Source of the DNA: Candidatus Bathyarchaeota archaeon
GTDB taxonomy: Archaea; Thermoproteota; Bathyarchaeia; Bathyarchaeales; SOJC01
Reading direction: 5' to 3'
DNA length: 64,000 nt
Assembly (NCBI GenBank): GCA_026014805.1
Contig: JAOZHR010000029.1
Location: forward strand, 1 to 64,000
In this document: positions 1 through 64,000 of the stretch, in pieces
Position numbering within the stretch: position 1 is the first letter of the stretch
Layout: each line of letters opens with the position of its first letter
Made by a program: the position numbers and the translations under genes
The notes under the pieces: model-generated
The model's database searches: none
Told to the model about the DNA's origin: nothing
Seen by the model: the letters and a program-made list of their open reading frames with translations, nothing else

Positions 1-961
1 ATCGTTTCTTGTCTCGTGGTAGTGCAAGTACCCCATTTTCTCTCAGTTTTGAAGCGAATTGCTCTGAGGTGACTGGTAATTCGCTTACGTCGAAGTGAAC
101 TATATTTGTCTGCACATTCTCTAGCTCAATTGAGATACCATTTATCTGAGCTAATCCCTCAGCCAATGCCCTCGCGTTTTTATGGTCTTCTTCTAGTCTG
201 TCAATCATTTTTTCGAGAGCAACTATTCCAGGGGCTGCTATTATGCCAGCTTGGCGCATTCCTCCGCCGAGGATTTTTCGATTCTTTCGGGCTTTTTCTA
301 TGAACTCGTCAGTTCCAACGACGATCGATCCTATGGGACAGCTTAACCCTTTAGACAGGCAGAACATCAAATTATCAACATGTCTCGTAAAATCCTTTAC
401 GTCAACCTTCAATGCTACTGCAGCGTTGAAAATTCTTGCACCGTCCATGTAAAGCTTTAAACCAAAGGCTTTAGCAACTTTACTAACCGCCTTTATTTGG
501 TCAGGGGTGGTGATTGTACCGCCATACCTGTTATGGGTGTTCTCGATGCAGATCAACGCCATCTCTGGAAAGTGAATGTTCTTCGGCCTCATAGCCGCTT
601 CGATATCTTTTGGATCTAAGATTCCGAGGTCGCCTCTTACTGGCCAAGGTAGTAAGCCTGCTATCGCGGATAGTCCTCCAACTTCATACCAGTAAATGTG
701 GGATTCAGCTTCCAGTATTACGAGGTTTCCACGCTTTGTGTTACCCAGCAAAGAGACCAAGTTAGCTTGGGTTCCGCTAGCCACAAGCAGCGCTGCTTCT
801 TTGCCCATTTTTTTGGCAGCCATAATCTCAAGCTTGTTGACTGTAGAATCTTCTCTAAAGACATCGTCACCGAGCTCAGCCGCTTTGATCGCCTCCAGCA
901 TCTCATCGGTGGGCAAGGTTACCGTGTCGCTTCTCAAGTCTATAAATTCCATAGTCTTCAT
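1..961 (-). CDS. ltaA: Low-specificity L-threonine aldolase, 3' end missing
   Basis: A PLP-dependent fold-type I lyase that cleaves L-threonine or allo-threonine to glycine and acetaldehyde. My translation of the minus strand starts MKTMEFIDLRSDTVTLPT, the hallmark N-terminus of the family. It continues through a VASGTQAN region and a FCLSKGLSCPIGS segment whose Lys should carry PLP. The frame stays open to base 1, so the last residues lie outside the window. The ATG at 961 has a GGAG about a dozen bases upstream; an ATG at 952 or a GTG at 964 is also in frame. The family is seen directly; substrate preference is inferred. Confidence 0.85.
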   Translation of the reverse strand, partial: MKTMEFIDLRSDTVTLPTDEMLEAIKAAELGDDVFREDSTVNKLEIMAAKKMGKEAALLVASGTQANLVSLLGNTKRGNLVILEAESHIYWYEVGGLSAIAGLLPWPVRGDLGILDPKDIEAAMRPKNIHFPEMALICIENTHNRYGGTITTPDQIKAVSKVAKAFGLKLYMDGARIFNAAVALKVDVKDFTRHVDNLMFCLSKGLSCPIGSIVVGTDEFIEKARKNRKILGGGMRQAGIIAAPGIVALEKMIDRLEEDHKNARALAEGLAQINGISIELENVQTNIVHFDVSELPVTSEQFASKLRENGVLALPRDKKR

Positions 962-1099
962 CACAGCGCTTCTCCACTAACTTAGATGAGAATAAGAAGA
1001 ATTTGAACTTTGCCAATCCTAGTAATCAAGAATTAGGGATATTCCAGAGCCCCGTAACGTGATTCGGCTCTTTCTTAGCTTTAATAATACCTGTTCAAG

Positions 1100-1124
1100 T
1101 GCGTTGGGAGAGATTTGAACCCTC
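1100..1124 (-). other. Orphan tRNA 3' half (T-arm plus acceptor strand)
   Basis: Read on the minus strand this is a perfect T-arm, GAGGG-TTCAAAT-CTCTC, followed by CCAACGC and a discriminator A. The T-stem pairs five out of five with one G-U. No matching 5' half with D-arm and anticodon arm lies upstream in normal spacing. The best partner acceptor strand nearby is only a six-of-seven GTGTTGT about 80 bases upstream. It could be the half-tRNA scar of an integrated element, a decayed tRNA, or one half of a split tRNA. Confidence 0.4.
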
Positions 1125-1299
1125 ACCGCAATGAAAATATCCCCCAAACTCAGAAGCCACATAAAACATTTCTCCCCATCAAAAAAGAAGAGAATCGTAA
1201 ACAACACAAATCCTCTGCTAACAGCGACAAACACATATTTGGAGCCTAATAGGACGGTCTAGTCACTGTGCCGAGAAAACACACTCGACAAAACCAGAA

Positions 1300-1372
1300 A
1301 GCCGGGGATGGGAATTGAACCCATATAGAGCAGCTCTGCAGGCTGCCGCCTGAACCGTTCGGCCACCCCGGC
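1300..1372 (-). tRNA. tRNA-Cys (GCA anticodon)
   Basis: The complete cloverleaf reads acceptor GCCGGGG/CCCCGGC, D-stem GCC/GGC, anticodon stem GCAGC/GCTGC with loop CTGCAGA, variable TCTAT, T-stem ATGGG/CCCAT with loop TTCAATT, and discriminator U. A discriminator U is the known identity base for tRNA-Cys. CCA is not encoded and there is no intron. Confidence 0.97.
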
Positions 1373-1428
1373 AACAAAGAAAAACCTAGATACATCTAAT
1401 AAACCTAACCACTAGAAACAGGGCAGCT

Positions 1429-1833
1429 CTACTTCAAAAATTTTTGGTAATATTCTTGAGCCTTCTTCACCGCTCTCTCAGGAATCCTCATAATCAACTC
1501 ATAATTTATTTCAGGAGCAAACTTCGCACACTTGCCAAAATACTGCTTCACCTTTGCAGCGTCACCCTTCCAAAGCGCCAGCCCGCCAGCAATATGATAC
1601 CACACCTTTGCTGATCCACTATTTCCTTTCTTTTCAAAATCCGCCGCTTTTTTCACAGCATCTTCCAACGTCGCTTGAATCTTTCGTGGATCAAGGAACA
1701 TCGTATGCCTCAAAGCAGTGCACGCTTCTTTGTCGTCGGCGCAAATTTTTTCCAAATCTGTTATTTCCACTTTTTCAGGTTGTATCTCTTCTAGTTTTTC
1801 CTTCTTTTTTCTTTTAAAAAGCCCTTTCACCAA
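1429..1833 (-). CDS. Conserved-looking helical protein, unknown function
   Basis: A 134-residue soluble protein with a very basic N-terminus (KGLFKRKKKEK) followed by predicted helices. The stretch from about residue 60 to 110 has alternating Ala/Leu/Tyr spacing (WYHIAGGLALWKGD, YFGKCAKFAPE) that resembles one or two TPR-type helical hairpins. There is no signal peptide, membrane segment or catalytic motif. It stands alone between tRNA-Cys and the divergently oriented mre11. I do not recognise a named family, so no function is assigned. Confidence 0.7.
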   Translation of the reverse strand: MVKGLFKRKKKEKLEEIQPEKVEITDLEKICADDKEACTALRHTMFLDPRKIQATLEDAVKKAADFEKKGNSGSAKVWYHIAGGLALWKGDAAKVKQYFGKCAKFAPEINYELIMRIPERAVKKAQEYYQKFLK

Positions 1834-2011
1834 GTAACTCCCCCCATAAATGAAACTGTTGCCAGATTTACCTAAAAATCAACGAAAATAGATTTAAAGG
1901 TTTGGTAAGACCTCAGCAAAATAGATAAATCAACAAGCGAGAAAAATATTTTCACCTCCCTCTTACACTTAAAAGAAACAACATCGCTAAGAGAAAGGAG
2001 AAGAACGAAAG

Positions 2012-3220
2012 TTGAAGCCTTTGAGTTTTGTTCACGTGGCGGACATCCATTTGGGCTATACCCAATATAACCTAGAGGTAAGGCGTAGAGACTTCAATAG
2101 AGCCTTCAAAGAAGTTGTTGACAAGACACTAGAGTTGAAACCAGACTTCATGATAATCGCTGGAGACATTTTCCACCATGCAAGGCCCAGCAACGTCACG
2201 TTAGAGGCTGCAATCAAAAACTTTAGTCGACTTCGAGACGTAGATATTCCAATCCTAGTTGTTGACGGTTCTCATGATGCTGCGCCAAACATAATAACAA
2301 GCACAATTCTTAACCCGCTGGATGCGGCGGGCCTACTGTACTATTTGCCTCGTCACGAAGGCGCCTGTTGGCGAAACGAAAAATGTTACATCTACGGCAT
2401 TCCGAACTACAGAACCAGACGAAAAACGGAAGAACAACTTCCGCTTTTCTACGAGGAAAATAAGCCATCACCCGACCCCGCGTTGTTTAACATATTCGTT
2501 TTCCACATGGCGCTAGACTTACCCAGCGTCAAGCCACCACAAATGGAAGCAGAAGCTCCGCCTGAACTTTTACCAGAAGGTTTCAACTATTACGCGGGTG
2601 GACACGTTCACAAGCCATTTAAAAGCAGATTCAAGACTGGTACTTTAGCCTATAGTGGTTCTACCGAGACTGTTTATTATGATGATGCAAAGCTAAAGAA
2701 AGGCTTCTATTATGTGCAAGTAGACGAGGAAGGCAAAGCTGAACTTCAACACACAAAACTAGAGAGCCCCCGCCGCTTTGTGATCTTGAAAAACGATTAT
2801 TCCCACATGACTCCGGCGAAAATTAGCGAAATCGCGGCTCACCGAGTTAAAGAAAACGATGAAGAAGGCGCCATTATTGTTCCCGTTTTGAAAGGAGTTC
2901 TGCCCGCTGAAGCCAACCGAAGCCAGATAGACATTGCTCGAATTAGGAATGCGGCAGAAAAAGCACTTCTAGTCCATCCAATCATTCGATTAAATGAGGC
3001 AGAGGTGCCAGAAGCGGTTGTGCGCTCAATATTTGAAGGCGAGCTTAAGGACTTGAAAACTAAAGCTTTTGAATATTTTCTTCAGATATTTTCTGAGCGC
3101 TACTCAAGAGACGAGGCTGAGAAAATTGCGCGCCTTTCAGTAAACATCATCGAACCGCTAACTCGGAAAGATGAAGGCAAAGTAAAGGAGGCGTTGGAGG
3201 CGCATTCAGATGCGAATTAA
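2012..3220 (+). CDS. mre11: DNA double-strand break repair nuclease Mre11
   Basis: The nuclease half of the Mre11-Rad50 complex, which resects DNA double-strand breaks. Metallophosphoesterase motifs are in order: DIH (Asp11, His13), GDIFHH (Asp52), GSHD (87-89), a His in VFHM near 165, and GHVH (His198, His200). The canonical third motif is GNHD with Asn as metal ligand; here it is Ser87, while the catalytic His88 remains. The TTG start is chosen because AAAGGAG lies 12 bases upstream and the DIH motif falls at the usual distance from the N-terminus. It overlaps rad50 by 11 bases, so the two are translationally coupled. Confidence 0.95.
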   Translation: MKPLSFVHVADIHLGYTQYNLEVRRRDFNRAFKEVVDKTLELKPDFMIIAGDIFHHARPSNVTLEAAIKNFSRLRDVDIPILVVDGSHDAAPNIITSTILNPLDAAGLLYYLPRHEGACWRNEKCYIYGIPNYRTRRKTEEQLPLFYEENKPSPDPALFNIFVFHMALDLPSVKPPQMEAEAPPELLPEGFNYYAGGHVHKPFKSRFKTGTLAYSGSTETVYYDDAKLKKGFYYVQVDEEGKAELQHTKLESPRRFVILKNDYSHMTPAKISEIAAHRVKENDEEGAIIVPVLKGVLPAEANRSQIDIARIRNAAEKALLVHPIIRLNEAEVPEAVVRSIFEGELKDLKTKAFEYFLQIFSERYSRDEAEKIARLSVNIIEPLTRKDEGKVKEALEAHSDAN

Positions 3221-5291
3221 AGCCATAACTTTGGAAAACATCCGCTCTCATGCCAAATCCAGAATTGACTTTGAGAAAGGGTTTAACTGCCTAGTTGGGG
3301 GTCTAGGAACCGGCAAATCCAGCATACTTTACGCTATCGATTTTGCTTTGTTTGGCGACCCTTTGACGAGAAGCTATCATTATCTTTTACGTGAAGGAGA
3401 AAATTCGGGAAAGGTGGCAGTCGAGTTTCTATTGAATGGTAGAACCTACCGCATTGAAAGGGGATTGAAGAGACGTGGAAAGGGGATAGGCCAAGACGTG
3501 GAGCACCTGAAGTTTTACGAAGAAGACAATTTAATCGCCAGCATGAGAAATGAAGCTGTTGCGGAGCAGTTGAAAAGCATAACGGGGCTAGATAAGGAAA
3601 TTTTCCGTGAAGTTGTGTGGGTTAGGCAGGAGCATCTTAAGGAATTATTGGATATAGCTCCTCGAGAACGGCAGAAACGGTTAGACCAGCTGTTTGGATT
3701 AAGCGACTACGAGGTGGCGTGGAACAACATACGTGGAATTCAAAGAGAATACGAGGGTGAAAAGAAGGCTTACGAGAAGGACTTTGACGTTCTAGGAATA
3801 GAGAAGCTTGAGGCTGAGTATCATAAAGCTGTTGAAGAATTCTCAAATCTTGAAAATGAAATTCTTAACTTGACTAACGGGCTGCAAGAAGCAGAAACGG
3901 CTTTGCAAGCCGCATCTACCCAACTTCAGAACCTTGAACAACTGAGAAAACAAACTGAGGAATTATTAAGGAAAGAGGCTGAGCTTCAAACAAACACCGT
4001 AAACAGCGAAGACATGTGTGCAAGGCTTGCAAATCAGATTCAAAGAAAAATAGCGACTATTGGCGAATTGGAGCAGCGTTTGGAAGCTTTCAAAGCAAAG
4101 CTGAACTTGCAGAGAAAAAAGCTGCAAGAAATCGGTCTGGCTTCAGATTTGACAATTGAAGAACTAAAACACCAACTAACTTCCTTTGATGAGCAGATGA
4201 CAAGCATAAGAGCTGAACAGGAAGCGGCAAGAAAAGAAAACCAAGTCTCCAAGCAACGAGTCTCCAACCTCGCAGCCGAAAGCAAGTGCCCACTCTGTCT
4301 ACAGCCTCTTCCAGAAGACTACAAAGCACACATGCTAAAACATATCGAAGAAGAGAAGGCGGAAAGAGAAGGAAAACTCGTAGAACTGAAGAAAAACATT
4401 CACGAACTGGAAAAACTAAGAGACGTTGCAAACAAAGCAGTTTTAGACTTTCAATCATATACTCCCAGAATTCAAGACGTAAAAACGCGTGTTCTTGAAG
4501 AGATTGAGTCCAAGGAGAAACTGGAAAAAGAATTTGAAGAACACCAATTGCGAGAAAAAATGTTTAGGACCCAGCTTGAAGAAGCCCGCAAAGAAATCGA
4601 AAAATTCGACATATCAGAACTGGAAAATGCACGGAGCCTCCATAAAACCACATCTGAGCAATATCATACAATCAAAACAAGGCTCGAATCCAGTGAAAGC
4701 TGGAAAAAGGATACCTCCTTTAGGATTGAAGAGTTTCGCGAACGGGTTATGCACGCTCAGCAAAAGATTGAAAGAGTGAAAAAAATAGAGAAATTGTTGG
4801 AAATCCTTGATGGAATTCGCGATGCTTATAGAGGCATACAGCCCCAGCTGCGAACGGAGTTTGTCAGAATCTTGGAACGAGTGGTTCAGCAAGTGTTAGA
4901 CAGTCTTGTAGGCGAAGAAGACATTGCGTTGATCGCACTCATTGACGAAACCTACACTCCCTCTATTAAAAGCCAAGAAGGCCATGAACGGGAAGTCTCT
5001 TATCTTTCCGGTGGAGAACGCACCCTTCTAGCGTTCGCCTACAGGTTTGCTCTGGGTCAGCTTATTATGCAGGCACGAACAGGACACGGCTTGCAGATGC
5101 TCTTGTTGGACGAACCCACAGAAAGTCTCGGTAGGGAAGACCGTTCCGTTGACCGCTTAGCGGAAGCAATCGCACGTCTCAAAGCTATAGAGCAGATAAT
5201 CGCAGTCACCCACAATGAAGCTTTTGCAGAAAAAGCTGAGCACATAATAAGGTTGGCTAAGGAAGCTGATGTAAGCAAAGTTGTCGCTTAA
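3210..5291 (+). CDS. rad50: DNA double-strand break repair ATPase Rad50
   Basis: The ABC-type ATPase partner of Mre11. The Walker A motif is GGLGTGKSS (31-39). Long coiled coils (about 180-560) flank a central zinc hook CPLC (Cys360, Cys363). The signature motif LSGGERT lies near 598, and Walker B is MLLLDEPTES near 630. The length (693) is short for Rad50, implying short arms, but the hook sits in the exact centre as expected. It starts inside the end of mre11. Confidence 0.95.
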   Translation: MRIKAITLENIRSHAKSRIDFEKGFNCLVGGLGTGKSSILYAIDFALFGDPLTRSYHYLLREGENSGKVAVEFLLNGRTYRIERGLKRRGKGIGQDVEHLKFYEEDNLIASMRNEAVAEQLKSITGLDKEIFREVVWVRQEHLKELLDIAPRERQKRLDQLFGLSDYEVAWNNIRGIQREYEGEKKAYEKDFDVLGIEKLEAEYHKAVEEFSNLENEILNLTNGLQEAETALQAASTQLQNLEQLRKQTEELLRKEAELQTNTVNSEDMCARLANQIQRKIATIGELEQRLEAFKAKLNLQRKKLQEIGLASDLTIEELKHQLTSFDEQMTSIRAEQEAARKENQVSKQRVSNLAAESKCPLCLQPLPEDYKAHMLKHIEEEKAEREGKLVELKKNIHELEKLRDVANKAVLDFQSYTPRIQDVKTRVLEEIESKEKLEKEFEEHQLREKMFRTQLEEARKEIEKFDISELENARSLHKTTSEQYHTIKTRLESSESWKKDTSFRIEEFRERVMHAQQKIERVKKIEKLLEILDGIRDAYRGIQPQLRTEFVRILERVVQQVLDSLVGEEDIALIALIDETYTPSIKSQEGHEREVSYLSGGERTLLAFAYRFALGQLIMQARTGHGLQMLLLDEPTESLGREDRSVDRLAEAIARLKAIEQIIAVTHNEAFAEKAEHIIRLAKEADVSKVVA

Positions 5292-5312
5292 GAATAATCA
5301 TGGCGTTGTCAT

Positions 5313-6191
5313 ATGGTAAAAAGAGGTAGACAACTAGCCCTGTTAGAAGGCATTACAGCAGGCACACTTTTCGGCACGGGGGCAATATTCATCCGCCTTT
5401 TAACTGATATCAACGTTTTTTCAATAGCTCTTTGGCGGCTGATGATAGCCTCAGCAGCACTAGCTTTCATAATATTAGCGTTTAGGAGAAAACTAGACAC
5501 CAGTCTAGTTCGGAAGAACCTTAAACATTTTCTTGTACTCGGGCTGCTGCTGGGCGTTCATTTCATCCTTTTCGTTTCGGCGGTGAAAGATACAACCATC
5601 TTGAATGCAACGGTACTTGTGAATACAACGCCTATTTTTTCCATGATAATATCCACATTCCTTTACCGCATAAAACCGTCAAAACTGGCTCTGGCAGGTG
5701 TAATATTCTCGTTCATCGGGGCAGGGTTCATAGCTTATAGAGATGCTATGGCGGGAGATACTGCTAGTTTGATAGGAGATTTAGAAGCCACTTTGGCAGC
5801 CGTTGCAGAAGGTTTCTACCTTAACTATGGCAGAGAAAAACGCAGAAAGCTTCCACTCTTGCCAACCATGCTCTTCATATACTTGGCAGCAGCTCTTACC
5901 GTCGGCGCAACAACAGTCTTGACTGGAACAACCTTTGAAGTTTCAGACAGCTCAGGAATGCTTCTACTACTAGTAGGCTTTGGCATCTTCCCGACTGCAG
6001 TAGCTCACACCCTCTATTTTTCTTCACTATCCAACCTCAAGTCTTTCGAAACTGCCACTATGGCACTTCTTGAACCCTTGGGCGCAGTTCTTCTAGGTAT
6101 CGCAATCTTTGCAGAATTCCCTACGCCAGTTTTCGTCTTAGGCGCAGTTCTGGTGCTTGTGGGAATTTTCTCAGTAGCAGCAGGAGAATAA
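5313..6191 (+). CDS. EamA-family (DMT) transporter
   Basis: A 292-residue integral membrane protein with about ten hydrophobic helices in two repeats, the classic EamA/RhaT layout of the drug/metabolite transporter superfamily. The N-terminal repeat begins GITAGTLFGTGAIFIR, and the second repeat contains a typical family segment (FETATMALLEPLGAVLLG). It lies 22 bases after rad50 on the same strand and may share its transcript. The substrate cannot be read from sequence. Confidence 0.85.
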   Translation: MVKRGRQLALLEGITAGTLFGTGAIFIRLLTDINVFSIALWRLMIASAALAFIILAFRRKLDTSLVRKNLKHFLVLGLLLGVHFILFVSAVKDTTILNATVLVNTTPIFSMIISTFLYRIKPSKLALAGVIFSFIGAGFIAYRDAMAGDTASLIGDLEATLAAVAEGFYLNYGREKRRKLPLLPTMLFIYLAAALTVGATTVLTGTTFEVSDSSGMLLLLVGFGIFPTAVAHTLYFSSLSNLKSFETATMALLEPLGAVLLGIAIFAEFPTPVFVLGAVLVLVGIFSVAAGE

Positions 6192-6210
6192 TTAGAAGAA
6201 TAAGATGATG

Positions 6211-6501
6211 CTACTCTTCGATGCGCAGCTTCTTCTCTTTGATAACAAAAGCATTTTCTTTTCCAGCAATTACCCGAAATTCTTTCAATTCTGCCTTGTG
6301 TAGAAACTTGCGAAGAAGAGTTCGCAGATAGGACCGAGAAAACGGCTTCTCTTCCTCTTCATAGCTTAAGATTATTTCGCTGCCAGTCATATCAACTTCT
6401 ATCTCTTCTAGTTTTTCTTCAAGGAAGTCGGCTAGTTCTTTCACCGTGTCACCATCGACACTCTTGCGCAACTCCGAGATTTCAATAGGAATTTTCGTCA
6501 T
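6211..6501 (-). CDS. Ribosomal protein eL22 (L22e) homologue
   Basis: A 96-residue protein matching the eukaryotic large-subunit protein eL22 along most of its length. It has an N-terminal strand-helix unit (VDGDTVKELADFLEEKL), a strand (EIILSYEEEEKPFS), the diagnostic segment FSRSYLRTLLRKFLHK that parallels FSKRYLKYLTKKYLKK of human RPL22, a final strand, and a charged tail. The start is the internal ATG at 6501, because GGAGGGAG lies 7-10 bases upstream; a longer open frame reads back into the PhoU-like gene. It sits 16 bases after that gene in one operon. The homology is my recollection of the family, not a search. Confidence 0.72.
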   Translation of the reverse strand: MTKIPIEISELRKSVDGDTVKELADFLEEKLEEIEVDMTGSEIILSYEEEEKPFSRSYLRTLLRKFLHKAELKEFRVIAGKENAFVIKEKKLRIEE

Positions 6502-6517
6502 ATTTTTCTCCCTCCTG

Positions 6518-7177
6518 TCAACGTCTAACAATAATAATTCTGGTTTGATCGCAATCATCTCCGCAAGAATCAGCCACAGTTTCAATTGCTTCGAAGAGTT
6601 GGCTTGCTAAAACGGCTATTCCCGCTTTCAGTTTTGCCTCTTCAACGAGCAGTTGACGAGCGTTCTCATGTAAATCATCAACTTTCTCTTCATGTCGTTC
6701 TACTTCATCAGCTGCCTTCAAAGCATCTTCTGGCTTAATGACCATTTTATTGATACTTCTTTGAAGCGATAAAGCGCACTCTTTGAGACCTTTAGCCATT
6801 TCTATAAAGGCTTTCTTCAAACTCTGTGGAACCTCCTCCATTGGAAGTACATTTAGCAACCTTGTAGCTTCTCTACACCAATCTGCTACCATATCCACTC
6901 GCTTCATCAGATGCATCAAGTCTTCCCTATCTGAAGAGGGCAACTCGCCCTGAGCCAACTCGTCCATAAAGTTCCTCCCTAGAGTATCTGCTTCTCTTTC
7001 AGCGTTTGTAATATTGTCAATAAGCGATTTTGCTTCTTTTGTCTTGCTCAAAACAGCTGCTTCCACTGCTTTTTCCAAGTCGTCTACAATGGACATTGTT
7101 GTTGTAAGGTGGCGCCGCATTGTATTTAATGCATTAGTCTCTCGATGTTTTTGGAACCAGTCTAGTAATTCACTCAT
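6518..7177 (-). CDS. PhoU-like / DUF47 family protein
   Basis: An all-helical protein of about 219 residues. It opens with a MSELLDWFQKHRETN-type sequence and has repeated acidic helices rich in Glu/Asp (NAEREADTLGR, DEVERHEEKVDDLHENARQLL). This is the pattern of the DUF47/TIGR00153 group, PhoU relatives that bind metals and often sit next to phosphate transporters. No Pit transporter is adjacent here; instead an eL22-like gene follows. The ATG at 7177 fits the family better than the TTG two codons upstream. Confidence 0.8.
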   Translation of the reverse strand: MSELLDWFQKHRETNALNTMRRHLTTTMSIVDDLEKAVEAAVLSKTKEAKSLIDNITNAEREADTLGRNFMDELAQGELPSSDREDLMHLMKRVDMVADWCREATRLLNVLPMEEVPQSLKKAFIEMAKGLKECALSLQRSINKMVIKPEDALKAADEVERHEEKVDDLHENARQLLVEEAKLKAGIAVLASQLFEAIETVADSCGDDCDQTRIIIVRR

Positions 7178-7364
7178 TAGCAAGCAATCCTAGACGCTTT
7201 TTGCAATCTCTGAACTATTTCAGCCAGTCCTTATTAACACTTTTTTATTCACAACTAGCTAGTGGCAAAGAATTCGTGTCAGATCGTCCGTCGAGAGCTT
7301 TATCACAGCAATGCTCATATGACTCTCTCGCTCATCATCCAAAGGCAATGAGGTGTTTTCAAGC

Positions 7365-8117
7365 TTAAGGATTTTGCGCTCTGAACTCCAATCGTTCTAC
7401 GCCTTTTCCCTTAGAAGAACGCCCCAGAATCTTTATGAAGTCAAGCTCACCAGTGGTTCTAACATGTGTTCCACCGCAAGCACACGCATGTAAACCCTTA
7501 ACCTCAACAATCCGCACTTGTGAAATGTTGGATGGAAGTGTTTTCAGGTTTTCATGAAATTTCTCAACATATTTTTCTGCTTCATCACGGTTCATAATAA
7601 TTATTTCGACAGCTCTATTTTCTCTAACCATGCTGTTGGCAACGTCTTCAATTTTTTGAAACATTGGCCTTAACGAACTTGCTAAAGCTAGGTCTAGACG
7701 CGCTTTGTCGACATCAAGTCCTGAACCTACGATTTTTACAGGACTGCTAAGAACACATCTTACTGCTTCTGCCATTAAATGAGCTGCGGTGTGGTTTTTC
7801 ATCAAAGAATACCGACGGTTCCAGTCAATGACCCCTTTAATCACTTCACCTTGCTTAATCTCACCAACCATGTTGTCCGCTAGATGCAAAATCCGACCTC
7901 TATTCCATTGAACTTCTGCAACGTCAGCCCTGCAATTTTCTCCTTCAATCATGCCCTTGTCTGAAGGTTGACCCCCACCAGTCGGATAAAAGGTCGTATT
8001 CTCAAGAATTATGCCTACCAATCCATTGTCTCTGGCAACTTGAAGAATTTTGGCTTCGAACTCACGCAAATAAGCATCACCATAGTAAAGAAGCTTTGTT
8101 ACTGGAATCTTTCCCAT
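7365..8117 (-). CDS. alaX: Alanyl-tRNA editing protein AlaX
   Basis: A trans-acting editing domain that deacylates Ser-tRNA(Ala) or Gly-tRNA(Ala). It has the family motifs PTGGGQPSDKG (about 47-57), HTAAHL (metal-binding histidines) and a C-terminal CACGGTHVRTTGEL providing Cys and His for zinc. At 250 residues it matches the medium-length AlaX class with an N-terminal beta-barrel. It is monocistronic in appearance. Confidence 0.93.
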   Translation of the reverse strand: MGKIPVTKLLYYGDAYLREFEAKILQVARDNGLVGIILENTTFYPTGGGQPSDKGMIEGENCRADVAEVQWNRGRILHLADNMVGEIKQGEVIKGVIDWNRRYSLMKNHTAAHLMAEAVRCVLSSPVKIVGSGLDVDKARLDLALASSLRPMFQKIEDVANSMVRENRAVEIIIMNRDEAEKYVEKFHENLKTLPSNISQVRIVEVKGLHACACGGTHVRTTGELDFIKILGRSSKGKGVERLEFRAQNP

Positions 8118-8209
8118 CCGATTTCACCACAAGATACTCATTTCATTTAGAAAGTAAAATATTCTCCAACTTATATAACACATTCACTCAACTCCAGCGA
8201 GGAAAAAAC

Positions 8210-8347
8210 ATGGAGCTTATGAAAACACTGGCAAAGGGGCTAGACGGAACGCTTGGGGGCCTCCCGCCAAAAAGCATCATTCTAATTATGGGTGAACCCG
8301 CGCGCGCTAGTTGTCGAGACAGCCATAAGAATATAGCATGGCACTGA
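8210..8347 (+). pseudogene. Truncated KaiC/RadA-like ATPase N-terminus
   Basis: A 45-codon ORF preceded by a TATA-like TTATATAA (8171-8178) and a CGAGGA site. Its protein reads LDGTLGGLPPKSIILIMGEP, the usual lead-in to the Walker A loop of archaeal KaiC/RAD55-type ATPases. The sequence then leaves the family exactly where GSGKT should follow and ends at a TGA. I read it as the 5' end of a deleted ATPase gene joined to unrelated DNA. The promoter and SD may now serve the nitroreductase that starts inside it. Confidence 0.5.
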
Positions 8348-8355
8348 GGCTGAAA

Positions 8356-8880
8356 ATGATGGATGTGTTCGAAGCCATAAGAAACAGAAGAAGCATCCGC
8401 GCTTTTGAAAGAAAAATAGTATCTAAAGAACAAGTTGAATGGCTTATTGACGCTGCAAGACATGCACCTTCAGCAGGCAACATTCAACCCTGGGAATTCG
8501 TTATAGTGAGAAACCCTAAGATAAAGAAGCAGCTCTCAGCCGCCGCTTTAAACCAAACTTTCATTGAAGAAGCCCCAGTTGTAATAGTGGTTTGTGCAAA
8601 CGAAGTGCGTTCTAGCCAAGGTTATGGACAACGCGGGGCGAACCTTTACTGCATACAAGACACCGCTGCAGCTACAGAAAACCTGTTATTAGCAGCTTAT
8701 GCCATGGGACTTGGTGCTTGTTGGGTTGGGGCTTTTCGAGAAAAAATCGTAAGAAAAGCTTTAAACACCCCTGACCACGTGAGACCAGTTGCAATAATTC
8801 CAGTTGGACACCCCTCAGAAAAACCGACACCTCGGAGAAGAAGACATATCCAAGAGATTGTTCATCTAGAAACGTTTTGA
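8356..8880 (+). CDS. Nitroreductase-family FMN oxidoreductase
   Basis: A 174-residue flavoprotein of the nitroreductase fold. Family hallmarks are VFEAIRNRRSIRAF at the N-terminus, the FMN-contacting HAPSAGNIQPWEF segment, and AAATENLLLAAYAMGLGACWVG in the middle. The ATG at 8356 has GAGG six bases upstream and gives the usual family start; an in-frame ATG at 8338 would add six residues. It probably dimerises and uses NAD(P)H. The substrate is unknown. Confidence 0.85.
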   Translation: MMDVFEAIRNRRSIRAFERKIVSKEQVEWLIDAARHAPSAGNIQPWEFVIVRNPKIKKQLSAAALNQTFIEEAPVVIVVCANEVRSSQGYGQRGANLYCIQDTAAATENLLLAAYAMGLGACWVGAFREKIVRKALNTPDHVRPVAIIPVGHPSEKPTPRRRRHIQEIVHLETF

Positions 8881-8967
8881 ACTGGTCAACTATATTTATG
8901 GCATGCATCGCACAGGATGGTTTAGATTTAATAGCTTGCCTTGTGAAGTTAACCAGAGGAAGTCTAT

Positions 8968-10734
8968 TTGAAGTTCTCTCAGATAGCGGATTGCTATGAA
9001 AAAATTGATGCCACAACCAAAAGACTTGAGATGACTGATTATCTGGTGGAACTTCTTAAGCTCACCGCGAAAGACATTATAGACAAAGTTGTTTACCTTA
9101 CACAGGGAAAATTATACCCTGACTTTGTTGACATTCAGACAGGCATAGCTGAAAAGCTGGCTATTCAAGCTGTTGCAAAGGCGACAGGCAAAAGTGAGAA
9201 AGAAACCGGGGAAGACCTTGCGAAAACAGGAGACATAGGTGAAACTGCCCAAAAATTTCTTGCAAAAAAAACTCAAGCAACACTCTTCAAAGGAACGCCC
9301 TTAACAGTTGAAAAAGTTTACGATACACTCGACAGGATGGCGAGGACATCCGGCACAGGTTCAATGGACAGAAAGCTGAGCCTTCTCGCAGGGCTGTTGA
9401 CAAGTGCTACTCCAAAAGAGGCAAAATACATCATAAGAACAGTGACCGGAAGCCTCAGACTAGGAATCGCTGACATGACCGTTTTAGACGCATTAGCAAT
9501 CGCCTATGGAGGCGGTAAGGAGGCAAGAGACGCATTAGAAAGAGCCTACAACATTTCTTCAGATCTTGGAAAGGTAGCCAAGATAGTTGCAAAGAAAGGG
9601 ATAAAGGGCATTGAAAAAATTAAGGTGTCGCTTGGAAAACCTATACGCCCAATGCTCGCAGAACGACTGGGTTCACCTGAAGAAATCTTAGAGAAGCTTA
9701 ACGGTAAATGTATGGCAGAGTTCAAGTATGACGGGGAGCGCGTGCAAGCTCACAAACAAGGAGAGCAAGTTACTTTGTTTTCACGACGCCTAGAGAACAT
9801 CACAAATCAGTATCCCGATGCTGTAGAGCTTTTCAAGAAACATGTCAAGGCAAAAAACGCTATCATTGAGGCGGAATGTGTTGCCGTGGACTCAGACACT
9901 GGCGAAATGAAGCCCTTCCAGGAATTGATGCATCGCAGACGGAAATATGGCATCAAAGAGGCAATGGAAGAATATCCTGTTTCGCTTTTCATGTTTGACG
10001 TGTTATATGCCGACGGAGAAGACTATACTTTGAAACCTTATTCGGCTAGGCACAGAAAACTTGAGCAGATAATCAAAGAGAACACCCGCGCGAAAACTGC
10101 AGAGTCTCTCATCGTAGACAACGCTGAAGATATGGAAAAGTTCTTTCAAAAAGCCGTGGAAAGTGGTTGCGAAGGGCTCATGTGTAAATCAATAGCCAAA
10201 GACTCGATCTATCAGGCGGGTGCGAGAGGGTGGATGTGGATAAAATATAAGCGGGATTACAAAAGCGAAATGACCGACACCGTGGACCTAGTAGTCGTAG
10301 GAGCTTTTCACGGTAGAGGAAAACGTGCAGGAACATATGGAGCATTACTCTTAACGGCTTATAACCCTGACAAAGACACGTTTGAAACAGTAACAAAATG
10401 CGGAACCGGCTTTACCGATGAAGACTTGAAGAGACTACCGAAAATAATGGAGAAACATAAGATTCCTCACAAGCATCCGAGGGTGCAGTCGATGCTTGAA
10501 GCAGATGTATGGTTTGAACCCGCTGTTGTGATTGAGGTTCTCGGAGCAGAAATTACGTTAAGCCCAGTTCACACATGTGCGATAGATGCGATTCGTAAAG
10601 AAAGCGGGTTGGCTATAAGATTTCCCCGATTCACTGGAAACTACAGATTTGACAAGTCCGCAGAAGATGCGACAACAGATAAGGAAATAGTGAAAACTTA
10701 TAGAAACCAGTTAAAGAAACTGGGTGAAAGCTAA
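8968..10734 (+). CDS. lig: ATP-dependent DNA ligase (archaeal type)
   Basis: The replicative/repair ligase, 588 residues, normal for archaea. An N-terminal DNA-binding domain (1-220) is followed by the adenylation domain with KYDGERVQ (catalytic Lys about 253), a SRRLENIT motif, CEGLMCK (motif IV) and WIKYKRDY (motif V), then the OB-fold. The TTG start is supported by AGAGGA eight bases upstream. It joins NAD-independent nick sealing to the other repair genes in the window. Confidence 0.96.
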   Translation: MKFSQIADCYEKIDATTKRLEMTDYLVELLKLTAKDIIDKVVYLTQGKLYPDFVDIQTGIAEKLAIQAVAKATGKSEKETGEDLAKTGDIGETAQKFLAKKTQATLFKGTPLTVEKVYDTLDRMARTSGTGSMDRKLSLLAGLLTSATPKEAKYIIRTVTGSLRLGIADMTVLDALAIAYGGGKEARDALERAYNISSDLGKVAKIVAKKGIKGIEKIKVSLGKPIRPMLAERLGSPEEILEKLNGKCMAEFKYDGERVQAHKQGEQVTLFSRRLENITNQYPDAVELFKKHVKAKNAIIEAECVAVDSDTGEMKPFQELMHRRRKYGIKEAMEEYPVSLFMFDVLYADGEDYTLKPYSARHRKLEQIIKENTRAKTAESLIVDNAEDMEKFFQKAVESGCEGLMCKSIAKDSIYQAGARGWMWIKYKRDYKSEMTDTVDLVVVGAFHGRGKRAGTYGALLLTAYNPDKDTFETVTKCGTGFTDEDLKRLPKIMEKHKIPHKHPRVQSMLEADVWFEPAVVIEVLGAEITLSPVHTCAIDAIRKESGLAIRFPRFTGNYRFDKSAEDATTDKEIVKTYRNQLKKLGES

Positions 10735-10812
10735 AATTTCTATGCGCGTTGGAGAAAGTTAAAGAATTTCGAAAGATATATGATATCTTAGATACTTGCC
10801 TTTAATTAGGCT

Positions 10813-11751
10813 GTGGTGTCAATGGCAAATAGACAGAAACGCAAGACAGGTAAAAAGGGTTTAAACAGAAAATTATTAACTGGTGTTGTTCTGATCACTA
10901 CTACTCTTTTGGCTATTTTTGTCGTATATTTCCTATTTTTTCAGCATCACACAGAAAATTGGACAGCCGTCATAATAGACCAACTAGTTGTGCAAGAAGA
11001 ATTGGCAAACCAAATTTTTAATGCTAATTGCACTTCAATACTGAACGCTTCAGGGTTTGATGTGAAATACTATTCCGGTAGCGATGTCAATGTGAAGTTT
11101 TACAAAGATCTTCCTTCTAAAGGCGGCAAAATAACAATTCTGAGGGCTCACTCAGCAGTAAGAGATAACACAGATTGGGTTGATCTGTTCACGAGTGAGA
11201 GCTTTAGTAAAGACCGACATACTGATTTAGCGAGTGATAGGCAGATCAGTAAGGCTCAGATGTATTCGTCTGATGAATGGTATTTTGCCATTGGTCCTAC
11301 GTTTGTAGATCGAAGCATGACCGGATTGTTTGACAGCAATTGCGTAATTATTTTGATGGGATGCAATAGTCTTAACGAGACGACTATGGCAGAAGCATTA
11401 GTCGGAAGAGGCGCTAAAGTTGTTATAGGGTGGACTAGTTGGGTAGAAGCGAGCTATACTGACTCCTTTACTATACAACTGCTTCAACGTTTACTCGCTG
11501 AGAATCCCGAGACCATTAAAGGTGCTATAAGCAAGATAAATCACCAAATAGAACTCTATCATCCAAATCGTTACAACACAACACTGACTTACTATCCAAC
11601 ATCAGATGAAGCTGCGAGCCACATTATTCCAACGAGAAACAATGAAATATCTCCGGGTTTTATAGGAGAATTATTCCAAATTTTGCTCTTTACTACTTTG
11701 GCAAAACGGAAATGTGACGTGCAGATGGCCTCTTTAGTTGAGGCGAAATGA
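10813..11751 (+). CDS. Membrane-anchored CHAT/caspase-like cysteine peptidase
   Basis: A 312-residue protein with a basic cytoplasmic N-terminus, one membrane segment (about 22-44) and an extracytoplasmic domain. That domain shows the clan CD pattern: a hydrophobic strand ending in ILRAHSAV (His113) and a second ending in VIILMGCNSLNE (Cys184). After it comes MAEALVGRGAKVVIGWTSW, closely resembling the CHAT sequence after the catalytic Cys. The start is GTG at 10813 or ATG at 10822. The peptidase assignment is inference from the His/Cys motif pair. No neighbour suggests a substrate. Confidence 0.6.
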   Translation: MVSMANRQKRKTGKKGLNRKLLTGVVLITTTLLAIFVVYFLFFQHHTENWTAVIIDQLVVQEELANQIFNANCTSILNASGFDVKYYSGSDVNVKFYKDLPSKGGKITILRAHSAVRDNTDWVDLFTSESFSKDRHTDLASDRQISKAQMYSSDEWYFAIGPTFVDRSMTGLFDSNCVIILMGCNSLNETTMAEALVGRGAKVVIGWTSWVEASYTDSFTIQLLQRLLAENPETIKGAISKINHQIELYHPNRYNTTLTYYPTSDEAASHIIPTRNNEISPGFIGELFQILLFTTLAKRKCDVQMASLVEAK

Positions 11752-11756
11752 TCTGT

Positions 11757-12188
11757 TTATTCTTTGACTCGAGTCTCTACAGTTCCTTGCGACTGCGTTT
11801 TCCCGAACATTATTCGAGTGGGTTTGGGTTTCGTGAAGGTTGCTGGAGTTGAAGGTGGATGTGGGCTTTTGAGGTTTTCGCAATGCTTTGAGACAATTAG
11901 GTAAAGTCGGTCTCTGAGGTCTATTCCTATTGGTTTTAATTCCTCGAGTTGTTTGATTTTGCTGGCTAAAATGTTGTCTTCTAGTGTTTCAGTAATCCAC
12001 TTTTCAAAATCCTTTCTGTAAAGGTGAAACTCCAAAGATTTGATGTCTATATCTAGAATTTTCTTGACAAACTCTTCTAAAGACGCGGCACTTTCTCCAG
12101 TATAGTTTCCTATTGAGGTGAAGAAGTAAAAGGCCTTATCTCTGGGAAGGGGTCTTAGAATTCTGGGTGTTTTGGGTTCATTCAACAT
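11757..12188 (-). CDS. DUF5752-like protein
   Basis: A 143-residue soluble protein. The core segment (AFYFFTSIGNYTGESAASLEEF, read in parts) and KSLEFHLYRKDFEKWI resemble the archaeal DUF5752 group as I remember it. A Pro/Thr-rich tail follows from about residue 107. No catalytic motif is evident. It converges on the CHAT-like gene, with only five bases between the two stops. Confidence 0.6.
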   Translation of the reverse strand: MLNEPKTPRILRPLPRDKAFYFFTSIGNYTGESAASLEEFVKKILDIDIKSLEFHLYRKDFEKWITETLEDNILASKIKQLEELKPIGIDLRDRLYLIVSKHCENLKSPHPPSTPATFTKPKPTRIMFGKTQSQGTVETRVKE

Positions 12189-12457
12189 GATTTTTCACCA
12201 TTAATCATTTTACTCTATTTATAGATGGGTTTCAAGATTTAAAACTTAGGTTTGCGAAAAGCCGTAACTGCTTATTTTTGAGTCAAAATGTGTTTGTCGT
12301 TCTTTTGGAACGGTATTGTCGTAAGTGTGTATGTGCGACGTTTCTAGTGCTCCAGATTTCATTTTACTCCAAACAGGCAACTAATACACTCCAGATATGA
12401 ATTGATAATATTTAATGCTAGAATTAAAGGTGATTAAGGGTTGTAATAGGAGAATTT

Positions 12458-12568
12458 GTGACATTTATTGAAGGTTATTGGAGGTTAGAATGGTGGTGGT
12501 TCTTGGTTTGTGCGTATTTTGCTTATTCGGAAGGCGTAAGTTTTATTAAGTATTGCGACAGACGATAA
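12458..12568 (+). CDS. Possible 36-residue Trp-rich small membrane peptide
   Basis: A GTG-started ORF with AGGAG seven bases upstream. It encodes one hydrophobic stretch containing RLEWWWFLVCAYFAYS and ends just before the coiled-coil gene. A second, shorter ORF (ATG 12490 to 12549, 19 residues) overlaps it in another frame and has its own GGAGG site, so at most one is likely real. The rest of 12189-12577 is AT-rich with no other gene that I can support. Confidence 0.25.
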   Translation: MTFIEGYWRLEWWWFLVCAYFAYSEGVSFIKYCDRR

Positions 12569-12577
12569 TTTGGAGCC

Positions 12578-12916
12578 GTGTTAAGGAAAATGGGCAGTAC
12601 TTCAGAACGAGAATACAGAAAGAAATTGAACAAAATGCAAGAAAAACTGAACAAACGAGCAAAAGACGTCCGCAACAACGTTAGCAAAATTGAAAAAATA
12701 AAGCTAGATTCTCTCAAGAAAACAGAAGAAATGAGGCGCTCTATAGACAAGGAAATAGACAAAATAGAAAGAGACATCGTAAAATCGAAAGATTTGGCAC
12801 CAGAATCCAAACAAAGATTACACTCAGAAATAGTTCTGCTAAAAAATAAGACTGAAGACAACTACGCCAAATTAAGAAGGAAAATTGCTGAAACCATAGT
12901 GCCTATCGCGGCGTAA
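12578..12916 (+). CDS. Small coiled-coil protein
   Basis: A highly charged, almost entirely helical protein (112 residues from GTG 12578, or 108 from ATG 12590). Heptad-like spacing runs through it (KKLNKMQEKLNKRAKDV, EEMRRSIDKEIDKIERDI). It lacks signal, membrane and enzyme motifs. Charge and repetitiveness suggest a structural or nucleoid-associated role, but nothing specific can be said. Confidence 0.6.
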   Translation: MLRKMGSTSEREYRKKLNKMQEKLNKRAKDVRNNVSKIEKIKLDSLKKTEEMRRSIDKEIDKIERDIVKSKDLAPESKQRLHSEIVLLKNKTEDNYAKLRRKIAETIVPIAA

Positions 12917-13207
12917 TATCGCTAGATCTACCTTTATGAAGCAATATTACAATTGCTGTTCAAGACAAAACTGTGCCAAAAGGTTTTAGAGAATCTTATT
13001 TCGTCAAGTAGCTTATCCAAGCATCTGGGTTTTGATATTTTACCTCCAAGTGGTTTTTCCAGAATGCCCTTGCCAAAGTAATGAAATCTTTCGATGATAA
13101 CTTGTTGCTCATATCTTGACACTGGATAAATAATACAGTTTTTGGAATTTAAGTCAAATTGTTGTTTTCCTAATATTACGAAAACTGAAATATGTTGTGG
13201 CTAGAAC
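12917..13207 (+). other. Gene-poor stretch before integrase remnant
   Basis: About 290 bases of AT-rich DNA. A minus-strand frame of 62 codons (12934-13122) exists but has no recognisable family or convincing ribosome site. I see no RNA gene or repeat. It adjoins an integrase remnant and may be decayed element DNA. Confidence 0.4.
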
Positions 13208-13441
13208 CCGAAAGCAACTATGGAATACCACAAAACCAAAGACATTCTTTATGTTAAGAAACTTCTTGGACACAAACGTATCGAAAGCACAATGCTTTAC
13301 ACACAGCTCATAGATTTTTCAGAACACGAATACAATTGCAAAGTGGCAGAGAATGTTGAGGAAGCTAAGAAGTTGGTTGAGGCAGGCTTTGAGTTTGTAA
13401 CCGATTTTGATGCATACAAACTCTTTAGAAAACGGAAGTAG
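13208..13441 (+). pseudogene. C-terminal remnant of a tyrosine recombinase
   Basis: After an in-frame TAG (13205) the frame reads KATMEYHKTKDILYVKKLLG, then HKRIESTMLYTQL. This is the end of the tyrosine-recombinase catalytic domain with the LGH motif and the Tyr nucleophile. The N-terminal domain, Arg I and the HxxR motif are absent. The tail (AKKLVEAGFEFVTD, then FRKRK at the stop) is a C-terminal extension that recurs in the remnant ending at 36501. Confidence 0.75.
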
Positions 13442-13493
13442 GCCATTACCCCTAATTGCGCAAAACTTGATGTAATTCCTTTAATAGGAGAAA

Positions 13494-15578
13494 ATGTGTT
13501 TCTATCTACTGCTACAAGAAGGCCTCACAACAATGTTGATTCATGAAGTAATCCTCGAAAACTTCATGTCCTACGAATACGCCAGAATACCCCTTAAATC
13601 AGGCGTAAACGTGATTTGTGGGCCAAATGGCGCAGGAAAGTCATCCATACTCTTAGGCATCTCAGTAGCATTAGGTCAATCTTACACTGAACGCTCGAGA
13701 AAACTAAGCAACCTCATAAGATGGGGAAAAGATCAGGCACGAGTAACAATTGTCTTAGACAATTCTCTGAGAAAAGGCAAGCGCCCAGTTAAGAGATTTA
13801 ACAAAGACCAAATCTTCCTAACTCGCGGATTAAGGCGTGATGGAAAGTATTGGTTTGAATTCGATAATCGTGCTGCAACAAAGAAAGAAGTTGAAAGACT
13901 GCTGGCGAAATTCAACGTAGAACCCGACAACCTCTTGATTATTATGCATCAAAACATGACTGAACAGTTTACAGTTCTCTCCCCTCAGGAAAAACTTGGA
14001 ATAGTTGAAGCAGCTGTTGGCTTAGAACTTTACCGAAGAAACGTCTGGCAAGCAAGAAAAAAGTTAAGCCACATATTAAGCGAAGAAGAGTCGGTAAGCA
14101 AGCTTCTCGAATCAGCTGAACAAACGCTGAACTACTGGCGCGAACAATATGACCGCTACCAGCAAAAAAAACAACTGCAGATAAAAAGGCGATTTCTTGA
14201 AAGGGAACTTGCGTGGGCAGAAGCCTTGAAAAAAGAGACGTCCATGGACGAACTGGAAAATCTGCTTAAAACAGAGGAAAGGGAACTCCAGCAAATCGAA
14301 AACAAAACAGAAACATTGCAGGTTACACTTGACGAGCTGCAATTAAGGCTGGAACAAGCAAAATCACAGTGGCAAAAACTCTTTCAGGAACGCCTATCAA
14401 TAGAAACAGAAAAAGTGAAAAACGAAGCTTTCATTTCGTTAAGAACTCAAGCCCTAGAAGAAATGAGCCAACTATTGGAAAACAACTGCGAAAAAATAGG
14501 CGAATGCATAGCCATGGTTGAGCAGCTGGAAACATCAATCAGCACACAACAAAATCCAAACGACTACATGAAAAAACTTGCAGAGATAAAAATAATATAC
14601 AAAAATCTTGAAAACATGTGGATCCAACAGCATAGTCAAAAGAGCGAAAACCTGAAAGAACAAAAGGAAATCTGCAATGAACAGCTTGAAAAAACCGACA
14701 AACATCTTTTAGAAACACGAATGAAGACAGAATTTGCTACAAAAGAAATTGAAGACCACACTAACCAAATCATAGACTCGAAAATTGACGCTGCCCTATT
14801 AAACTACAGGAAACGGAACATCGAAAAACATCTTCAAAAGCTTCGCAGAGAATTGAAAACCAAAACAAGGGAATATGAAGAAGCTGTAGAAAAGGCAAAA
14901 AAAACTGGCTCCAGAATAGCGTCAACAAAACATGTTAATGAAATTCTAGACGAAATTCGGTTGACTGATGGTTATCTTGTAGCCCTTGGAGACGTTTCAG
15001 AAGACATCGAACGCATGTATGAGTCCTACTCCAAACTCTACCTAGACCTAAAAGAAAAAGCACGAACAGTAGCAGAAAACAGAGAAAAAACCTTGGAAGA
15101 AGTTAATACTCGAATAGAAGCATGGCACACAGTCATGCAAAGTCTCCTTGACCACGTAGGTCTTCAATACCAGAGAATTTTGTCGCAAGCTCAAGCTACA
15201 AGTGAGATTCATTTGATCAATGGCCATGATATAGAAGCCGCTGGGCTAGAAGTGCTTGTAGGCTTTAGAGGCGCCCAACCAGTCCCATTGGACGCCTACA
15301 CTCAGAGCGGAGGGGAAAGAAGCATGGCTACCATGAGCTTTCTCTTAGCTTTACAGCAGCATGTGCAGTCTCCTTTCCGCGCAATTGACGAATATGACGT
15401 CCACATGGACCCGAAAAACCGTGAAATAATAGCTAATCTTCTCATAGAATCAGTCAAGGGCTTAAACTCGCAGTATTTAATAATAACGCCAAGCCAAATC
15501 ACCTTTGCGATACAAGACATCCACATCATAACAGTGCAGAATGTTGAAGGCGCATCTAGAGTGAAAGAGGCTGTCTAG
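13494..15578 (+). CDS. SMC5-like, hingeless SMC/Rad50-superfamily ATPase
   Basis: An ABC-type chromosome ATPase. Walker A is CGPNGAGKSS (42-51) in the N-terminal head. Coiled coil runs from about 190 to 560. The C-terminal head has the signature QSGGERSMATMSFLLALQ (604 on) and Walker B FRAIDEYDVHMDP (628 on). QSGGERS, 'FR-x-x-DE' and 'MDP' match eukaryotic SMC5 far better than Rad50 (LSGGE, LDEPT). There is neither a CxxC zinc hook nor a globular hinge; at 694 residues it is Rad50-sized. Start: ATG 13494 follows TAGGAG closely; ATG 13533 (Met14, MLIHEVILENFMSYE) fits the family N-terminus better. The next gene starts at the base after the stop. The DNA-loop or tethering role is inferred. Confidence 0.85.
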   Translation: MCFYLLLQEGLTTMLIHEVILENFMSYEYARIPLKSGVNVICGPNGAGKSSILLGISVALGQSYTERSRKLSNLIRWGKDQARVTIVLDNSLRKGKRPVKRFNKDQIFLTRGLRRDGKYWFEFDNRAATKKEVERLLAKFNVEPDNLLIIMHQNMTEQFTVLSPQEKLGIVEAAVGLELYRRNVWQARKKLSHILSEEESVSKLLESAEQTLNYWREQYDRYQQKKQLQIKRRFLERELAWAEALKKETSMDELENLLKTEERELQQIENKTETLQVTLDELQLRLEQAKSQWQKLFQERLSIETEKVKNEAFISLRTQALEEMSQLLENNCEKIGECIAMVEQLETSISTQQNPNDYMKKLAEIKIIYKNLENMWIQQHSQKSENLKEQKEICNEQLEKTDKHLLETRMKTEFATKEIEDHTNQIIDSKIDAALLNYRKRNIEKHLQKLRRELKTKTREYEEAVEKAKKTGSRIASTKHVNEILDEIRLTDGYLVALGDVSEDIERMYESYSKLYLDLKEKARTVAENREKTLEEVNTRIEAWHTVMQSLLDHVGLQYQRILSQAQATSEIHLINGHDIEAAGLEVLVGFRGAQPVPLDAYTQSGGERSMATMSFLLALQQHVQSPFRAIDEYDVHMDPKNREIIANLLIESVKGLNSQYLIITPSQITFAIQDIHIITVQNVEGASRVKEAV

Positions 15579-16397
15579 TTGTCAACAAAAAGGCAAAAGA
15601 AACGGCTGGGCAGAGAGCATCTTCAACGCATCATCGATTCATGCCGCTCAGTTGAAGAGAGGGGACTAGACCCATTTCTAGTGGACGTAGACCACGTACT
15701 TACAATCATCCACGAGTATTTTCCAGAATGGGAAAACCCAGAAGAACTCTGCCTAGACGCAGAGGCTATACACGAATTAGCCTCGGCCATTAAGCATCAA
15801 AGCGAATGGATTAAACACCGCTCGACATCACTTTACACAGATCCATTCCTAATAGAAGAAAAGCTTCGAAAACTGTCAAAAGAAGAAATTGGCACAATAT
15901 TCCTCAAAAGTTGGCACCCAATAGTGGAACTCGAACAAATTTCGCCCCACAGCCTAATGGAGGCAACCAAATACTGGCAAAATCTAATTCCACTTAACGA
16001 AAGATGGCAAGAAACAGCAGGGCTACAGGCAGAAACTGGAACCACAACACGCGAAGAACTACTGAAACAGCATATCATAACTGAAAAAGAGTTTTCCAAA
16101 GAACTGGAAATGTTCTGGCAAGAACTCAAACAAAAAACGATGGGTGAAGAGAAAATCGATTACTGGGATTTTATAGGCGCCAAAACCTATGAAGAAACAG
16201 TCAGACGTGCATACATGACAAGTTTTCTCGTTACATATGGTTACGCAACGCTGGAGGTAGACAGGTTAGAAGAAATGGTCTACATTAGGTCCTACAAAAC
16301 TCCCATTCCCACAGTGGGCAATAAGCAGGCGATTTCTCTGCCTATCCCAGTAAGCGTTGAAGACTGGAAAAATTGGATGGAAGGTGTGAAAGATTGA
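15579..16397 (+). CDS. Helical partner of the SMC5-like ATPase (candidate kleisin)
   Basis: A 272-residue protein of no family I recognise. A TTG start directly abuts the stop of the ATPase gene, so translation is probably coupled. The first 200 residues are mainly helical with many Trp and Glu. The last 90 (RRAYMTSFLVTYGYATLEVD onward) look like a small alpha/beta domain, possibly a winged helix. Size, position and a helix-linker-domain layout fit a kleisin-type bridging subunit (compare ScpA or Nse4). This is inference from context; no kleisin motif is firm. Confidence 0.55.
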   Translation: MSTKRQKKRLGREHLQRIIDSCRSVEERGLDPFLVDVDHVLTIIHEYFPEWENPEELCLDAEAIHELASAIKHQSEWIKHRSTSLYTDPFLIEEKLRKLSKEEIGTIFLKSWHPIVELEQISPHSLMEATKYWQNLIPLNERWQETAGLQAETGTTTREELLKQHIITEKEFSKELEMFWQELKQKTMGEEKIDYWDFIGAKTYEETVRRAYMTSFLVTYGYATLEVDRLEEMVYIRSYKTPIPTVGNKQAISLPIPVSVEDWKNWMEGVKD

Positions 16398-16945
16398 AGA
16401 AGAAAACCTATTACGCCACCAAAGTAAAACAAGCTACTCACCTGCTTTTTTTTAAACGTCACAGAAAGCCTGGAGTAAAAGGCTGGGAGTTAAGGAAAAG
16501 ATTAGGAGTAGACTATCCAAAAATCATGGCTTTACTAAATAGCCATCTTGGAAATCTAGACCTGCAGGTGAAGACTGTTTTCGAAGAGACAAAGCCACCA
16601 GAGAAACCAACTAGGACGCAGTTGGATGGAGCACGATTCTACGTAACTCTGCGCGGAGGGCTTACGCCAAAGGAGACAAAGATGATGGGGTGGCGCATTG
16701 ATGACATAGCAGGCTTGGCCGTAACTATTTCCACAATAATAGCGAAGAAAGGGAAGGCCTCCAGAGAGGAGGTGGAGATGCTTTTGCGGGATAAACTGCC
16801 AGGTTGGAGAGTTGATGCTAATATAGACCGTTATATGCGAGCAGGCTACGTAGATCAAGACGAGAAGGGACAGCTTTACCTAGATTGGCGGACTAGAGCA
16901 GAAATAGACGAGAAAACTTTGATAGATTCTCTAATTGCGAAATAA
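16394..16945 (+). CDS. Tandem winged-helix partner (candidate KITE/Nse1-3-like)
   Basis: A protein of about 183 residues starting at a TTG whose bases form a TTGA overlap with the previous stop; GGAAGGTG lies seven bases upstream. It has two winged-helix-like units. The first (about 25-75) is GVKGWELRKRLGVDYPKI plus wing. The second (about 100-170) contains ISTIIAKKGKASREEVEMLL, then GYVDQDEKGQLYL as wing. Tandem winged helices are the build of KITE subunits (ScpB, MukE, Nse1/Nse3), which bind kleisins in SMC complexes. The third place in the SMC5-like operon fits that role. Confidence 0.6.
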   Translation: MKKKTYYATKVKQATHLLFFKRHRKPGVKGWELRKRLGVDYPKIMALLNSHLGNLDLQVKTVFEETKPPEKPTRTQLDGARFYVTLRGGLTPKETKMMGWRIDDIAGLAVTISTIIAKKGKASREEVEMLLRDKLPGWRVDANIDRYMRAGYVDQDEKGQLYLDWRTRAEIDEKTLIDSLIAK

Positions 16946-17014
16946 AGCTCTTCTACGCACAATTGAGTTCCATACTATAAAAAACGCATAGGTGTTCCTA
17001 GAAACAAAGCAGGT

Positions 17015-17203
17015 TTATTGACGGAAAAGAAAGTTGATAGACTCAAATTCTCTGATAAAAGTCAAACCTTTTGGAGTTGTTTTGTATACTCCATTATTGT
17101 TAACAATCATGCCACTTCTGTTTAGAAGCTCCAAATAAAGCTTCAGTTGAGAATGGCTCAGCCTTGCTTTGTACATTATATGTGTTTTCTTCTCTCCTTC
17201 CAT
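17015..17203 (-). CDS. ArnR1-like winged-helix protein, start unclear
   Basis: The 62 residues from ATG 17203 contain HIMYKARLSHSQLKLYLELL and a GVYKTTPKGLTFI wing, typical of the archaeal ArnR1-like HTH (HTH_45) group. In the same frame the family's usual first helix, RRDRHDIIAEILKTA, lies upstream of that ATG (to about 17250), and the frame is open to 17344. No ATG, GTG or TTG occurs in that extension, yet GGAGG at 17335-17339 precedes an ATC at 17326 with ideal spacing. Either an unusual start is used or the gene has lost its start codon. Confidence 0.6.
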   Translation of the reverse strand: MEGEKKTHIMYKARLSHSQLKLYLELLNRSGMIVNNNGVYKTTPKGLTFIREFESINFLFRQ

Positions 17204-17524
17204 AGCAGTCTTCAGAATCTCCGCGATTATATCGTGACGGTCTCTTCTAAGCGACAGTTCAAGTGGTCTCTCTCCAAAATTTTCTGAAATTAATGCTTCG
17301 CTTTTTCCTCGGAGTTCTTCGACGATGGAGACAACCTCCTTTCTCTACCACTATTCAGCTTAATGTTTCCAAAAAAAAATCCGCCGAGTGTGTAATAAGG
17401 CTTCGTGTCAACTAGTCAATATCATCCGTTGAACCGACTAAAACTTAGGACTTTCCTATGTATTATTAATACATGCATGAAAGTGCGAAAGCAGCCACGC
17501 TTCTTCCAGAAATGGCATCAATAG

Positions 17525-17618
17525 GAGCGCACACTGCGCTAGATTGAGCCTAGCAATCCTGTCTTATATGCGCGTGCAGGAACAAGAACGTAAAATCCCA
17601 AACCAAAGGATTGCTAGG
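17525..17618. ncRNA. Structured intergenic element, possible small RNA
   Basis: Two perfect hairpins lie together. One is AGCGCA/TGCGCT with a 3-base loop (17526-17540). The other is a 12-base inverted repeat, CCTAGCAATCCT (17549-17560) and AGGATTGCTAGG (17607-17618), spaced by 46 bases. A TATTAATA box sits about 60 bases upstream on the plus strand. The right arm overlaps the stop of the minus-strand membrane gene, so it could instead act as that gene's terminator. The rest of 17204-17524 holds the HTH leader and nothing else that I can support. Confidence 0.35.
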
Positions 17619-17913
17619 AGAAAAATCCTTCGATGAGTCTCAGCAATTGATATCCAAATAATATTGCAGCAAAATATGTTGGCCACAACATAATTGGCCA
17701 ATTTCCAGGGATGTAATGCCAAAGGTTCAATGATACAGCGAAGATTTCCATGAGTAATAAAGCAAACAAACCAGCTAAAGCCAATACGAGCTGCTCTTTG
17801 ACCTCCTTTCTACCTTTAGACCTTTTTCTAAAAATCAATAGAATTAACCATGACAATAGGAAAGCAGAGAACAACACGTACCAATTTCGATTAAACTGCA
17901 GGACGATATCCAT
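17614..17913 (-). CDS. Small membrane protein, unknown
   Basis: 99 residues with three hydrophobic segments (about 12-28, 41-60 and 70-92) joined by a strongly basic loop (RKRSKGRKEVKEQ). The segment LWHYIPGNWPIMLWPTYFAA has the look of a conserved membrane motif. No family name is assigned. Confidence 0.55.
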   Translation of the reverse strand: MDIVLQFNRNWYVLFSAFLLSWLILLIFRKRSKGRKEVKEQLVLALAGLFALLLMEIFAVSLNLWHYIPGNWPIMLWPTYFAAILFGYQLLRLIEGFFS

Positions 17914-18100
17914 GCAAATGAACGTGTCTTATTTGCCTTAAAAACATATGTATGCACACCCCATTTCAAAAGAAAATCGCATATGTTTAAACTTGCAAGA
18001 AACTGTGCAACCGAAAACAACTGCTCAAAGTTCAATTTGCCAAACTAAACATTCGTCTTCTAAGTATATGGATTTTAGCACACTAAGGAAAAAGGGGAGG

Positions 18101-20998
18101 TTACCGATTCTTCTTTTTCTCCCAGAACGGTTTAGTCCGTAAATACTGGATTTTCGCCTTCAGAAGGTCCATGTAAAATTCGTCTTCGCGTGGATGCATC
18201 CTCCCAAGAATCCTAAAAGCTGTTTCAGGCCCCACACCTTTAGTCTGCAAAGCAACTATAGCCTTCTTGCCATAACTTAGAATCAGATCTGCAGTTCGAC
18301 GCGCGTATACCAACTCATCCAATTCCTCAGGAGTTAACTTCTTTCCTTCCCGTCTCTGTTCCAGCAAACTACGCAGAGTACGCGGGTCTTGCCTCCGCAT
18401 CAATTTCGCCAGCAGCCCAGAACCACACTTTTTGCATACTAACTTCTCCGGAAGGTCTCGAACTCGTCTTTCTTTGATCAAGTTACTACATGACAGACAA
18501 AGTAGCCTCACTGTCCTCGCTAACGTTGACTTTTTCATTCTTTCTATGTTGCTGAGAACAATGTGTTCAGGCGCCATAAGCTCTGCAACTTCGGAGTATT
18601 TTGCAAAGATGTGATAGGCTAAGGGCGTAGGCTTTTCCAATCTAAGCACCGCGTTGACTCTAACTTTACCCTCGTTAACATCTTTCATTATCCGCTTCAC
18701 TGTCGTAATGTCCATTTTTTCAATCATTGCTTCGCGAATAGTTTCGTCATAAATCGGCGTCTTCTTGAACCGCGAAGGAAGCGCCGTCATCCTCTCCATG
18801 CTCATAGTTTTTCCTCGCGGTAAAGCTCCAAAACGCTCTGCCACAAATTTCATTTTGTAAGAGAATGGAAAGCGTGCCCTAACATACTCATTAAACGCCT
18901 TGTCAACTTTATTAGATGACGAGTTAAAAAGCAGCCGTGAAACTTTTTCCAGCGTTTTTACCTCGACCTTTCGAGGCATTTCAATCAAGATGCGGTATCC
19001 GTCATTCCACCAAGCCACAATAAGTTCGTGGTCAGACAGTATCGCGTCAAAAATGCTACCTAAAGTACGGTTTACAATCTCTCCAAAACATACATGAACT
19101 ACAATGTATTTGTCGAAGGCTTCAAGAAGAATGCGATCATGTGTTGGAAGAGGTAAGTTTTCTTTCAAATATGCGTCTATCTCTTTGACTGATTCAATAA
19201 GCGCGTTTTTCTCTACTCCAAGTTTTTCTGCGAGTTTTTCTGCTGCCAGCTTGACACTCTCGCCCTTTTTCAATTCCTCTGCAATTTCTTCTCGCAACCT
19301 GCCAACTTCTTTAGCCAAATCAAAAGGAACTGGGAGCATCTCGCCGTCCCATCCTGGAATTGCCGCAAACTGATCTTCTGAAGGAACTACATAGACCGTA
19401 CCCGTTTCGTCTTCTATTTGCACGATACGCCAAACTTTGCCTTTGCATATGAAGCTTAGACCTACGCGGGCCCTCAGAGCCATAAACTCATCGCCCAGAG
19501 TGCCTATTCTTCGGTCAGAGAGAACATCAACTATGGGATAGCGTCTTTCATCTGGTATCATAGAGAGATTTCGGTAATAGTAGTCCCGCGTTCGCCTAGT
19601 TTTCTTCAATACTTCGCCTTCTAGTCTCACTTCTCTCAGAATATGTAGATAATTTGCAACTTCTAAAATGTTAGCTTTTGAGAGGTTCCTAAACGGATAT
19701 GCACGATGAAAAATCTTCAAAACCTCATCAACCCCAATAGTTCCCTTGTCCATCAGAATCCCCGCAGTTTGATGCGCAACCACATCCAACGCGTTTTCAT
19801 GAATCAAAAGGGGTTCAAGCTGTCCCTTACGGGCTCTCTGTGCTGCAGCTAAAGATTCTAAAACATCTTCAGAAAAAGCTGCAACAATGACGCCTTTTGA
19901 CGTGAGGTTTAAGCGGTGACCGCTTCGACCAACTCTCTGAATCAAGCTGCCGACTTGCCGTGGAGAAAGATACTGAATCACCAAGTCTACTTGCCCAATA
20001 TCAACTCCCAACTCCATAGTGCTGGTGCAAACTATGGCTTTCAAAGTATTTGCCTTAAATTCGTCTTCAATTCGCATTCTCTCCTCTCTGGATAATGACC
20101 CATGATGCACCCCAATGTCATCTGTAAGCAAACTAAACCTATGTCCTAACATTTCAGCGTTGGTTCTACTGTTTACGAAGATAAGTGTCGATGAATGTTT
20201 TCTAACTAGGTCAAGCATATGTCTAATTCTTGCAGCAGCTTGAGGTGCTGTTCTCAATTTCTGAGCAGAATCATAATCTACATCTGTAGGAGTTGGGTAT
20301 TCAACAGTGTATGAATAGCCTTTGGGTAGCGAAATGCCCAGAACCTTAATAGGTCTGCCAGTGCCTGCGACGAATTTAGCAGTTTTTTCAGGACTTTCTA
20401 CAGTTGCTGACAAGCCTATCCGCTGAAAATTCCTTCCAGCCAGCTCAGCAAGTCTTTCAAGACCTACCGAAAGCTGTGTTCCACGCTTACTTGTTGCTAG
20501 CTCGTGCACCTCATCAATTACTATGCAACGTATATGGCTAAGATGTTTTTGCATTCGTGAACCAGGCAATATTGCTTGAAGAGTTTCAGGCGTGGTAACC
20601 AGAATGTCTGGTGGCTGAATTGCTTGTTTTCTTCGAATTTTGGTTTCGGTGTCGCCGTGGCGAACTTGTACGGAAAGGTTGAGTTTTAATGCCCAATAAG
20701 ACAAGCGTTTTATCATGTCACGATTTAGGGCACGAAGGGGAGTGATGTAGAGAACTGAAATTCCCTGTCTTTTTGGCCGTTCGAGAATTTTTGAGAATAA
20801 TGGAAGAAGAACAGCTTCTGTTTTGCCACTTCCAGTTGGTGCGACTAGGAGAACATTTTTACCTTTCAAAACAAAGGGAATAGCTTTCACCTGCGGTTCT
20901 GTGGGTTCAGAAAGCCCTAGCTCTTCTAAAATATCTTGAATAGGCTTGGCCAGCAGTTTGAAAACTTGAGCTTCTTCCTTCAAACTAAAACCTAACAC
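18101..20998 (-). CDS. lhr: Lhr-type ATP-dependent helicase
   Basis: A large superfamily 2 DNA helicase of 965 residues. Motif I is APTGSGKT (53-60) and motif II is a DEVH box near 160. The Lhr core continues with VNSRTNAEMLGHR, ELGVDIGQVD and QRVGRSGHR. Beyond it come the winged-helix and Lhr-specific domains. A four-cysteine zinc ribbon (CLSC...CKKC) lies near residue 860, before a C-terminal helical region with a GVGPETAFRILGRM helix-hairpin-helix-like piece. Lhr enzymes remodel branched or mixed DNA/RNA during repair. Confidence 0.92.
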   Translation of the reverse strand: MLGFSLKEEAQVFKLLAKPIQDILEELGLSEPTEPQVKAIPFVLKGKNVLLVAPTGSGKTEAVLLPLFSKILERPKRQGISVLYITPLRALNRDMIKRLSYWALKLNLSVQVRHGDTETKIRRKQAIQPPDILVTTPETLQAILPGSRMQKHLSHIRCIVIDEVHELATSKRGTQLSVGLERLAELAGRNFQRIGLSATVESPEKTAKFVAGTGRPIKVLGISLPKGYSYTVEYPTPTDVDYDSAQKLRTAPQAAARIRHMLDLVRKHSSTLIFVNSRTNAEMLGHRFSLLTDDIGVHHGSLSREERMRIEDEFKANTLKAIVCTSTMELGVDIGQVDLVIQYLSPRQVGSLIQRVGRSGHRLNLTSKGVIVAAFSEDVLESLAAAQRARKGQLEPLLIHENALDVVAHQTAGILMDKGTIGVDEVLKIFHRAYPFRNLSKANILEVANYLHILREVRLEGEVLKKTRRTRDYYYRNLSMIPDERRYPIVDVLSDRRIGTLGDEFMALRARVGLSFICKGKVWRIVQIEDETGTVYVVPSEDQFAAIPGWDGEMLPVPFDLAKEVGRLREEIAEELKKGESVKLAAEKLAEKLGVEKNALIESVKEIDAYLKENLPLPTHDRILLEAFDKYIVVHVCFGEIVNRTLGSIFDAILSDHELIVAWWNDGYRILIEMPRKVEVKTLEKVSRLLFNSSSNKVDKAFNEYVRARFPFSYKMKFVAERFGALPRGKTMSMERMTALPSRFKKTPIYDETIREAMIEKMDITTVKRIMKDVNEGKVRVNAVLRLEKPTPLAYHIFAKYSEVAELMAPEHIVLSNIERMKKSTLARTVRLLCLSCSNLIKERRVRDLPEKLVCKKCGSGLLAKLMRRQDPRTLRSLLEQRREGKKLTPEELDELVYARRTADLILSYGKKAIVALQTKGVGPETAFRILGRMHPREDEFYMDLLKAKIQYLRTKPFWEKKKNR

Positions 20999-21110
20999 TA
21001 AAAATTAACATACTTGTTCATAATCTTTTGGCAAAGTAAAAGCTGTTTAAATAGCGAGTCCCAAGATAAGTTGGAGAAGGAAAATCTCCAAGTTGCGGAC
21101 TGAGTTGCGT

Positions 21111-21338
21111 TTAAGGTTCCGAAGGAGCAGTTACATAAGCCCAAACCGTTACCAATAGAACTGTCAGAAAAGCGCCGGCAAATCCTGAAAGAACCCATTC
21201 CAATCCTATATTTGGAAAGACTAGCATAGTAAGCCATGGAATAGCGTATTTTGCTGTGAAGTTAGCGACAATTCCTGCAACGAAGCCTAATAACCCGAAC
21301 ATGGCGAATACTCTTATTCTGTCACCCACATTAATCAC
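21111..21338 (-). CDS. Small two-helix membrane protein
   Basis: Taken from a GTG at 21338 this gives 75 residues with two long membrane segments (AMFGLLGFVAGIVANFTAKY and GFAGAFLTVLLVTVWAYV). The open frame runs 38 codons further upstream, but that part reads like noncoding sequence. AAGG precedes the next GTG (21329), which is also possible. Function unknown. It lies between lhr and the divergent cdv cluster. Confidence 0.5.
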   Translation of the reverse strand: MINVGDRIRVFAMFGLLGFVAGIVANFTAKYAIPWLTMLVFPNIGLEWVLSGFAGAFLTVLLVTVWAYVTAPSEP

Positions 21339-21531
21339 CTTGATTAGACATACTACGAGAAAGCTCCTTTTTAGATTGACTGACACAAAACTGTCTATAA
21401 TGGCGAACAAACCGCGCTTCTCTGTTAATGTGGAAATTAAAGCCCAAAACACTTTTGAAATAGCCTATGCTGCCACATATATACCTAGGTGTTTAGTGCA
21501 TAATAACAATGTAATAATACACTTTTAACAC

Positions 21532-21551
21532 CCTCCTTGTTCTTAAGGAGG
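21532..21551 (+). promoter_or_regulatory. Hairpin covering the SD site of the first cdvB
   Basis: CCTCCTT (21532-21538) and AAGGAGG (21545-21551) pair perfectly over seven bases with a 6-base loop. The right arm is itself a full-length SD sequence, 11 bases before the ATG. Folding would hide the ribosome site and melting would free it. Base pairing is read directly; control of translation is inference. Confidence 0.5.
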
Positions 21552-21562
21552 TAAAATAAATT

Positions 21563-22219
21563 ATGTCAGAAAGATTTGCTAAACGATGGGAAGAAGCCCC
21601 AAATCAGCAACCATTCACAACTAAGATTAAGGAATCTTTGAAACCACCAGGTCCTCTGAAACCGCGACTTGACACGGCGATCAGACGCATCGAACTTCAA
21701 GTTCAAAGGCTTGACCAAGCAGGCGAACGCTTCTCAGGACGAGACAAGAAAATCTTCGCCAGAATAGTTGACGCCTACACAAAACATGACATGGCACGTG
21801 CAAACGTCTTCGCAAACGAGCTTGCTGAAATACGAAAGATGGAAGAAATGATAATGCATGGAAGGCTTGCCTTAGAGCAGATTGTGCTAAGGTTAAGAAC
21901 AGTTTCCGAACTCGGCGACATTGTAACAACACTTGCTCCTGCAGTTGGAGTATTACGCAGTGTAAAGAGTGGCATGTCAGCGATATTTCCTGAAGCCGAA
22001 AGAGAGTTAGGACAAATAGGAAACATGTTGAACGGCATAATGATTGATGCTGGTCAAAGCAGCGGATTGACAATCAACTTTGAATCTGCGAATGAAGACG
22101 CTCAGAAAATCCTTGCGGAAGCATCCTCAGTAGCAGAGCAAAAAATCAAAGAGAAATTCCCAGAGCTACCTGCAGCAATCGCACAAGTTGGAGAAAAGTC
22201 TTCCACCAATACAGCTTAG
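21563..22219 (+). CDS. cdvB: ESCRT-III-like division protein CdvB paralogue (no winged helix)
   Basis: A Snf7-type ESCRT-III subunit that polymerises on membrane at the division site. The long first hairpin is seen as LKPRLDTAIRRIELQVQRLD followed by RDKKIFARIVDAYTKHDMAR and NELAEIRKMEEMI, the standard core. Helices continue to about 165. At 218 residues it ends without the C-terminal winged helix that binds CdvA, like the shorter CdvB1/B2-type paralogues of Sulfolobus. It opens the four-gene cluster, with an SD hairpin upstream. Confidence 0.85.
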   Translation: MSERFAKRWEEAPNQQPFTTKIKESLKPPGPLKPRLDTAIRRIELQVQRLDQAGERFSGRDKKIFARIVDAYTKHDMARANVFANELAEIRKMEEMIMHGRLALEQIVLRLRTVSELGDIVTTLAPAVGVLRSVKSGMSAIFPEAERELGQIGNMLNGIMIDAGQSSGLTINFESANEDAQKILAEASSVAEQKIKEKFPELPAAIAQVGEKSSTNTA

Positions 22220-22244
22220 ACACACAGGGAACAGGTGATTCACT

Positions 22245-23009
22245 ATGTCTGAATCGACATCCAACCTTTTTACCTATCTCGGCAAGGCGGTAAAGGACGA
22301 ATACGGCCACATCATCGGCACAATGGCATCATTCCTGGTTACTCCAGGAGGAAGAATAAACGGAGTATTCATAGAACACGGGGATGGTCACATCAAACAA
22401 TATTCAAGCGACCAAATAAAGACAGAGAACGATGAAGTTGTACTATTTGCGCCACTTAAAATGAAAGCCAACAATTTCTGCAACCAAATCCCGCTTCTTT
22501 GGCGGAAAACCCAAGCCATAAAGGACTTGAACGAAAAGAAGAAGATTCCTGAAGACATGTACAGCGACTTGTACTCCAGTTTTGAAGGTGCGTTGACCCA
22601 GTTAAAAACAGAAGCAGAAGACACAATTGCAGACGTTGAGAAGGAAATCCAAGATTGCACTCAACGAGTCAAAGAACTCAATTCAGCCCTAATTAATCTG
22701 GAAATCGAACGAGAGATAGGACAAATCGATGAAGAATCCTACCAAACTGCTATAGAGATGGTGAAAGGAGGACTCAAACGAATTAATGCAGAGAAGAACG
22801 ACTTTGAAACACTAAAAGGTAAATTATCCAATATGCTTCTAGGCGAAACACAAAAAGAAACTCTCGAAGAAAAAATCGAAGAAACACTTCCTGTGCCAAG
22901 CAGCGAATCCTTAGACACCTCGCTTCCAGAACCACCGGAATCCCCCGAACCTTCGGGGGAATCCCCCGTCGTAGTGTATGTGAAAAACGTCGACCAACCA
23001 AGTCCTTAA
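22245..23009 (+). CDS. cdvA: Cell division protein CdvA
   Basis: The membrane-associated division protein that recruits ESCRT-III in Cdv archaea. An N-terminal PRC-barrel-like domain (about 9-75: LGKAVKDEYGHIIGTMASF) is followed by a coiled coil (95-200) with repeated Glu/Lys heptads. A Pro/Glu/Ser linker (218-240) and a final hydrophobic peptide VVVYVKNVDQP come last; the peptide is in the position of the known ESCRT-III-binding tail. AGGTGA precedes the ATG. Its TAA stop is in the same frame as the following cdvB paralogue. Confidence 0.85.
   Translation: MSESTSNLFTYLGKAVKDEYGHIIGTMASFLVTPGGRINGVFIEHGDGHIKQYSSDQIKTENDEVVLFAPLKMKANNFCNQIPLLWRKTQAIKDLNEKKKIPEDMYSDLYSSFEGALTQLKTEAEDTIADVEKEIQDCTQRVKELNSALINLEIEREIGQIDEESYQTAIEMVKGGLKRINAEKNDFETLKGKLSNMLLGETQKETLEEKIEETLPVPSSESLDTSLPEPPESPEPSGESPVVVYVKNVDQPSP
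22941..22960 (+). repeat. Strong GC hairpin inside the cdvA linker
   Basis: CCCCCGAA (22942-22949) pairs with TTCGGGGG (22952-22959) across a 2-base loop, plus a T-A pair, in otherwise AT-richer DNA. It lies within two direct copies of GGAATCCCCCG. The coding meaning is only the ESPEP-type linker, so nucleotide-level selection is possible. Confidence 0.6.
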
Positions 23010-23018
23010 ACACGAAAA

Positions 23019-23073
23019 GGTGGGCGGAGGGACAGAACTATTCGAAATTTCTTTCGTTCGGAGCCTCCACCCC
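23019..23073 (+). promoter_or_regulatory. Stem covering the SD site upstream of the second cdvB
   Basis: GGAGG (23026-23030) pairs with CCTCC (23064-23068). After one C-A mismatch, GGG (23022-23024) pairs with CCC (23070-23072). The loop is 33 bases and contains the ATT at 23040 that I suspect is the real start. This mirrors the smaller SD hairpin before the first cdvB. Confidence 0.4.
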
Positions 23074-23087
23074 TCAACGAAGTTATT

Positions 23088-23921
23088 GTGAAGTCTATTC
23101 GAAAACTTAAAATTCAACATTCAAAGCTGGAACAGGTGCACATAAGACTTCATAAAAGAGATAAAACTCTTTTCAGGGCATGTACCTTCGCGTTAGAAAA
23201 AAAGAATAATGCACGCGCCGCGATGTGTGCTAACGAACTGGCAGAGGTTAGAAAGCTCATAAAGCTGCTTTCCCACACGCAAATCGCGATAGAACGCATA
23301 ATCATCAGATTAGACACTATCAAAGAACTCAGCGCCATAATGATAGACCTCAAGCCAGCGTTGAACGCTCTCAAAAACGTCACAACCAACCTAGTCAGCA
23401 TAATGCCTGACATTGCCTCTGAATTGGACAAAGTCAACAATAGCATACAAGAAACACTCACTGTAACCAAGCTTCCCTCCGAGCCACCAACCATACTAAC
23501 TAACATAAAAACTGCTGCTGGACAAGGAATTCTCAAGGAAGTCAACATGGCTTTGCAACAAAAATTGAATGAACAACTGCCCGAACCACCTGTCTCGGAA
23601 GTGTTGCCAAAGATCATGCAACCAGAGCGAATCAAGGAAATGGTTGCTTTGGTTGCTGCATGCCCACAATCGAGTAGAGACAAGCAGAAAGAAACAACTG
23701 AAGCTTTTCTTTCGATTAAAGATGTGAAAATGCAAAGCATCTCCCTCAGAATTCAACATTCTGAATCCATGCAAGACAAATTGCTCGAGTACGTTAAGCA
23801 ATGTAATGGCCAAATAGACGTCACTGAATGTGCATTGAAGTTGAAAATCCCACCCAAAGATGTGGAAAAAACATTGAAAGAACTTGATGCTAAAGGAAAA
23901 ATAATTATCGGAACATGTTAA
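23088..23921 (+). CDS. cdvB: ESCRT-III-like division protein CdvB with winged helix
   Basis: 277 residues from GTG 23088. The Snf7-type core (RDKTLFRACTFALEKKNNAR, NELAEVRKLI) is followed by a Pro-rich EQLPEPPVSEVLPKIMQP that could be the Vps4/CdvC-binding (MIM2) segment. A C-terminal winged helix (about 222-277: LLEYVKQCNGQIDVTECAL) provides the CdvA-binding domain. The frame is open back to the cdvA stop. The upstream codons from ATT 23040 read IRNFFRSEPPPLNEVIV, like the amphipathic first helix of CdvB proteins. The true start may therefore be non-AUG and upstream. Confidence 0.85.
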   Translation: MKSIRKLKIQHSKLEQVHIRLHKRDKTLFRACTFALEKKNNARAAMCANELAEVRKLIKLLSHTQIAIERIIIRLDTIKELSAIMIDLKPALNALKNVTTNLVSIMPDIASELDKVNNSIQETLTVTKLPSEPPTILTNIKTAAGQGILKEVNMALQQKLNEQLPEPPVSEVLPKIMQPERIKEMVALVAACPQSSRDKQKETTEAFLSIKDVKMQSISLRIQHSESMQDKLLEYVKQCNGQIDVTECALKLKIPPKDVEKTLKELDAKGKIIIGTC

Positions 23922-25084
23922 AAATGAGTGCTTCTCAAGAACTTGAAAAAGCAGCGACAAACTACGCGTCCGAAGCTGTTAGATTGGACAAACAAGGCTC
24001 AAGGGGAATGGCTATCACGATGTACCAGAGAGCCATAGAAACACTACTAAGAATAGTACACTTGTATCCTGACTATGGCTTAAACAAAGTCTACATACAA
24101 CGTGCAATGGCATATCAAGAAAGAGTTAAAGTGCTACAAGGCGGAATGCCTCTAAGGCCAGATGTAGAGAAAAGACCTGCCGACGCTACAGAACCTCAAG
24201 AAGCTGGAAAAGCAAGCTACGACGAACTAATAATGCAGGAGAAACCTAACGTAAAATGGCAGGAAGTCGTAGGTCTGGAACCAGCGAAAAAAGCCATAAA
24301 AGAAGCAATTGTTTACCCAGTTCAGAGACCAGATCTGTTCCCACTAGGATGGCCCCGAGGAATACTCCTTTTCGGACCACCAGGCTGCGGAAAGACTTTG
24401 CTGGCAGCCGCTGTCGCCACAGAAATTGACGGTAACTTCATATCTGTTGACGCAGCGTCAATAATGTCTAAGTGGCTAGGAGAAGGCGAGAGGAATGTGG
24501 CGCAACTTTTTACATCTGCGAGAAAGTCTGCTAATAATGGGAAACCTGCTATCGTATTCATTGACGAACTAGATTCTCTATTGGGAAGACATTCTAGCGA
24601 AGTTGGCGGCGAAGTTCGTGTACGAAACCAGTTTCTTAAAGAAATGGATGGTGTTATTGATAAAGGTAAAAGCTTGCACGCATACGTAATAGGGGCTACG
24701 AATCGACCTTGGGATCTGGATTGGCCTTTTATCAGAAGATTTCAGAAGAGAATCATAGTGCCGCTACCTGACCATCATTCAAGGTTGCAGATGTTTAAAC
24801 TTTACACCAGTAATTTGAACCTGGACCCAAGCATCAGTCTTCACGAATTGGCCAGACTTTCAGAAGGGTTTTCAGGAAGCGATATAAAAGATTGTTGTCA
24901 GTCAGCCTACTTGAGAGTCATCGGTGAATTCTTCGAGTCTGGGCGAGTAAATGATAAACAAGCTAAGCCTAGACCCGTAACTATGGACGACTTTCGACAA
25001 ATACTTGAAGATCGGAAGCCAAGCGTTTCCCTTGACATGGTTGCATCCTACAACAAATGGTTTGACGCTTTTAAGGCACTCTAG
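23915..25084 (+). CDS. cdvC: Vps4-like AAA ATPase CdvC
   Basis: The ATPase that disassembles ESCRT-III polymers. An N-terminal MIT domain (about 5-80: LEKAATNYASEAVRLDKQGS) is followed by the AAA core with GPPGCGKT (154-161), Walker B IVFIDELDS near 212, sensor ATNRPWDLDW and arginine-finger region FIRRFQKR. The C-terminal Vps4 helix follows. The ATG overlaps the cdvB stop by seven bases; ATG 23924 is an alternative. Confidence 0.93.
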   Translation: MLKMSASQELEKAATNYASEAVRLDKQGSRGMAITMYQRAIETLLRIVHLYPDYGLNKVYIQRAMAYQERVKVLQGGMPLRPDVEKRPADATEPQEAGKASYDELIMQEKPNVKWQEVVGLEPAKKAIKEAIVYPVQRPDLFPLGWPRGILLFGPPGCGKTLLAAAVATEIDGNFISVDAASIMSKWLGEGERNVAQLFTSARKSANNGKPAIVFIDELDSLLGRHSSEVGGEVRVRNQFLKEMDGVIDKGKSLHAYVIGATNRPWDLDWPFIRRFQKRIIVPLPDHHSRLQMFKLYTSNLNLDPSISLHELARLSEGFSGSDIKDCCQSAYLRVIGEFFESGRVNDKQAKPRPVTMDDFRQILEDRKPSVSLDMVASYNKWFDAFKAL

Positions 25085-25208
25085 TTTGAAAAAATGGCTT
25101 CGGGGAGGCATCGGAAAGATTTGAAGAAGTTTGCACCTTACTTATTTAACAGTAAGCGAAACCTCCTTTCTCCCTTCGGCAAATGTCTTCAGATCCCGGA
25201 AAAGCCTC

Positions 25209-25730
25209 TTAAAGCCTAATTTTTTTCTCAACAGCTTCTACAAGTTTTCTTGGTTCTTCAAGAATATCTACGACAGGTACGCCTAGACTTTTTGCTGCCA
25301 AAGCTGCAGAACCTGTAAATGCAATTATTAGTTCAAAACGTTTTAACGCTTCTATAGCTTCGTAAAATGTTTTGACAGCTACTATTTTGAGCACTGTTGG
25401 TTCTTGTTCAACTAAACCTCCAAAACCTTCAAGAATAACAAAATCAGTGCTGTTTTGGCAGTTTTTGACAATTTCTTTAAGGCTTAGTTTTGTAGTGTCA
25501 CCTTTCTTAATGATACTCAGTTCTTTAGCAGCAACTATCATTATTGTTTTTGCACCTGCTTGTGCGTGCCGCCAAGAATCTTTCCCCTTAACATCTATTG
25601 TGAAGTCTGGTTGAGAAACATGCTTGATAGTGGCAACACGATGCCCACGTCTTGTTAAGCCTTTGACTAGAACCTCGATCGTTGTTGTCTTGCCTGATTT
25701 TTTGCTTCCAATAACCGCAATTACAATCAT
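25209..25730 (-). CDS. mobB: Molybdopterin-guanine dinucleotide biosynthesis protein MobB
   Basis: A P-loop GTP-binding protein that assists attachment of the nucleotide to molybdopterin. It has GSKKSGKTTT at residues 8-17, then ATIKHVSQPDFTIDVKGKDS and the W-x-HAQAGA segment that mark MobB. At 173 residues it is full length. No other molybdenum gene is nearby; the next gene on this strand is CitG-like. Confidence 0.9.
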   Translation of the reverse strand: MIVIAVIGSKKSGKTTTIEVLVKGLTRRGHRVATIKHVSQPDFTIDVKGKDSWRHAQAGAKTIMIVAAKELSIIKKGDTTKLSLKEIVKNCQNSTDFVILEGFGGLVEQEPTVLKIVAVKTFYEAIEALKRFELIIAFTGSAALAAKSLGVPVVDILEEPRKLVEAVEKKIRL

Positions 25731-25799
25731 GGGAGAACCAACGTTGTTGATGCACCTAAAAGAAACGGTTTCAATTAAAATATTCGCTCTTGAACGGCT

Positions 25800-26756
25800 T
25801 TACGGGCGATAACCATCCAGAAGGCTTACGGCTAAAACTGCAGATATAATATCAGCAGTTGTACCAGGGTTATATTGATTAGTTGACCCACGCAGCTTCT
25901 TATCGAAGCCAGAAAGCTTTTCTCTACCAAGAGTTGTTGCTAAACCGCCCGAAATCAACACTTCATTTGCTTGTTCAGAAATTTCTTTCGCTCTCTCTAA
26001 GCCAACTTTTCGGGCGACAAGTGTATCGGGAACTATTGAAAGTATTTTGAGGAAAGTTTGAACTATTGCAGTGTTTAGATTATTTGTTTCCTTGAGTTGC
26101 TGGGTGAAATATGGCAAGCCAGCTTCAAAGGTTAAGGGATAATTTTCTACCCATTCTCTTGATATAGAGTCGTAGGATGCTGAGATTCTGAAAATATCAT
26201 GGAGAGTTATGTTCTCTTCTAGGATTCTTTCCTTTGAGTGGGGGTCGTTCACGTTGAGAGTTGGCGCTTTACCAACTAAACCGTTTGGATTGGCTATGTT
26301 TATTGCTTCGTAAACTGCTACTGCATCTAATGACGTGGTTGATTCTACGACTAGTTTTATGTTTTTTCTCAGTCGGGAAATAGAAAGTTCGTCTCTTTCA
26401 GCCAACGTCATTCCGGCTGCTGCGGCGATTGGGAAAAGCAGAAGAACTGTGCCTAGCAACGTGTTGTTCCCATGTTGCCAAGCATTAATACTCACCACCG
26501 ATTGCTTTATAATTTCTCCAATGCCCATTTCGTTTAGGTCAATTTTTTCGTTGTAAATCATGATGCCCCGTTGCGCAGCTCGTGCAAAACTAGGTTCAAC
26601 GGCTACGGCGGAAGCCAAAAAATGTTCATATCGCGTGCTTTTAAAATTTGCTGTTTTATTAACGTTCCCAGGCTTGTTTGCACTAACTTCTAAGAGGACA
26701 GCCAGTTGAAGACAGCTGGAAATGTACTTTGTTGTTTTACAAATGTCTCGCTGCAA
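25800..26756 (-). CDS. CitG/MdcB-like triphosphoribosyl-dephospho-CoA synthase family
   Basis: A helical enzyme family that in bacteria makes the prosthetic-group precursor of citrate or malonate decarboxylase. The diagnostic opening LLEVSANKPGNVNKTANF and the following H-F-LASAVA segment are present, with a later YNPGTTADIISAVL near the end. The archaeal role of this family is not established. I chose TTG 26756 (AAAGG upstream), which avoids overlap with the divergent transporter gene; a longer frame runs to 26822. Confidence 0.75.
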   Translation of the reverse strand: MQRDICKTTKYISSCLQLAVLLEVSANKPGNVNKTANFKSTRYEHFLASAVAVEPSFARAAQRGIMIYNEKIDLNEMGIGEIIKQSVVSINAWQHGNNTLLGTVLLLFPIAAAAGMTLAERDELSISRLRKNIKLVVESTTSLDAVAVYEAINIANPNGLVGKAPTLNVNDPHSKERILEENITLHDIFRISASYDSISREWVENYPLTFEAGLPYFTQQLKETNNLNTAIVQTFLKILSIVPDTLVARKVGLERAKEISEQANEVLISGGLATTLGREKLSGFDKKLRGSTNQYNPGTTADIISAVLAVSLLDGYRP

Positions 26757-26826
26757 GGGACAGGCCTTTCTAAAACGTGGTGCAGAAGTTTTATTAACGT
26801 TGTGCAAAAATCTACAAAACAAGGTA

Positions 26827-27546
26827 ATGGTCTACACTGGGTTGTTTAGCATGAGACTGTCAACTGTTAATATCGCTTTAATAGCCACTTTTGCGGCTTT
26901 GCAAGCTCTTCTCACAAGTTTTCCCTTTACAATCACAATAGGTGTTTCGGGTCAAATAACGCTTGGCATTGTAGGGGGTTCTCTTATCGGTATTTTGCTT
27001 GGCCCAATTATCGGCGGGTTAGCTGTGTCAATAGGGTCTCTTGTTGGCGTTTTTCTAAATCCTGCAGGTGCGATTTTCGGCATTTTCACAGTGATTCCTC
27101 CGTTTTTTGGGGCATTTGGAGCTGGTTGCATCAAAATCAAGAGAGGATACGTAGTTGGGGCAGTTATCCTTGCTTCACTTTTGGTGTTCTATGCACATCC
27201 CTTTGGCAGGGGAGCTTTCATGTACCCTTGGCTCCATATTGTCGCTATGATAGTTGCCTTCTCGCCCTTTGCATATCTGGCTGGATCAACTTTTAGTTCA
27301 TCTAAATCTGCAAAGTTGATATTCGGTGTTGCGGTTGCTGCGTTCGTCGGTGTTTTAACTGATAATATAACGGGCAGTGCCTTAGCAATGTGGTATTTTT
27401 CGCCGATTTTAACACCAGAAATATGGCTTTCAGTAATGTTTGTTTATCCCGTGGAGAGAATGGTTGCCCTAATTCTGGTAACAATCATTACCACGCCAGT
27501 TTACCACAGCCTGAGAAAAGCTGGGTTTACTGATCTACTCGAATAG
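26827..27546 (+). CDS. ECF-type transporter substrate-binding (S) component, probable
   Basis: About 239 residues with six hydrophobic segments. The stretch GQITLGIVGGSLIGILLGPI and the following GSLVGVFLNPAG resemble S components of energy-coupling-factor vitamin transporters. No ATPase or T component is adjacent, but these are often shared and encoded elsewhere. ATG 26827 or 26851 may be used. The ligand is unknown. Confidence 0.6.
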   Translation: MVYTGLFSMRLSTVNIALIATFAALQALLTSFPFTITIGVSGQITLGIVGGSLIGILLGPIIGGLAVSIGSLVGVFLNPAGAIFGIFTVIPPFFGAFGAGCIKIKRGYVVGAVILASLLVFYAHPFGRGAFMYPWLHIVAMIVAFSPFAYLAGSTFSSSKSAKLIFGVAVAAFVGVLTDNITGSALAMWYFSPILTPEIWLSVMFVYPVERMVALILVTIITTPVYHSLRKAGFTDLLE

Positions 27547-27676
27547 GGAATTTACTATGATCTTTACGGTTTCCTTTTGGAGAAGGTTCTGCAACAACTC
27601 GAAAACAGTTCTCAATTCCAAAGGGAATCAAATATAGCTTTAATTGTTTTCAGTTATTTTCTAACGGAGAGTAGAA

Positions 27677-28690
27677 ATGAAAGCCCGAGAAGGTGACTTG
27701 CTTGAAACGCCAGACGGAATTGTCTTTGATGTTAAGGGGCTAATTCATCCTCCCGACAGAATTATTGCTTTTCCCCGTTTCGTTCCAGACCCTCATGGAA
27801 ACCGCAAACGAGGAGACAGAATTTACAGAAAAGTTTATGCTCTTTCCGAACGCTACGAGCTTCTCAAAGAACGGTTTCCTCAATATTTAGTCTCTGATCT
27901 TGTTTTTGGAGAACGCCTCAGTGAAGTCCCAACAGAAGACGTAAAATGTTATTATAATCCAGTTGATCGCCTACGGGAATTTCGTGATTGTAGCGAGTTG
28001 GATGAATTAGAAGCTGATGCTTTGTGCTTTGCTAAGCTTTTGCAGAACCACTCAGATATTCCTTGGAATAAATTGGGCATTTCCGGCTCTCTTCTAGTTC
28101 AGTTGCATACTCTCAAATCAGATATCGACCCAATAGTCTATGGAGAGAGAAGCTGCTTTAAAGTGTATGAAGCACTAAAATCAATGATGAAAGAAAAGAA
28201 AAGCCTAGTGAAAGCGTATACACAAGAAGAGCTAAGAAACCTCTATGGTTTCCGTTCAAAGGACACAGAAATGTCCTTTGACGATTTTGTCACGATAGAG
28301 TGCAGAAAGGTTTTGCAGGGCAAGTTTCTGCAACATGACTTTTACATACGATGTGTAAAGGATTGGAACGAAATAGAAGAACGCTATGGTGATGTTGTTT
28401 ACAAAAGAGTCGGCTACGCAAAAATTAAAGCAACGATTTCAGATGATTCAGAAACCATATTTACCCCCTGTCGCTATTCAGTGGACCACGTACAACTGCT
28501 GAAAGGAACATGGGAAGAAGCAGTGTCAGAAATCGCGTCTTTTCGAGGAAGATTTTGCGAACAGGCAAGAGAAGGGGAAACTGTGATAGCTCAAGGAAAA
28601 GTTGAAAGAGTGCAAAAGAAAAATGGTGATACATTTTTTAGGCTTCTCCTGGGAGGCAAACCATCAGACTTCATGGTGCTAGAAAGGTGA
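27677..28690 (+). CDS. Predicted nucleotidyltransferase (COG2413-like), copy 1
   Basis: 337 residues. The centre carries the nucleotidyltransferase-fold signature: GISGSLLVQLHTLKSDIDPI (about 137-156) provides the GS loop and the paired acidic residues. The N-terminal segment LIHPPDRIIAFPRFVPDPHG is shared with the next gene. A C-terminal strand-rich domain (from about 240) ends in a small OB-like stretch. It precedes its paralogue with a 4-base overlap. Substrate unknown; an RNA or nucleotide target is only a family-level guess. Confidence 0.7.
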   Translation: MKAREGDLLETPDGIVFDVKGLIHPPDRIIAFPRFVPDPHGNRKRGDRIYRKVYALSERYELLKERFPQYLVSDLVFGERLSEVPTEDVKCYYNPVDRLREFRDCSELDELEADALCFAKLLQNHSDIPWNKLGISGSLLVQLHTLKSDIDPIVYGERSCFKVYEALKSMMKEKKSLVKAYTQEELRNLYGFRSKDTEMSFDDFVTIECRKVLQGKFLQHDFYIRCVKDWNEIEERYGDVVYKRVGYAKIKATISDDSETIFTPCRYSVDHVQLLKGTWEEAVSEIASFRGRFCEQAREGETVIAQGKVERVQKKNGDTFFRLLLGGKPSDFMVLER

Positions 28691-29742
28691 TTCTAAAAGA
28701 ACGGGGTCTCAGAGACCGCGATTTTATAAGCACAAAAGAAGACCTCCTCTTCTGCGTTGTAGGCCCATACCATCCCGCTGACCGCGTGATTAGCTATTTG
28801 AAATACTTGCCCGACCCAGAGGGTAAATGGCGGAAGGGAAAGGACCGGTTTAAACGCATAATGCGGGCATATACAATTCCAAGTTTGCTGGAAACTTTTG
28901 ACTTTTTAAAAGTCTCCTACCCCAAATACTTGTTTTTCTCTTCGGTCTATAACATTACGATGACTGCTGTTCCACGAGAATATATAACGAAACACTTCAA
29001 ACCTGAAGAGAAGCTAGCAAGGCTTTTCAGAAAGTCGCGGCTTGACCCTTTGCAAACGAAAGTTGTTCGTTTTGTGTCTTTGCTATCTGAATTAAGCGGT
29101 ATTTCAGTTGACGATTTTGGCGTCACAGGCTCGATACTGTTGGGCATTCACAATCCAGTCTTTTCAGACATGGACATCACTATATATGGAGTGGAGAGTA
29201 GCTACACAGTGAAGGGCGCCTTAACTGGAGTATGCTCAACCGGGAACCTCGGTGTTGGGCGTTTTGAAGAAGAAAAACTCAGGAATTGGTATATAAACAA
29301 AACACGTAATCACCCAATCAGTTTAGCTGAAGCTGAACGAATCTACAAACGAAAATGGAACATTGGAGTATTTGAAGGAACTCTTTTCTCTGTACATCCC
29401 ATGAAGCTGGAACAAGAACTTACGGAGGAGTATGGCGATAAAACATATCATCCCGTTAAAACAGTGACTATACAAGCAGTTGTTGCCGACAGCAAAGACA
29501 GCATATTCCTTCCAGCCGTTTATCGAGTTAGAGAGGTTGAGGTTAAAGAAGATGTTGAGGCGGATATTGAAGAAGTGGTTTCCTATGAGGGGCTTTATGA
29601 CAGTCTCGCAGAGAAAGGTGAGGAAATTGAAGTTAAGGGAAAACTTGAACACGTTATTGATAATCGAACTGGGAGGGAATATGACAGGGTTCTGGTGGGT
29701 TCGCCTGAAGGAAAAGGTGGAGAATATATAAAACCGCTTTAG
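28687..29742 (+). CDS. Predicted nucleotidyltransferase (COG2413-like), copy 2
   Basis: A 351-residue paralogue of the preceding protein. It has PYHPADRVISYLKYLPDPEG at the N-terminus, GVTGSILLGIHNPVFSDMDI in the centre, and the same C-terminal layout with AVVADSKDSIFLP. It starts at a GTG that overlaps the upstream stop (GTGA), so both products are probably made together. The two have diverged strongly, suggesting an old duplication and perhaps a heterodimer. Confidence 0.7.
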   Translation: MILKERGLRDRDFISTKEDLLFCVVGPYHPADRVISYLKYLPDPEGKWRKGKDRFKRIMRAYTIPSLLETFDFLKVSYPKYLFFSSVYNITMTAVPREYITKHFKPEEKLARLFRKSRLDPLQTKVVRFVSLLSELSGISVDDFGVTGSILLGIHNPVFSDMDITIYGVESSYTVKGALTGVCSTGNLGVGRFEEEKLRNWYINKTRNHPISLAEAERIYKRKWNIGVFEGTLFSVHPMKLEQELTEEYGDKTYHPVKTVTIQAVVADSKDSIFLPAVYRVREVEVKEDVEADIEEVVSYEGLYDSLAEKGEEIEVKGKLEHVIDNRTGREYDRVLVGSPEGKGGEYIKPL

Positions 29743-29928
29743 ACCTACTGCCGCATTGTTGCCAGGTAAAACCACTACAATTCGAATGCTCAGGGGCATA
29801 ATCAAGCCTGATGAAGGTGCAGTTTCTATCCTTTCGAGTTGGACTTTATACTCCTTGTGGCATTTGCAGTCATCTTTCTGGTTGCAGCAATAAAAATCCA
29901 CGAATGCACCATGCAGAAAAGGCTTTAG
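29741..29928 (+). pseudogene. Remnant of an ABC transporter (ATPase plus permease tail)
   Basis: One frame reads PGKTTTIRMLRGIIKPDEGA, the segment from Walker A onward of an ABC-2-type ATPase (consensus GAGKTTTIRML). It stops after about 30 codons. A second frame then reads DFILLVAFAVIFLVAAIKIH and ends at TAG 29928, like the last membrane helix of the partner permease. A large internal deletion of an ABC operon explains both pieces. Confidence 0.6.
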
Positions 29929-29938
29929 ATATGTCGCT

Positions 29939-30907
29939 CTAATCTAACTCAAGAACTTCTTTAAGGTAAGCGTGGTAAGGACCAAGCTTTCCGCCATAGT
30001 TTCCAGCAGAAATTCTAGCCACGTCGGGCACTCTCACAGCCGCTTTTATCCCTTCAGCCATCGCTTCTTTCACACAATCTAGGTTGAGACCATTGATGAC
30101 GATTTCGTAAACACACTTGACATCTTTAGGTATCTGCGAGTCTGCCACTAGCTCTTTAAGTTTTGGACAGAAGGGATGGTTGGTGGACGCTTTAAGCTTG
30201 TATTTAGTCGAGCCTGCTTTGGAGCCTGACCTGCAGATGCCCCCTGGAAATGGCATTATCACGCCTTTAACGTTGCTACTAATAGCTTCTGCCGCCTTCT
30301 CTGCCGCTTGTAAACCAGCTGCGCCGCTCTGAGCCATGATTATGAAATTTCCTCCTGCAATTGCTTTTACAGCTCCAAACTTGTCTTCTACCATAAACTC
30401 GCCTTCCATAACTGGAATTCGCCAGACTTTCCTATTCGCCAAAGTGTCTTTTTTTTGGAATCCGTCTCCGAAAAGGCGAAGGCTACGCCCCACCTTCAAT
30501 CTTCTTTTCGCTTCTGGCAACGCGTCAAAAGCCGCAGCTGTAGGACAAGTCATTATACACTGTCCAATTCTAAGGATCATTTGAGCCTTCAAATCAAACC
30601 GTGTTCTATGATAAAGCTGAATCAATACACCTGCACGTCCATCTGGGGTGTCATGTCGTTTTACAGATCCTTCTATTCCAGCTTCTACTGGAGACATGAT
30701 AATTGAAGAAGCAAAGCCAGTTGCCGTCTTAGCCGCTATGTTTGCCCATTTCTCGTTTTCTGCAGTAATTAAGACTCGCCCCACCCACATACCAAACATT
30801 TCGGCGAATGTGTTATGAACCTCTACTGAATGTGTTGGGAAACGCAGAGTGTAGAAGTCTGGTTCCTTATCTGTTTTGACTAAGTATTGAGATAGTTCTT
30901 CAGTCAA
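29939..30907 (-). CDS. ftr: Formylmethanofuran:tetrahydromethanopterin formyltransferase, copy 1
   Basis: Transfers the formyl group from formylmethanofuran to tetrahydromethanopterin in the C1 (methyl) branch of archaeal CO2 reduction or its reverse. Family marks include VEVHNTFAEMFGMWVGRVLI at the start, a GGNFIIMAQSG segment, GGICRSGSKAGSTKYK, and the near-terminal [17 protein letters not shown]. Full length (322). Copy 2 lies at 45716. The gene start abuts a dead integrase. Confidence 0.92.
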   Translation of the reverse strand: MTEELSQYLVKTDKEPDFYTLRFPTHSVEVHNTFAEMFGMWVGRVLITAENEKWANIAAKTATGFASSIIMSPVEAGIEGSVKRHDTPDGRAGVLIQLYHRTRFDLKAQMILRIGQCIMTCPTAAAFDALPEAKRRLKVGRSLRLFGDGFQKKDTLANRKVWRIPVMEGEFMVEDKFGAVKAIAGGNFIIMAQSGAAGLQAAEKAAEAISSNVKGVIMPFPGGICRSGSKAGSTKYKLKASTNHPFCPKLKELVADSQIPKDVKCVYEIVINGLNLDCVKEAMAEGIKAAVRVPDVARISAGNYGGKLGPYHAYLKEVLELD

Positions 30908-31301
30908 GTCCTATACACCTCTTTACGTAGAGCCTAACTCCGTCAATCTCATCAAACGGTTCATATCCTAATTCCACGAGCTTTATAGCTTCTTCTTTTG
31001 AAGTCACTGCTTTAATAGTATATTGTTCAACCTCTTCCATGGCGTCACTGTTCTCGTAGACTGTCGTGCTTGTTATGCTTCGGTGGCCTAATTTCTTTTG
31101 GACGTAACGGATATCCCTTGTTTGCAGATAGAGTTTTGTCGCGAAGAAATGGGGGAAGGTATGAAGATGTATCTTGAGAAAGCTTTTATTCGCGGTTTTC
31201 ATTGCGACGTGCTTTCTTGTCCATTGAAAGTTGTGTCTCATTCGTTTCTTGGCGTTCTCGCCAAACACGTAGTTGCTGTTTCTGGGTTGACGCATCAGCA
31301 T
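30900..31301 (-). pseudogene. Inactive tyrosine recombinase fragment
   Basis: The catalytic-domain half of an XerC/D-like integrase. FGENAKKRMRHNFQWTRK leads to HTFPHFFATKLYLQTRDIRY and LGHRSITSTTVYEN with the Tyr. The HxxR motif reads HTFP, so the second catalytic Arg is lost. A TAA stands just before the first ATG, so the N-terminal half is missing. The C-terminal extension (EEAIKLVELGYEPFDEIDG) is related to those of the remnants at 13 and 36 kb. Confidence 0.75.
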
Positions 31302-31323
31302 TTAGATGCGCGCGCATTGTAGT

Positions 31324-31460
31324 TTTTTACAATTACAAGGAATCTTATCATTTCCTTTATTTCTACACTTGTAAAAATTCGCGTCGTCGTCGAAAAAAAA
31401 TTGGGGTTCGGAAGTTACTAGACTTCCGCTAAGATGCGCACAATGCGCGTGCGCCTTAGC
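31324..31460 (+). other. Run of hairpins upstream of the phosphofructokinase gene
   Basis: Three inverted repeats occur in sequence. TTTTTACAA/TTGTAAAAA lies at about 31324-31380. CGGAAGT/ACTTCCG has a 6-base loop (31409-31428). GCTAAG..GCGCAC pairs with GTGCGC-CTTAGC, 12 pairs with a 2-base bulge (31428-31460). They fill the gap between the dead integrase and pfkA. A leader RNA, small RNA or terminator array is possible. Confidence 0.4.
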
Positions 31461-31569
31461 CAAAAACCTTGGTTCATCATAGAAAAGCCAACAAAGATAA
31501 GGTTAAATTTATTTGTGGTCAGTGTACCGTTTGCTCTGAGATAAGTTTGGCGATTGCGAGGAGTGATTA

Positions 31570-32532
31570 TTGAGGAATTTAGGTGTAGTCACAAGTGGCG
31601 GAGATGCGCCTGGTATGAATGCTGCTATTCGGGCAGTAGTCCGCATCGCTTATTCAAAGAATTTTCATGTCTTGGGATTTAAAAGAGGGTGGGAAGGTTT
31701 GACAACAAATATGCCTATGACGTTAACCCCCCGTTCTGTTGGTGGAATACTACAATTAGGCGGCACCATTCTTCATACATCAAGATGCTCACAGTTTAGA
31801 AGGAGAGAAGGGCTTAAGAAAGCTGCCGAAACTCTTGTCTCGAACAGTGTTGAAGGGCTCATAGTTATTGGCGGTAACGGTTCTTTCAAGGGAGCTTTGG
31901 AATTATGTAAAGAAACTGACACGTTAATAGTGGGCATTCCTGCATCAATTGATAATGATGTTTTTGGGACGGATGAAACTATAGGTTTTGACACTGCTGT
32001 AAACACGGCGGTAACAGAAATCGACAAAATTCGAGACACTGCAATCTCCCACGAAAGAGTTTTCATTGTTGAAGTTATGGGACGGAAAAGAGGTTTTCTC
32101 GCCCTAACAATAGGGCTGACTGTTGGAGCCGAAGTAATTCTGATCCCAGAAGTTGAATATACAAAAGAGAACATCTTCAAAACGCTCAGGGAAAATAGTG
32201 CTAAAGGGAAGAAGTCAGGCATAATTGTGGTGGCGGAAGGAATTGGAGATATCCATAAACTTGCAAGGGAAATCGAAGAAAACACAGGCGCTGAAGTTAG
32301 ACTTAGTATTTTGGGCTATGCCCAAAGAGGCGGCAACCCTACTGCGAGGAGTCGACTTCTGGCTAACTTGTTTGCAAACAAAGCGGTTGAACTATTATCA
32401 AAGAAGCGCGGAAACAGAATAGTTGGATTGCAAAGAGGTAAAATCACCAGCATTGAACTAGAGAAGTCATGCAGAACGGAGAAACCTTTGGACCTAAACT
32501 TACTCAAGCTGGCGAATATACTAGCAACATAA
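31570..32532 (+). CDS. pfkA: 6-phosphofructokinase, bacterial (PfkA) family
   Basis: Phosphorylates fructose 6-phosphate in glycolysis. The N-terminal phosphate loop is VTSGGDAPGMNAAIRA. GGNGS replaces the usual GGDGS, so a Mg-binding Asp is Asn here. GIPASIDNDVFGTDET holds the catalytic Asp. EVMGRKRGFLA and LGYAQRGGNPTARSR complete the substrate site. The Gly after Asn/Asp suggests ATP rather than pyrophosphate as donor. The TTG start has GAGGAG upstream. Many archaea use ADP-dependent kinases instead, so an acquired gene is plausible. Confidence 0.9.
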   Translation: MRNLGVVTSGGDAPGMNAAIRAVVRIAYSKNFHVLGFKRGWEGLTTNMPMTLTPRSVGGILQLGGTILHTSRCSQFRRREGLKKAAETLVSNSVEGLIVIGGNGSFKGALELCKETDTLIVGIPASIDNDVFGTDETIGFDTAVNTAVTEIDKIRDTAISHERVFIVEVMGRKRGFLALTIGLTVGAEVILIPEVEYTKENIFKTLRENSAKGKKSGIIVVAEGIGDIHKLAREIEENTGAEVRLSILGYAQRGGNPTARSRLLANLFANKAVELLSKKRGNRIVGLQRGKITSIELEKSCRTEKPLDLNLLKLANILAT

Positions 32533-32624
32533 AATTCCTACAGCCAAAAGAAAAATGAAATTGGTTATGCTTCTACAAAAATGAACCTTAGCAAACAAGG
32601 ATCTTTAGTTTGAATTTTTAAGAA

Positions 32625-32693
32625 TTATTGTAGCTTTCTGACAATTGCACGCGCGAGAATCTTTTTTGCTTGACTTTCGGTCTCTTTTTCCAT
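32625..32693 (-). CDS. 22-residue mini-ORF with a strong SD
   Basis: MEKETESQAKKILARAIVRK (first 20 residues), a single amphipathic basic helix. TTGAGGAG lies eight bases before the ATG. It has no recognisable relative. It sits in a 500-base gap between pfkA and the flavin oxidoreductase gene. Confidence 0.3.
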   Translation of the reverse strand: MEKETESQAKKILARAIVRKLQ

Positions 32694-32734
32694 GCTTTCG
32701 CTCCTCAAATTCTAATGGTAATACTGTCTAAATT

Positions 32735-32797
32735 TAGAAGGTTTTCGTAGAATCTAAGGAAAATTCATGGTTGATAAGTAGGTTGAAAAACCTTCTA
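32735..32797. repeat. Perfect 11-base inverted repeat
   Basis: TAGAAGGTTTT (32735-32745) and AAAACCTTCTA (32787-32797) are exact reverse complements 41 bases apart in AT-rich DNA. The rest of 32694-33035 shows no gene that I can support. It could form a stem or be the ends of a tiny deleted element. Confidence 0.5.
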
Positions 32798-33035
32798 GGT
32801 CATGAAATCTTCTACAAATCAGAAAAGAAGCTCAAAATGAAGGAATCAGGGTCTAGATTTAGAAGCTCAAAAACAGCAAGGTTGATGCAATCTTTTTTCC
32901 ATTGTTGAATATTGTCTTTTTCAGAAATCTTGAGTTTTGGGAATTTTTAGCCTTTTTTTAGTATGTTTTTTAGCATTGACCATGTTTTTTCACCATTGTT
33001 AATAATGCGCGCATAAACGTTAAGTGTTGCGCACA

Positions 33036-34013
33036 TCAACTCTTTTTTAAAGTCTTGATAGCGTTCTGTATCCAATCAGGATCTTTCAGGAGTTCCCTAC
33101 CCACTGCAACCAAGTCAACTTTTTCCTCTTCAACCAGTTTATTCGCAAACTCGGGATCCTTAATCCCTCCAACACCGATAACAGGTATGTCTAAAACTCC
33201 CCTGATTTGCTGCGCTTGAGCAACAAAATACCCTTGTTCTCCCTGCAACTGCATAGGTCGACTACCGCATAGACCCCCAGACACATCCAGGATGTCTACC
33301 CCCGCCTTCTGAAGTTCTATAGCAAATTTCTTAGAATCTTCTATTAGGACACCATTTGGATCTAAATCGTCAGAGCCTAAACGATAAAGAAGGAGCCTTC
33401 CTCCGACTTTTTCCTTCACTCTCTCAACAACCGCCAGGGGAAACCTTATTCTATTCTCCAAAGATTCACCATACTTATCCCGTCTCGCGTTTGCCAAGGG
33501 AGAGAAAAATTGATTTAATAGAAATCCGTGTGCCCCATGCACCTCAACACCATCAAAACCTGCTCTCATAGCCCTCTCAGCAGCAAGCGCAAACGTTTCA
33601 ACCAAATCTTCGATTTCCTTAAGCTTTAGTTCGCGCGCTTCTCTACTACTTGATGGAGCTACGGGTTGAAGTCCAGTGATTTCTTGTTTGGCATGCTTGC
33701 CAGCATGATTGATTTGTATCACTGCAGGTGTTCCCATAGAATGGATTTTACTTGAAAGCTTCTCCAAACCTATAATTAAATTATCGTCGTATATTCCAAG
33801 CTGTCTTTCGCTCAGCTTTCCTTCAAGGGACACATAGCTATGTTCGATTATTAGAAGACCAAGATTCTTTGACCGTTTACCATAATGTTCAACAAGCTTG
33901 TCCGTTACAGCTCCTGCCGTTGTCGCCAAGCCCGTGTGAATGGGAGGCATCACAATTCTATTTTTGAGTGTTAATCCCTTTACATCAAAACAATCTAACA
34001 GTCTAACCAACAC
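33036..34013 (-). CDS. Old yellow enzyme-type NADH:flavin oxidoreductase
   Basis: An FMN TIM-barrel ene-reductase or dehydrogenase. The family features are LKNRIVMPPIHTGLA at the N-terminus, the QINHAGKHA segment, the active-site HGAHGFLLNQFFSPLANARR with a conserved His pair, and the C-terminal FMN-phosphate loops (PVIGVGG, DLVAVGRELL). There is no C-terminal Fe-S and NAD domain, so it is the short form. GTG 34013 is chosen because AAAGGAG lies six bases upstream; longer starts to 34070 are open. Confidence 0.88.
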   Translation of the reverse strand: MLVRLLDCFDVKGLTLKNRIVMPPIHTGLATTAGAVTDKLVEHYGKRSKNLGLLIIEHSYVSLEGKLSERQLGIYDDNLIIGLEKLSSKIHSMGTPAVIQINHAGKHAKQEITGLQPVAPSSSREARELKLKEIEDLVETFALAAERAMRAGFDGVEVHGAHGFLLNQFFSPLANARRDKYGESLENRIRFPLAVVERVKEKVGGRLLLYRLGSDDLDPNGVLIEDSKKFAIELQKAGVDILDVSGGLCGSRPMQLQGEQGYFVAQAQQIRGVLDIPVIGVGGIKDPEFANKLVEEEKVDLVAVGRELLKDPDWIQNAIKTLKKS

Positions 34014-34106
34014 AAACATCTCCTTTAGAAGTTTTAGAGTCACATTTAGAAAAGCCTTTGGATACGCCACATAGCTTATAAATTCCAGAAAGTCGCAGGG
34101 CGTGCA

Positions 34107-34250
34107 TTATTCCCTTCGCCATACGTTGTAGGGGCAGTAGTTCCAACAGTATCTGCTACCTTTAAAAACACGCCCTTTACATTCTGATCTGCTAAAAGGC
34201 CTAGATTTCCTCATTACTTCCCGATGAAAATTATCAAGCTGCTTTATCAA
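34107..34250 (-). CDS. Small Cys-containing ORF
   Basis: 47 codons from a TTG, overlapping the end of the previous small ORF. The tail SECKGRVFKGSRYCWNYCPY carries three Cys and many aromatics, which could bind metal. An internal ATG at 34214 would leave 35 residues. No relative is recognised. It and the next entry may be two pieces of one decayed gene. Confidence 0.35.
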   Translation of the reverse strand: MIKQLDNFHREVMRKSRPFSRSECKGRVFKGSRYCWNYCPYNVWRRE

Positions 34251-34398
34251 TTATCCCTTTGGGCGTCCTCTGACATACTTCTTGTAATGGAGTAGTTTCT
34301 CTCTTTCTCCCTTTGGCAGCAGGAAAGCGGGGAGTTTCAACTCTTTCTTCTTTGGTCGCCCAATTCCTTAAGGTGGAAACTTGGATTTCCTTTGCCAA
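34234..34398 (-). CDS. Small basic ORF with strong SD
   Basis: 54 codons from a TTG with GGAGGGG eight bases upstream. The protein starts AKEIQVSTLRNWATKEERVE, which looks like a short helix-turn-helix, followed by a basic RFPAAKGRKRETT stretch. It is too short for a firm family. It sits upstream of and overlaps the Cys-containing ORF. Confidence 0.4.
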   Translation of the reverse strand: MAKEIQVSTLRNWATKEERVETPRFPAAKGRKRETTPLQEVCQRTPKGIIDKAA

Positions 34399-34492
34399 AT
34401 AATCCCCTCCATAACTACTTGGTTTTAAGCGCGTTGTTCACGCACTCAAGCTATCTAAGCTTAATGCACCCCATGATTTTAGTTGAGTAGAT

Positions 34493-34606
34493 ATGAGGAA
34501 AAAGGTTTCACGTGCAAAAATGCGAATGATGAAAGAAAGGAAAAAATCAAAAAATTGCGTGCATGCGCAACCACTAATACTTGATGACAATAGACACGCA
34601 ACATAG
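34493..34606 (+). CDS. Possible 37-residue basic peptide
   Basis: An ATG-started frame encoding MRKKVSRAKMRMMKERKKSK and 17 more residues. It has no clear SD and no relative. The basic bias alone does not prove coding. Listed because nothing else explains this stretch. Confidence 0.2.
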   Translation: MRKKVSRAKMRMMKERKKSKNCVHAQPLILDDNRHAT

Positions 34607-34634
34607 CCGCACATGTGCCCAAATACTGTCTGCG

Positions 34635-34823
34635 TTAGTCGTATCTTCCGCCAGCTCTGACGCATTCTGCTTTCGGCCTTTTTGGTTTTGGTGTTGTTCG
34701 TTGTTTCTTATGCCTTGGGCATTCTCTCAATCTTATGAGCATCCAACCATGGTCTTCATATTCGCATCCACATTTGAGTTTGACCGTTTTTGGGGATTTC
34801 GTCCTGTCATTCTTCTGTGTCAA
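34635..34823 (-). CDS. Small Cys-rich (probable zinc-binding) protein
   Basis: 62 residues from a TTG with GAGGAG at good spacing. The core TVKLKCGCEYEDHGWMLIRL followed by RECPRHKK has CxC...C-x2-H spacing suitable for one metal, then a very basic tail. Similar tiny zinc proteins are common in archaeal plasmids and integrated elements. The larger plus-strand frame over the same bases is a shadow. Confidence 0.5.
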   Translation of the reverse strand: MTQKNDRTKSPKTVKLKCGCEYEDHGWMLIRLRECPRHKKQRTTPKPKRPKAECVRAGGRYD

Positions 34824-35038
34824 TTAAAGTCTCCTCTTACTGTCTGTGATCTTGATTGTAGCTCTTTCGGTGCTTTTTTGCGCGCATCGTTACATAGATT
34901 GGAAAACTATGGAAAAACTGCCAGAAAAGCCATCGAAATCCTGTCATTCCCTAAAAATCGGAAAATGCCAAAGAGGCAATAATCGAGATAGACTATGTAT
35001 GCATAAGACCGTGTTATCTAATGTGATTTATTGAAGAA

Positions 35039-35194
35039 TTACTCCTCTACGACTTTGACGCTTTCTATTTCTTTGCACCATGGGATTAAGTCTGTTGAAA
35101 GTTCTTGGAGAATCTCACCTTCTATCTCTTCGTTTGTTTTTTCTCGGCTTTCTTCAACAAGAGAAATCAGAATCATTACTTTCTTTGTTTTCAT
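35039..35194 (-). CDS. Small acidic protein downstream of a ribbon-helix-helix gene
   Basis: 51 residues from ATG 35194 (a longer frame reaches 35251). It reads MKTKKVMILISLVEESREKT and then acidic helices ending ESVKVVEE. The beta-helix pattern is compact and conserved-looking but unknown. Its position just after an RHH regulator on the same strand suggests a two-gene unit. Confidence 0.45.
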   Translation of the reverse strand: MKTKKVMILISLVEESREKTNEEIEGEILQELSTDLIPWCKEIESVKVVEE

Positions 35195-35268
35195 TGAAAC
35201 CCCATTGTGAAACGATGTACTAGTCTTTTTCAGAAAAGTCTTGGGATTCACCTATGACTCAAACGGGG

Positions 35269-35451
35269 TTAAGAACTTCTTTTCTTTTCAAATTTGATGC
35301 CGTGAATATACCAACAGTAATGTTGTCCGATGGAGTCTTTGACAAAGTCTGCGATGCTGACATATCCGTATTCGGGATGTTCTTTCATTAATTGTTCTAT
35401 GGTTTCTATCATTTCTTTGGGCAGTTTGATGGTTCTGTAATGTCTGCGCAT
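35269..35451 (-). CDS. Ribbon-helix-helix DNA-binding protein
   Basis: 60 residues with the RHH layout: strand RTIKLPKEMIETIEQLMKEH leading to helix 1, then YGYVSIADFVKDSIGQHY for helix 2. This is the fold of CopG/Arc/NikR-type dimeric regulators, common in antitoxins and plasmid genes. It probably represses its own two-gene unit. No toxin fold is recognised in the partner. Confidence 0.65.
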   Translation of the reverse strand: MRRHYRTIKLPKEMIETIEQLMKEHPEYGYVSIADFVKDSIGQHYCWYIHGIKFEKKRSS

Positions 35452-35621
35452 TCTAGTTCACTCAGAGACCTTTAGTTTTTTCTTCAGAGTTAAGAACATG
35501 GTGATGAGTTCAAAAAGCTTGTGAAATGATGCTAAATATCGCTAAACTCTTATATTCCGACTCAGAAAAGAAACAGTTTACGTTTTTTCAACAACGAATC
35601 AATACATGAGGGTTGATGTGC

Positions 35622-35688
35622 GTGCGTCTACGACTATTATTGTTTATGGCAGCCTGTAGACGTGCAAAAACGAGAGCTTTCCGGCTCT
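35622..35688 (+). ncRNA. Candidate structured small RNA
   Basis: GTGCGTCTAC (35622-35631) pairs with GTAGACGTGC (35656-35665) over ten pairs, two of them G-U. A second hairpin, AGAGC/GCTCT (35673-35688), follows, and after it comes a pyrimidine-rich CAACACCCTCTTTTCTTG tract that could end transcription. There is no ORF. The block CAACACCCTC recurs at about 35850 and at 21528. Structure is read by eye; expression is unknown. Confidence 0.35.
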
Positions 35689-35699
35689 AATCAACACCC

Positions 35700-36193
35700 T
35701 CTTTTCTTGTTAGATTCTGAATAGAAGATAAATCTTTTAGCTGTAACGTGTCAGTAAAAAACTGATGGATTTCCTCTGAAGAATCAGAACATGGGTGTGG
35801 TATAGGAAAATATTGAAACGAGTAGAGAAAAGATGACAAAGTCGCCTTAGCCAACACCCTCCTCTCTTTTTGTTTTCTTGTCCATTTTGTCGTAGCATCA
35901 AAGTCTTCTTGTGTTACGAAAAATTGTCCACCTTTTCCCTAGCAACTTCGTTTACCTAGAAGATTTACGCGGGGAAATGGAGAGATATAGCGCGTATCCA
36001 TTACGCTTGGAAAACAAAGAGAGAAAAAACGCGCAACTTCACTCAAAATGCATGCACTGGGACCTAGTTCGTGTCATTATTCGGAGAAACTCAGAGCCCT
36101 AAAACGATCCTTCCCTCTTTTTTTCCTATTCCGAATCCGACCTTCCAACAAGTCTTTTATTGGCAATAAAAAACAAGAAGTGGGGAGCCTTTG
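35700..36193. other. Accessory stretch without a supported gene
   Basis: About 500 bases of AT-rich DNA. A 63-codon plus-strand frame (35911-36102) exists but shows no family or SD. A second CAACACCCTCCT tract lies near 35850. Decayed mobile DNA is the likeliest reading, given the integrase tail that follows. Confidence 0.35.
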
Positions 36194-36250
36194 TTGTCGG
36201 TTGACGATTTCTTTGTAGAGTTGCTGCTGGAGGAATTCAACAGGCAATGA
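36194..36250 (+). CDS. 18-residue leader-like ORF
   Basis: A TTG-started ORF preceded by GGGGAG and encoding MSVDDFFVELLLEEFNRQ. Its TGA overlaps the ATG of the next ORF (ATGA), and its own sequence contains the SD (GGAGGA) for that ORF. Tight coupling suggests both are, or were, translated. Confidence 0.35.
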   Translation: MSVDDFFVELLLEEFNRQ

Positions 36251-36390
36251 GCGACGGAGACGACGTGAAGCCGGAAAACAAGAAGGACAATTCTACTCCA
36301 GAGCCGGAGAGCGTGAACAGGTTGGACACGACGGAGCAGGTGAGAGCTCTTTTCCCTTCTGAACTGAAGAATCCGCTGCTGGATGAATAA
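36247..36390 (+). CDS. Acidic 47-residue ORF
   Basis: An ATG with GGAGGA about ten bases upstream. The product is Asp/Glu-rich and disordered-looking at first (MSDGDDVKPENKKDNSTPEP), then a short helix (EQVRALFPSEL). The stop TAA is in frame with the integrase-type tail that follows. This ORF may therefore be the start of a fused or interrupted protein. Confidence 0.4.
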   Translation: MSDGDDVKPENKKDNSTPEPESVNRLDTTEQVRALFPSELKNPLLDE

Positions 36391-36501
36391 GAGTCAGCGA
36401 GATTAGCTAAAACAGTGAAGGGAGCCAGAGCTTTGTTGGCAGTTGGCTTCGAATACGTCACCGACATGGAAGGCTTCAAACTGTTCCGCAAAAGAAAGTA
36501 G
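36391..36501 (+). pseudogene. Third integrase C-terminal tail
   Basis: Right after the TAA the same frame reads ARALLAVGFEYVTDMEGFKL and ends FRKRK-stop. This matches the extension of the integrase remnant at 13208-13441 (VEAGFEFVTD, then FRKRK-stop). The catalytic domain is gone. The repeated ending suggests members of one integrase family inserted here more than once. Confidence 0.55.
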
Positions 36502-36550
36502 CATCGCCACCTTATGGAATGAAAAAAAAGCTAACAGATTGGGATTAATC

Positions 36551-36610
36551 AGCGCGTAGTGGAGACGTCTCCCGATTCCTTCCCGCACACTCCCCATTTT
36601 TGCTTGCACA
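36551..36610 (+). repeat. Dispersed palindromic element, copy A
   Basis: It contains AGTGGAGACGTCTCCCG with the perfect 12-base palindrome GGAGACGTCTCC (36561-36572), then a C/T-rich stretch and TGCTTGCACA. Copy B at 58031 has the same layout. Copy A lies between the integrase tail and the secreted protease gene. Confidence 0.5.
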
Positions 36611-36674
36611 AAATAGAAGATTCTTTCAAAAATGATAATAAGCTTGGTGACTATATTGTCGTTGGGGGGAAGGC

Positions 36675-39600
36675 GTGAAAAAAGTAGTCTTTATAGTAAT
36701 GCTACAGCTGCTTTTGATCAGCGTATTCACATTTGCAGTAAACATCCAACCAATAGAGACTGAGACCTTAGGATGGGCTGGAGACTGTGATACAGCGACA
36801 GATTCACACACACATACGGAATTGATGAATATTTCTCAGTTGTCTTTTTCGCAGATTGACAATTGGAACTTCAATACTATGCGTGTGTTAAGGGCGGAAT
36901 GGGATGATCTTGTGTCTGTCAACCATGATTATGGAGAGCTTATTGTTGGGGTCGATGGAATTAGCTCAGACAGTTACTCGGAGCTCATAGAGCTAATTAG
37001 AAGTAGTGGTGGTGAACTCGTTAACAGAGTTTCTATGCGTGGCCATATTAGTGCTGTTGTTGCCAATATTCCTCAATTGTCAATGTCTACTTTCGTAATG
37101 AAGGCTCATGCTGCAGGGCTGTCAAGATATGTCGAGCCTAATGTGAGATTAAAAGCCGACTTCATACCAAACGATCCAGGTTGGCAGATGCAATGGGGGC
37201 CACATGCAATAGAAGCAGACTTGGCTTGGAATACCACGGTGGGAGATTCTTCCATTATCGTTGCCGTTATAGATTCCGGAATTGACGCAAGTCATGAAGA
37301 CTTGGCTGCAAACATTGTTCCATTGGGATTCGATTGGGTAAACAATGATACCAACCCTTGGGATGACCATGGGCATGGAACCCACTGTGCAGGCATCATC
37401 GCAGCATTGCTAAACAACAGCTTTGGGATAGCTGGCCTAGCTCAAGTACGATTAATGGCTGAAAAAGTGCTTAACCAGCGCGGTGAGGGATCAGCAGATG
37501 ATGTTGCGAATGCGATAGTTCACGCGGTGGATCAAGGAGCGGACATTTTAAGCATGAGTCTTGGAGCTTTCGTGGAAAGCACGATAATTTATGCGGCCAT
37601 AAAATATGCTGATGAGCAGGGTGTGTTGATAATTGGGTCGGCGGGAAATGACGCTTCGGAATGGTATCATTGGCCAGCATCATATAAGGAAGTGATAGCC
37701 GTTACGGCCACTAGTGAAAGTAATGATCCAGCTGAATTCACTAATCATGGAGATTGGGTTGAAGTTGCGGCGCCAGGTGTCAACATATACTCAACCTGGC
37801 TAGGTGATGAATACAAAAGCTTGAGTGGGACATCCATGTCAGCTCCTCACGTGACAGGTGTCGCAGCATTAATCTGGAGCCAATTCCCCAACATGACTAG
37901 AGACCAAGTGCGAGCTCAGCTACGTTACACAGCTGATGACTTGGGCGACCCCACATTTGATGAATATTACGGATATGGCTTGATCAACGCAAGAAGAGCT
38001 GTTGAACAGGACCCGCCTGTACATGACGTTGTCTTGCTGCACTGGAAGGCTCCTTACGTCTTGAAGCCATTTGATACAGCTATTTTCAACGGCACTCTGC
38101 TGAACTTCGGAACTGCTAACGAAGACAACTTGACAGTGCAGTTGTTGGTTAACGGAACTGTTGAAGCTTCTAAACTCGTTAACAATTTGACAGGTGGTGC
38201 ATCAATCATGACTAGTCACCTATGGAGTCCAATAGCTGAAGGAACTTACAACGTCACAATGCAAGTAATCCCAGTGAACGGAGAAACAGCAACGCAAAAC
38301 AATGTGTTGTCTGAAAACCTTATAGTCAGAATCTCAAAAACCTTTGAAGTACCCAATGATTTTCCAAGAATACAGAATGCCATAAACAAAGTTGACAATG
38401 GATCCACGATTCAAGTTGAACCAGGAACTTACTATGAACATATTATCGTACCAAAATCAATGACTATTCATGGAGAGAACTCCAACACTACGATTATTGA
38501 CGGAACCGGTATCAAGTCCGTAATCAAGATATTCGCCAACAATGTGAGTATCAACGGGTTTACCATTCAAAACAGCGGCTCAAAACCGTTGCATGGCGAC
38601 AGCGGCATTGTCTTATACAGCTCGCACAATAACATCAGCTCAAACATAATTTGGGACAATTACTACGGAATTAGACTTCTTTCTGAGCAAAACACGATTG
38701 TCGGAAATATAGTCTCAAATTCTGCAAGGGGCATAAGTCTGGAGGGATCAAATGAAAACATTCTCAGAGATAATCATATGATTGGTAACACCCGCAATCT
38801 TGACATAGATTTTCTTGGAGGAACACTTTCAGATTACATGAATGATATAGATGCTTCAAACACTGTAGACGGGAAGCCTGTCTACTACTGGGTGAACCAA
38901 CACAATAAATCGATCCCAAATGACGCGGGATATGTAGCCATCTTGAACTCTACCTGGATTGTAGTGAAAGACTTGAACCTCTCAAACAGTGGCCAAGGCT
39001 TGCTGTTTGTCTCTACAGCTAACTCCACAGTGGCAAACGTGCAAGCCTTCGACAACTTAATTGGTATCTACATGGTCAAGTCGGACGACAATGCAATACA
39101 CAATTGCATGGTTACAGACAACTTGGTTGGAATTTGGCTAAGTTATTGCAGTGGCAACATAGTCGAAGCCAACACAGCGTCGAAGGGGATGTTTGGCATA
39201 GCCCTATATGAATCGAGCTACAACAGCATTTTAGGAAACACACTATTGAATAATACGCTATTACTGGGTATAGGATTCAGTTTAGAGTCAAACTCCAACT
39301 GTAACAGTTTTTTCCGAAATAACCTCATCAGCAACTCAATTCAAGCTTATATATTCGACAACTCTGTCAATAACACCTTGGATAATGGTTATGAAGGAAA
39401 CTATTGGAGTAATTATGCTGGGCTGGACTCTGACGGTGATGGAATAGGTGATTCACCTTATGCTATTGATGAAAATAATACCGATAATTATCCACTAATG
39501 AATATTTACTGGAACCCAGCAGACATCAACCACGATTTGAAAGTTGACATATACGATGTCGTTTTAGCCTGTAACGCCTATAGCTCCACTCCCTCTGACC

Positions 39601-39704
39601 CGCACTGGAACCCTCACTGTGACATAGCTGAATCCTATGGAGTAATAGACATATACGATGTAGTAATGATCTGTACAAGCTACGGAGAAGAATACTTCCC
39701 ATAA
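36675..39704 (+). CDS. Secreted subtilisin-like protease with beta-helix and dockerin-like tail
   Basis: 1009 residues. A signal peptide (VVFIVMLQLLLISVFTFAV) and propeptide precede an S8 domain with triad Asp200 (VAVIDSGID), His234 (HGHGTHCAG) and Ser387 (GTSMSAPHV). A CARDB-like beta domain (about 450-555) comes next. A right-handed beta-helix of the NosD type (555-930) opens with DFPRIQNAINKVDNGSTIQV. The C-terminus has two Ca-binding repeats, DINHDLKVDIYDVV and a second ending IDIYDVVMICTSYG, as in type I dockerins. GTG start after GGGGGAAGG. Many N-x-S/T sites fit a glycosylated surface protein. Confidence 0.9.
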   Translation: MKKVVFIVMLQLLLISVFTFAVNIQPIETETLGWAGDCDTATDSHTHTELMNISQLSFSQIDNWNFNTMRVLRAEWDDLVSVNHDYGELIVGVDGISSDSYSELIELIRSSGGELVNRVSMRGHISAVVANIPQLSMSTFVMKAHAAGLSRYVEPNVRLKADFIPNDPGWQMQWGPHAIEADLAWNTTVGDSSIIVAVIDSGIDASHEDLAANIVPLGFDWVNNDTNPWDDHGHGTHCAGIIAALLNNSFGIAGLAQVRLMAEKVLNQRGEGSADDVANAIVHAVDQGADILSMSLGAFVESTIIYAAIKYADEQGVLIIGSAGNDASEWYHWPASYKEVIAVTATSESNDPAEFTNHGDWVEVAAPGVNIYSTWLGDEYKSLSGTSMSAPHVTGVAALIWSQFPNMTRDQVRAQLRYTADDLGDPTFDEYYGYGLINARRAVEQDPPVHDVVLLHWKAPYVLKPFDTAIFNGTLLNFGTANEDNLTVQLLVNGTVEASKLVNNLTGGASIMTSHLWSPIAEGTYNVTMQVIPVNGETATQNNVLSENLIVRISKTFEVPNDFPRIQNAINKVDNGSTIQVEPGTYYEHIIVPKSMTIHGENSNTTIIDGTGIKSVIKIFANNVSINGFTIQNSGSKPLHGDSGIVLYSSHNNISSNIIWDNYYGIRLLSEQNTIVGNIVSNSARGISLEGSNENILRDNHMIGNTRNLDIDFLGGTLSDYMNDIDASNTVDGKPVYYWVNQHNKSIPNDAGYVAILNSTWIVVKDLNLSNSGQGLLFVSTANSTVANVQAFDNLIGIYMVKSDDNAIHNCMVTDNLVGIWLSYCSGNIVEANTASKGMFGIALYESSYNSILGNTLLNNTLLLGIGFSLESNSNCNSFFRNNLISNSIQAYIFDNSVNNTLDNGYEGNYWSNYAGLDSDGDGIGDSPYAIDENNTDNYPLMNIYWNPADINHDLKVDIYDVVLACNAYSSTPSDPHWNPHCDIAESYGVIDIYDVVMICTSYGEEYFP

Positions 39705-39705
39705 T

Positions 39706-40914
39706 TCAGCAGATTGGAATTCTTCCATAAGCTAGGTCTATGGTGAATTTATCAATGTTTGCTAACTCCGTGTTTACGACTTCCTCTATGCTTTTCTGAA
39801 GGCTTTCCAAGGAATTACCAGATTGTAGAACAACCTGCGCGGCAGCAATTGCTGGTTGGTCGATAGGCTTGCCGATTTGGCTGAGCAACCATATGTAAAC
39901 CTCTTCTAACCCGGGCACCTGTTCATGTACGCTGTTGGCAATGCGATGCGTCAAGAGATTGTATATTTTTCCAACGTGGCTAACAGGATTTTTGCCTGCA
40001 GCGGCTTCGGAGCATGTTGGGCGGTTTAAGGGTATTACTCCATTAACGCGGTTTCCTCTTCCTACCTCGCCTGAGTCGGCGCTCTCCGCGCTTGTGCCAA
40101 GCACCGTCAAGTAGACGCCGCCAACGCCTCTGCCTTCAGCATCCAACGTGTTCAAGTTAACGTCAACTTCATCGAATGTCACGTTTGTTTTCACGAACAT
40201 TTGAACATCTTCAAGAATCTCGCTTTTCTTTCTAAAGTAATCCCTCTCATCTTTCACATATTTATCAACAAAAGCTATTGAAATTGTCAAATCAAGCGCG
40301 TTGTTCTTTCTCAACCCCATAATCTTCACGTCTTCTCCAGCTTCTGGAAACTTCTTTTTAAACAACGGGGAGTTGATATACCGCTCTGTTTTCAGGACAA
40401 TTCTTTCAAGTCGGGTCATGGGTGCGTATCCCACAGCGGCTGAAGTGTCATTTGCTCCGAGCACTTTGCCTTTTCGCTTGAAAATGTCGACGAGTTCAGG
40501 AGAGCCTGGTTTCAACTCAACTTGATATCGAACATGTTTTTCTGGATCAACGAAGCGTAGGTTGCTTTTTATCCATTCTTTTGCAGCTTGAAGAGCCAGT
40601 TCTTTGACTGGTATTGTAACGCCGTTCGCTTCGGTGGTGGCTCTGTCGCCTAGTATAAGAAGCATGGATTCCTTCACTTTTCCTCCGCCGAATTTAGGCT
40701 CTACGTCGCCTGCCACTAATAGAGACTTGTCCGCGTTATGGTGCAGGATAAAGCCTACTTTTTTCAAATATTCTCTGCATAGTCTGACAGAGACATTGTC
40801 CATAATGGCGTCACATATAGAATCTGGATGTCCAAGTCCCTTTCTTTCCACAATTTCAAATTTTTGCTGTTCTATAGGTACGTGTTTAGAGTGATCAACG
40901 AGTATGTTCCTCAA
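39706..40914 (-). CDS. mat: S-adenosylmethionine synthetase, archaeal type
   Basis: Makes AdoMet from methionine and ATP. The archaeal (type 2) enzyme is recognised by FEIVERKGLGHPDSICDAIM near the N-terminus, GKVLGANDTSAAVGYAPMTR, and GRGVGGVYLTVLGTSAESAD. It is full length at 402. The start is TTG, with AAGGTGA eight bases and a TTTTATAAG box about 33 bases upstream. Confidence 0.96.
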   Translation of the reverse strand: MRNILVDHSKHVPIEQQKFEIVERKGLGHPDSICDAIMDNVSVRLCREYLKKVGFILHHNADKSLLVAGDVEPKFGGGKVKESMLLILGDRATTEANGVTIPVKELALQAAKEWIKSNLRFVDPEKHVRYQVELKPGSPELVDIFKRKGKVLGANDTSAAVGYAPMTRLERIVLKTERYINSPLFKKKFPEAGEDVKIMGLRKNNALDLTISIAFVDKYVKDERDYFRKKSEILEDVQMFVKTNVTFDEVDVNLNTLDAEGRGVGGVYLTVLGTSAESADSGEVGRGNRVNGVIPLNRPTCSEAAAGKNPVSHVGKIYNLLTHRIANSVHEQVPGLEEVYIWLLSQIGKPIDQPAIAAAQVVLQSGNSLESLQKSIEEVVNTELANIDKFTIDLAYGRIPIC

Positions 40915-41007
40915 CGAGAGTTCACCTTGGCAAGGCTTATAAAATGCTTGAGAATATATATCTTGCGATATCTGCTACGCATAAAAAATAACTGTCGGTT
41001 ATCAAGT

Positions 41008-41550
41008 ATGATCTTAACAGGTTCACAGTTTAAAAAACTCAGAATCGACGCAGGACTTACTCAACGACAACTAGCGCAGCTAATCGGAATTTCCCAGGCA
41101 CACATCGCGAAAATAGAAAATGGAAAAGTAGACCCCAGGCTATCAACCGTCAACAAAATTCTTCAAGTGCTGACTGAAGGCGAAGGGAGGAAATGTGAAG
41201 ATATAATGACCCGAAACCTGATTTTCGCCAAACCAAACGATAAGATTTTAAAAGTAAGCGAAGTCATGATGAAAAAAGCAATCTCCCAACTACCTATAAT
41301 GCAAAATGGCAAAATTATTGGCACGGTAACCGAAGAGAGTATAATAAAAAATCTGCACATTAACATAGCTGATGAAACAGCGAAAAAAATAATGGACCCG
41401 CCGCTGCCGTGTCTTCCACAGGACACCAGTATAGGCATGATTCGCCCATTGCTGGAAGATTATCCAGGTGTCTTAGTTATGCATAAAGGCGATGTGGTGG
41501 GCATAATAACGCGGTCTGACCTGCTGAAAACGGTTTCTAAGACTGTGTAG
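41008..41550 (+). CDS. HTH (XRE) plus CBS-pair regulator
   Basis: 180 residues from ATG 41008. An XRE helix-turn-helix (FKKLRIDAGLTQRQLAQLIG, about 7-55) is joined to two CBS domains (about 64-178; IMTRNLIFAKPNDKI and IMDPPLPCLPQDTS). CBS pairs bind adenosyl ligands such as AMP, ATP or AdoMet. It is transcribed divergently from the AdoMet synthetase gene, so control of that gene by AdoMet or an adenylate is a reasonable inference. AATATATAT lies about 50 bases before the ATG. Confidence 0.88.
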   Translation: MILTGSQFKKLRIDAGLTQRQLAQLIGISQAHIAKIENGKVDPRLSTVNKILQVLTEGEGRKCEDIMTRNLIFAKPNDKILKVSEVMMKKAISQLPIMQNGKIIGTVTEESIIKNLHINIADETAKKIMDPPLPCLPQDTSIGMIRPLLEDYPGVLVMHKGDVVGIITRSDLLKTVSKTV

Positions 41551-41635
41551 CAACTTACCTTCTACAGTTTACTGTCAATTTTTGTTTTTGAACATGTACA
41601 AAATTGATAAATACTTGCATTTGTAACTGGGAGAC

Positions 41636-43135
41636 ATGGATGACTCTGTCGGAATGGAATGCGGCGTATTCAGCGCCATTGATTTCGAACGAAAACCCAT
41701 CTTTCCACATGTTTACTGGGGTATGCGCGCCCAGAATCATAGGGGTCACCAGTCCCATGGTTTTTTGACTTTCGATGGAAAATTCAACGTCTACCGCGGT
41801 TTAGACCTTATTCCAAAAGTAAAGAAGAAAGAAATTCAAGCGTGGTTAGTTAGGTTGCCGGGTCATGTTGGTATCGGGAATGTGCGGTATACGACGTCTG
41901 GGCGGTTGGATGAGGAGGCGTTGATTCGAGGAACTCAACCTGTTACAGTGGAGACAGAGAAGTTAGAATTGGCTATCTCGTTCAATGGGAACATTGTCAA
42001 TACTGTAGGGCTAAGAAAGGAACTCTGCCGGACTTTCCCCAACTTTTCTTACGAATGTGATGCTGAATTAATTTGCGGAAAACTTGCTGTCGAACTCATG
42101 AATGGGTATGATTTGCAGTCTGCGGTTAAAACTTGCATGGAGGAGGTCGAAGGGGCTTTTTCGGTGAGTGGGATAACTCAAGAAGGTGACTTGTTTGCCT
42201 TCAAAGATCCTTATGGGTTGCGTCCTCTTTGCACTGGTCGTAGCTCTAATGGGAATATTTGTGCTTTTTCTTCTGAGACTGTGGGTCTTGACATCAATGG
42301 CTTTAACCACGCCTTTGAAGTGGAGCCCGGTGAGTTTGTCACAGCTACCGGAGAAGGGTTTAAGCGTGAGCAACTTGTGGCTAAGAGAAGAAAGGCTCTT
42401 TGTGCATTTGAGTTTGCTTATTTTGCTCGTCCAGATTCAAAGCTTAATGGCAAATATGTATATGAGGTTAGAGAGGAATTTGGAAGAAATCTGGGAAGAG
42501 AATACTCAGACATAGTTAAAGACGCTGATTTAATCGTGTCCTTGCCTGAAACAAGCGATGATGCGGCTTTGGGTCTTCATGAAGAGACTGGATTGCGCTG
42601 GGAGAGATGTACAAGAAGACATCGCTATGTGACTGACCGAGCTTTCATTTTATTGTCGCAAGAGCGTTATTCAACCATAGATCGAAAAATCAATATTGTA
42701 GACCACAAGCTTGCTGGCAAGAACCTCATAGTTATCGATGATAGTATAGTGAGAGGCGACACAACAAGAGTCGTCATTGAAAAGATGCGGAAACTAGGCG
42801 TCAAAAAAGTACATTTGTTCATTACGTTTCCCCGCATCATAGGTCCTTGCTTCTATGGCATTGACATGGCAACATATGGTGAGTTGATAGGTTCTACACG
42901 GGAAACTGAGGAAATAGCGCAGGTAGTAGGAGCAGACTCGTTGAGCTACCAATCTGTAGACCGGTTTGTAAAAGCTACTGGCATGCGGAAAGATGAATTG
43001 TGCTTTGGCTGCGTTACGGGTAAGTATCCGACACCTCTTGCGCAGAGACTGGCAAACTGGATGCGGAGAAAATTTGATAGTGGACACAAAGAAACAGGGA
43101 GAATTTACGAGATAGATGTTGAAAATCTCGTCTAA
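41636..43135 (+). CDS. purF: Amidophosphoribosyltransferase PurF
   Basis: First step of purine synthesis: PRPP plus glutamine to phosphoribosylamine. The class II glutaminase begins at Cys9 (MECGVFSAID) after an 8-residue propeptide and continues QNHRGHQSHGFLTF. The phosphoribosyltransferase domain has LIVIDDSIVRGDTTRVV, the PRPP loop. A CFGCVTGKYP segment near 460 provides Cys typical of Fe-S-bearing PurF. purD follows 44 bases later. Confidence 0.93.
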   Translation: MDDSVGMECGVFSAIDFERKPIFPHVYWGMRAQNHRGHQSHGFLTFDGKFNVYRGLDLIPKVKKKEIQAWLVRLPGHVGIGNVRYTTSGRLDEEALIRGTQPVTVETEKLELAISFNGNIVNTVGLRKELCRTFPNFSYECDAELICGKLAVELMNGYDLQSAVKTCMEEVEGAFSVSGITQEGDLFAFKDPYGLRPLCTGRSSNGNICAFSSETVGLDINGFNHAFEVEPGEFVTATGEGFKREQLVAKRRKALCAFEFAYFARPDSKLNGKYVYEVREEFGRNLGREYSDIVKDADLIVSLPETSDDAALGLHEETGLRWERCTRRHRYVTDRAFILLSQERYSTIDRKINIVDHKLAGKNLIVIDDSIVRGDTTRVVIEKMRKLGVKKVHLFITFPRIIGPCFYGIDMATYGELIGSTRETEEIAQVVGADSLSYQSVDRFVKATGMRKDELCFGCVTGKYPTPLAQRLANWMRRKFDSGHKETGRIYEIDVENLV

Positions 43136-43179
43136 AGATAAATAATCCTAGTCTACAAAAGAGTCGAGGGGTAGAATTT

Positions 43180-44583
43180 ATGGAAAGGGTGGGCATTTTA
43201 GTCGTTTCCTATGGCGCTCGAGAAGCAGCCATGATAGATGCATTTCAACGTAGTTTAGAGTATAGAACAGAAATCTATGTTGTGGATAAGCAAAAAAACC
43301 CTTTCAACATAAAAAGAGCGGCAGAACATGTTGTTGTTCTAGATTTTGATGTAAACAAGATTTGCAGGTTTGCTGCAAGACGACAGAACAAAATTGACTT
43401 TGGAATAGTCGGACCAGAAAAGCCGATAATAAACGGTCTAAGAGATGTCGTGGAAAAGGAAACAGGTATACCTATGATATGCCCAACAAAACGATACGCC
43501 ATCGAAGCAAGCAAGGTGGCGCAAAGATGTCTTTTTGAAGAGGCTGCGCCAGCAGTTAACCCTAGATTTAGGATTTTCAATCCGGAAGAATACAAAACTG
43601 AAATTGATGTAAAAAAAGCTGTTTATGCATGGTTGGATGAGTTGGGCAACCAAGCAGTGGTGAAGCCAGATGTTCCAGCAGCAGGGAAAGGAGTAGGTGT
43701 TTGGGAGGATCACTTTAACACGCGCGAGCAACTGTTCAACCACTTCCTAGCTAATTATCAACATGGGCAAGTAATAGTTGAAGAGAAGATTGAAGGTGAA
43801 GAATCGAGTTTTCAAGCTTTCTGCGACGGGAAAAACCTTGTAACCTTGCCTGAAACCCGTGACTACAAGAGAGCCTTTGACGGAGACAAAGGTCCAAACA
43901 CGGGTGGAATGGGCTCTTACAAAGACGAAGGCAATCTTTTACCTTTCATGTCAACTGAAGATCGAGAGAAACAAATTGAAATCGTAAACAGAATCTTCAA
44001 CCTAATGAAGAAGCGGGGAAGCGGTGATGAATTGAGAGGTGTCCCCTTTTATGTTGCCTTCAGTCACACCGCAAATGGACTGAAAATACTGGAAAATAAC
44101 AGTAGACCAGGCGATCCTGAAATAATAAACATACTACCACTTCTAAAGGACGACTTCGTCGATATTTGCTTCAAAATGGTAGAAGGCAACTTAACGAAGG
44201 TGGAGATTGAGAGAAAAGCTTCCGTAGTAACCTATAAGGCACCGCCCTCTTATGGCGGATACATGAACGTGTTCCCGAACAAAGTGAATCACGAAGAAAT
44301 TAGTAAGCCTGTGAGATTGAAAGAAGCCTACGAGTTGGGAGATAATGTTCGGGTTTATCCCGCTTCTATGGAACTCAGAGACAGCGAAGTTTACGTTCTC
44401 GCTTCAAGAGCTGTCGCCGTTGTCGGCATCGCTGATACGATCAAAGATGCTCGCGAACTCTCTTTGAAAGGTATAAGCGCCATTGAAGGCGGTGCCCTTT
44501 GGAATAGAAACGACATAGCCTCTAGCGAACACGTTCAAAAAAGCGTAGAGCACATGGAGAGATTGAGGCGTAAGGGCAGGTGA
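43180..44583 (+). CDS. purD: Phosphoribosylamine-glycine ligase PurD
   Basis: An ATP-grasp enzyme making GAR, the second purine step. GIVGPEKPIINGLRDVVEKE in the N-domain, VVKPDVPAAGKGVGVW in the ATP-grasp, and FDGDKGPNTGGMGSY and NNSRPGDPEI in the active site are all present. GAGGGG precedes the ATG. The stop overlaps the next gene (GTGA). Confidence 0.94.
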   Translation: MERVGILVVSYGAREAAMIDAFQRSLEYRTEIYVVDKQKNPFNIKRAAEHVVVLDFDVNKICRFAARRQNKIDFGIVGPEKPIINGLRDVVEKETGIPMICPTKRYAIEASKVAQRCLFEEAAPAVNPRFRIFNPEEYKTEIDVKKAVYAWLDELGNQAVVKPDVPAAGKGVGVWEDHFNTREQLFNHFLANYQHGQVIVEEKIEGEESSFQAFCDGKNLVTLPETRDYKRAFDGDKGPNTGGMGSYKDEGNLLPFMSTEDREKQIEIVNRIFNLMKKRGSGDELRGVPFYVAFSHTANGLKILENNSRPGDPEIINILPLLKDDFVDICFKMVEGNLTKVEIERKASVVTYKAPPSYGGYMNVFPNKVNHEEISKPVRLKEAYELGDNVRVYPASMELRDSEVYVLASRAVAVVGIADTIKDARELSLKGISAIEGGALWNRNDIASSEHVQKSVEHMERLRRKGR

Positions 44584-45671
44584 AGAAAGCAAAAAGAGTT
44601 TTCATAACAGACTGTGAAGGCCCTATTTCAAAAAACGACAACGCTTTCGAGTTATCCTGCCATTTTATTCCAGAAGGCGACAAATTTTTCACTCAAATCA
44701 GCACATATGACGATGTTTTGGCAGACGTTGTCAAACGCGTCGGATACAAGGCGGGCGATACTTTGAAACTCATTGTTCCTTTTCTTAAGGCATCCGAGGT
44801 TACGAATAGAAGGATTATGGAGTTTTCCGCTCAAAACATTTTGTTGATGCCAGGTGCAAAGGATATACTGCAATTTGTGAAGAGTAGGATGCCAAGTTTT
44901 ATTGTAAGCACCAGTTACGAGCATTACATCCAAGTTTTGTGCCGTGCATTAGATTTTCCTTATAAAAACACATATTGTACAACGCTAGACATTGACGCTT
45001 ATCAAATGGGTAGAGAAGAAAAGGAGAAACTTGACCAGTTTAGACGAGAGATATGCTCGATGCCTTTAATTGAAATCCCTAACAAGGCAACGTTACTGCA
45101 AGATTTTTCAGAGAGAGACCAACACACGATGAAGCGGCTGGACAAGATTTTCTGTAGGGAGATCATGCAGATGGAGTCAGGTACTATGCTGAAGGAGATT
45201 AATCCAGTAGGGGGGGTAGAAAAGGCGAAGGCAGTTAGAAGCATCGTTGATGAAGCCGGAAGCAATCTGAATAGTGTGATGTATGTTGGCGACAGCATTA
45301 CAGATGTTGACTGTTTCCGACTAGTTAGAGAAAACGGCGGTGCGACAGTTTCCTTCAATGGCAACGCTTACGCTGTTCGCGAAGCCGAAATCGCAGTTCT
45401 TTCAACAAACGCCCTCGTAGTCGCGGCTATTGCTGATGTTTTTGAAAGACTTGGCAAGGAGGTCGTTTACGATTTAGTAGATAATTGGGGATACAAGGCA
45501 CTAGAAAAATATGGCAGCGACCCGTTATTGCAGGAGAAACTTCAGAACTTGTTCCCAAAAATGTTGCCTAAAGTGAGCAAAATTACTGCACGTAACATGG
45601 AGGAACTTGCCGCTGAAAGTAGCGTTTTCAGGAAACTTGTGAGAGGAGAGAATGTGGGACGGTTGGGCTGA
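44580..45671 (+). CDS. HAD-superfamily protein (COG4030/EhaR-like)
   Basis: 363 residues. HAD motif I is FITDCEGPISKND (DxExP variant, second Asp replaced by Glu), motif II is FIVSTSYEHY, and motif III/IV is MYVGDSITDVDC. This set matches an archaeal family linked in methanogens to the Eha hydrogenase (EhaR) and to archaeal C1 genes. The replaced acid may mean altered or absent phosphatase activity. It overlaps purD and precedes the second ftr gene. Confidence 0.65.
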   Translation: MKKAKRVFITDCEGPISKNDNAFELSCHFIPEGDKFFTQISTYDDVLADVVKRVGYKAGDTLKLIVPFLKASEVTNRRIMEFSAQNILLMPGAKDILQFVKSRMPSFIVSTSYEHYIQVLCRALDFPYKNTYCTTLDIDAYQMGREEKEKLDQFRREICSMPLIEIPNKATLLQDFSERDQHTMKRLDKIFCREIMQMESGTMLKEINPVGGVEKAKAVRSIVDEAGSNLNSVMYVGDSITDVDCFRLVRENGGATVSFNGNAYAVREAEIAVLSTNALVVAAIADVFERLGKEVVYDLVDNWGYKALEKYGSDPLLQEKLQNLFPKMLPKVSKITARNMEELAAESSVFRKLVRGENVGRLG

Positions 45672-45715
45672 GATGCGGCTAAGTTTTATTTATCTTCCTT
45701 TCAGAGGTATGTACC

Positions 45716-46621
45716 ATGAAAACAGAGGTTGAAAACACGTATGCAGAGGCTTTCGAAGGACTCTATTGCAGAGTTATTGTCACAGCTGACGATGAAGAGG
45801 TTTTGCATAGTGCTGCTGAAGATGCAACTGCGACGCCTTCAATAGTTGTGGGCAGAGTTGAGGGTGGAATCGAAAAATGGTTGATCCCAAAAGAAACGCC
45901 AGATGGTCGCATGGGGGCAATCATGCAGTTTTGGGGTGGCATAGACAACAGAAAGCCTGTGCAAAGTTCATTAGAAAAGTTTGAAACTGAACTGTCCTAC
46001 CGAATCAGACAAGACATCCTCGTAAAACCTTTCACAGCCCTTTTCGACGCCTTACCAAATGCCATAGGAAAATTCGATATGATGGAAAGAGTTGGTCATT
46101 GTGGAGATGGGTTTGAATGGGAAGAAAAACGTTATGACCGCCGCGTTATTGTTGTTCCTTTAATGGTGCCAAACTTTGTCATAGAAAGACATCTGGGCTA
46201 TACGAAGGGAGTTATGGGTGCTAATTTCTGGTACCTGTGTGAAACCAAAGAGACGGTTATGACTGCGGGAAGAAAAGCTCTTGAAGCAATTGACGAAGTT
46301 GAAGGAGTTATAGCTCCCTTCGGTATATGTTCTGCCGGGTCAAAACTTGAAACCAAATTTCCGTCGATAGGTCCCACGACTAATCATCCTTATTGCCCAT
46401 CGCTAAGAAACAAACTTGGGGCAGCATCTAAAGTTCCTGAAGGTGTCCATTTCATTCCAGAAATTGTAATTAACGGTGTTTCTCTAAGTGCTGTGAAGGC
46501 AGCTATGAAAACTGGAATCGAAGCTGCACGTAGTATAGAAGGGGTCCGCATTATTTCCGCAGGCAACTATGGAGGCAAACTGGGCAATTACAAGATTTAT
46601 CTCCGAGAGTTGTTTTTATGA
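45716..46621 (+). CDS. Formylmethanofuran:tetrahydromethanopterin formyltransferase, copy 2
   Basis: 301 residues with the same skeleton as copy 1: [20 protein letters not shown], a segment ending in [25 protein letters not shown], and the terminal [17 protein letters not shown]. It starts later than copy 1, has diverged widely, and ends exactly where the kinase gene begins (ATGA). It could be a second isoenzyme or act on another formyl carrier. Confidence 0.85.
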
Positions 46622-47523
46622 CTAAATTTGACGTTGTCGGTTTTGGCGCTTTAAACATTGATAGACTCTTTAAGGTAAATAAGATAGCTGGAAGAGATGA
46701 GGAGAGTTTTGTTGTCGAATCCAAAGAATCTTGCGGTGGCTCAGCTGCCAATACCATTGTAGGTTTGGCGCGTTTGGGGTTAAAAACTGGATACATCGGC
46801 AAAGTTTCAGATGATCGTGAAGGGCAACTCTTGCTTGACGACTTTAAGAAAGAGAACGTTGATACAAAGTGCATTGTTATTGCAAAGAGTGGACGAAGCG
46901 GTGTTGTTATGGGTTTTGTTGACGAACATGGAGAACGATCGCTTTATGTGGCTCCTGGGGTCAATGACACCGTAGAGTTGAGAGAAATTAACAAAGATTA
47001 TGCGAGAAAGGCTGGATTTCTACATTTGACTTCTTTTGTGGGTGAAAAATCATTTGAAAGCCAGAAAGAAGTTGTTGAACAGCTTCCAGAACATGTCAGA
47101 GTGAGTTTTGATCCAGGTATGTTTTATGCTCAGAGGGGTTTGTCTTCGTTAAGACCTATTTTGAGACGAGCTTTCGTCGTGCTTCCTAACGAAGTTGAGA
47201 TGAAGCTGCTTACAGGCGAAGAATATGAAGATGGTGCTGAAATGTTGATAGCTGAAGGAGTTAAAGTTGTGGCAGTTAAACTAGGAAGGAAAGGGTGCTT
47301 TGTAACTGATGGCGAAGAAAGTCATGCAGTGGAGCCCTTTAAGGTAAGAGTTGTCGATACTACAGGTGCAGGTGACGCGTGGAATGCAGGTTTTCTTTAT
47401 GGCTTACATGGAGAAAATAGTTTGCTGGAGTGTGGGCGGCTTGGGAATTTTGTGGCGTCTAGGTGCATAATGAAGATGGGTGCAAGAACTGGGCTTCCTC
47501 AACTCGCTGACTTGCATTTTTGA
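46618..47523 (+). CDS. PfkB-family sugar/nucleoside kinase
   Basis: A ribokinase-fold kinase. The N-terminal [13 protein letters not shown] leads to [17 protein letters not shown] (substrate site) and the C-terminal [16 protein letters not shown], whose GAGD holds the anion hole and catalytic Asp. It overlaps the second ftr gene by four bases. The substrate is unknown; ribose-like or nucleoside substrates fit the purine setting. Confidence 0.88.
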
Positions 47524-47573
47524 AAAGTCTAAAATAGATAAGAATTGCCTAATTGTAACTTGTTGGACTCAAT

Positions 47574-48728
47574 ATGAGGATACTTGTTTTAGGTTGTGGA
47601 AATATCGGTTCTGTCATAGCGACCGATCTTGCTGAAAGTATGCCTTCAACTGAGATTGTCATTGCTGATAAACGCCGAAGTAGGGCTGAGAAGGTAGCTG
47701 CTCTTATCCAAGAAAGGAATGTTGCTGGAATTCAATTGGATGCTTGTAATTACCGTGAACTGGTCGACAACATGAAAATGTTCGACGTAGTAGTGGGGGC
47801 TTTACCAGGGGACATTGGTTATCAATCTGTCAAAGCTGCTATTGATGCAAACGTAGACTTAGTAGATGTTTCGTATATGCCAGAGAATCCTCTTACGCTA
47901 AATAAAGATGCAACAAAAGCCGGTGTGACGATTATACCTGACTGTGGAGTGGCACCGGGGATAAGCAATGTGTTTATAGGCCATGCTATCAGCAAGCTCG
48001 ATAATGTTGAAAGTGTTCATGTAATGGTTGGTGGTCTTCCAGAGGAATCAGTTCCCCCTCTGGGCTATACGCTAACGTGGTCCACAGAAGGCCTTATCGA
48101 CGAGTACACTAGAAAGGCGAAAATAGTTGAGAATGGTGAAGTGAAGGAAGTAGAGGCATTAACTGGACTGGAAGAGGTTGAATTTCCAGGCGCTGGCAAA
48201 CTTGAGGCGTTTTATACCGATGGACTTAGGACACTGCTTCATACGACTAAAGATGTTAAGACAATGTGGGAGAAAACTCTCAGGTATCCAGGGCATGTTG
48301 AGAAGATAAGATTGCTGAAGGCTTTGGGCTTTTTTGATGAACGTCCTATAGAAATCGAGAATGTTTGTCTGTCACCGCGAAAAATTACTGTTAAGCTCTT
48401 TGAGGCGAAGCTTCGGAGACCTGAGATTAAAGATATTCTGGCTATGAAAGTGGAAATAAGCGGAATGAAAGAGGGATTGAAAAAACACTACATTTACCAT
48501 CTTCTAGATCGTTACGATGAAAAACGTGGAGTGACGGCTATGGCAAGAACAACGGCGTACCCTGCCTCCATCTTAACTCAATTGACAGCTCAAGAAATCA
48601 TAGAAGAAAGGGGTGTTGTCCCCTTAGAAAAGTTATGTGTTAAAGAAGAAAATTTCAATAAAATCCTAGCTGAACTGGAGAAACGGCATATTAAAATTGT
48701 GGAGAACCCAGGCCAGGTGTCTGGCTAA
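47574..48728 (+). CDS. Saccharopine dehydrogenase-like oxidoreductase
   Basis: 384 residues. An N-terminal Rossmann domain (RILVLGCGNIGSVIATDLAE) is followed by the LYS9-family central domain with the active-site stretch IIPDCGVAPGISNVFIGHA. In archaea, members act in lysine or amino-acid metabolism or as ornithine/lysine reductive enzymes. The exact reaction cannot be told. It converges on purQ with a 4-base overlap of the stops. Confidence 0.82.
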   Translation: MRILVLGCGNIGSVIATDLAESMPSTEIVIADKRRSRAEKVAALIQERNVAGIQLDACNYRELVDNMKMFDVVVGALPGDIGYQSVKAAIDANVDLVDVSYMPENPLTLNKDATKAGVTIIPDCGVAPGISNVFIGHAISKLDNVESVHVMVGGLPEESVPPLGYTLTWSTEGLIDEYTRKAKIVENGEVKEVEALTGLEEVEFPGAGKLEAFYTDGLRTLLHTTKDVKTMWEKTLRYPGHVEKIRLLKALGFFDERPIEIENVCLSPRKITVKLFEAKLRRPEIKDILAMKVEISGMKEGLKKHYIYHLLDRYDEKRGVTAMARTTAYPASILTQLTAQEIIEERGVVPLEKLCVKEENFNKILAELEKRHIKIVENPGQVSG

Positions 48729-49543
48729 AACTTTTTTGTTAAATATTCAGCAACTGATTCAAAGATTATTTTTCCATCACCAAAAGATAGCACAGTCTCG
48801 TTTCTTGTCCAGTCGGGCAATTGCCACCCAAAATATGCGCGTTCAGGATGAGGCATCAAACCGAAAATTGTTCCTGAAGAATCGCAGATACCTGCAATGT
48901 CGTGGAAAGATCCGTTTGGATTTGACGGATATTCCCCATCAGCGTATTCACCGTTACAGTGGCAGTATCTAAATACCAGTTGATCATTGCCCAGCAACTT
49001 CTCCAAATATTCTTTCTCGTTTTCTTTTGCAAACATGAAACGACCTTCTGAATGTGCTACAGGAATTCTAACAACAGAACCGGAGGGAAGCCCCCTTGTG
49101 AAGACACAGTGACCTCTACTTTCATTCTTAAGATAGGTCCATCGGCAATTGTAGCCTGAGGGTATGTTGGTTCCCAGAGCCGCTTCTGGAAATGGGCTAA
49201 CGCCGTCAAATTGGGGCAGCAGGCCTGCTTCAACTAGAACTTGAAAGCCATTACATATTCCGAGAATCGGCCGTTCCTCATCCACAAATTTGTTAATATT
49301 TTCCCCCAGCTTTGCCATAAGCCGTTTCGCCCAAATAGCGCCAGCGCGAACATAATCGCCATGGGAAAAACCACCTGGAATAACAAGAACATTATAGTCA
49401 AGCAGGTTCTGTTGTTTGGCAAGCTGATTGAAATGGACAACTTCCGCTTTCATCCCAGAATCTTTGAAGGCTCGTTTAGTTTCGGCATCACAATTTGTTC
49501 CACCGACACGTAAAACACAGACACGAATTTCTTTACGCTTCAC
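48725..49543 (-). CDS. purQ: FGAM synthase glutaminase subunit PurQ
   Basis: Supplies ammonia to PurL in the fourth purine step. The class I glutaminase has PGGFSHGDYVRAGAIWAK, the nucleophile in ILGICNGFQVLVEAG and the His/Glu pair in MPHPERAYFGW. The GTG at 49543 is chosen since it overlaps the purL stop (GTGA); a longer frame reads back to 49570 within purL. 272 residues. Confidence 0.93.
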   Translation of the reverse strand: MKRKEIRVCVLRVGGTNCDAETKRAFKDSGMKAEVVHFNQLAKQQNLLDYNVLVIPGGFSHGDYVRAGAIWAKRLMAKLGENINKFVDEERPILGICNGFQVLVEAGLLPQFDGVSPFPEAALGTNIPSGYNCRWTYLKNESRGHCVFTRGLPSGSVVRIPVAHSEGRFMFAKENEKEYLEKLLGNDQLVFRYCHCNGEYADGEYPSNPNGSFHDIAGICDSSGTIFGLMPHPERAYFGWQLPDWTRNETVLSFGDGKIIFESVAEYLTKKF

Positions 49544-51918
49544 GTCTCTGCCTCCAAACCATGTTTCCAAACGTTTAAAAGTTCATTTAAATCGGCATCT
49601 AATACCCTTTCATCTCTCAGACCATAGACACATAGGCGGCGTTCATCTGTTACTTCACCTACGACAGCGCGAGGAATACCCCTCGTTATAGATTCAAATT
49701 GGCCTGCTTGCCCTTTCAGCACCTCTACTAGAAATCTACTGTTCGACTCGGAAAAAAGCACAAAATCATTTCTACCAGCATCTTCGGTTACTGGGACATT
49801 CTTTAACCAAATGTCCACACCACAGCCACCGCTAAAAGCCATTTCAGCAGCAGCAACTGCAAGCCCACCCTCTGAAATGTCATGACAAGCTCTAACACAA
49901 CCACCATCAATCGCCTCAACCATTACTTCCATTACGCGTTTCGCCTGAGGAACTCTAACTTTCGGAACCGACCTGCCCATAAAACCTTTCAGTCCATAAT
50001 ATTCTGAACCGCCCAACTCTGCAAAAGTTTGACCAACCACATAAAGGAAATTGCCAGGACACTTCAAGTCAAGTGAAACAGTTTTTCTAATATCAGGTAT
50101 GATGCCTACGGCGGTGATCAGAAGCGTAGGTGTCACAGGACCTAAAGGTGATTCGTTATAGAGACTGTCTTTTCCAGAGATAAAAGGGGTTCCGAATCCC
50201 TTTGCAAATTCGTAGCAGGCTTCACATGCCCGGACAAGGCTTCCCAACCTATCTGGTTTTTCTGGACTCCCCCAGACAAAGTTGTCCAGCAAAGCAACTC
50301 GTCGCCCACCTACAGCAATGTTGTTTCTGATGGCTTCGTCAATAGCTGAGGCTGCCATCCAGTAGGGGTCTATTCTGCCATAGCAGGGGTTCATGCCGCA
50401 TGAAATGGCGATTCCTTTCCAGCTGTCTTCCAGTGGCTTGATGACTGCTGCGTCGTTGGGTCCGCCAAATTCTCCGTGTAAAGGTTTTAGGACGGTGTTT
50501 CCTTTTACCTCGTGATCGTAAGTGCGTACTACTTTTTCTCTGCTGGTGATGTTTGATGAAGCTAATAGTTTTATAATGTATGGGTTTAGGTTACTTGGCT
50601 CTGGGAAAGTGGGTTCTTTGAATGTTACTTCATTCCATTCTGCAGTTCTTTCAGTTTTTGGTGGAGCAAACAAGAAGTCTATGTTTAGATTTGCAACTTC
50701 ATGACCTTCATAGTAAATCCTCAAAGCGTTGTCATCGGTAAACTCGCCGATAGGAGTGGCTTTGACGTCTTCTTCCCTGAATATTTCTATAACTTGTTCC
50801 AAGTTCTTTTTTGGAACGAGAAGCAGCATTCTTTCTTGAGATTCAGAAACATAAATCTCCCAAGGAGCCAACCCTTCATATTTCAAAGGAACTTTTTCCA
50901 ACTCAACACGAGCACCACAGCCAAATCTACGCGCCATCTCCCCCACTGCACTTGACAAACCCCCTCCACCTAGGTCAGTTATGCCTGAGCCAAGTCTTCT
51001 GTCACGAACTTCGATTATGGCTCGTTTCAGTTTTTCTTCTTCAATCGGATTGGCTATTTGAACTGCTGGACGAGAAACCTCCTCCGACTCTTCGGTGAGT
51101 TCAGCCGAGGCGAAAGTCACGCCATGAATCCCGTCTCGACCAGTTTTACCCCCTACAAGGAGGATTATGTCGCCTGGTTTTGCGTTTTTAACGAATTTGT
51201 CCTTTGGAAGCAATCCTATGCATCCGCAGTAGACCACAACGTTGCCTACGTAGCTTTCGTCAAAAAATATTGCCCCGTTTACGGTGGGTATTCCCATGTT
51301 GTTGCCGTAGCATCCTATGCCTGCCACTACTCCTCTAAAGAGATATTTTGGATGTTTGACGCCTTGCGGAAGCTTATCGTAGTCGTAGTCTAGAGGACCG
51401 AATCCCAGAACGTCGGTGCAGGCAATGGGGTCAGCCCACACGCCTAATATATCCCTAATAACACCTCCAGTGCCTGTTGCGGCGCCACCGAAGGGTTCTA
51501 TGGCGGAAGGGTGGTTGTGGGTTTCCACTTTCGCAGCGATTGCATAGTTTTCGTCAAATTCTATGATGCCTGCGTTGTCTTCGAATACGGAAATGCACCA
51601 TGGCTGGTTCAGTTCGCTTGTTGCTTTAGCTATGTAGGTTTTAAACAAGTTTTGGATTTTGCCTTTGTCGGTGATTATGTTTCCTTTGAAGGTTTTGTGG
51701 AAGCAGTGTTCTGACCATGTTTGTCCGATTGTTTGGAGTTCTATGTCTGTTGGATTTCTGCCTTTCTCGGAGAAGTATTTTTTTACTGCCTTCATTTCTT
51801 CTAGGTTTAAGCCTATGCTGAGTTCTTTGCTGATTCTTAGCAGTTGTTTATCGTTTGCGTCTAGGATTTTTATTTCGTGGATTTCGAAATGTGTTTTGTG
51901 ACGAGTGAAGAGGGTCAT
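49540..51918 (-). CDS. purL: FGAM synthase large subunit PurL
   Basis: The ATP-dependent amidation subunit making FGAM. It is the small-type PurL (792 residues) that works with PurS and PurQ. The N-terminal TDIELQTIGQTWSEHCFHKT, the KVETHNHPSAIEPFGGAATG segment and later DLGGGGLSSAVGEMAR and HDISEGGLAVAAAEMA are unmistakable. It overlaps both purS and purQ by four bases, so the three are made together. Confidence 0.95.
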   Translation of the reverse strand: MTLFTRHKTHFEIHEIKILDANDKQLLRISKELSIGLNLEEMKAVKKYFSEKGRNPTDIELQTIGQTWSEHCFHKTFKGNIITDKGKIQNLFKTYIAKATSELNQPWCISVFEDNAGIIEFDENYAIAAKVETHNHPSAIEPFGGAATGTGGVIRDILGVWADPIACTDVLGFGPLDYDYDKLPQGVKHPKYLFRGVVAGIGCYGNNMGIPTVNGAIFFDESYVGNVVVYCGCIGLLPKDKFVKNAKPGDIILLVGGKTGRDGIHGVTFASAELTEESEEVSRPAVQIANPIEEEKLKRAIIEVRDRRLGSGITDLGGGGLSSAVGEMARRFGCGARVELEKVPLKYEGLAPWEIYVSESQERMLLLVPKKNLEQVIEIFREEDVKATPIGEFTDDNALRIYYEGHEVANLNIDFLFAPPKTERTAEWNEVTFKEPTFPEPSNLNPYIIKLLASSNITSREKVVRTYDHEVKGNTVLKPLHGEFGGPNDAAVIKPLEDSWKGIAISCGMNPCYGRIDPYWMAASAIDEAIRNNIAVGGRRVALLDNFVWGSPEKPDRLGSLVRACEACYEFAKGFGTPFISGKDSLYNESPLGPVTPTLLITAVGIIPDIRKTVSLDLKCPGNFLYVVGQTFAELGGSEYYGLKGFMGRSVPKVRVPQAKRVMEVMVEAIDGGCVRACHDISEGGLAVAAAEMAFSGGCGVDIWLKNVPVTEDAGRNDFVLFSESNSRFLVEVLKGQAGQFESITRGIPRAVVGEVTDERRLCVYGLRDERVLDADLNELLNVWKHGLEAET

Positions 51919-52166
51919 TTAGCTTCTTCAACCTGAAAAGTGTAGTTATCTTTAGTGGGATTGGCCAACAGTTTTTTGCACATGCTTTCTACTTTGGTTT
52001 CTGCGTCGCTTCTGGAGTTCGCTTCTAGGGTTATTGTGTACATTTTGCTTACTCCGACGATTCTAACAAGGTAAGCGAGTTCTCTTAGAGAGCGTGTAGT
52101 TGTTTCTCCCTCTGGGTCAGAGTGCCCTGATTTAAGGCTTACTTCCACTCGAGCTTTGTACAGCAT
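51915..52166 (-). CDS. purS: FGAM synthase subunit PurS
   Basis: An 83-residue bridging subunit that joins PurL and PurQ. YKARVEVSLKSGHSDPEGET is the usual start (strand plus 'DPxG'). The rest forms the alternating strand-helix ferredoxin-like fold with a VSKMYTITLEANS strand. It is the first gene of purS-L-Q. A TATA-like stretch (TTATATAAAAG on the plus strand, 52215 region) lies upstream. Confidence 0.92.
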   Translation of the reverse strand: MLYKARVEVSLKSGHSDPEGETTTRSLRELAYLVRIVGVSKMYTITLEANSRSDAETKVESMCKKLLANPTKDNYTFQVEEAK

Positions 52167-52233
52167 GAAATATACTTAAACAGTTAAAAATTTAAATCTT
52201 GTGTAAGCTAGATTTATATAAAAGTATAAAATG

Positions 52234-53307
52234 CTATTTGAGCACCAACTTTTTCCCTTTGTAAAGCGCTATGATTTTTTCCGTGGAGGTCGCCTTTCCA
52301 ATGGGTTCTGCTTCAACTTTGTTTTTGTCCAGAACATCTAACACGTCATCCTGCTTTTGTCTGTCTACAACTATGGCGAACCCCCATCCCATGTTAAATG
52401 TTTTCAGCATTTCTTCATCGCTAGTGCCGCCCGATGTTTCTGCTGTTTCTTGTAGTAACTTAAAGATGGGTTGTGGCTTGAAATTGTTGAATTCGAATCC
52501 TATTCCCTTGGAGAACTTCATGAGCCTGTTAAATTTCAGGTAGGCATCGCCAGTTATGTGGACGGCGCCTTTAATTTTATGTTGCCTTACAACTTCCTGT
52601 AGCGGTTTTACGTAGATTTTCGTGGGCTCTAAAGCCTCATAAATGAGCTCTTTCTCTAAGCCTTCTGGAACATCATAAGGGTCGAATTTGCCGCCCCACT
52701 TCTTGAACAAGACTTTCCTTGCCAAGGTGATGCCGTTGCTGTGAATGCCAGAGCTTCTGATACCTATAACAACGTCTTCTGGTTCGATGTCAGTGCCAAG
52801 AACTATGTTGTCCTTGTCCACCTCACCGATGCACGCAACTATCATGTCGAAGCCTTTGCCTTCTTTAAGTCCCTTTATAATTTCAGCAACATCACCAATT
52901 TCGCCCCCTGCCACGATACATTGGGACTCGACGGCGCCTTCCACTATGCCCTTCATCCACTCCTCCACCAGAAACGGATCAGATATCTGAGCGTGAATGT
53001 TGTCAGCAATGGCTAGCGGCTTAGCGCCAGATCTAATCACATCGTTTACAACCATCGCCACGCCATCAATGCCTATCGTATCGTATTTACCAGCTAATTG
53101 CGCCAAGAGGACTTTAGTGCCAACTCCTTCTATGGCGAGGTCGAGGTATCTATCGCTTACTGGAAAAACATTGCCATAAGGAAGTTGCAAAACTTCCCCG
53201 TAAACACTAAACTTGTAGGTGCGCCTTAGCATTTTCAAAGCCGTCTTTGACTTTGCCCTCAGTTCTCTGTCAACACCAGATTCAGCATAAGTTAACTTCT
53301 TTGCCAT
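52234..53307 (-). CDS. purM: Phosphoribosylformylglycinamidine cyclo-ligase PurM
   Basis: AIR synthase, the fifth purine step. AKKLTYAESGVDRELRAKSK is the family start. GVGTKVLLAQLAGKYDTIGI and VNDVIRSGAKPLAIADNI form the ATP and substrate site. IGIRSSGIHSNGITLARKVL is conserved. 357 residues. ATG 53307 is preferred (GGTGGA upstream) over GTG 53316. It ends 67 bases upstream of purS on the same strand. Confidence 0.94.
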   Translation of the reverse strand: MAKKLTYAESGVDRELRAKSKTALKMLRRTYKFSVYGEVLQLPYGNVFPVSDRYLDLAIEGVGTKVLLAQLAGKYDTIGIDGVAMVVNDVIRSGAKPLAIADNIHAQISDPFLVEEWMKGIVEGAVESQCIVAGGEIGDVAEIIKGLKEGKGFDMIVACIGEVDKDNIVLGTDIEPEDVVIGIRSSGIHSNGITLARKVLFKKWGGKFDPYDVPEGLEKELIYEALEPTKIYVKPLQEVVRQHKIKGAVHITGDAYLKFNRLMKFSKGIGFEFNNFKPQPIFKLLQETAETSGGTSDEEMLKTFNMGWGFAIVVDRQKQDDVLDVLDKNKVEAEPIGKATSTEKIIALYKGKKLVLK

Positions 53308-53416
53308 GCGGTCCACCCATCACAAGAGCAACAGCTATCTCGTTTGGTTATTCTAAGCCTTACGTTAAAAACTTTAAACTAGTCATTTCCTATTTGATGT
53401 ATGAAGGGTATGTTAT

Positions 53417-54076
53417 TTGAAAATCTTGGCGGCTACAGATTTTCATGGCGATGTTGGGGCATTTCAAAAAGTTTCTTTGAATGCAAGGCGGAACCATGTG
53501 AATATGATTGTTGTGTGTGGGGATGTGACGCATTTTGGTTCTGTGCAACAAGCCAAAGAACTACTTTCCTCTTTACTTGCCATCCAGTCTTCAGTGTTGT
53601 TTGTGCCAGGAAACTGTGATCCCCCTGCATTGGCAGAAGAAAAAATAGAGACGATAGAGTCTATCCACGGAAAATGCAGGCAAATTGGCAACATCAATTT
53701 CTTTGGTGTCGGAGGTTCTTCGCCAAGTCCTTTTGATACACCCTTTGAACTTACAGAAACAGAGATTGCTAATATTCTGGAACGAGGCTATAATGCTTGC
53801 CAAGTCAAGCGCAGAACCATTCTGATTTCACATTCTCCACCTAAGGACACAAAGGTAGATGTAACATCTGCAGGCGAACATGCAGGAAGCTTCAGCGTAA
53901 GAGAATTTATAGAAAAAACAAAACCTGATCTAGTGTTATGCGGTCATATCCATGAAGCAACTGGAATAGACAGAATAAATGATACCATCATAGTTAACCC
54001 AGGACCTGCAAGACATGGAAAATGCGCATTGATTGACTTAAACGAAAGCATAAATGTCAGACTAGAATCCCTATAA
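53417..54076 (+). CDS. Metallophosphoesterase (YfcE-like)
   Basis: 219 residues with the complete calcineurin-like motif set: DFH (8-10), GDVTH, GNCD, SHSPP and GHIHE. The Asn in GNCD and the C-terminal histidines indicate an active two-metal site. Small archaeal members usually act on phosphodiesters. TTG start with AAGGG upstream. The substrate is unknown. Confidence 0.86.
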   Translation: MKILAATDFHGDVGAFQKVSLNARRNHVNMIVVCGDVTHFGSVQQAKELLSSLLAIQSSVLFVPGNCDPPALAEEKIETIESIHGKCRQIGNINFFGVGGSSPSPFDTPFELTETEIANILERGYNACQVKRRTILISHSPPKDTKVDVTSAGEHAGSFSVREFIEKTKPDLVLCGHIHEATGIDRINDTIIVNPGPARHGKCALIDLNESINVRLESL

Positions 54077-54180
54077 CAGCCCAAAACCCTCCTCTATTAT
54101 TAAATTTCCAACATCACGAAACAAAAAGCGTAAAGTATTTTGGGTTCTCAAGACTGCAAATTGAAAAGGAGCACAAATTA

Positions 54181-56457
54181 GTGCGTGCAGAAATCAAAGC
54201 CCTCGGCATCGTTCAAGGAGTAGGATTTCGTCCTTTCATCTTCCGGATAGCCACTGCAAACAACCTTAAAGGCTACGTTAGGAACCGAGGTGATGCAGGT
54301 GTAGAAATTGTTGTAGAGGGCATGGAACTCGACATAAATCATTTTCTGAATGACTTGGAAAAGAAGAGACCGCCCCTCGCCTGCGTTTACAAAACACTTG
54401 TACGTTATAAGAAAGGCACAGGAAGCTTCAATGAGTTCACCATCCTGAAAAGCTCTGAGGCAAAGGAACTAGCAGGCTCAGTAATTCCACCAGACATCGC
54501 TATATGCAACGAATGTCTAAAAGAACTTCGTAACCCTTCAGATCCGAGACACGATTACTTCTTTATCACATGTACCAACTGCGGTCCACGCTACACAACA
54601 ATCCGCAAACTGCCCTACGACAGGCAAAACACCACAATGCAAGATTTTGAAATGTGCGAGTTCTGCAAAACAGAGTACACAAACCCCGCTAACAGAAGAT
54701 TCCACGCCCAAACGGTGGCTTGCCCCAAATGTGGACCACAAGCATATCTGACGACAAACAAGGGCGAACTTGTACCCCTTAAAGATCCAATACGCGAAGC
54801 GGGGCATCTGCTAGAGGCAGGACATGTGCTCGCAATCAAAGGCTACGGTGGCTTTCACGTAGCAACCGCGACAACCAAAGATGACCCCATACGCAGACTT
54901 CGAGAGGTTAAGCAAAGAGCCCAAAAGCCCTTCGCCATCATGGCACGAAACCTACAAACAGTTCGCACCTTTGCAAACGTTAGCCAAAAAGAAGCAAAAA
55001 CACTATCTTCACATGCAAGGCCAATAGTGCTCCTAGACAAAGCAGAAAACTACTATCTTTCAGAGCTAATCGCGCCAAGCCTACATAACGTCGGTGTAAT
55101 GCTGCCATACACCGGATTGCATGTAATGCTGTTTGATCAAGTAAAAGAACCGGCATTTGTTATGACCAGTGCAAATCCTCCAAGCCAACCAATAGTCGCA
55201 GATAACATCGAAGCTTTGAAGACGCTGGGCTCTGCAGTTGACTATTTCTTGTTTCACAACAGAGCGATTGCCCAAAGATGCGACGACTCGGTCATCCGTT
55301 TACACAACAGGAAAATGAGTTTCATCCGGAGATCGCGAGGATACGCCCCCGCGCCTGTTAATCTCAAACATTCATTCAGCAAGTGTGTGTTAGGCGTAGG
55401 TGCAGAAGAAAATGTAACCTCTTGTATTCTGTGGCATGATAAGGCTTTCATATCCCAATATATAGGTGACGTAGAAAACCTTGAAACTTTGACCTTCTTA
55501 AAAAGAACAATTCGCCACCTAACGTCACTGACAAATGCGAAAATCGACGCAGTTGCCTGTGATTTACATCCGAAATTTGCCACGACAAGATTGGCTCAAG
55601 AGATTGCAGACGAAGTAGATTGCTCAGTTACACCTGTTCAACATCATCATGCGCACATGCTTTCCTTGATGGGAGAACACGGTTTGGACGAGATTGTCGG
55701 AATCGTCTGCGATGGCTATGGCTATGGAGAGAACGGAAAACCTTGGGGAGGCGAAGTTCTCCACTGTAGCCAAGACCGTTTTAACCGAGTTGGCCATCTC
55801 CAGGAACAACTCCTAGTTGGAGGCGATTTAGTAGCCCGCTATCCTCTTCGAATGGCAGCGGGAATACTAAACGACGTAGTAAACATTGAAAACTGGCTTC
55901 TAAGAAGAAGCAAATATCTCCCTCACGGAAAAGAAGAAGCGCAAACAATAATCAGCCAACTTAACAGCAAACACCCCCCCTTAACCACCACAAGCTGCGG
56001 ACGAGTTTTAGACGCTGTCTCAGCAATCTTAGACATCTGCCATGAAAGGACATATCAGGGGGAACCAGCGATGAAGCTGGAAGCAGCAGCAACACATGGT
56101 CAGGACATGCTAAAACTGGAACCAGAGATTGAAAATGAGGTTCTTGACACGACTCGCATTGTACGGGCTGTTTTCGAGGCAAAAGACGATTTTTCAACTG
56201 CAGATTTGGCATACTCAACCCAGTCCTACATGGCAAAAGGCATGGCTCAACTTGCAGTTGGAGCAGCACAGAAAATTGGAATAAAGGCAATAGGATTCTC
56301 CGGCGGCGTAGCTTACAACAAACACATAACATCTGCCATAAAGAAGCTTGTGGAAAAAAAAGGTGTCAAATTTTATATGCACAACTCGCTCCCAGCTGGC
56401 GATGGTGGAATTTCCTTCGGGCAAGCTCTTGCAGCCGTAATTTGCGCTAGCGGCTGA
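54181..56457 (+). CDS. hypF: NiFe-hydrogenase maturation carbamoyltransferase HypF
   Basis: Makes the cyano ligand precursor for NiFe hydrogenase from carbamoyl phosphate. Order: acylphosphatase domain (1-90, GIVQGVGFRPFIFR), two zinc fingers (CNEC..CTNC, CEFC..CPKC), YrdC-like domain (GYGGFHVATATTK), and the Kae1-like transferase with VQHHHAHMLS and a SGGVAYN loop. 758 residues, normal. GTG start with AAAAGGAG upstream. hypC and hypD lie 2-3 kb on. Confidence 0.96.
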   Translation: MRAEIKALGIVQGVGFRPFIFRIATANNLKGYVRNRGDAGVEIVVEGMELDINHFLNDLEKKRPPLACVYKTLVRYKKGTGSFNEFTILKSSEAKELAGSVIPPDIAICNECLKELRNPSDPRHDYFFITCTNCGPRYTTIRKLPYDRQNTTMQDFEMCEFCKTEYTNPANRRFHAQTVACPKCGPQAYLTTNKGELVPLKDPIREAGHLLEAGHVLAIKGYGGFHVATATTKDDPIRRLREVKQRAQKPFAIMARNLQTVRTFANVSQKEAKTLSSHARPIVLLDKAENYYLSELIAPSLHNVGVMLPYTGLHVMLFDQVKEPAFVMTSANPPSQPIVADNIEALKTLGSAVDYFLFHNRAIAQRCDDSVIRLHNRKMSFIRRSRGYAPAPVNLKHSFSKCVLGVGAEENVTSCILWHDKAFISQYIGDVENLETLTFLKRTIRHLTSLTNAKIDAVACDLHPKFATTRLAQEIADEVDCSVTPVQHHHAHMLSLMGEHGLDEIVGIVCDGYGYGENGKPWGGEVLHCSQDRFNRVGHLQEQLLVGGDLVARYPLRMAAGILNDVVNIENWLLRRSKYLPHGKEEAQTIISQLNSKHPPLTTTSCGRVLDAVSAILDICHERTYQGEPAMKLEAAATHGQDMLKLEPEIENEVLDTTRIVRAVFEAKDDFSTADLAYSTQSYMAKGMAQLAVGAAQKIGIKAIGFSGGVAYNKHITSAIKKLVEKKGVKFYMHNSLPAGDGGISFGQALAAVICASG

Positions 56458-56603
56458 TTTGAGCCAACACACACATCCATTAGAACATAAGGAAAACTGG
56501 CACACAACAGAAACTGCACGCCCTTTTTTTCACATATTTGTGTATGTAATAAGAAAGAGTCAATTTGAGGATTGTATTCTTCTCCATATTTTCCTGTCAT
56601 CAT

Positions 56604-57875
56604 CTACTTTTCAGTGCGTTGTGGTTGCTTAATGAATAGTGCAGTTAGAATAAAAGCTAGCATAATGACAACCGATGCCATGACGAAGGACAATTCAGGA
56701 TTAACTCGCTCGTAAACGAATCCTCCTAGAAGACTTGCTGGAACGCTGAATGCTGACCAAGCAACGCCGAAAGCAGCGAACGCTCTTCCTCTTCTTTCTT
56801 CTGGAATCAGGTCTGCTTCCAAAGATGAGTATGTTGGTTCATAAAAAGACCATATGAAGGAACTTGCGGTCCAGAGAGTTAGAACTTGTATGAACATCCC
56901 GCAGCGGATAAAGAGAAGGTAGGTAAATATGTCTAAGGCTGTTGTTGCTAACAGAATTTTTCTTCGACTGAATTTGTCTAACAGTTTGCCAACTATAAGT
57001 ATCTTCGACGCGATGCTGATTGCACTGCCTACGCCTATGACGATGCCCCATTGTGTAGATGTGACGCTGATTATTTCTTCGGCGTAGACTATCCAGTAGG
57101 GTTCGACTAGGCCGTATTCGAATGCCCATAAAATGTATATGGCTGTTAGGGCGAGGGCTGAGTGGGGCATCCATGACCATGTTTGTAAGTGTCCTTTGAA
57201 GGCGTCTTTTATGAGTTTGCTTAATCCTTTAAGGCTATGTTGCTCATCAGTTTGTCTGTTCTGAGGAGAAATGGTTTCTGTGAGCATGGATAGTCGTATT
57301 ATTCCTGCAGTTATGCCTATTATTGCCAGGCCAACGTAAGCCCATCTCATTGGGGCTAGAATGCCGTGGATGTCGATTAGGTAGCCGCCGATGGAGGGCA
57401 TTATGGCCCATGGTAGGAAGCTTAGGCAGCTGTAGAATGCGAAGGCTGTTCCTCTTTTTTGTTCGTTTATGGAGTCTGCTAGTATGGCCCAGAATGCGGG
57501 TTCGAATATCCAGCACATGTTTGTTAGTATTATGGCTAGGATTAGGAATTGCCAGTTGGGTGCGATTGCTACGAGGAATTGGCTTAACCCAAGGATTATG
57601 GTCATTAAGCCGATTAGTTTCTTTCTGCCGTACAGGTCTGCTATGTGGCCGCCTATGATCGAGAATATGACATAAGTAGTGCTTCCTAGGGCTGCGATTA
57701 TGCCTATTGTTATTTCTGTTCCGCCTAGTCCGAAGACGTATAGGGAGAAGTAGGTGTTACAGATGCTTGTGGGTATTCCCCATAGTGTGGATGTGAGGGT
57801 TAGCACTAAGTAGTTGCGTGTCATGAAGCCGAAGCGTGGCTTGTCCTCTTTTTGGTTCAATTTTTTCACCCTCAC
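56604..57875 (-). CDS. Major facilitator superfamily transporter
   Basis: 423 residues with about twelve membrane helices. The loop between helices 2 and 3 has the MFS motif GHIADLYGRKKLIG, and its counterpart in the second half is GKLLDKFSRRKILL. YEPTYSSLEADLIPEERRGR resembles drug-efflux-type members. It is inserted on the opposite strand between hypF and hypC. Substrate unknown. Confidence 0.87.
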   Translation of the reverse strand: MRVKKLNQKEDKPRFGFMTRNYLVLTLTSTLWGIPTSICNTYFSLYVFGLGGTEITIGIIAALGSTTYVIFSIIGGHIADLYGRKKLIGLMTIILGLSQFLVAIAPNWQFLILAIILTNMCWIFEPAFWAILADSINEQKRGTAFAFYSCLSFLPWAIMPSIGGYLIDIHGILAPMRWAYVGLAIIGITAGIIRLSMLTETISPQNRQTDEQHSLKGLSKLIKDAFKGHLQTWSWMPHSALALTAIYILWAFEYGLVEPYWIVYAEEIISVTSTQWGIVIGVGSAISIASKILIVGKLLDKFSRRKILLATTALDIFTYLLFIRCGMFIQVLTLWTASSFIWSFYEPTYSSLEADLIPEERRGRAFAAFGVAWSAFSVPASLLGGFVYERVNPELSFVMASVVIMLAFILTALFIKQPQRTEK

Positions 57876-58030
57876 AGGTTAGCTTATGTTCTGCTCTCAG
57901 ATACATGTGAATCCTCTTCCACGATAGCAGTTCACCCTTAAAAAACTAACGCCTTGACGTACAAAGCCACATGAAAAACCGCAAGTAGAATCGCAGGCTT
58001 GTCTGCTACGTTGCTGGTAGAACGCGAACC

Positions 58031-58080
58031 AGCGACCAGTGGAGATATCTCCCGCAAACCCCCTTTTTTTGCTCGCGCAC
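58031..58080 (+). repeat. Dispersed palindromic element, copy B
   Basis: AGTGGAGATATCTCCCG with the perfect palindrome GGAGATATCTCC (58041-58052), then CCCCC, a T-run and GCTCGCGCA. It aligns over about 50 bases with the element at 36551. The minus-strand ORF over it (57897-58091) is probably noise. Confidence 0.5.
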
Positions 58081-58297
58081 ATTTTCAACATGCTTAAAAG
58101 TCCATCAACACTATTATTCTAACCAATATTTCTGTGACACCGACCCTCCATTGATACCAACCAGACACCGACCATATTTATGCACAATTTGTGACATAAG
58201 AGAAATATTATGAGCGACAACGCGTGCATTTGTGTTGTCATCTACGTAAACCGAAACTGATTTATGGGTGATGAAGATTCTCGACAGAGGATAAGAA

Positions 58298-58528
58298 ATG
58301 TGTTTGGCAATTCCCGCAAAAGTTGTGAAGGTTCATGGTGATGTAGCTGAGGTGGACTTCGGTGGAGGTGTCCTTAGAGAAGTAAACGTTGTTCTGGTAG
58401 AGGCGAAGGTTGATGAGTACGTTTTGGTTCACGCAGGTTATGCTATCCAAGTAATTGACAGAAAAGAGGCTGAGGAGACTCTTAGATTGTGGAATGAAAT
58501 TTTGAAAATGGAAGAGCCAAATGACTAA
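58298..58528 (+). CDS. hypC: Hydrogenase maturation chaperone HypC
   Basis: A 76-residue chaperone that, with HypD, assembles the Fe(CN)2CO unit and hands it to the hydrogenase large subunit. It has the essential MCLAIPAKVV start with Cys2 and the later VHAGYAIQVID. It is followed 80 bases later by hypD, the usual pair. Confidence 0.96.
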   Translation: MCLAIPAKVVKVHGDVAEVDFGGGVLREVNVVLVEAKVDEYVLVHAGYAIQVIDRKEAEETLRLWNEILKMEEPND

Positions 58529-58608
58529 GCCATAGGAACTTTTGCATATGCAGGAAATTTTTGGGCACCACTTAATAAGAGGCGTTAAAACGCGGACTGT
58601 GATTTGGT

Positions 58609-59691
58609 TTGAACGAGTTAGCGGGATTCCGTAATCCAGAATTAGCAAGGCTGGTTACAAAGCACATTCTTGAGCTTACGCCAGACTACTTGGTGAAGTT
58701 TTGCCACGTTTGCGGGACTCATGAGTGGACGGTGACTCATTTTGGGCTGCGCAGTTTCTTGCCGAAAAATGTGGAGGTGATTGCGGGGCCTGGATGTCCT
58801 GTCTGTGTTTTACCTGCGGCAGAAATTGATGAGGCAGTTAAGTTGGCGTTGAAGGGGGTTACGGTTGCAACTTTTGGGGATGTTCTGCGGGTTCCCGGTT
58901 CGGACTTGTCTTTGGTTGAGGCGAGGGCTAAGGGAGGTGACGTGCGTGTTGTTTACGGTGTCGGTGATGCTGTGAAGATGGCAAAGGAAGAACCGGGTAG
59001 AGATTTTGCTTTTTTTGCAATTGGTTTTGAGACAACTGTGCCTACGACGGCGAATGAAGTGTTAAAGGGGCCGCCTGAGAATCTTAGTTTTCTTGTTTCG
59101 CATCGTTTGATCCCGCCGGCTATGGAGCTGTTGTTGGGGATTGGAGATTTGCATATTGACGGATTTATTGCACCGGGTCATGTTTCAACTATTATTGGTT
59201 TGAAGCCCTACGAGGTGTTTACGAGTGCTTATCATATGCCTGTTGTGGTCGCTGGTTTTGAGCCTTTAGATGTACTGTTTGCAGTTGACTTATTATTGCG
59301 ACAATTGAGGGACGGGGTGGCTAGGTTGGAGAACGAGTATGGGCGGGCTGTGAAACGGGAGGGAAATGTAAAGGCGTTAAAGCTTGTTAGTCGTGTTTTC
59401 GATGTCGTTAAAGGTGGTTGGAGAGGTCTAGGAATGTTGCCTTCATCAGCGTTTGCCTTGAAAGACGAGTTTAAAGAGTGGGATGCTCGAAAGAAGCACG
59501 GTGTAAAAGTAAAAGCTGGCAGAGATCTTTTACCTGGATGCCAATGCCATTTAGTAATGATCGGAAAAATTAAGCCCAGCGAATGCCCATTGTTCATGGA
59601 TGCTTGCAGGCCCGAGTCGCCGAAGGGAGCTTGCATGGTTTCAATGGAAGGTACTTGTCGTATTTGGGCGAAGCATGGTGTAAAGCAGTAG
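58609..59691 (+). CDS. hypD: Hydrogenase maturation protein HypD
   Basis: The scaffold Fe-S protein of hydrogenase cofactor assembly. Conserved Cys motifs are FCHVCGTHEW, AGPGCPVCV and the C-terminal cluster region (GCQCH, CPLF, CRPESPKGACM). Also present are ATFGDVLRVPGS and IGFETTVPTTA. TTG start, 360 residues. No structural hydrogenase genes occur in the window. Confidence 0.96.
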   Translation: MNELAGFRNPELARLVTKHILELTPDYLVKFCHVCGTHEWTVTHFGLRSFLPKNVEVIAGPGCPVCVLPAAEIDEAVKLALKGVTVATFGDVLRVPGSDLSLVEARAKGGDVRVVYGVGDAVKMAKEEPGRDFAFFAIGFETTVPTTANEVLKGPPENLSFLVSHRLIPPAMELLLGIGDLHIDGFIAPGHVSTIIGLKPYEVFTSAYHMPVVVAGFEPLDVLFAVDLLLRQLRDGVARLENEYGRAVKREGNVKALKLVSRVFDVVKGGWRGLGMLPSSAFALKDEFKEWDARKKHGVKVKAGRDLLPGCQCHLVMIGKIKPSECPLFMDACRPESPKGACMVSMEGTCRIWAKHGVKQ

Positions 59692-59937
59692 AAGTTGTGC
59701 GTAGCATCTTGGCTAGGCTGTTCTATTAGATTCAAATTTTTATAGATTACCCACTTGGTAGCCTCGAAAAAGACCGATTTGACGTATTAACCGCATAGAA
59801 GAGGCTTTCAACAGGCTACTTTTCTTGTGTAACATGGTAAAACAAGCTTCTTTTGGCCGTGAAGCGCAACCACGTAACAAGCATGATGTATCATAAAAAA
59901 ACGTCTAAAGAAAAAATGAAAATGGAATATGAGGTTT

Positions 59938-60468
59938 TTACTCATATTCCACTTGGATGTCAAAGTCATACGTTCCGGTTGCCGATGTTGTAGCAGCTAC
60001 TTCGAATGTCATTAGGTAGTACCCACTTGCACCTAATGGGTCATTTCCAGTATATGTTTCGTACGAATCAGAGGTTTCTACATCTAGTGTGTCGACAAAC
60101 ACCCATGAACTTGTTGAGTTTTCGTAGATGTGAATCTTGCATTCATCAAAATCGGCTGCGGTTATTGTTGTGGTTACGCTGATGGTCATGTTATGTGCTG
60201 CAGTGTCTTCGTTTTTTAGATAGAGACAGTCGGTGAAGTTTTGTGGAGTTCCAGGTTCTACACCTAAGTCCATAGTGACTGTACTGCCTGATATTGTTGT
60301 ACCAGGGGGAGCATCGTCACCCTCTATCCATATGAGCTTTGCAGCGCCTACTGTGACACTTCCGTCTATGTACATGTATCTGTAAGTGGCTGCGCTTACT
60401 GTGGCTATGAGTATCGATGATATTAGTAGTATTATGAGTTTTGCTGATTTCTTGTAGTTTATGTTCAT
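59938..60468 (-). CDS. Secreted, Thr-rich beta-sandwich protein (surface fibre candidate)
   Basis: 176 residues with an N-terminal signal or anchor helix (KLIILLISSILIATVSAA). The mature part is rich in Thr/Ser and has several N-x-S/T sites. Alternating strands, together with CKIHIYENSTSSWVFVDTLD and SGYYLMTFEV, recall TasA/camelysin-type surface subunits, by impression only. AAAGGAGGTGA nine bases before the ATG is a near-perfect SD, implying strong expression. The start overlaps the stop of the membrane protein gene. Confidence 0.6.
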   Translation of the reverse strand: MNINYKKSAKLIILLISSILIATVSAATYRYMYIDGSVTVGAAKLIWIEGDDAPPGTTISGSTVTMDLGVEPGTPQNFTDCLYLKNEDTAAHNMTISVTTTITAADFDECKIHIYENSTSSWVFVDTLDVETSDSYETYTGNDPLGASGYYLMTFEVAATTSATGTYDFDIQVEYE

Positions 60469-61169
60469 TTTGTTATTTCACCTCCTTTCGCTTTTTGTTT
60501 TTCCCACCAGAATCGCAGGAGTACGTAGAGGCTTGCCCCTAAAACTCCGACGCACGCAATCCCCAAAATTATGTAGATGTATATGGCGCCTGCTATGAAG
60601 AAGACTTCGCCCATTGTTGGCTTAATAGACAAGAAGGCTGTTGCACCTATCAAAAGGGCTATCGTGGGAGTCGCAATTTGCCACCATTTTGGTTTTACGA
60701 GGACGTAGATGCTTGCGCTGACCACTAGCGTGTCGAAGGCGAAGACGCTGATGAACATGAGACCTAAGGAGATTTGTGGAAGTGGGATGATTGCGTGCGG
60801 GGCTTCGGTGGCGTAGTTGTATAGGAACATTGTTGATATGATGAAAGTGGGGGCTGTGGCGATGATTGAGAAAAGCTTTGCGATGGTTTTCGCTTTTTTG
60901 TAGAAGAATAAATAGGCGTTAAGGGAGGCGATATTGGCTACTGCAATGATTAGGTAGATGAAGCTGTACCAGAAACGCATATAATCTGCAAAGGAACCCA
61001 TGAATTCTTGGGTGACGAGGAGTTGGCCGAAACCTGCTAGAGCGATTAGTTGGTAGAGGTAGGCGAGTTTGTCTGGGAAGTGTTTGTCGAATGTGCATGT
61101 TAGTAGGCTTGTGGCTAAGAAGAAGTCAATGCCTAGTAGCATGAAGAACTCTGGCATCAGGGATTGCAT
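60465..61169 (-). CDS. Multi-pass membrane protein, unknown
   Basis: 234 residues from ATG 61169, with about seven hydrophobic helices and short loops. No transporter or enzyme motif is seen. It is coupled (ATGA) to the secreted beta-sandwich gene, so it may help export, anchor or sense that product. The open frame reaches 61262, but the extra residues are repetitive (DSDSDSE) and unlikely. Confidence 0.6.
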   Translation of the reverse strand: MQSLMPEFFMLLGIDFFLATSLLTCTFDKHFPDKLAYLYQLIALAGFGQLLVTQEFMGSFADYMRFWYSFIYLIIAVANIASLNAYLFFYKKAKTIAKLFSIIATAPTFIISTMFLYNYATEAPHAIIPLPQISLGLMFISVFAFDTLVVSASIYVLVKPKWWQIATPTIALLIGATAFLSIKPTMGEVFFIAGAIYIYIILGIACVGVLGASLYVLLRFWWEKQKAKGGEITK

Positions 61170-61276
61170 TTTCTTTGTCTTTCCAGGGGATGAAAAGAAT
61201 TGTTTTGGTTCGTAACATTTAAGATGTATGAATTCTGAATCAGAATCAGAATCCAATACCAATCTGGAAAGCGTGT

Positions 61277-61405
61277 TTACTTTAGCGTAGAAATAGAATC
61301 ATTTTTGAAATGAAATGTATATGCTCCAGATTCCTGTGCGATTAACTCAAAAGTTGTTCCTTGACTGACTCTACCCAAATTGACACTAGTGTTAGGTGCT
61401 TTTTT
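61277..61405 (-). pseudogene. C-terminal scrap of a beta-sandwich protein
   Basis: After an in-frame TAG the minus strand reads GRVSQGTTFELIAQESGAYT, then FHFKNDSIS and a stop. It looks like the end of a secreted beta-sandwich (GOLD-like) domain. There is no start codon or SD. It may be debris of a third gene of this envelope cluster. Confidence 0.35.
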
Positions 61406-61518
61406 CTAGGAAAAGAAGGTGCGCTTGAAACTGACTTAGCACAACTGCAAAAATAATGTCTAATGCGTGGGAAAATCTTTTTTTGGCTGGACTGGTTTGA
61501 ATCAGTCGTGATATAGGA

Positions 61519-62067
61519 TTGTCAAAGGAAAAGAAGAGTAGAATTTCTGGTTCACCGTTAAGATACCTATTTCCGATAGCAACACTGATCTCAATAGTCC
61601 TTGCCTTAATAGGTGGTTTATACTCAATCTATTTAGAGCCTTCTCCTTCGATCTATACCCACCTAGGAGTAATAGCCCTAATTATGGTCGGTGTTTTGAT
61701 GAAATCTTTCTTCGATCATCTTATAGTTAAGAGAAAGGAGAAAAAGGAAGAGATAAAGATCCTGAAGGATTTGCTGATGGAATGCGAAGGAAACTTGGAG
61801 TTAATCAGGAACAAAAAGATACAATGGCCTCAGGTCCATTTCAGCATAATTTCGTATGACATAGTAAAGGAAAAGGCAATGCTTAGCGGTTTTTCATCCA
61901 AGCTTCATAAGCAAATTGAAGCGTCTTACCAACTAGTTTCAGAGATAGAAAAACGAAAATTCCGTGCCTTCGACCAAAAAACCGACATGATGCTTGAGAA
62001 ACTTGCGCAAATACTTTCAGAAGCAATAAAAGAACTTAAGGAAAGAATCTATCGCCATCGCTCATAG
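61519..62067 (+). CDS. Two-helix membrane protein with coiled-coil tail
   Basis: 182 residues. Two membrane segments (about 15-35 and 47-65) are joined by a short extracytoplasmic loop. A basic stop-transfer (RKEKKEEIK) follows, then a mostly helical cytoplasmic domain to the end. TTG start. No known family; orientation is inferred from the positive-inside rule. Confidence 0.55.
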   Translation: MSKEKKSRISGSPLRYLFPIATLISIVLALIGGLYSIYLEPSPSIYTHLGVIALIMVGVLMKSFFDHLIVKRKEKKEEIKILKDLLMECEGNLELIRNKKIQWPQVHFSIISYDIVKEKAMLSGFSSKLHKQIEASYQLVSEIEKRKFRAFDQKTDMMLEKLAQILSEAIKELKERIYRHRS

Positions 62068-62122
62068 TAAATGCTCGAACAGAGATTGGAAAACATTAGA
62101 GAAATATCACGACAATCGTGTG

Positions 62123-64000
62123 TTAGTAGTATTCGGAGAGGGATTGTTGCTCAGGAGTTTCTTCCTCTCCCAGCTTCTTCCATTGCTCTGACTTCACAAA
62201 CCCGCCAACTTGCTCCTTAATCTTCTTAGCAACCCTTGATCCAATAAGAGGCAACCCCACAAGCCTTTCCACCGACGCACGCTTTAGATCATCCACCGTC
62301 TTCAAGCCAGAGTTGAAAAGAATGCGAGCACGCACTCTGCCGACGCCTTCCAGACGAACAAGAGGCAACAGCTCCACCTTTACACCATTAGCACTGCGCT
62401 CCATTAACTTATTCAACTGTGACGCTAAGTCTTTCTGCTTGAGCAAACCCGCGAGTTCCCTAGAAGCATAAAGCAGCCATTTCGCAGAGTTAATAAGCCT
62501 ATACAAGTCGCCAGGCTGCACTCGAAAGCGCTCAATCATCTGGTCTTCAGTGACCTCTTCAATCCACGACTGCATTACCCACGCCAATTTCGCCTCACCC
62601 ATGAACTCTTCAAAATCAAAATGGTCATCAAACTCGCTGGGCGGTTCAAACATAAACTCGTCCCTGTGCTTATCCACAAACAACGCAAGCTCATCAACCT
62701 CGCTAGAATAAGGACGCAGTTTCGGGTACATGTCCGGAGTATGAGCTATCATGTGGAGAAAGCTAATGTCAGTTATCACGGGCGCACGAGCACGCAACGC
62801 ATCGCGAATAAAAACAGCTGAAATCGGGTCAATGTAAAGATCTGAAACCCGACGACCAAACTTCGTAGCAAAAAGGTTCTTGCCACCTGCGTCAATCATC
62901 TCTTCATCATAGAGAAACTTAAGAATCTTAGTTATAACCAGCCTAATAGCCTTAGGATCATACTGATAGGCATAGAAGGTTTTGCCAAAGAAATCGTAAA
63001 CACCCTGCTCAGTCTGTGCATATTGAGCAGCAATGGTTGACAAGACATGGGGACGTAAGATTCGTTCCACCGCAAGCTTTGACCAGATACGCTCAGGCTC
63101 CGCTAAAACATAATTTTCCATCAGATAATCCTGCTCGTCATCCGTCTTGGCTATAAGAATCGCTTCACCAACCTTGTCATACTTCGGCCTTCCAGCCCTA
63201 CCGGCCATCTGCTTATACTCCAGAACAGGTATGGGATAGTAGCCATAACCCACCTCGTAACGCCTATAATCATGAATTATCACCATTCTCGCCGGCAGGT
63301 TAACGCCGAAAGCTAGAGTCGGCGTAGCAGTTAAGACCTTGATTTTACCTTCTCGGAAAGCCTCTTCCAGCAGCCTTCGGTGACCACCCCCCAACCCAGC
63401 GTGATGAAAAGCCGCTCCATGCTTGACAAAGCCGGCAAGAAGCTCGCTTATTCTCGTTCGCTCGCCGGTTGCTAACATCCGCTCACCAAGTAGGTTCAAA
63501 GAACGTTTAGCCGGCTTTGAGAGGAAAATGTCCAGTTCAGCAGCCAATTTTTTCGCCAGAGAAACCGCGTTCTTCCGTGTTGATGCGAAGATGAGTGCTT
63601 GACCGCCAGACTTAACAACGTGGAGGGCAAGGTTCAAAGCGGGGTTTCTGGAGTGTTTTCCTATTTTCGTAGCCCCGCCGTCTTTGAATTGTATTTCCTG
63701 ATGAAGAAGAACTCCTTCCTTCAGCTTAACGGGTCTCCACTCGGTTGTAACATATTCAGCTTTAAGCCAGTCCGCCAGTTCTTCAACGTTCTTTATCGTG
63801 GCGCTCAGAGCTAAGACTTGAATTTCTGGGTTAATCTGCATCAGCCTCGCCAACACAACTTCAAGCGTCGGTCCCCGTTCAGAATCGTTGAGCAAATGAA
63901 CTTCATCAGCAACTACAAGCGATATCTCATCCACCCACTTAGACCGGTGCCTTAAAAGCGAATCAGCCTTCTCGTTAGTTGAGATGATTATGTCATATCT
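62123..64000 (-). CDS. hel308: Ski2-like DNA helicase Hel308, 5' end missing
   Basis: A superfamily 2 helicase that unwinds stalled forks. The open frame continues past the window edge, so the N-terminus with Walker A is absent. Present are VVADEVHLL (motif II), LALSATIKNV (III), QALIFASTRKNA (IV), TPTLAFGVNLPAR and QMAGRAGRP (VI). A winged helix and ratchet helix follow. A C-terminal helix-hairpin-helix (VRLEGVGRVRARILF, LPLIGSRVAKKIKE) completes it. Confidence 0.94.
   Translation of the reverse strand, partial: RYDIIISTNEKADSLLRHRSKWVDEISLVVADEVHLLNDSERGPTLEVVLARLMQINPEIQVLALSATIKNVEELADWLKAEYVTTEWRPVKLKEGVLLHQEIQFKDGGATKIGKHSRNPALNLALHVVKSGGQALIFASTRKNAVSLAKKLAAELDIFLSKPAKRSLNLLGERMLATGERTRISELLAGFVKHGAAFHHAGLGGGHRRLLEEAFREGKIKVLTATPTLAFGVNLPARMVIIHDYRRYEVGYGYYPIPVLEYKQMAGRAGRPKYDKVGEAILIAKTDDEQDYLMENYVLAEPERIWSKLAVERILRPHVLSTIAAQYAQTEQGVYDFFGKTFYAYQYDPKAIRLVITKILKFLYDEEMIDAGGKNLFATKFGRRVSDLYIDPISAVFIRDALRARAPVITDISFLHMIAHTPDMYPKLRPYSSEVDELALFVDKHRDEFMFEPPSEFDDHFDFEEFMGEAKLAWVMQSWIEEVTEDQMIERFRVQPGDLYRLINSAKWLLYASRELAGLLKQKDLASQLNKLMERSANGVKVELLPLVRLEGVGRVRARILFNSGLKTVDDLKRASVERLVGLPLIGSRVAKKIKEQVGGFVKSEQWKKLGEEETPEQQSLSEYY

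Follow-up and report, generated by a model that had tools for sequence, protein, structure and literature searches.

Can a packed three-gene operon in an archaeal genome, whose first product is an SMC-like ATPase apparently devoid of a hinge, encode a minimal relative of the Smc5/6 complex? Smc5/6 is usually regarded as eukaryotic, and the source of its kleisin and KITE subunits is not settled; the hinge is commonly treated as essential to SMC rings and to the extrusion of loops. Van Hooff et al. 2025 reportedly deal with how SMC proteins evolved from archaeal ancestors. The operon in question lies on the plus strand at positions 13533-16945 of a 64,000-nucleotide stretch of DNA (hereafter the window) from a Bathyarchaeia-type MAG of 1.79 Mb. 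On the basis of sequence comparisons and structure models, we propose, with a probability of about 0.8, that its products form a minimal SMC-kleisin-KITE complex belonging to the Smc5/6 branch, predicted to act as a DNA clamp, for which a role in repair is the likeliest.

Organization of the three-gene operon

The three open reading frames were confirmed on the plus strand, and they are as tightly packed as a preliminary description of the window had stated (Table 1). The ATPase frame, given there as 694 residues from position 13494, is real, but its start is most likely the ATG at 13533, which yields 681 residues, because 58 orthologues show almost no variation at M1-L2-I3, the first residues of the shorter form. 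Both partner genes had been described as starting at the stop codon of the preceding gene. This holds for gene 2, whose TTG at 15579 immediately follows the ATPase stop, but not for gene 3, which starts with the TTG at 16373 and overlaps gene 2 by 25 nt. Among orthologues, -25 nt is the commonest spacing between genes 2 and 3, and the spacing between genes 1 and 2 is mostly -4 to +5 nt. An integrase fragment is found directly upstream of the operon in the window.

Table 1. Coordinates of the operon genes and of neighbouring genes in the window
Feature	Position	Strand	Basis
Putative SMC5/6-type ATPase, hingeless, 681 aa	13533..15578	+	Motifs, head tree, conservation profile
ATPase domains (residues): N-head ~1-165, N-coil ~165-320, variable tip ~320-360, C-coil ~360-500, C-head ~500-681			
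Putative Nse4-like kleisin, 272 aa	15579..16397	+	Pfam Nse4_C, PDB profile, AF2 model and Foldseek
Putative Nse1/Nse3-like KITE of 190 aa without RING, two winged helices	16373..16945	+	AF2, Foldseek, Pfam
Lhr-type SF2 helicase, convergent neighbour (context)	18101..20998	-	Locus survey
Mre11, ~10 kb upstream of the operon (context)	2012..3220	+	Identity from sequence motifs
Rad50 of the ordinary type, CPLC zinc hook (context)	3210..5291	+	

The ATPase heads group with SMC5 and SMC6

The ATP-binding and signature motifs are intact in the ATPase sequence. It possesses the motifs QSGGER, R-x-x-DE[FY]DVxMD and TP, which are shared only with SMC5/6. QSGGER and MDP match SMC5, DE[FY]DVxMD matches SMC6, and the TP pair follows the D-loop strand at a site occupied by TL, SL or TF in canonical SMCs. 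When the PDB was searched with the heads alone, the best two matches were SMC5 proteins, from yeast (124 bits) and human (102 bits), followed by SMC6 (99 bits), Pyrococcus Smc (98 bits) and, at ~32 bits, Rad50.

In a head tree of 42 taxa and 402 columns (LG+F+R4), built without SMC1 and SMC4, the archaeal ATPases form a clade with SMC5 and SMC6 (aLRT/UFB 98.6/99), separate from a clade of archaeal SMC, SMC2 and SMC3 (99.4/99), and MukB falls outside the SMC clade. A grouping of the heads with Rad50 does not appear in this ML tree. Three alternative placements of the operon ATPases are rejected by the AU test: beside canonical archaeal SMC (p=5e-49), together with canonical SMC as a whole (p=0.012) and with Rad50 (p=0.012); RELL and ELW agree for the latter two groupings, which are not rejected by the KH and SH tests. 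Positions as sister to SMC5+SMC6, to SMC5 or to SMC6 are not separated by the AU test (p 0.41-0.56). The ATPase had been labelled SMC5-type, and the catalytic motifs cited for that label are present; however, the label should read SMC5/6-type, as it combines motifs of both types and the tree cannot tell SMC5 from SMC6. Each operon has one ATPase gene, and the window genome contains a single SMC5/6-like SMC_N match.

The ATPase lacks a hinge and a zinc hook

The conservation of the ATPase is ~0.65-0.9 in the heads, compared to 0.20-0.31 at residues 301-360 of the coil tip, where 14-36% of the positions are gapped and several orthologues have lost nearly the complete segment. We consider the ATPase hingeless because the coil tip is its least conserved and most indel-rich part. 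In the window genome, a search with the hinge family PF06470 matched only a separate canonical Smc and nothing in the operon. The variable, often deleted tip (residues ~300-360) thus agrees with the earlier statement that a globular hinge is missing, and the same is true of the zinc hook, as CxxC is absent from all ATPase orthologues examined.

Could the ATPase nevertheless be a Rad50/SbcC or RecN-type repair protein flanked by two unrelated neighbours? Its Rad50-like length, weak Rad50 HMM scores and the Mre11-Rad50 genes nearby would fit such an assignment, and Rad50-Mre11 indeed shares with it a similar ATPase length and a DNA repair context. However, Rad50-Mre11 differs in its zinc hook, its nuclease partner and its head clade, and the window carries a separate hook-bearing Rad50, so that the operon ATPase is not the Rad50 of the host. 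Moreover, the neighbours are co-inherited and, by fold, a kleisin and a KITE (see below). We regard this alternative as extremely improbable, and a Rad50/SbcC identity was rejected on the missing hook, the head tree and the AU test.

The ASRPs (coalescin, Sph) are likewise archaeal, shortened SMC-like ATPases, but most of them have a zinc hook (PMC9389158), which the operon ATPase lacks. An ASRP/coalescin identity was also rejected by the NCBIfam ASRP score, which at 42.8 bits is far below the cut-off of 300.

The partner proteins resemble Nse4 and Nse1/Nse3

Pfam family Nse4_C matches 53 of the 57 orthologues of the gene 2 product (best 1.9e-5) and is the sole family with broad matches; it also matches 17 of 24 members of a more distant kleisin set, with a best value of 5.6e-9. 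The window kleisin alone reaches 20.8 bits, below the Pfam cut-off of 26. When compared against PDB sequences, the kleisin profile ranked yeast Nse4 (2e-5) ahead of human NSE4B/EID3 (3e-4) and ScpA (0.02). The AF2 model, of moderate confidence (pLDDT 73.8, pTM 0.39), has N-terminal helices at residues 2-28, 37-50 and 54-85 and a C-terminal winged helix at residues 169-238. Accordingly, the description of this protein as helical applies to its long N-terminal helices, but the model adds a winged helix at the C-terminus. Structural similarity search using Foldseek placed Nse4 of Smc5/6 at ranks 1 and 2 (4e-5 and 1e-4), the top ten all being kleisins; superposition is good for the winged helix only (TMt 0.55-0.76). 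Family, profile and fold searches all point to Nse4 rather than to an unrelated fold, which supports the prediction of an Nse4-type kleisin and bears out the kleisin-like partner suggested before.

The gene 3 product was modelled with good confidence (pLDDT 85.8) as two winged helices, as expected from the preliminary description of a KITE-like partner. Foldseek ranks 1 to 4 all belong to structures of NSE1/MAGE-G1 or Nse1-Nse3-Nse4 (3e-5 to 1.5e-4), followed by MAGEA4, MukE, yeast Smc5/6 and JetB. Among distant members, the leading Pfam families are MAGE (6/23) and SMC_Nse1 (3/23), which are marginal at E ~0.001, and a sequence profile search of the KITE alignments against the PDB gave no meaningful match. 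The KITE has no RING; 51 KITEs contain 0-1 cysteines. It is chiefly the predicted fold that supports an Nse1/Nse3-type KITE. A viral origin of the KITE was rejected, as no relatives were found in viral contigs.

The operon is conserved and its partner genes are co-inherited

Of 41 near relatives, 33 gave a match to the ATPase; matches were also present on 53 contigs, nearly all from Bathyarchaeota. The clear ATPase orthologues span 572-699 aa. In nearly every complete locus of these near relatives the kleisin and KITE genes lie directly 3' of the ATPase gene, the clear exception being an orphan ATPase without partners (L045). Across the phylum of the window, sampled by 398 genomes (397 for KITE), the kleisin profile has matches in 157/398 and the KITE profile in 157/397 genomes; both partners occur together in 155 genomes, the kleisin alone in two and the KITE alone in another two. 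Of 20 loci that lie outside the order of the window, and mostly outside its class as well, 17 keep ATPase, kleisin and KITE in this sequence and direction. In the three exceptions the ATPase gene is not adjacent (L131), divergent (L135) or not recognisable (L139). As the operon is kept in dozens of species, the arrangement is not due to chance. These searches confirm that the partner genes are conserved beside the ATPase and co-occur phylum-wide.

Relation to canonical SMC and chromosome folding

The window genome also contains a canonical Smc-ScpA-ScpB operon with an Smc of 1182 aa (L142), and the three-gene operon is its second SMC system. Canonical Smc-ScpA-ScpB is likewise a packed ATPase-kleisin-KITE operon, but it differs in its hinged Smc, whose heads group with SMC2 and SMC3, and in its partners ScpA and ScpB. 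Among the 398 genomes, 76 have the operon and a hinge match, 81 the operon without a hinge match, and 93 a hinge match without the operon. The operon and canonical SMC are distributed separately across the phylum.

PF06470 misses divergent SMCs, as four genomes without a match (G048, G063, G055 and G187) have SMCs of 1128-1161 aa. Because a PF06470 non-match is unreliable, the claim that canonical SMC is absent rests on an SMC_N search. In nine of the 12 genomes checked in this way, the operon ATPase (frames of 581-657 aa) scores best, and there is no frame of canonical SMC size among the matches listed. These nine genomes are 85-99% complete and belong to five families (f20, f24, f36, f65 and f59). 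In addition, a search for canonical SMC at 1e-20 gave no match in 5 of 14 genomes.

Both results would favour the possibility that the same complex folds chromosomes, as an archaeal substitute for condensin, instead of serving in repair. The nine genomes matter here because smc, scpA and scpB are reportedly missing from the Thermoprotei (Crenarchaeota) (PMC7055376), which is a further point for folding. However, the window genome retains its full Smc-ScpA-ScpB operon, and at least 17 genomes of its order have a hinged SMC and no three-gene operon, which indicates that the operon is accessory there. The absent hinge and short arms would also speak against loop extrusion in large steps, and the Lhr and Mre11-Rad50 context described below indicates repair. 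A folding role is possible but, in our judgement, rather unlikely as the principal one.

Gene neighbourhood

A gene for Lhr helicase is present in 17 of 43 loci surveyed; in 12 of the 43, from distant families, it lies directly beside the KITE gene in convergent orientation. Archaeal Lhr favours replication-fork substrates (PMC7437997). Mre11-Rad50 genes are nearby in three loci, namely the window, L066 and L069 (cluster c18 is the Mre11 near the operon in the latter two). HerA precedes the copy at L139, and the gene before HerA is a probable NurA, with no Pfam match. This repair context is evidence by association, and an ancestral gene order, instead of a shared function, could account for the Lhr synteny. 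In 15 loci there is also a conserved protein of 230 aa that belongs to no known family (cluster c4).

The SMC-kleisin-KITE composition is also shared with MukBEF and Wadjet JetABC, and the operon might be read as a mobile defence against plasmids or phages, in the manner of Wadjet or Lamassu, all the more as JetB is among the KITE fold matches and an integrase fragment lies just upstream in the window. However, the KITE fold matches to MukBEF/JetABC are weaker than those to NSE1/MAGE, MukB branches outside the SMC clade, and no gene for a JetD-like nuclease (JetD Toprim) is present in the operon. PADLOC gave no match for the partner genes and only generic matches for the ATPase. The single-copy, broadly conserved distribution and the lack of viral KITE relatives also speak against mobility. 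Such a defence function appears very unlikely, and Wadjet or another defence system was rejected because PADLOC lent no support for the partners.

A predicted hinge-independent DNA clamp

We infer the assembly and mechanism of the complex, which is most probably a minimal member of the Smc5/6 branch, by analogy. Two copies of the one ATPase would engage via their heads around two ATPs. The kleisin would bind one ATPase at its neck through the N-terminal helices and cap the other with the winged helix. A KITE homodimer would sit on the kleisin linker and, together with the heads, may grip double-stranded DNA, in the same way as Nse1/3/4 on the heads of Smc5/6. The arms are estimated at ~150 residues per helix, or ~20 nm, and their far ends would not be locked by a known domain. 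Lacking a hinge, the machine would not form a hinge-closed ring but would act as an ATP-gated DNA clamp, which the engaged heads and the kleisin bridge hold shut.

Its role would most likely be to recognise and stabilise DNA structures in fork or double-strand-break repair, together with Lhr and Mre11-Rad50; repair is favoured because of the Smc5/6 ancestry and the gene neighbours. In lineages without a visible canonical Smc, the complex may also have assumed general chromosome organisation. We would give about even odds to the wider proposal that it is a hinge-independent archaeal sister of Smc5/6, whose make-up, a single ATPase with one kleisin and one KITE, is the ancestral one, and which works as a clamp and is the sole SMC complex in several archaeal families.

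Comparison with Smc5/6 and implications

The archaeal operon shares with the eukaryotic Smc5/6 core (Smc5, Smc6, Nse4, Nse1 and Nse3) the head motifs, the tree position, a predicted Nse4-type kleisin and a predicted Nse1/Nse3-type KITE. However, it has one ATPase rather than two and one KITE rather than two, and the archaeal version is hingeless, with much shorter arms and a KITE without RING. Neither the Nse2 SUMO ligase nor Nse5/6 is encoded in the operon.

As the preliminary description had noted, archaeal relatives of SMC5/6 have been discussed in the literature. PMC9389158, citing Yoshinaga & Inagaki 2021, describes archaeal SMC ATPases that are "SMC5/6-related" in trees, and a clade of this kind is also mentioned in PMC10003631. 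Their heads likewise fall in a clade with SMC5 and SMC6, and they probably include the operon ATPase family. The ATPases are therefore not new in themselves. For the Nse4-like and Nse1/3-like partners, the operon and the missing hinge, we found no published description in the literature consulted, and Van Hooff et al. 2025 (Cell Rep 44:115855) may overlap. With the same reservation about the ATPases, it is reasonable to link the operon to the origin of Smc5/6, as was first suggested.

For the ancestor of Smc5/6, a compact archaeal operon that combines the three types of subunit would provide a single-ATPase, single-KITE comparator. The absence of the hinge across dozens of genera, in which the kleisin and KITE are kept, poses a testable mechanistic question, and the lineages that seemingly rely on this complex alone would show SMC capability without a hinge.

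Genomic context of the operon

Few operons are broken. In one of them (L131, L177), the ATPase gene is not adjacent to the kleisin and KITE genes, between which two genes encoding secreted or pilin-like products of 186 and 362 residues are inserted. An orphan ATPase paralogue at L045 (60% identical) has neither a kleisin nor a KITE gene alongside. Moreover, the entire bathyarchaeal genus g20 of family f6 (genomes G024, G030, G033 and G039) appears to lack the operon while retaining the canonical hinged Smc.

In the window, a fragment resembling the C-terminus of phage-type integrases, probably a remnant, lies immediately upstream of the operon. Judging by its GCNS and HSA motifs, a 312-residue protein that has no match in Pfam may be a caspase-like or CHAT-type peptidase that is secreted.

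In two family f20 genomes (L161 and L164), a eukaryote-type topoisomerase IB adjoins the operon, and canonical Smc was not detectable in either genome. The conserved protein of cluster c4 (~228 residues), which matches no entry in Pfam or NCBIfam, is encoded close to the operon or the helicase gene lhr in 15 loci from several families, and is a possible functional partner.

Coordinates of genes in the window and at surveyed loci (L)
Feature	Position	Strand	Remark
Candidate peptidase, 312 aa	window 10813-11751	+	GCNS and HSA motifs
Integrase-like fragment, 73 aa	window 13220-13441	+	Pfam 0.012
Orphan ATPase paralogue	L045:2027-4072		
c4 member	L048:6122-6808	-	
c4 member	L161:13805-14488	+	
c4 member	L170:11989-12723	+	
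Topoisomerase IB	L161:12012-13688	+	eukaryote-type
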